Of a stretch of 64,000 nt of DNA, positions 1 through 64,000 are shown piece by piece (the stretch's first letter is position 1; the number at the start of each line of letters is the position of its first letter). Location of the stretch: assembly GCF_028583425.1 (NCBI RefSeq), contig NC_072805.1, positions 15,882,001 through 15,946,000 of the forward strand, given 5' to 3'. The DNA is from Eublepharis macularius (taxonomy: Eukaryota; Chordata; Lepidosauria; Squamata; Eublepharidae). The position numbers and the translations under genes were made by a program. The notes below the pieces were generated by a model. It was given only the letters and a program-made list of their open reading frames with translations. It made no database searches and was not told the origin of the DNA.

Positions 1-340
1 CCCCCTGCCCCTGAGAAGGGAGGCAGCCCACCACTGCCTCCTCGAGCCCACCAGGCCCAGTGGCCGCAGTCATCACAACCACCTTGCTGCTTGAGCGGAA
101 TAATAGCCTCCAACCCGGAGGCCTGGTGGGTGGGCACAAGGGGGGTGCCGCCAACCAGGGAGGAGGGTGGGCAAATGGGGGGTGCCCCTGAGAGGGGAGG
201 CAGAACGCCACCGCCTCCACAAGCCTGCCAGGCCCAGTGGCCGCAGTCATCAACCACCTTGCTGCATGAGCGGAGTAGTAGCCTCCGACCCGGAGGCCTG
301 GCAGGCAGGCACATAGGGGGTGCGGCAAGACTCCCCCCCT
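1..340. repeat. Tandem repeat, about 178-bp period, two copies
   Basis: Two diverged copies of a GC-rich unit lie head to tail. The string GGCCCAGTGGCCGCAGTCAT occurs near 53 and again near 231, and each copy carries a GACCCGGAGGCCTGG-like block and a GTGCCCCTGAGAGGGGAGG-like block. The array probably extends beyond the left edge. Small open frames here follow the repeat and are not convincing genes. Confidence 0.8.
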
Positions 341-711
341 AGAGGGGAGATGGCCTGCCTTCAGGTGCACTGCACGTGGCCAAAGTGAACTGGAGAGGGT
401 GGCTCCATTTGTATTGAATGGGAGTTTCCTGGGGGTGTCAAATTTGGGAATGTATAACTCCAAGATCCATACTCCAATCTTGTCCAAACTTGGGTGATGG
501 CTGGAGGAGAGCCTGCTGCATATTCCCTGTGAATATGGGCTCTCTAAGTGCTAAGGGGGCCACTCTGGCGCTGACGAACAACCAACACCAAACACCGAAC
601 ACGTTCATTAACAGGACATGTTCGTTTAAGTTCAGATGTTCGTGTTTGGTGTCGGCAACGAACAACGAACAGCTTGTTTGGTATTTTTTTTCCGTTCGTG
701 CCCATGTCTAC
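341..711. other. No gene seen; TTCG-rich diverged repeat
   Basis: No coding signal was found. The part from about 570 to 690 is rich in short GAACA/TGTTCG words in both orientations (for example AACACGTTCATT and ATGTTCGTGTTTGG). This suggests a decayed inverted-repeat element. It ends where the paralogous block begins at about 712. Confidence 0.4.
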
Positions 712-1686
712 TTACAGCTTCCCTGTTCCTCTGGCAGTAGTTGTTTCAAGGTGGGAACCACCTGCCAACCACAAGCCCACCTGGGCAAGGGCTTTGCCCA
801 CTTTCCTGAAACAAGGGCTAGGGACCACCTTCAGGGACAGTGCACAGAAGAATGGCATGTCAAAGACCCCCCCCCCCTGTGGCTCCCAAGTCACTGAGTA
901 TCACTGGTCTAAAGCATGGCACCTACAGCAAGATAATAGTACAATGTCAAATGATGCAGCCATTGTCAGTCTTTCTGTTGGGAAGGCATACGATACCAAC
1001 TCTTCTGCACTGACATTAGTGGACCACCAGGGCAAGAGGAGGACGGGGGGAGAACGATGTTGTAAGCTGTAAGCTGCTTTAGGTCCCCATTGCGGAGAGA
1101 AATTAAATGTAAATATATAAAAATAAATAAAAAGACTACCCGCATAGTGGCCTGAAGAGTCACATATTATTAAAGCTTAACCAGAAGAGCATCTTAAATC
1201 TAGAATGAATTGTGCTGTTAGACCCTGACCTCAAAGCTGTTTATTCACTTCTTTCGAATGAATGTTATTATTCCTTTCACATCATCTTTGCTTTATTAGA
1301 AACATCACCCTTAACTCTCCCATTGTGGTTTTCCAAGGAGGCTACAACCTAATAGTGTAATCCTTTGCATGTTTACTCAGAAGTACATACCATTGAATGC
1401 AACAAGACTTATTCCCATGGACACATGCATTTTGCAACAAAGATATTAGCAGAAGTGTATAAAACAAACAATTCAGATCTCGCATAACAAGCCTCATGCA
1501 GACACAAACATTTGGGTTCTGCTCTGCTGCACACTATACTTAAAAGAAACAGGAAGCGAAGACTGTTCCGAAAGTAACAGCAGCATAAAAGCCCTTTCAG
1601 GAAGGATATTTTATGAGCCTCTGCTTGAAAAGTAGGTCCCTTGAATGTCACCATAACGTTTTCTCACAAAAAGCGAAAGGAGGTAC

Positions 1687-1777
1687 CTTTGGTCTCTGTT
1701 GTCGATTCAGCACTTGACTTAGCACACAGCAATGCTCCGAAGAGCAACCAGCACCAGCCAGCAGGTAACATTTTCAT
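1687..1777 (-). CDS. CES2: First coding exon of a second, downstream CES2-like gene
   Basis: The 91 bases begin at an ATG and encode 30 residues plus one base, ending at a GT donor (GGTACCTC). The peptide is a typical secretory signal: a Met-Lys start, a hydrophobic core (WCWLLFGALLCA) and a small-residue region. It differs from the first exon at 60668-60758 at three residues (Trp/Lys, Ala/Val, Glu/Gly). The donor phase is the same, so it could splice to a CES exon 2. No further CES exon of this gene is visible between here and base 1, so the gene runs off the left edge. I infer a tandem paralogue. Whether its other exons are intact cannot be judged. Confidence 0.85.
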
Positions 1778-1807
1778 CTTTGCCTCTGGTGAAATGCTTG
1801 CTTCTCT

Positions 1808-1816
1808 CTTTTAAAG
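1808..1816 (-). promoter_or_regulatory. Possible TATA-like box of the left CES2-like gene
   Basis: Reading the minus strand, CTTTAAAAG lies about 31 bases before the ATG at 1777. The same position in the right copy holds GTTTAAAAG. Placement and conservation suggest a weak TATA box with a very short 5' leader. No transcript evidence can be seen. Confidence 0.35.
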
Positions 1817-2757
1817 AGTCCAAAGATCTCCGTTTAAGGGTGTGTTTCTACAGGAACTCCGAAGGGAGACAAGCGCCTGGAGGAGGAGGCCCAATTTCTC
1901 TCCCCTCCCTAATGCAAAGAACCAGTTTGGAAGTGGTCCAGCTGGCGTCTGACTAACCCCAAAATAACTGAGCAAGAGTTCACAACCTTTGATTTACTTC
2001 CAAGGCTGGACAGAGGAAAAATAGGTATGAATATCTGACATGCAACAGAGTTCAAGCATGGCTTATGCTACCAGAGAAACACTAAAACATTGGTTGGAGA
2101 GTATAAATTCTTTGACAGCCCAGAGCACTGAGGGTATAACAACCCATAATTACGGTTACTTCTTGGTAGAGATGTGACAACCCAGTCAGTGTAAAGTTCA
2201 CATGGCTTTTCTGAAAAAGCTGCTCTACGAAGGCCCAGAAAATTAGCCCCAAAAGATGGCTGACAGCTGTTGCACTGTAGAGGCTAAGAGATGCGGCTTC
2301 TAATCTGGAAATCTTTGGAGCTGAATCTTTGCCATCATGAAGACAAATGAACTGGAATGCCATTTCCCCAGACGTGTGATGCCACAAAAATATTAAAACA
2401 TCTGTTTGAAAATGATATTTTTCCTGACAATCCAAAACATAAACAGTTAGATATGGTTACTGCTTATCCCTACCCATGGTTATTCTTGCAACACTGCCAC
2501 CTTTACCCAACCTAAAATTTCCCACTCCCTCAAATGAGCCCACCCGTTTTCTCTGATACTCCTTACACCCAAGCTCCCTGGCAGGATATCTGTGAGGCAC
2601 TACCTCTCTTTGTTTCTTTCTTCAACACCCAACTCCACTGAAATTCTGCCCTACCTGATTAGTCCTTGCCCAAGCGGCAGAGTCAAACCACATGTAGCAA
2701 CACATCCTCCCTTCTTCCTTCCCCTCTGATGCATCCCTCAATACCTCTTACCAGAAG

Positions 2758-4792
2758 AACCTGCTATTTTTTTTTGCTCCACCTTCCAGGCAGAGTATGG
2801 CACAATACAATGCTCTGTAGTTATCTGATTGGCACTTTTTGATTTCCTTAAAAGGATGAACACAGAGCCTGATTCAATAAGGTGAGGAAACATTTTTTGT
2901 ACTTGGACTGTATACGTCAGGATTGTGGCCCTTGGTCGGGAACGGGAATCTGTGTGTACTACTGACAGCTGACTAATCGCCTCAGCCTGGTACTGGTTTT
3001 TCTTGCTGTGTAATTTTTCATGAACTTGACACTAATTAGAAAGAAACAAATCTTACTATGAGGCGCTTGAACATTCCATGGGAACTAATTTCTCTAGAGT
3101 ACCACGTGGACTAGAACAGATATTGCTGGCAGGATAGGTACCATCAGTCTATTTGTTTATTAAAAACATTCATTTTGGACAACAGCTCTTGTCCTTATAA
3201 AGAATCCAGAGAATATGCTTTGCCCTCTCCTTATCACACCTGCCTTCTAGTTTTATTTGTCTAACCTAAGCAGTTAGAACTGGTTTATAATAGAACAAAA
3301 TACTACCCATCCAGCAGTATGAATAACATACTGCAAGTAACAGAGTAGATGTTTTGATTGGTGTTTTGAAATTTGATTGAGACATTTATTTCTTTTTTTT
3401 AAACACTTATAATTTATTGATTGCATTGTATAGCATATAATAGACTGATTGATAAAACACTTCTGTGTTGCCTTTCCATGTTAACCCTCAAGATCACTCA
3501 CAGCAAAATAAACGCAATTCACACCACAAGAGTTACAATTATAGAGAGGAACAGCTGTCATGTGGGAATTCCTCCCTGAGGGGGCGTCCATTGTGAAGGT
3601 AAGGGAAGGGACAGGGGGCTGACATGTCCTGAAAGCATCTATAGCTTTATCGAATACATAAAACAGAATTTCAGCAACCGTGCATTACATTCCCCAAAAT
3701 GAGGCTTGGCCAAGTTGATGAAGCGTCACTGACTGGTCTGAAGAAATCTAGCAAAGGAGATTTCTGCCTCACCCTCGTCTTTGGGGCTGCCTTTTATACC
3801 CCTTTCCCCCTCTTCTCTGAGATCTTATTTGGGATGTCTTATGTGGGCTTCTCCGATTGGACCCTCTCATTGCCACAGATTCCTGATGCAGTAAAATGTT
3901 TTCAACATGGGTTGAAATATGGCACGGGTTATTCTGATTTCGTTCATTGGTACCCAGGAACTACCTCATTTGGGTAACTTCCCCCTTTAGGGCCATAACA
4001 TGCTCCATCCATGATCTTTATGCTTCTGTCACCTGCTAAGGGCTCAGGGCTTTGGCCCTCGGTGGACTCCCCTTCCCTACCAGGTCAGTTATCTGGAACT
4101 CCATGGTTCAACTGTATTCCTATACTCAAACCCTTTCCTAAATGGGTTTAGACCTGAGTAACTCTGTTTAGGATTGCTCTGTTAAGCATCTAAATATAGC
4201 TGCAGCCCCAACAACACCTCCTACCTATATTGTGAACCTGCTCTTTCATGAGCAGTATAACCTCATCCATGGCGAGCCGTAACCCAGTTCCTCGATTGGC
4301 ATCTCCACCAACCAACAGTACCTCAGACTTACCTGGCTGGCGTCCCAGTTGATTGGCCCCAATCCATCCCATTGCTGCCTCCGGGTGCCAGTTCTGACAT
4401 TCACTGCATCTTCTGACTCTGATTTAAGGGAAAGAAAGGGCCGCCTGTTGTCCCCATGTGGGTGGCATTTTACCCCATTAACTCCAGGAGACCTCTCCCA
4501 GTGCTTTCCAGAGGAGGTTTAGCTGCGGGGCAGAAAAAATGAACCTTGTAGAACTCTGAAACATAAACGGACATGGGGCCAACATTCTTTTAAAAAATCT
4601 GGATTGTACAACATGGAAGATGGTGTGATGAATTGCCTCACAATCCCTTAAACAGCCAGTGCAGCATAGCAGTTAGAATGTCCAGAGTAGCATCTGTGAG
4701 ACCCCACCTCTGCCCTGGAAGCTGGCTAGGTGACCTTGGACCATTCACACACTGTCAGCAATTTCAGACCCTCCAATCTTAACTGCTACGAT
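2758..4792. other. Intergenic stretch, no gene recognised
   Basis: No conserved protein or splice-consistent exon was found on either strand. Short frames at 3699-3977 (plus) and 4190-4372 (minus) resemble no family I recognise. The composition is AT-rich to 3550 and more balanced from 3650, so 3650-4640 may be an old retroelement piece that I cannot name. Confidence 0.4.
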
Positions 4793-4800
4793 GCTATGTC

Positions 4801-6437
4801 CAGGGCCATATCTAGGTGGGGCAGGAGGGTTACCCTGCCCACGGCACCCTCTTTTTGGTGGTGCCAGGCACAGCTGCCAGCCAGGAGCATATGCCACAGA
4901 GCTGGCAATGATAGCGCAGACAACTGAGTGGAGGGCTGGAAGGCCGCCTGCGCCGTTCGCCTGCCCCACTGATGGGGCTGAAAAAAATGGGGGGGGGTGT
5001 TGAAAAACCCACCACAAGCTCTATGATAAATATACAGGTGTAAAAACCTGTATATTTAAATCGATAGATCCACATAAGAGATACGCCAGGAATTGCCGGC
5101 GTCATTCTCGGAGGTGGGTTGAGAAGCCCTGTGCTTACGTGTGCAGGTGAGTGTTTATTTTGTTACCTTGGAAAGAATTTTCATAGCATGTGCCTGTATG
5201 AATCAATGAGCCGTAGATGTTTTCTCTGTATAGCGCTTGCCCCTGAGGAAGTGGAAGACGAAAAGGCGATTTGAACATCTGGCCAACGTCGTCCCTTTGG
5301 GCACGCTTGGGAAGCTCGCTTACAACGTGTGAGAGACTGTCCAATGAAATACTTTTAGGCATTGTCCTCATTTGAATGTTTGTTAAGGACGCTCTCATCT
5401 GGACTCAACCCTCCCGGTCCCCACTGGGGAACTCGTCATTACACTCTGCAAAGTTTATAATGTATAGAACAGTGTTTCATGAATTATTGTCTGTATGCAA
5501 CATTGTATGATTGAATAATTGAAGACAATTGCTTTTGGAAAAGGTTTCATCCTGTATTGATTGATTAGGTTTTTACACCTGTATATTTATCATAGAGCTT
5601 GTGGTGGGTTTTTCAACACCCCCCCCCATTTTTTTCAGACCGTTATACCACGGCTGGCCCCCCTCTTTTGGTATTACTCTCATTATGGCCACTGATGGGG
5701 CAGCTGGCAGCAGCGCAGGGCACGCCCCGGAAGCGTGCTGCCTGTGCTACCACTGGAGAACAGGGAGTGCGTGGCAAGCCAGCCGCCCCATGATGTCATA
5801 TTGCCGATGCCATAACTTGCCTTGCTTTCACAGGCCTACTGAAGCTGCAGGTGCCTTATCTAACTGCTCTGAAGCTCTCAGTGCTTCTGACCTTGTACAC
5901 TGTTCGTTCGTATGAATAACTGTGTTTCACTTTTAATCTGCTGCCTGCCTGGTGTCTCGACTTGATATGTAAACTATGCAGAGAAGTTCTACTTTGTGCC
6001 AAAAGTAATGTTTTGCTGTTGGGAGGGGGGGAAAGTAATTGTGCTCTATAAGAAGAATGCTTTTCACACATTTAGCTATTCCTGTCAACTTTCTGGTCAA
6101 CCTTTGGACCTGTCTATGAATATGACATGATTCCTGAAATAAAGCCTTTTCAACCAAGACCATGGAGTACTTGCTGTGAGGGTACAAGGGTCTATTTGCC
6201 ATAGCCTGCCATCCTTAGAACTGACACCCTCCGCTCAGCTGCCCGTGCTGCTGCTGCCAGCTCCGCGGCGCACCATGTGCTGGGGCGGCTGGCTTGCCGC
6301 ACACTCCCTTCCCTACAGCAGCAGTGTGGGCGGCACGCTTCTGGGGGGCCCTGCATAATGACCTCACGAAAGTGACATCATCACACAGTGCCAGGCTTGG
6401 ATTGACCCGGGCACGGGCAACTGTAGATCCAGCCCTG
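4801..6437. mobile_element. hAT-type DNA element with nested insertion, 1.6 kb
   Basis: The left end reads CAGGGCCATATCTAGGTGG, and the right end, read inverted, is CAGGGCTGGATCTACAG. These match as short terminal inverted repeats. The flanks are GCTATGTC (4793-4800) and GCTATGGC (6438-6445), an 8-bp target duplication with one mismatch, as expected for hAT transposases. No intact transposase frame is present, so it is non-autonomous or decayed. A separate element with long inverted repeats (4981-5636) lies inside it. Confidence 0.75.
4981..5636. mobile_element. Element bounded by 68-bp inverted repeats, nested in the hAT element
   Basis: Bases 4981-5048 and 5569-5636 are near-perfect inverted copies. 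Each arm runs from an A or T tract next to a G or C run through CAAGCTCTATGATAAATAT to GGTGTAAAAACC. The 520 bases between carry CCCCTGAGGAAGTGGAAGAC followed by GAAAAGG, a motif pair like that in tails of Penelope-like elements. No long open frame is present. The assignment to a Penelope-like element is tentative. The inverted arms are directly visible. Confidence 0.6.
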
Positions 6438-6479
6438 GCTATGGCTATTGTGTCTTGGTTTGTCAGCAGTGGGTTTTTT

Positions 6480-6995
6480 TAAAATTTATTTACCTACTTC
6501 ATTTATACCTGGCCTTTCTCCCCAAAAGGGACCCAAGGTGGCTTATATTGTTCTCCCCTCCTCCATTTTATCCTCACAACAACCCTGTGAGGTAGGTTAG
6601 GCTGAGAGAGAGTCTCTTGTCCAAGGTCATGTGGCAAGCTTCCATGGCAGAGTGGGGGGAAAATATACATATAACACCCATTTCAAATAGTCCCAACAAT
6701 AGTCAAAATACAAACTAAAGATAAAGGTAGTCCCCTGTGCAAGCACCAAGTCATTACTGACCCATGGGGAGACATCACATGGGCAGACTTTTGTTACGAG
6801 GTAATTTGCCGTTGCATTCCACAATTATCTACACTTTACCCCCAGGAAACTGGGTACTCATTTTACTGACCTCAGAAGGATGGAAGGCTGAGTCAACCTT
6901 GAGCCGGCTACCTGAACCCGGCTTCCACCGGGATCAAACTTAGGTCATGAGAAAAGCTTGGGCGGCAGTACTGCGGCTTGCCACTCTGCGCCAGC
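6480..6995 (-). repeat. Two tRNA-headed squamate SINE-like repeats, minus
   Basis: Bases 6480-6655 match the squamate repeat body with CCTCACAACAACCCTGTGAGG and CAAGCTTCCATGGCAGAG. Bases 6722-6995 are a second repeat that ends, on the minus strand, in a tRNA-like head (GGCGCAGAGTGGCAAGCC followed by GCAGTACTG). Both are ordinary interspersed SINEs. The tRNA-like heads are not functional tRNA genes. Confidence 0.65.
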
Positions 6996-7630
6996 CAATT
7001 AATATAAACACAATCCTCCCTTCCAGTAATTGGTGTAAGAAATTAGTATAAGAAATTTTCAAACCTAAAAAAATACTAAAATGTTAATAGAAAGGAATGT
7101 TTCTGAGGTGAAAGTGCTTTCCCCTGCAGTTTCAGGCCCTCCAATCTCTCAGGGAAAATTGTGCCTTTTTTACCTTACAAGGAATACCCCAACTCTTTAT
7201 CTCCCTCTAGTGGACTAAGGGCTACATAAGCAAATATATCAAACCCCATTAATGGCAATTGGAAAAGTAATACACGTCTTCTGGGAACTGGAAAGTCAAG
7301 TTCCAGAAAGGCAGCACTTTGCAACTAAGGGCCTCTAACGGAAAGATACTGGCAGTTCTTACATATAAGAGGAAGAGCATTGCCCCTACTCAGAAGACTG
7401 GGAAGTTTCCTCTCATTAGGAAAGATTTAAGAAATCTTTGTAAAACTGGCTTCTGTGTCATCAGTTCCGCATAGGGATCCCATTCCCCCGGTGGGGGTGG
7501 AGGATCCCTCACTTTCACCCTCCATCCACCACCACCACTCACCTGGCCGGCAGGGAAGAAGGGCGCAGGAATGGGCCTCCTGGGGGCACTCCTGGGGGTG
7601 GCACAACGACGTCACTCCCGGGAGTTGCTG
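6996..7630. other. Intergenic stretch, no gene recognised
   Basis: This is AT-rich to about 7440, then holds a GC-rich patch (7480-7620) of a common squamate repeat. The two opposed small frames at 7427-7640 mirror each other over that patch and are not convincing genes. Confidence 0.4.
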
Positions 7631-8345
7631 CAGTCTTTAGCATCTCCTTTTTTGGGAATTGGGTTGTAGACTGAGCATTGCCAGTCCATGGTCCATTGTA
7701 TTGTTTTCCATATTTGTTGACAGATTCTTGTCAACAAGAATCTCAATTTCTGTGGACTCAATTTCTGTAGCTTGAAATAGCTGTATTGGTATTTCATCTA
7801 CTCCAGGTGCTTTGATTTTCCCAAATGCTTTGAGTGCGGCTTTTACTTCAGTTCTAAGATTTTTGGTTCTTCATCAAAAGTTTCTTCTTCAAAGGTATCT
7901 GTCATCCTTCCATCTCTTCTGTATAGTACTTCAGTGCATTGTTTCCATCTTTCCTTTATTTTATCCTGATCAGATCCTTTATTTCCATGACAGTAGAGTC
8001 CAGTAGCACCTTTAAAATCAAACGACGTTATTGTAGCATAAGTTTTGAGAACCACAGTTCCCTTCGTCAGTTAGTCTTAGAAGTGCTACTGGACTGGACT
8101 GTTTTGTGACTACAGACTAACATGGCTAACTCGTCTGGATCTACGTATTTCCATGTTGATCTTTCAGCATCTGAAGCCATGGCTTGAATTTCCCTTTGAT
8201 TTCTCATACCTTTTGGAACAAATCTCTTGTTCTTCCTTTTTTTTGTTGTCTTCTATTCCTTTACACTGCTTATTACGAAAGATTTTTGTCTCTGCGCGCA
8301 AGTTGCTAAAAAGCTGCATTTAGAATTTTGATCCTATTTCTGTCA
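7630..8345 (-). mobile_element. BovB/RTE LINE fragment (reverse transcriptase region), broken
   Basis: Translated on the minus strand in pieces, the segment shows BovB/RTE-type sequence. The linker between endonuclease and RT comes first (RDLFQK-like, then ERWKQCTEVLY). It is followed by the RT start with KIKAPGVDEIPIQLF and IWKTIQWTMDW, then IPKKGDAKDCSN. Several frameshifts break it, and a separate repeat (about 7985-8140) interrupts it. BovB is abundant in squamates, which supports the organism assignment. It is a dead 5'- and 3'-truncated copy. Confidence 0.75.
7985..8140. repeat. Interspersed repeat inserted in the BovB fragment
   Basis: The unit begins at AGTCCAGTAGCACCTTTAAA and ends near GACTACAGACTAACATGGCT. 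The same family appears at 29205-29345. Its minus strand contains CTGACGA followed by a 6-bp hairpin (GGGAAC/GTTCTC). Confidence 0.6.
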
Positions 8346-8379
8346 CCTTTTGCTTTTGCTTCACTATTTTATTATAAAT

Positions 8380-8743
8380 GTGTATTACAACATATATTGC
8401 CAATCTCTTTACCTATTCTAATTTAAACTTAAAATTCTTGCTTATTCTTGATTTTTAGCTAAATAGTCAAAAATATTTTCCATTTTGCTTGAAATTCTGA
8501 GGTTGGCATATTATTAATATAAGATGTTAATTTTGCCATTGTAGCATGTCATTTATTCGTCCATTCCTTCAGATCTGGAACTTTTCTGTCTTCCATTTTG
8601 CTGCAAAAATCACCCTTGCCACTGTTATCACACACTATGCATTTTTGGTAATATTGCTTGGTATCACAAATTTAAATTTTAATCTTTTGCATTTCTTCAT
8701 GTATTTCTATCCAATATTTCCTTGCTTCTTTAAACGTCCACTA
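8380..8743 (-). mobile_element. L1 ORF2 3' fragment, left part (split by the gypsy element)
   Basis: On the minus strand this continues the L1 sequence at 15428-15560. The two halves join across the gypsy element's CACTA duplication to give the region after the L1 C-terminal zinc-knuckle motif (an FYHMWW-like stretch, then an AKLTSY-like stretch). It is 5'-truncated and carries frame breaks. It is older than the gypsy insertion that splits it. Confidence 0.65.
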
Positions 8744-9157
8744 TGTCAGATCTGTGGCTAAATAATAGTTGTAATCCAGACTACCTTCTACAATCAGACA
8801 AGAGTCCGTTGTTTTCAAAAGATTTACTGAAAAAGGCAACCATTATAGTCCACTGGCCTAGATGCAATATCTGAGCTGGTACACGTGTATTGTTATGAAT
8901 GATAGGCAAAGAACAAGGTACAGAGTATCAAACCCCAGAAGGCCCAGCCTCCCCCCATAGTTCTCAAAACAAGCCGCTTGAAGCTGAGAAAGTGAAAGTT
9001 TCCCAAGGCTGGAAAAGCTGAAGTCAAAACATTCTTCTTCTGTGAGATAACTGCGAGGGAGCGTCTTGGCACTTGTGAAAGAAGCACTCAGATTACTAAA
9101 AGAATTAAAATGGAGTTTCTTTGGTTATACATAGAGACAAACATTCTGAACCTGACA
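8744..9157 (-). repeat. 3' LTR of the gypsy element (left)
   Basis: The 414-bp LTR has TGTCAG/CTGACA termini. Against the other LTR I count about seven scattered single-base differences, plus one cluster of changes near 9131-9140. That fits an insertion that is not ancient. Confidence 0.9.
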
Positions 9158-9172
9158 TTTCTGCCCCCTCTA
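9158..9172 (-). promoter_or_regulatory. Polypurine tract
   Basis: Read on the minus strand, AGAGGGGGCAGAAA lies directly upstream of the 3' LTR, where plus-strand DNA synthesis is primed in LTR retrotransposons. Confidence 0.65.
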
Positions 9173-12100
9173 AAATGCTCCTCCCCCCAGTTTATGCGGA
9201 TAACGGGTATGGAACGCCTTAACTAATCTAGGAGCATGAACATGTACAGTGTGCACCCATTCATCAAACCCAGAGTCAAAGTCCTTCCATCTGATGAGAT
9301 AAAATAACTGGTTTCTCTTAACTTTAGAGTCCAAAATTTGCTGTACTTCATAATGGGTTTGATCATCAATCAATGTTGGAATAGAAGGGGCACGGGTGTG
9401 CCATTGATTTGCTGGGGGAACTTTTTTTCAAAAGGCTGACATGGAATGTATCATGCACATGGTGCAGATTTTTTGGTAAATCCAGGGCTACAGTCACTTT
9501 ATTAAGTACTTTACGAACAGGAAAAGGTCCCAGAAATTTCAAAGCTAATTTCCGACTGGTTTGAGTAACTTTTAAATTCTTTGTGGACAGATAAACTAAA
9601 TCTCCTGGTTGTAAGTCCCATTCAGCCACACGGTGGCGGTCAGCGTATTTTTTGTAATCCTGTTTGGCTTTGTCAAGATGTTGTTTAATTAGAGTCCATT
9701 GTTGAGCTGCTTCCCCCCACCATTCCGAAACATCTCTGGAGGCTGCCGAAGGAGGGGGGAGCGCTTCAAATGGGAAGGGCTTAAAGTGGAAGCCATATAC
9801 TACTTTGAAGGGGGTTTCCCCTGTAGATGCATGCACACTGTTATTGTACGAGAATTCCGCTAAGGGTAGTAAATCAATCTAGTTGTCTTGTTGAAAGTTG
9901 ATATAACAGCGGAGGAATTGTTCTAATATTTGATTAGTTTTTTCGGATTGTCCGTCGGTTTGAGGATGATGGCTGGAACTTAAACCTTGCTCAATTCCTA
10001 GAAGCTGTAGAAGCTCCCGCCAGAAGTTGGCAACAAACTGTCCGCCGCGATCCAAAATCACCTTTGACGGAAAAGAATGTAGTTTAACAATGTGCTTTAA
10101 GAAGATATCTGCTAGTTTTCGGGCCGAAGGTATGGTGGTGCAGGGTATGAAATGAGCTTGTTTGGAGAACAAATCTACCACGACCAAAATGCAAGTGTGG
10201 CCCTTGGAGGGGGGAAGATCTGTGATAAAATCCATGGATATGATTTCCCATGGCTTGTTTGGCATTTCTAAAGGTTGCAATAGTCCGGGTGGCTTGCCCT
10301 TGCGTGACTTGGCACTGAGACAAATGGGGCATCACGCTATATACTGTGAAATGTCTTTGCGCATGCCTGGCCACCAAAATTGCCGTTGCACTAGATGGTG
10401 TGTTTTTAAGTACCCATAGTGGCCAGCTGTGGAGGCGTCGTGACAACGTTGTAACACTTCTTTTCTTAAGCTGTTGGGTACATAGAATCGATCCCCCCAT
10501 AGCCACTCTCCTTGTTCGGATTGCTGCAATTTTTCTTTGGGTACTTTATCCCCCTCCTTTTCTACTTCAGATTTCAGTTTTAGTCTCCACCCTTGATCTG
10601 GTTGAGGAGGCTGGGCTGCGCGACTGCGCGTTGTGACCACTCCTCCCAATTGCGTAGGTGAAAAGACAGTGTCTATTGTCTCCTCCCTTTTGCTTTTGTG
10701 TTGAGGCATGCGTGATAGGGCGTTGGCAAGAAAGTTAGTTTTGCCGGGCAAAAAGTTCAAAGTGAAATTGAATTTAGAAAAGTATTCTGCCCATCTGAGC
10801 TGCTTGGCATTTAACCTTCTAGGGCTGCGTAAAGCTTCTAAATTTTTGTGATCCGTCCATACTTCAAACGGATGGTGGGCTCCCTCTAACCAATGCCTCC
10901 AGGTGGAGAGTGCCGCCTTTACAGCAAAAGCCTCCTTTTCCCAAACGTTCCAATTTCTTTCAGGTTCAGAGAATTTTCGGGACAGGAAGGCACATAGTTT
11001 AAGCATACCGTCCTCCCCACGCTGCAAGAGGACGCCTCCTATCACAGTATCGCTGGCGTCCACCTGTACTATAAATGGGCGATTTTCGTCAGGGTGTTGC
11101 CGTACTGGTTCGGAAATAAATTGTTTTTTGAGTTGATCGAATGCTGATTGGCACTGTGGCGTCCAAGACAATTTAGCGCTTGGTTTTTTAGCTTGCTCCC
11201 CTTTGTCTTTGGTTTTTAACAGTTCAGTAAGGGGAAGCGTTATTTGAGCAAAGTTAGCTATAAATTCTCTATAAAAGTTGGCAAACCCCAGAAAAGATTG
11301 TAGTTCTTTACGAGTACTGGGCGTTTGCCATTCCTGGACAGCTTGTACTTTGCTCGGGTCCATTTTCAAGCCATCTTTGGAGATGCAATATCCTAAATAA
11401 GTGAGTTCTGTCTTATGAAATTCACATTTGGACAGTTTAATGGGCAGTTTGTTACACATCAGAGTAGTTAAGACTTTTTTCACAAGATCTATGTGTTCCT
11501 CTTCAGATTCTGAGTAAATTAGGACATCATCCAGATATACAACTACTCCCTTGTACAAAAATTCATGCAATACTTCATTGATCATGGACATGAAAACCGA
11601 AGGTGCCCCGGCCAGACCAAAAGGCATAACTAAGTATTTGTACTGGCCGAGGGGCGTATTGAACGTGGTTTTCCGTTCATCGCCTTCCCTTATACGAACG
11701 TGGAAGTAAGCATCTTTTAAATCTAATTTTGTAAAGATCTTACCTTGTGCCACGACGTTGAGTAGATCTCGAATGAGTGGTATGGGATAGGCATTGCTGG
11801 ATGAGACTGCATTAAATCCTCTAAAGTCCGTGCACAGTCTCAATCCCCCATCCTTTTTTTTGACAAATAGCACTGGAGCAGCATGCGGGCTATTTGCAGG
11901 TCGGATGAATCCTCTTTGAAGATTAGTGTCAATGAACTTGCAGAGCTCCTCCCGTTCATTTGGGCTCATGGGATACAGTCTGCCCTTGGGTAAAATTTCC
12001 ACGGCACAGTCCGTCCTCCGGTGGGGAGGTAAGGAGTTAGCTTCTTCTTCAGTGAAGGCTTGGACATAGGCTCTGTACTGTTTAGGTATTTGGTTAAGTT

Positions 12101-12626
12101 CCTCTTGAGTTAACAGGGCTTGCTCAATGAGGGTAGGGTTGTTACCCCAATTTTGGTTCCAACGATGATTTTTACATTTATCATGGGAAAAAGTAATGCT
12201 TCCAACCGTCCAGTCTATATATGGGTTGTGATCCCACAACCATCTGCTTCCCAAGATTAATGGGTATTTGGCTGTAGTACTAATTACGAACGATCTCGTC
12301 TCCCAATGTTGTCCCATACCTGTGATAACAGGTATTGTTTCGGTAGTGACTGGATTCATATTGGTGCCATTCATTTGTTCAAAAATGACTGGAGTTTCCA
12401 GATCTTTTATTGGGAGTACTAATCCATTCACTAAGGCTGGTGCAATAATGTCTCTAGAGCACCCTGAGTCTATGAGTGCTTGCACACGGATATGTGTTTT
12501 TCTTTCTGGATTGACTAACGTAACTGGTATGAATAGTATGGACCCATGAGGTCTTTCCAGAATTGGAACTGACTGATTTTCGATCTGCCGGTTGGGTCCT
12601 TTTACGACAGATCCATCTCGTTTCCC
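9170..12626 (-). pseudogene. pol: Gypsy pol: protease, RT, RNase H, integrase, chromodomain (broken)
   Basis: The frame opens upstream of the first possible start: it is free of stops from the frameshift site at 12626 down to the TGA at 10332. In order I see a retropepsin-like ALIDSGCS motif (about 12465), reverse transcriptase with YLDD (about 11530), an RNase H with VDASD (about 11070), and an integrase zinc-binding region (about 10400). The integrase core follows, with DFITDLP (about 10238), DRGGQF (about 10050) and a downstream Glu. The last domain is a chromodomain with YLIRWKDF at about 9290. The breaks are a TGA at 10332-10334, a TAG at 9879-9881, and a frameshift in an A/T run near 9425 just before the chromodomain. 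Pol lies in the -1 frame relative to gag. Confidence 0.9.
12540..12626 (-). promoter_or_regulatory. Predicted -1 ribosomal frameshift signal (GGGAAAC plus pseudoknot)
   Basis: On the minus strand the heptamer G GGA AAC (12626-12620) sits in the gag frame five codons before the gag stop (TAA, 12604-12602). Moving back one base at this site enters the pol frame exactly (12626 minus 12485 is 141, a multiple of three), with no stop in between. After a 6-base spacer comes GATCTGTCG (12613-12605), which pairs with CGGCAGATC (12590-12582) as a 9-bp stem with one G-U pair. The 14-base loop contains GGACCC (12599-12594), complementary to GGGTCC at 12545-12540, so a pseudoknot can form. The host gene PEG10, derived from a Sushi-ichi element, is known to use the same heptamer. 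Confidence 0.8.
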
Positions 12627-15010
12627 GAGGCAGGACTTTCGGGGTTTTCCTCACCAATTAGAGCTGTTGAATCATAGTCCATAATTTCTTCTAGCTCTAA
12701 ACCTTTCTCGGGAGGATTTCTGCGGAAGGTCCCTCTGCCTCTTGTCGCTCTTGGAGCGGGTGTTGGGCGGGCTGGCGTGGGCAGAGAGGTGGGGGCTGAA
12801 TGCCTTGGTGGGAACGGATTTCTTTGCACAGGCCGGAATGGACATTGTGCCGCGAAGTGACCACCTTGGCCACACTGTAGACACAATCCTTGTTGCCATC
12901 TAGCATCTCACGCTCCCCTAGTTGCATATCCAGCACCCTTACTCCCTCTCACAAGTACAGATGAGTGCTGGTGCCCAGTGGTTTGTTGCTGTTCGACCAA
13001 GCGTACTTCTTGCATACGATTTTCCACTTCACAAGCTAATTGAATCCACCCTAAAAGCATGGGGGGATTATCTTGCATAAGGGCCCTGTCCAACAGTCTG
13101 GGATTCATGCCCTGTTTGAACAGAATTATTTTGGTGGACTCCTCACACCTTGGACATTTGGCGGCCAGCTGTCGGAATTTTGTAACATAGTCTCTAACCA
13201 ACATGCTGCCTTGTCTAATTGATTGTAATTCTGTTCAGGCTCTACTTTCTTCTAGGGGGTCTTTGTATTGGGCTCAGAGTGCATCTACTAGACCCTGCAA
13301 TGAATTCAGTTCGGGGGGCCCCAATTCATAAAGGGCTACATACCATTCTGCTGCTTTTCCTTGTAGGCGAGTCCCCAAATGTTCGATCTGGCTGGCTTCA
13401 TCTCCGAACAAATGTCCCCAACAATTGAAGAATTGTAAAGCTTGTACTAGGAAAAACCCTAATTTGGAGGGGTTCCTGTCAAAAGTAGCTTCCAACTTTA
13501 CCCACCCCATCGGCAGTTCTTGAGGTCTGGCGACCAGAGCAGGCAGTGAGTAATATTGTATTGGAATTGGAACTTGCCGAGGTCTCCCATCAGGGTACTG
13601 CGGAGGAGGTTGCAGAGGAGGCTGCTGGGGCCTCGGTTGAGGCTGTAGCGGCGGAGGGGGTCCTCTCAGTACAGGCTGTATTGGCGGAGGGGGTCCTCTC
13701 GGTCCCGGCTGCGGTATTGGCCGAGGAGTGGTGCCCCATTGAATTGGTGCCACAAATCTCGGCAGGAACGGCTGCCCTCGCGGCTGGGTTGGTGGCGGTT
13801 GGGGGATTGGCTGTCCTTGCGGCTGAACTGGTGTCGGTGTGAGGACCGGAGCTTCCCCCTGCGGCCACTGTGGTGTACCTCCGGGCTGTGGCGGGGTCTC
13901 TATAGGCTCCTCTCGCGGTTGTTCCCCTCCTCCTCCTCCTTCTTCTTCCTCTTCTTCTTCTTCCGTTTTGTCCGATTTATCCTCAGCTGGCCTCGGCGGT
14001 GGATTTGGTGGTTGTACGGGTTGTTGCTGATCATCTGCTAACAGGAGCTGCTGTTCTTGCAGAGCGGTGCCTGCCCCCGGAATAATCCTCTGTAAATTTG
14101 ACAGACTCTGACCGATGCTCTGTACTCCAGCAGCCCTTTCTTGGTTCCCATCTGATCCTCCGACCACGAGTACGGAGAGCAAATGAACTGCATGGGCCAA
14201 ACTCTCTTCCATACTAGACAGTCTCTCTTCTAGTACCTGTACACGACCTGGGCCCACCACGGTGGCCTCAGTTTCTACAACTTTATGGGGAGGTTCATTA
14301 GAGGCTTGCGTAGTCTCTAAATATTCTGCATAGGACGCGGCTGCCCCAGGCCAATGCCTTATTTCTCCCATGCCTTGGGCCCCGGTACCTTGCTCTTCAT
14401 TCAATCTCCCCGCCAGGATTCCTTTCGCTAATCCTGTGACTGCCGAGATTCCGGCATCTACTGCTATGGTTCGGCTTTGTAATTGTATCCACGTGTGCTC
14501 ATTAGGATCACCTTGTCCCGTCCACGGAATGACTTCAGTATAGTCCCAACTCATCATATCGCAGCGGGACGTTTCCCATGTTTGAGTGCTCTCCGAACCT
14601 CTTCGATCCCACTCCAACTGGTCAGCCTCACGGTTCCAATAATACCAAGGTTGACTACTGGGGTGCTCTGCTATCACGCCCAAGCTCCGTTGGCCTTCCA
14701 TTGGGGGTTGCGAGAACATCATACTCGCTCTCCTTTCCCTCGCATCTTGTGGCCTCGATCCCCACTGCGTCGGTGTCAGCAGGGATATCAGTGGGTCCGC
14801 TGCCGCTGTGGGTCGAGTTTCAGTTCTGGTAGGAGCGAGGGTGTATATCGTAGTAACGGAAGATCCTGTTCCCCTTTGAACAGGTCCTTGAAGTTCCAGT
14901 CCTTCCGAACCGGGGGAGGCATAAGGATCAAACAAAGGGTCCCTGTCAGAAGCGGCTTTGGCATCCGTCTGCCCCGGCTTAGGCATTGGAACAGATGTGA
15001 TTCGTAACAA
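12602..15010 (-). pseudogene. gag: Gypsy gag with zinc knuckle, three in-frame TGA codons
   Basis: A single reading frame runs from about 15010 to the TAA at 12602. It holds a long proline-, glutamine- and glycine-rich middle (about 13570-13900), an acidic Glu run beside a Gly run (about 13925-13970), a capsid-like region (KLGFFLVQ to EWYVALY, about 13480-13340), and a CX2CX4HX4C zinc knuckle (CLQCGQGGHFAAQC, about 12886-12845). The frame is broken only by TGA codons at 13274-13276, about 13230 and 12908-12910. The third interrupts the stretch just before the knuckle. The first ATG is probably the one near 14986. A TTG at 15010 lies closer to the LTR but is a poor start. Confidence 0.85.
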
Positions 15011-15012
15011 AA

Positions 15013-15427
15013 TGTCAGATCTGTGGCTAAATAATAGTTGTAATCCAGACTACCTTCTGCAATCAGACAAGAGTCCGTTGTTTTCAAAAGATTTACTGAA
15101 AAAGGCAACCATTATAGTCCACTGGCCCAGATGCAATATCTGAGCTGGTACACGTGTATTGTTACGAATGATAGGCAAAGAACAAGGTACAGAGTATCAA
15201 ACCCCAAAAGGCCCAGCCTCCCCCTATAGTTCTCAAAACAAGCCGCTTGAAGCTGAGAAAGTGAAAGTTTCCCAAGGCTGGAAAAGCTGAAGTCAAAACA
15301 TTCTTCTTCTGTGAGATAACTGCGAGGGAGCGTCTTGGCACCTGTGAAAGAAGCACTCAGAATACTAAAAGAATTAAAATGGAGTTTCTTTGGTTATAAC
15401 ATTAAGGAAAGCATTCTGAACCTGACA
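15013..15427 (-). repeat. 5' LTR of the gypsy element (right)
   Basis: The 415-bp LTR has TGTCAG/CTGACA termini. It is near-identical to 8744-9157 and is followed by CACTA, the right half of the 5-bp target duplication. Confidence 0.9.
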
Positions 15428-15560
15428 CACTACATGTGATAAAAAGTTGCATCCTATTCTGACATATCCAACATTTTTTATTTTTATTAATTTTTGCAAT
15501 ATCTTTGGGCATAATATTACAATCTAAAACCATTTTATATTAATTCTCCCATCTCCTCAG
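15428..15560 (-). mobile_element. L1 ORF2 3' fragment, right part
   Basis: On the minus strand this reads into the L1 C-terminal Cys/His motif (TTTATCACATGTAGTG corresponds to the FYHM(W) stretch). The frame resumes at 8743 on the other side of the gypsy element. Confidence 0.65.
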
Positions 15561-15804
15561 CTATTTTGAAAAACCTCTCACTCCATGTTGGGCACCAATC
15601 TCCAGATGGAGACCAGAGTTTTCCCAAAATTACAACTGCTGTCCAGACTACAGAGATCTGCATGGAATAGCCTTCCTGGTGAGGTCAGGATAAGGCTCCC
15701 ACTCCCCAGGCTTTCTACAAACTATGTAAAACCAAATCATTCAAGAGGGTTTTCCTATGCAGATAATAGGGCTGTATTGTAACAGAACGGTTGAGGAAGA
15801 TAAT

Positions 15805-16055
15805 CTAGTAATAACAACGTTCAATTTATATACCGCCCTTCAAGACAACTTAACACCCACTCACAGCGGTTTACAAAGTATGTTATTGTAATCCTCACGA
15901 CAATCACCCTGTGAGGTGGGTGGGGCTGAGAGAGCTCTAAGAGAGCTGTGGCTGACCCAAGGTCACCCAGCTGGCTTGAAGCGGAGGAGTGGGGAATCAA
16001 ACCCGGCTCTCCAAATTAGAGTCTTGCTGCTCTTAACCATTACACCGAAGGGTTA
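15805..16055 (-). repeat. tRNA-derived SINE, minus
   Basis: Read on the minus strand it has a tRNA-like head (GTGTAATGGTTAAGAGCAGC, then CGGGTTTGATTCCCCACTCC as a B-box region), a body with CAGCCCCACCCACCTCACAG, and a tail GGCGGTATATAAATTGAACG. This is the common squamate SINE layout. Related copies lie at 28060-28295 and 43180-43420. Confidence 0.75.
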
Positions 16056-16059
16056 GGGA

Positions 16060-19000
16060 GTCTGTCATCTATACTACTGAATGTAGTTTGTGCTGTCTAT
16101 TGCTATAACTAGGATCCTACTATGCAATTTTTACATTGTTTAATGCATCATATTAATACCTTTGCTTTGCTTCAGTTCTGTTTGCAGATTTCTGGTTTGC
16201 TTCAGATTCCAAACCCTATTGCGTTGTTCATTGGATGACACATCCTGTGGATTGTAGCAACTTTAGCTGCAGCCTGCCCGTACTGCCCACTGTTCTCATT
16301 TCCTCCACCCACCCCAGGGAGCCACTATTGGCTTCACTGTGGACACAGTACTTCAGTGGTCACATGAGACAGTTCCGATATTGACTCCCGTACGGCAATG
16401 CAGAGAAGGATGCAGCCAGTTCTGCCCATGCGGCCTGTGTTAAGTGTGAAATGGCCGTTATAATACACTGTTTTTCTTCTCTGTGAGCCCGAGGCGGCTG
16501 ACCCAGTGGGCGGGCTGAGTGGTCTTCTTGTTGACCCCCTCAGCTTCTAGTTCTTCAGATGTGGACTTAGATTTCCTCAGGACAGAAAAGGGACAGTTCC
16601 TACACCTAACAGATGATTTAGGATACCGCTGTATCCAAATAGATATGGAGAGTGCTAGAAAACTGTCCCAGACTTTCAAAACATTTGTATTATGATTGAG
16701 GTCATCTTTCAGTGTAAGTCCTATTTGAGGCAATAAATTGACTTCCGGAGAAGTACATGAATCCCTCCCAAGCAACAGAGGATCATGGTTTTCCATCATA
16801 TCAATGATCAATTTGATTTCATTAGAACTTTTACAGTAGTGTGCCTTAGGTCTGGCTTGATAACTGACCCCCAAAATACTAGTGTGACTAGCATACCTGC
16901 CTTTTGTGTTCCCCCCCTTTGTGTTTGTTGTTTGCATTAATGCTCTACTGTCCAATTTTAAATGTATTTTATCTTATTACTGTGGTTTTATATTTTTATA
17001 CATGTTGTTAACTGCTCTGAGCCCACTTGTGGGGAGAACAGACTATAAACGTAATAAAATAAAAATGAAAGAAAAGAGACCTGTAGGCTTTCATGTCTCT
17101 GCTCCCAAGTAGGACCTGGTGTTCTACTGGGATTACAGCTGAACTCCAGACTACGGAGATCAGCACCTCTCTGATGAAAATGGTCGCTCTGGAGGGCAGA
17201 CTCTAAGGGATACTGTAGAACCTAGGAGAAACAGAAGTCTGAGTGTGATATCACATGCCTGCTGAGCTCCTTCTCTTCCCCACACCCCACCTTTCAAGGA
17301 ATCACTCCCAATTTCTAGGAGTTTCCCAAGTCACGCTAGTGACCCTAGAGTTGCACCATACATTACAATGATCCACCCCCCACACACCATTAGAATGGTC
17401 CTCTCTAAAGGCTGCAGAATGGACACAGAGAACATGGCCATGCCTGTGACCTTTTCCAGCATCGTACCTTTTCCCATTGATCCATGCACACTGACTACAG
17501 GGGATTTAGAAGGGTGTCACTCTGTTTAGGATTGAGCTGGTATCCCAGAACATGTGTGCGTATTTCTGCATCTATTGCAAACCTCGCTTTGGTCCCGCAA
17601 AGCACAGAATGTGCAGTGAAAATTTCCCTGAACGCTGGCATTGCTTTTGCTGGCAGCCAGGGGGGAAATTTTTTACTGTTGCTCAATTGCATGCCATGTT
17701 GTTTCTGCCAACAAAATTTTAACCTGGGTACTCACAATAGCTTTTGCTCTGCAAATATCCAGAGCTGCGTGCCAGGGTGAGAGCAGGGTTTTCCAGAAGT
17801 GTTTCCACCCCCTTCCCCTTTAGTACGTTGTACTAAAGGCAATCTTGTCCCTTAGCAAAACATCCTCATAGAGGCCAAACTTGCGATACTTTCCTTTTCC
17901 GCTCAGCAATATGACAAAATTGTATCATTGTATTTCAGCCATGAGAGCTGGTTTCTCTCAGACGCAGTGCTCTTCCTGGGCTTAGGGTGGGCCGGCCTTA
18001 AAGGCTATTAAAGCTTCTACCTGGATTATGTCGATAGGCCTGCAAACACCCCATGCATGTAATAGGTTATATCATACATTTCTCAGCCAGGTTTAAAGCC
18101 TCCCTCTCTCTTATAAGTGTGACTTATAAGTGCAACTCCAACATGACTCCCCTCTAGGCTTGCTTTTGAGTAAATACTGTAACTGTACCAAGGTGAGGGA
18201 GAGAATAAGAACAATGCTATTTAAGAGCAGTGCTAAGAGCCCCAAAGACTGCTGTTCGTAGCTTTCTTCAAATGGAAACCTTGAGGTGTTTCAGACTGTT
18301 TAGATTGCCATGAGAACAAGACAGACTTCAAGATACCCTGGGATGAAGATGTAAACACGGAGTCTCTTCCTTTAAAAATATAAAGACCAGAAGTTTGTCA
18401 CACCTCTCTCCAGTTCTAGCCTGCCACCATCTACTGCACGGCGGCCACTTAACTCTGTAATGGATTGCGTTCACTGTAATTTGTGGCACTTGAGCCAAAA
18501 TTAAGGTAAAGTTTTGGTTGGGTACTTTCCATTTTTTAAACTGTTCACCAAACTTGACTTAAAAAAATCTTCAGTATGGATTTTAATGGGTTAATCAAAT
18601 CTGCAGCCACTTACAAATGAAGACAAATAACAGCTCTGCAGGCCGGAAACTGCATTTTTAGACGATCTGCACATGTAAGATTGTATGTTTCCCCAGAAAG
18701 GCAAGTAACAGCACCCGAGGGCTGCTTCAGATTGGAGAAACAGTATGAAGGGGAACATTTAAACTCTTTCCCCTCTGAATTGGGTCCCCACATGCCTAAT
18801 TTTTGGAGGAGGGAAAAAGTTGTGAGCTACAACCACTAAAATCCATCTTCTGTTTGAGAAGGTATCTCCTACCATTCCTGTTTAAAACAACTTTAAAACC
18901 TCTAAGCTGCTTGTTTCATCCCAGGCACCTTGCAAAACCATCTCCATTCATTGATTTAACAGTGCAATCCTAAGAAGAGTAAAATATTACAGCCCCGATT

Positions 19001-19255
19001 TCAGTTCTTAAGATTCACCAACAGCATTCATAGTAATCTCCACCTAGTAGCTGAAATCCTTGACAGCACTTCCTAAATGCTGAATCAAGAGTCACACGAA
19101 ATTTCTGGTTGATAAAGACTGGTTGATAGCAGTCAAAGCCTCTGATTTTTCCCTCCCTTCACGGCTAAGACACACTTTGACAAATACAGTTTTCAGTTAT
19201 CATTTAAGTATTTGATGTCTCAAGACAATAGCAAACCAGCAAATCACATTGCCAG
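16060..19255. other. Intergenic and 3' flank of the CES2-like gene
   Basis: No second gene was recognised. A LINE-type 3' end lies at about 16900-17075 (plus; GAGCCCACTTGTGGGGAGAA, then an A-rich tail). Decayed MITE sequence lies at about 17100-17340. A minus-strand ATTAAA near 18587 could be a poly(A) signal about 670 bases after the esterase stop codon, but nothing confirms it. Confidence 0.45.
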
Positions 19256-60758
<41,503 letters not shown>

Positions 60759-60788
60759 CTTTGCCTCTGGCGAAATGCTTGCTTCTCT

Positions 60789-60797
60789 CTTTTAAAC
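60789..60797 (-). promoter_or_regulatory. Possible TATA-like box of the right CES2-like gene
   Basis: GTTTAAAAG on the minus strand lies about 31 bases upstream of the ATG, at the same place as CTTTAAAAG in the left copy. It is weak by sequence. Conservation is only what the recent duplication would give. Confidence 0.35.
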
Positions 60798-60952
60798 AGT
60801 CCAAAGATCTCCGTTTAAGGGTGTGTATCTACGGGAACTCCAAAGGGAAACAAGCGCCTGGAGGAGGAGGCCCAATTTCTCCCCACTCCCTAAGGCAACG
60901 AACCAGTTTGGAAGTGGTCCAGCTGGCCTCTGACTAACCCCAGAATAACTGA

Positions 60953-61076
60953 CAGCCGAGCTATAAGTGATGAATTACACTTGCATGGCAAGTGAACAGA
61001 CTCACATGTATTCCTCCCTGTTCGCTTGCCGTTCCCTTGTGCCCCACTTGATCAATTCGTCACTTGTAGCTTGGCT
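60953..61076. mobile_element. 124-bp palindromic MITE with CTGA duplication
   Basis: CTGA flanks both ends (60949-60952 and 61077-61080). The paralogous site at 1968-1971 has one CTGA and no insert. The termini CAGCCGAGCTATAAGTGA and, inverted, AGCCAAGCTACAAGTGA pair, and the interior is the same as in the MITE at 38731-42120. Confidence 0.85.
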
Positions 61077-61881
61077 CTGAGCAAGAGTTCACAAACTTTG
61101 ATGTACTTCCAAGGCTGGACAGAGGAAAAATAGGTATGTATATCTGACATACAACAGAGTTCAAGCGTGGCTTGTGCTACCAGAGAAACACTAAAACATT
61201 GGTTGGAGAGTATAAATTCTTTGACAGCCCAGAGCACTGAGGGTATAACAACCCATAAATATAGTTACTTCTTGGAAGAGATGTGACAACCCAGTCTGTG
61301 TAAAGTTCACATGGCTTTTCTGAAAAAGCTGCTCTACAAAGGCCCAGAAAAATAGCCCCAAAAGATGGCTGACAGCTGTTGTACTGTAGAGGCTAAGAGA
61401 TGCAACTGCTAATCTGGAAATCCTTGGAGTTGAATCTGTGCCACCATGAAGAAAATGAATCGGAATGCTATTTCCCTAGAGGTGTGATGCCACAGAAATA
61501 TTAAAACTGTTTGAAAATGATATATTTCCTGACAATCCAAAACACAGTTAGATATGGTTACTGCTTATCCCTACCCATGGTCATTCTTGCAACACTGCCA
61601 CCTTTACCCAACCTAAAGTTTCCCACTCCCTCAAATGAGCCCACCCATTCTTCTCTGATACTCCTTATGCCCAAGCTCCCTGGTGGGACATCTGTGAGGC
61701 ACTACTTCTCTTCGTTTCTTTCTTCAACACCCAACTCCATTGAAATTCTGCCCTACCTGATTAGTCCTTGCCCAAGTGGCAGAGTCAAACCTCACGTAGC
61801 AGTGCTCACTAGATTCATCCTGCAACACACTATCCCTTCTTCCTTCCCCTCTGATGCATCCCTCAATGGCTATTACCAGAT

Positions 61882-62330
61882 GTCATGCCTCAGGTGTGGT
61901 GAGCCACCTTACGCTGCCACCGCTCTGTGATTTAGGGTCCCTTGGGAAGGCCCAGAGTACCCTCCCAACCCTTCTGACCTCCGTAGCTTGGCCAATAAAC
62001 AGGCGTGAGGACCCAGCAGAGTAACAACAAACAAAAGGGTTTATTTACAAGGAGGTCAGTTAATATCAAACAAACAAGCAAGCAAGCAAGCAAGGTGCAT
62101 TAGCAACAATAGATGGGTGAAAGTAAAATAAACAAAAGGCCCTAGTGTGACTGAACTCCCTGCCCCTCTGTCTGCCAGGCCTGTCTTCTCACCCTGAGCA
62201 ACAAAGGGAGTTCCACCGGTACTGAAGACAAAACTCGCTAACACACGCTAACATAAATGACTGGACATTTACAAACTTGTCCGTCTTATTAAACTTAAAA
62301 AAAAAATTGGCAACAGCCCCCCGCCCGCCC
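61882..62330 (-). mobile_element. Partial LTR-like sequence, minus
   Basis: The left end begins TGTCATGCCTCAGG, which on the minus strand gives an LTR end (GCATGACA). A minus-strand AATAAACCCT lies at about 62036-62045. A (CAAG)n run lies at about 62070-62092. No matching second LTR is in the window. The call is tentative. Confidence 0.45.
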
Positions 62331-62344
62331 CTATTCATCGTGGG

Positions 62345-62907
62345 CTTAGACCTAAGTCTTCGTTTTGCCCCTTGATCACAGACCCCATGATCGAGGCATT
62401 TGAAAAGGTAGTATTAAGGGATATTAGCAAACTGGAAGGGGCACGACATTTCAAAAGACACAATCTTGATAAGCAGGAATGGGCTGCTCTTTCTGCTTTA
62501 AAAAATGACCCCAACATTATTATTAAAGCGGCCGACAAGGGAGGGGGTATAGTCATACAAGACGTGCACCATTATGTGCAAGAAGTGGAGAGACAACTGG
62601 GCGTGGAGACGGACTATAGACCCATCCCAATAATCCTTTAGCACAGGTAAAACGAGTAATTAAGATCGTCCTGGATGAAGGACTTATGTCCAATGAAATA
62701 GACAAAAAGACACACGATGCTCTAATTAATGATCAGCCCAGGACTCCCGTCTTTTATACCCTCCCCAAAATACATAAGGGGGGGGCTTCCACCCCCTGGC
62801 CGCCCTATCGTTTCCAGCTCCAACTCTGTTTTGGAGCCGTTGTCGGTATTCTTAGACTCCTTCCTGTAACTGCTGGTTGTTAAAACAAAAAGTTACCTCA
62901 AGGACAC
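62345..62907 (+). mobile_element. Penelope-like reverse transcriptase fragment
   Basis: In three frame-shifted pieces it encodes LRDISKLEGA, NIIIKAADKGGGIVIQDVHH, TPVFYTLPKIHKG, PPPGRPIVSSSNSVLEPLSV and KTKSYLKD. These are the N-terminal RT motifs of Neptune-type Penelope-like elements. Frameshifts lie near 62625 and in the G run near 62780, and a TAA near 62868. It stops at about 62907, where gypsy sequence starts. Confidence 0.75.
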
Positions 62908-64000
62908 TATGTCCCTGATAGCAGCTCACTCCACCAAAGACCGCACCCTCATCCGTATGCTCGACTGGGTGTGGATGGGGTGGCCAGAGGGCCATTTGGC
63001 CAAAGAGTTCCAGCCGTACTCCACCAAGCAACATGAACTCTCTGTACACAAGGGCTGCCTGCTGTGGGGGAACCGAGTCATCATCCCTCCTAAGCTGTGA
63101 CAACAAGTGCTCAAGGCACTACACAGTGGACATCTGGGCATCGTGCGCATGAAGGCACTTGCCCGCAGTTATGTCTGGTGGCCGGGCATGGACGAGGCTA
63201 TCAAGGAATGGGTCCGCGCCTGCAAGCCATGCCAAGAGACTTGCCCAGCCCCAGCACAAGCTCCAGTACACCCATGGAAGTCAGCAAGGGCACCATGGTC
63301 CAGACTCCACTTAGATTTTGCCAGACTGTTCCAGGTTTTTTCCCCCTGTTTTCTTTTCCCTTTCCCTTTTAATTATATAGATATATGTATTGTTAGTGTG
63401 TCATGTTTAGAATTGTGTGTTTTTTTCTTATTCTCAATGTTTATTTTTTATTATGTTATGGTGTATGGTTTATAGTTTAAATAAAGAAAAATTTTAAAGG
63501 ATTTTGGTGGACCATTCCAGGGACAAATGTTCCACATTATTGTGGACTCGTACTCAAAGTAGCTAGAGGTTGTTCCTGTCTCCACCATGACCGCTGCTGT
63601 AGTTATTTGAGCCCTCTGTCGGCTGTTGTGACACACAGGTTGCCTGACACTCTGGTGTCTGACAACGGGGTGCAGTTCACAGTGGCAGAATTCCGGCAGT
63701 TCCTGGCTGACAATGGCATCAGACAAGTCACATCAGCCCCGTTCCACTCATCCACCAATGGGCAAGAGGAACAGATGGTAAGACCAACCAAGGACAGCCT
63801 CCGGAGAATCAGTCAAGGCAAATGGCAGACGCAATTGGCTGCTTTCCTGCTACAGCAGCATGTCACACCCAGCTCTGCCACAGGCCACAGCCCAGCCGAG
63901 CTTCTCATGAACAGAAGGCTCACAATCATGCTGGACAGGCTGCACTCCGACCTATCCCCCGAGAAGCAACCCTTGCCAGACGGAGAGGTGAGGACCTTCC
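62908..64000 (+). pseudogene. pol: Ty3/gypsy integrase fragment, interrupted and truncated by the window
   Basis: Reading across frames, I see GCLLWGNRVIIPPKL, then ALHSGHLGIVRMKALARSYV, WWPGMDEAI and CKPCQETCP (the HHCC zinc-binding region), then PWSRLHLDFA (core Asp), and after an insertion VSDNGVQFTVAEFRQFLADN, a core strand. A stretch with HSSTNGQEE follows. It is a different gypsy lineage from the element at 8744-15427. Stops and frameshifts break it, and it is cut by the window end. Confidence 0.8.
63335..63498 (+). mobile_element. Short retroposed tail inserted in the integrase fragment
   Basis: An AT-rich insert ends in AATAAAGAAAAATTTTAAAG. The flanks GATTTTGCCAGACTGTTCCA and GATTTTGGTGGACCATTCCA are an imperfect direct repeat. 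It looks like a severely 5'-truncated LINE 3' end. Confidence 0.5.

Follow-up and report, generated by a model that had tools for sequence, protein, structure and literature searches.

A predicted −1 ribosomal frameshift signal with the PEG10 heptamer at the gag/pol junction of a chromodomain Ty3/gypsy family in the gecko Eublepharis macularius

The stretch of Eublepharis macularius DNA analysed here (the window, 64 kb) carries on its minus strand a Ty3/gypsy chromodomain element of ~6.7 kb that is bounded by LTRs. Its features, given as positions in the window, are:

8739–8743: target duplication CACTA, 5 bp, one side of the element
8744–9157, minus strand: 3' LTR
9173–9427, minus strand: chromodomain, which this copy has in a shifted frame (Chromo, E = 1.5e-8)
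9369–10331, minus strand: second stretch of pol, the remaining integrase, in the same frame beyond the stop at 10334
10335–12650, minus strand: first open stretch of pol, in the −1 frame (protease, reverse transcriptase, RNase H, start of integrase)
12605–15049, minus strand: gag frame (capsid, CCHC knuckle; ORF and Pfam search)
15013–15427, minus strand: 5' LTR
15428–15432: target duplication CACTA, 5 bp, other side of the element

Pfam searches returned the domains in the order capsid, CCHC knuckle, aspartic protease, reverse transcriptase (RT), RNase H, integrase and chromodomain. The capsid was recognised by DUF4939 below the cut-off and by Retrotrans_gag above it, and both the knuckle and the protease fell under the cut-off. 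Among solved structures the RT is nearest to that of Ty3 (4ol8, E = 3.5e-55; 7q5b, E = 6.6e-55), and the two capsid pieces had no solved-structure match. The domain order, the chromodomain at the end of pol, the LTRs (96.9% identical to each other) and the 5-bp duplication place the element among the chromodomain elements of Ty3/gypsy (Metaviridae), as an earlier note on this DNA had recognised. The best protein match, at 53% over 47% of the query, came from another gecko, Heteronotia binoei, and a search with the capsid part of the gag piece returned no protein match at E ≤ 0.001. The open stretch of gag extends into the 5' LTR; a long proline- and acidic-rich N-terminal part (13277–15049, minus strand), which opens inside this LTR, precedes the capsid, and a repeat of ~54 nt in two overlapping copies (13640–13726, 83% identical) lies in the proline-rich part of gag. 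The copy is dead, with three in-frame stops in gag (13276, 13237 and 12910), two in pol (10334, and 9881, which interrupts the integrase stretch) and loss of the pol frame near 9368–9427.

At the gag/pol junction lies a candidate frameshift signal with the following parts:

12620–12626, minus strand: slippery heptamer GGGAAAC, read as G GGA AAC in the gag frame
12614–12619, minus strand: spacer GAGATG, 6 nt
12605–12613, minus strand: 5' arm of stem 1, GATCTGTCG
12602–12604, minus strand: gag stop TAA, immediately after the 5' arm of stem 1
12593–12599, minus strand: 5' arm of helix 2, GGACCCA, within the stem 1 loop
12582–12590, minus strand: 3' arm of stem 1, CGGCAGATC
12540–12546, minus strand: 3' arm of helix 2, TGGGTCC

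The end of gag reads ...GCC TCG GGA AAC GAG ATG GAT CTG TCG TAA, the heptamer standing in the codon context TCG GGA AAC. A heptamer of the form X XXY YYZ is thus present in the upstream frame within the gag/pol overlap of about 49 nt, and the −1 frame is open from 12650 to the stop at 10334. Strict slippery heptamers number 25 in the ~6.7-kb element in any frame, from which, by our own arithmetic, about 0.05 in-register heptamers would be expected by chance in the overlap. Stem 1 (GATCTGTCG/CGGCAGATC) has 9 bp, including one G.U pair, and helix 2 (GGACCCA/TGGGTCC) has 7 bp with 46 nt between its arms and closes an H-type pseudoknot. The earlier note had described the heptamer in the gag frame, the six-base spacer, the nine-base-pair stem and a slip into pol that meets no stop, all of which are present; its pairing of GGACCC with GGGTCC also stands as a second helix, but this is 7 bp long and not 6.

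The best two-helix knot starting 4–9 nt past the heptamer, as scored by stacking energy, is in the window exactly stem 1 plus helix 2, with −32.8 kcal/mol of stacking, a score that leaves out loop costs. None of 2000 dinucleotide shuffles (−9.7, sd 8.9) matched it, nor did any of 400 in a smaller run, and stem 1 alone was equalled in 9 of 2000. The plain minimum free energy of the segment does not stand out (z = −0.49, with a value as good in 59 of 200 shuffles); it was dropped as the sole test of structure, the program being unable to form a pseudoknot. For three diverged host junctions, introduced below, shuffles gave an equal knot in 0 of 300 (L094), 0 of 300 (L095) and, more weakly, 6 of 300 (L099). 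For a frameshift knot of the H type, the loop of 35 nt ahead of the 3' arm of helix 2 seems long.

A search of the species' own 2.24-Gb assembly with the 201-nt junction gave 1610 first-look candidates, the best 40 of which were scored; these near copies, the window's own included, are 95–100% identical. The heptamer is GGGAAAC in 35 of them, GGGAAAT in four and AGGAAAC in one. All pairs of stem 1 form in 35 of the 40, and helix 2 is likewise complete in 35 and broken in the other five; in 33 copies stem 1 is longer by a U.G pair, which the window and six others lack. As the only evidence on structure these copies were dropped, since such identity leaves almost no covariation. Two junction copies, L078 and L079 (G000:C18, 10524838–10525419), lie 381 bases apart on the same strand, each 96% identical to the query. 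Longer flanks were compared for 30 near copies (window's own included): the distance to the gag stop (+22) is shared by 29, and in two the changed last base of the heptamer creates a stop in pol. Given the decay of the window copy, with its three gag stops, two pol stops and lost frame, the −1 offset might have been the artefact of an indel and the heptamer a coincidence. This is refuted by the near copies, in all 30 of which pol starts in the −1 frame at the same place, and many members of the wider family among the matches listed have long open pol frames; such an artefact is most improbable.

More divergent sequences were reached through a protein relative (P0002), which led to a larger branch of 8625 candidates, the best 150 of which were scored; GGGAAAC is found in 28 of the 31 junctions taken from those 150 (10 of 11 and 18 of 20). 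One of the diverged junctions, L094, served as a DNA query and added sequences 77–100% identical to it, L094 itself included (best 40 of 873 scored). An alignment of 51 junctions was made from the window, seven of the 11, four of the 20 and 39 from the L094 search. Here the heptamer is GGGAAAC in 31, AGGAAAC in six, GGGAAAT in six, AGGAAAT in three and GGAAAAC in two, with AAAAAAA, GAGAAAC and TGGAAAT once each. The commonest changes are of the first G to A after C and of the last C to T before G. Because these fit the loss of CpG, we infer that the altered heptamers (5 of 40 near copies, 20 of 51 junctions) reflect the decay of dead copies, as would the broken helix 2 of five near copies.

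Across the 51 junctions, 87.5% of the cells of the whole knot are paired, a level that none of 500 shuffles reached (84.4% in shuffles), and 31 cells are changed on both sides relative to the commonest pair, against 13.1 in shuffles (0 of 500), although related sequences may beat all shuffles without any structure. When the partners were slid by 1–3 columns, pairing was 31.8–51.3% and the cells changed on both sides numbered 2–7. Varying pairs and pair types are not above shuffles (250 of 500 and 163 of 500, respectively), so the support comes from coupling and not from variety. Taken alone, stem 1 is 93.4% paired and has 22 such cells. Within it, pair 26/45 occurs as CG in 29 junctions, UA in 15 and UG in six and is unpaired in one; a tree from which the stem arms had been left out requires at least six changes of its state (5' base at least twice, 3' base at least four times). 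By our own codon reading, the U-to-C step at this pair changes the amino acid in both overlapping frames, and the coupling is therefore hard to explain by protein coding. The comparison of related copies that the earlier note had proposed, for conservation of the heptamer and for compensatory change in the stems, thus came out in favour of the signal. The structure supported by covariation starts 6 nt past the heptamer in the window, within the 5–9 nt expected of a stimulatory structure. In two host junctions (L151 and L157) the spacer has lost 3 nt, with 3 nt remaining before stem 1 and the frame kept.

If only the heptamer and stem 1 mattered, helix 2 could be a chance complementarity kept by protein coding. 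Helix 2 is indeed paired less often (79.7% in the window's register, the third pair failing in 39 of 50), its register differs between subfamilies, and one relative treated below (L003) has a second helix of just 4 bp. However, a one-base shift of register yields GGCCCC/GGGGCC in many junctions and rescues the helix, and at least six uninterrupted pairs form in one of the two registers in 38 of the 51. Pair 40/89 is CG in 39 junctions, AU in seven, GU in one and unpaired in four. Mean identity is 0.87 in the heptamer, 0.79–0.85 in the four arms, 0.68 between the helices and 0.55 upstream, and the 3' arm of helix 2 (0.85) is, after the heptamer, the most alike of the stretches compared. Knots with a different helix 2 also recur in the contaminant elements described below. 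A helix 2 that arose by chance is considered unlikely.

On these sequence comparisons, the segment at the gag/pol junction of this chromodomain family of Ty3/gypsy is predicted, with a probability of roughly 0.87, to be a −1 programmed ribosomal frameshift signal. Most ribosomes would translate gag through to the TAA stop, while a fraction would pause at the pseudoknot, move back one base on the heptamer, from G GGA AAC to GGG AAA, and go on in the pol frame; the outcome would be Gag and Gag-Pol in a fixed proportion. The sequences show the parts, the frames, their conservation between subfamilies and the two-sided changes in both helices; slippage at the heptamer, and the frequency at which it would occur, are what we infer.

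The earlier note had pointed to the heptamer of PEG10, and the likeness holds for the order of parts as well and, with the support of covariation, for the whole family. In PEG10 and in the window element the same heptamer stands in the same register between the CCHC knuckle and a DSG protease, with a pseudoknot just downstream and overlapping gag and pol. The spacer is 6 nt in the window and 5 nt in PEG10, and the overlap is about 49 nt and 61 nt, respectively (PEG10 values from the accessible part of PMC2800197). The window element, unlike PEG10, is a mobile element with LTRs and a chromodomain, and the likeness covers the heptamer, its register and the order of parts. Sushi-ichi, the pufferfish gypsy element with which PEG10 is compared, has a chromodomain and is likened to the window element by description. 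The accessible text of PMC3406341 calls the −1 shift 'conserved' in PEG10, which implies that Sushi-ichi has it. No report of a GGGAAAC signal in a vertebrate gypsy element was found among the titles, abstract openings and term counts of the open-licence papers listed.

The heptamer is by no means confined to these elements. According to the accessible part of PMC3835772, GGGAAAC is used by nine listed retroviruses (JSRV, MPMV, SRV-1, SRV-2, SMRV, HERV-K10, SA-OMVV, CAEV and FIV), and the gag/pro signals of MPMV, SRV-1, JSRV and FIV share with the window both this heptamer and a predicted pseudoknot, although they belong to another virus family and the sizes of helices and loops are not part of the likeness. 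It is also among the most shifty heptamers with mammalian ribosomes, as stated in the available text of PMC5009743. Because so many retroviruses use the same heptamer, the seven shared bases in themselves say little about descent.

Relatives with a frameshifted arrangement were met on contigs of prokaryote genome records. The scan of prokaryote genomes gave 21 loci, eight of them in one cyanobacterial bin; this record (CAKZGI, 'uncultured Trichormus') holds 44 Ty3/gypsy pol matches (L001–L006, L015, L017, L024–L053) and looks contaminated with eukaryotic DNA, and the loci in prokaryote genomes are taken as eukaryotic contamination. One of the loci, L019 (NZ_LZSV01000036.1, a Mycobacterium genome contig), has a Ty3/gypsy-like gag-pol in one frame and is probably contamination. 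The scans of viral contigs confirmed no locus, the phage scan found no relatives, and the plasmid scan gave three records with remote RT matches. Two contigs from a pattern scan (L022 and L023) were rejected, having no convincing pol match (best E = 0.17). A motif reading of L001–L053 yielded 21 distinct pairs of knuckle and protease, with pol in the −1 frame in 12 and in the same frame in nine; L018, which is in the +1 frame, falls outside the 21, its protease having escaped the motif. Within the overlap of the 12 −1 elements, GGGAAAC stands in register in four (L003, L006, L040 and L046) and GGAAAAC in six (L001, L004, L005, L017, L041 and L043), L041 and L046 having a second, weaker candidate. 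The remaining two are L045, without a heptamer, and L007, a −1 element of another kind whose gag/pol overlap has CCCAAAA in register (position 1477).

Of the ten contaminant elements with GGRAAAC, eight have a knot that at most 2 of 300 shuffles equal, and those of L006 (41 of 300) and L040 (29 of 300) are no better than shuffles; the score of L003 comes almost wholly from stem 1. The gag stop of L001, L003–L006 and L017 stands 25 nt beyond the first base of the heptamer, which places it, as in the window element, at the 5' arm of stem 1 or slightly beyond. In L040, L041, L043 and L046, unlike the window, it lies ahead of stem 1, 7–10 nt after the heptamer start. The first six elements align without gaps and have a 9-bp stem 6 nt after the heptamer that is 90.7% paired (24.1–44.4% when slid). 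Three of its pairs are changed on both sides (reached by 124 of 500 shuffles), as are five cells (2 of 500), which, with six related sequences, is weak on its own.

The capsids of five of these contaminants (L001, L004, L005, L006 and L017) are PEG10-like, with scores of 119–128 against PEG10 and 25–29 of 83 residues identical, and that of L006 matches the PEG10 structure 7lga (E = 5.4e-9). The exact heptamer GGGAAAC is present in one of the five (L006) and GGAAAAC in four, and four have a significant pseudoknot; L006, the sole member with the exact heptamer, is the one whose knot fails to beat shuffles. Against the PEG10 capsid fragment the window capsid scores 40 (shuffled 24.9; 3 of 200 as good), with 16 of 73 residues identical.

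Higher similarity to PEG10 was found in the host genome itself. A search with the protease-RT of L006 gave 12780 first-look candidates, of which 125 places were scored and seven examined (L164–L170, some of one subfamily). This lineage shares with the window element the host genome and the order capsid, CCHC knuckle (recognised in five of the seven), protease and RT, but its gag and pol are in one frame and its capsids are much more PEG10-like. The capsids of L164–L169 score 136–212 against PEG10, with 36–42 of 72–81 residues identical in the four longer junctions; the remaining two have 28 of 53 and 29 of 54. In all seven junctions the frame runs through into the protease, so that gag and pol are fused without a frameshift; the read-through starts at the capsid in six and at the knuckle in L170, which has stops further upstream. 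The knuckle is damaged in L164 and absent from L167, which may have lost part of its junction. No clear remnant of a frameshift signal was seen in the linkers of these seven, although GGAAAAC occurs in L166 and L169 without an overlap to serve. Open frames of around 1570–1630 amino acids occur in this lineage at many places among the matches listed. A small capsid tree (about 70 residues, supports 0.39–0.98, root placed by choice) puts PEG10 beside the fused host lineage and the window on the longest branch. The capsid of the window element is not the one closest to PEG10's, and the host lineage that is closest showed no −1 frameshift in the seven junctions examined of the 125 scored. Since its capsid shares only 16 of 73 residues with PEG10 and L164–L169 score far higher, the window family is, by sequence, not near kin of PEG10. 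The fused lineage is likened, by description, to Gypsy-15_Ano as a PEG10-like gypsy element, and the two agree in having no frameshift: the accessible part of PMC11011659 (2024) reports none in this proxy and holds that the metaviral ancestor of PEG10 almost certainly had one.

The origin of the shared heptamer may be read in two ways. In one, the signal is real but GGGAAAC is convergent between the window family and PEG10, having arisen repeatedly where gag and pol overlap. This would accord with the retroviral use and the shiftiness of the heptamer, with the distance of the window capsid from PEG10's, with the closer host lineage that does without a frameshift (7 of 7 junctions), and with relatives that use both GGGAAAC and GGAAAAC, so that the heptamer moves and the exact one occurs in one of five PEG10-like-capsid contaminants. 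Against it, the window family and these contaminants have the heptamer in the same place, between the CCHC knuckle and the DSG protease, with 4–6 nt between it and stem 1 and a gag stop at the 5' arm of that stem or slightly beyond. Convergence is possible, at odds that we place well short of even.

In the other, an ancestral signal was lost by fusion of gag and pol in some lineages, and this fits best. A like arrangement at the same place in elements with PEG10-like capsids makes the signal look old among these elements. In its full form, this reading holds that GGRAAAC with an H-type pseudoknot is ancestral and vertically transmitted in a broad Ty3/gypsy group, that PEG10 inherited it, and that the closest host lineage and Gypsy-15_Ano lost it by fusion, which would make them a misleading proxy for the progenitor. 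The presence of the exact heptamer in one of five PEG10-like-capsid contaminants lowered our odds slightly, and the full reading is held tentatively, somewhat short of an even chance. The earlier note's suggestion that PEG10 inherited its signal and did not gain it at domestication is plausible, because shifted elements with PEG10-like capsids exist; it draws on the five contaminant elements with pol in −1, and not on the window copy from which it had been argued, given the common retroviral use of the heptamer, the distant window capsid and the closer, fused host lineage. PEG10 is slightly more likely than not to have inherited its signal from a relative that frameshifted, but the window family was not that relative.

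In PEG10, a well-known gene of mammals, the frameshift of a retroelement is still in use. With a vertebrate genome in which the signal of a large family, backed by covariation, shares the heptamer and layout of PEG10, together with relatives that have PEG10-like capsids and a like layout and with a fused lineage in the same genome, the question of whether the signal of PEG10 was inherited or gained becomes a tree problem with defined states.
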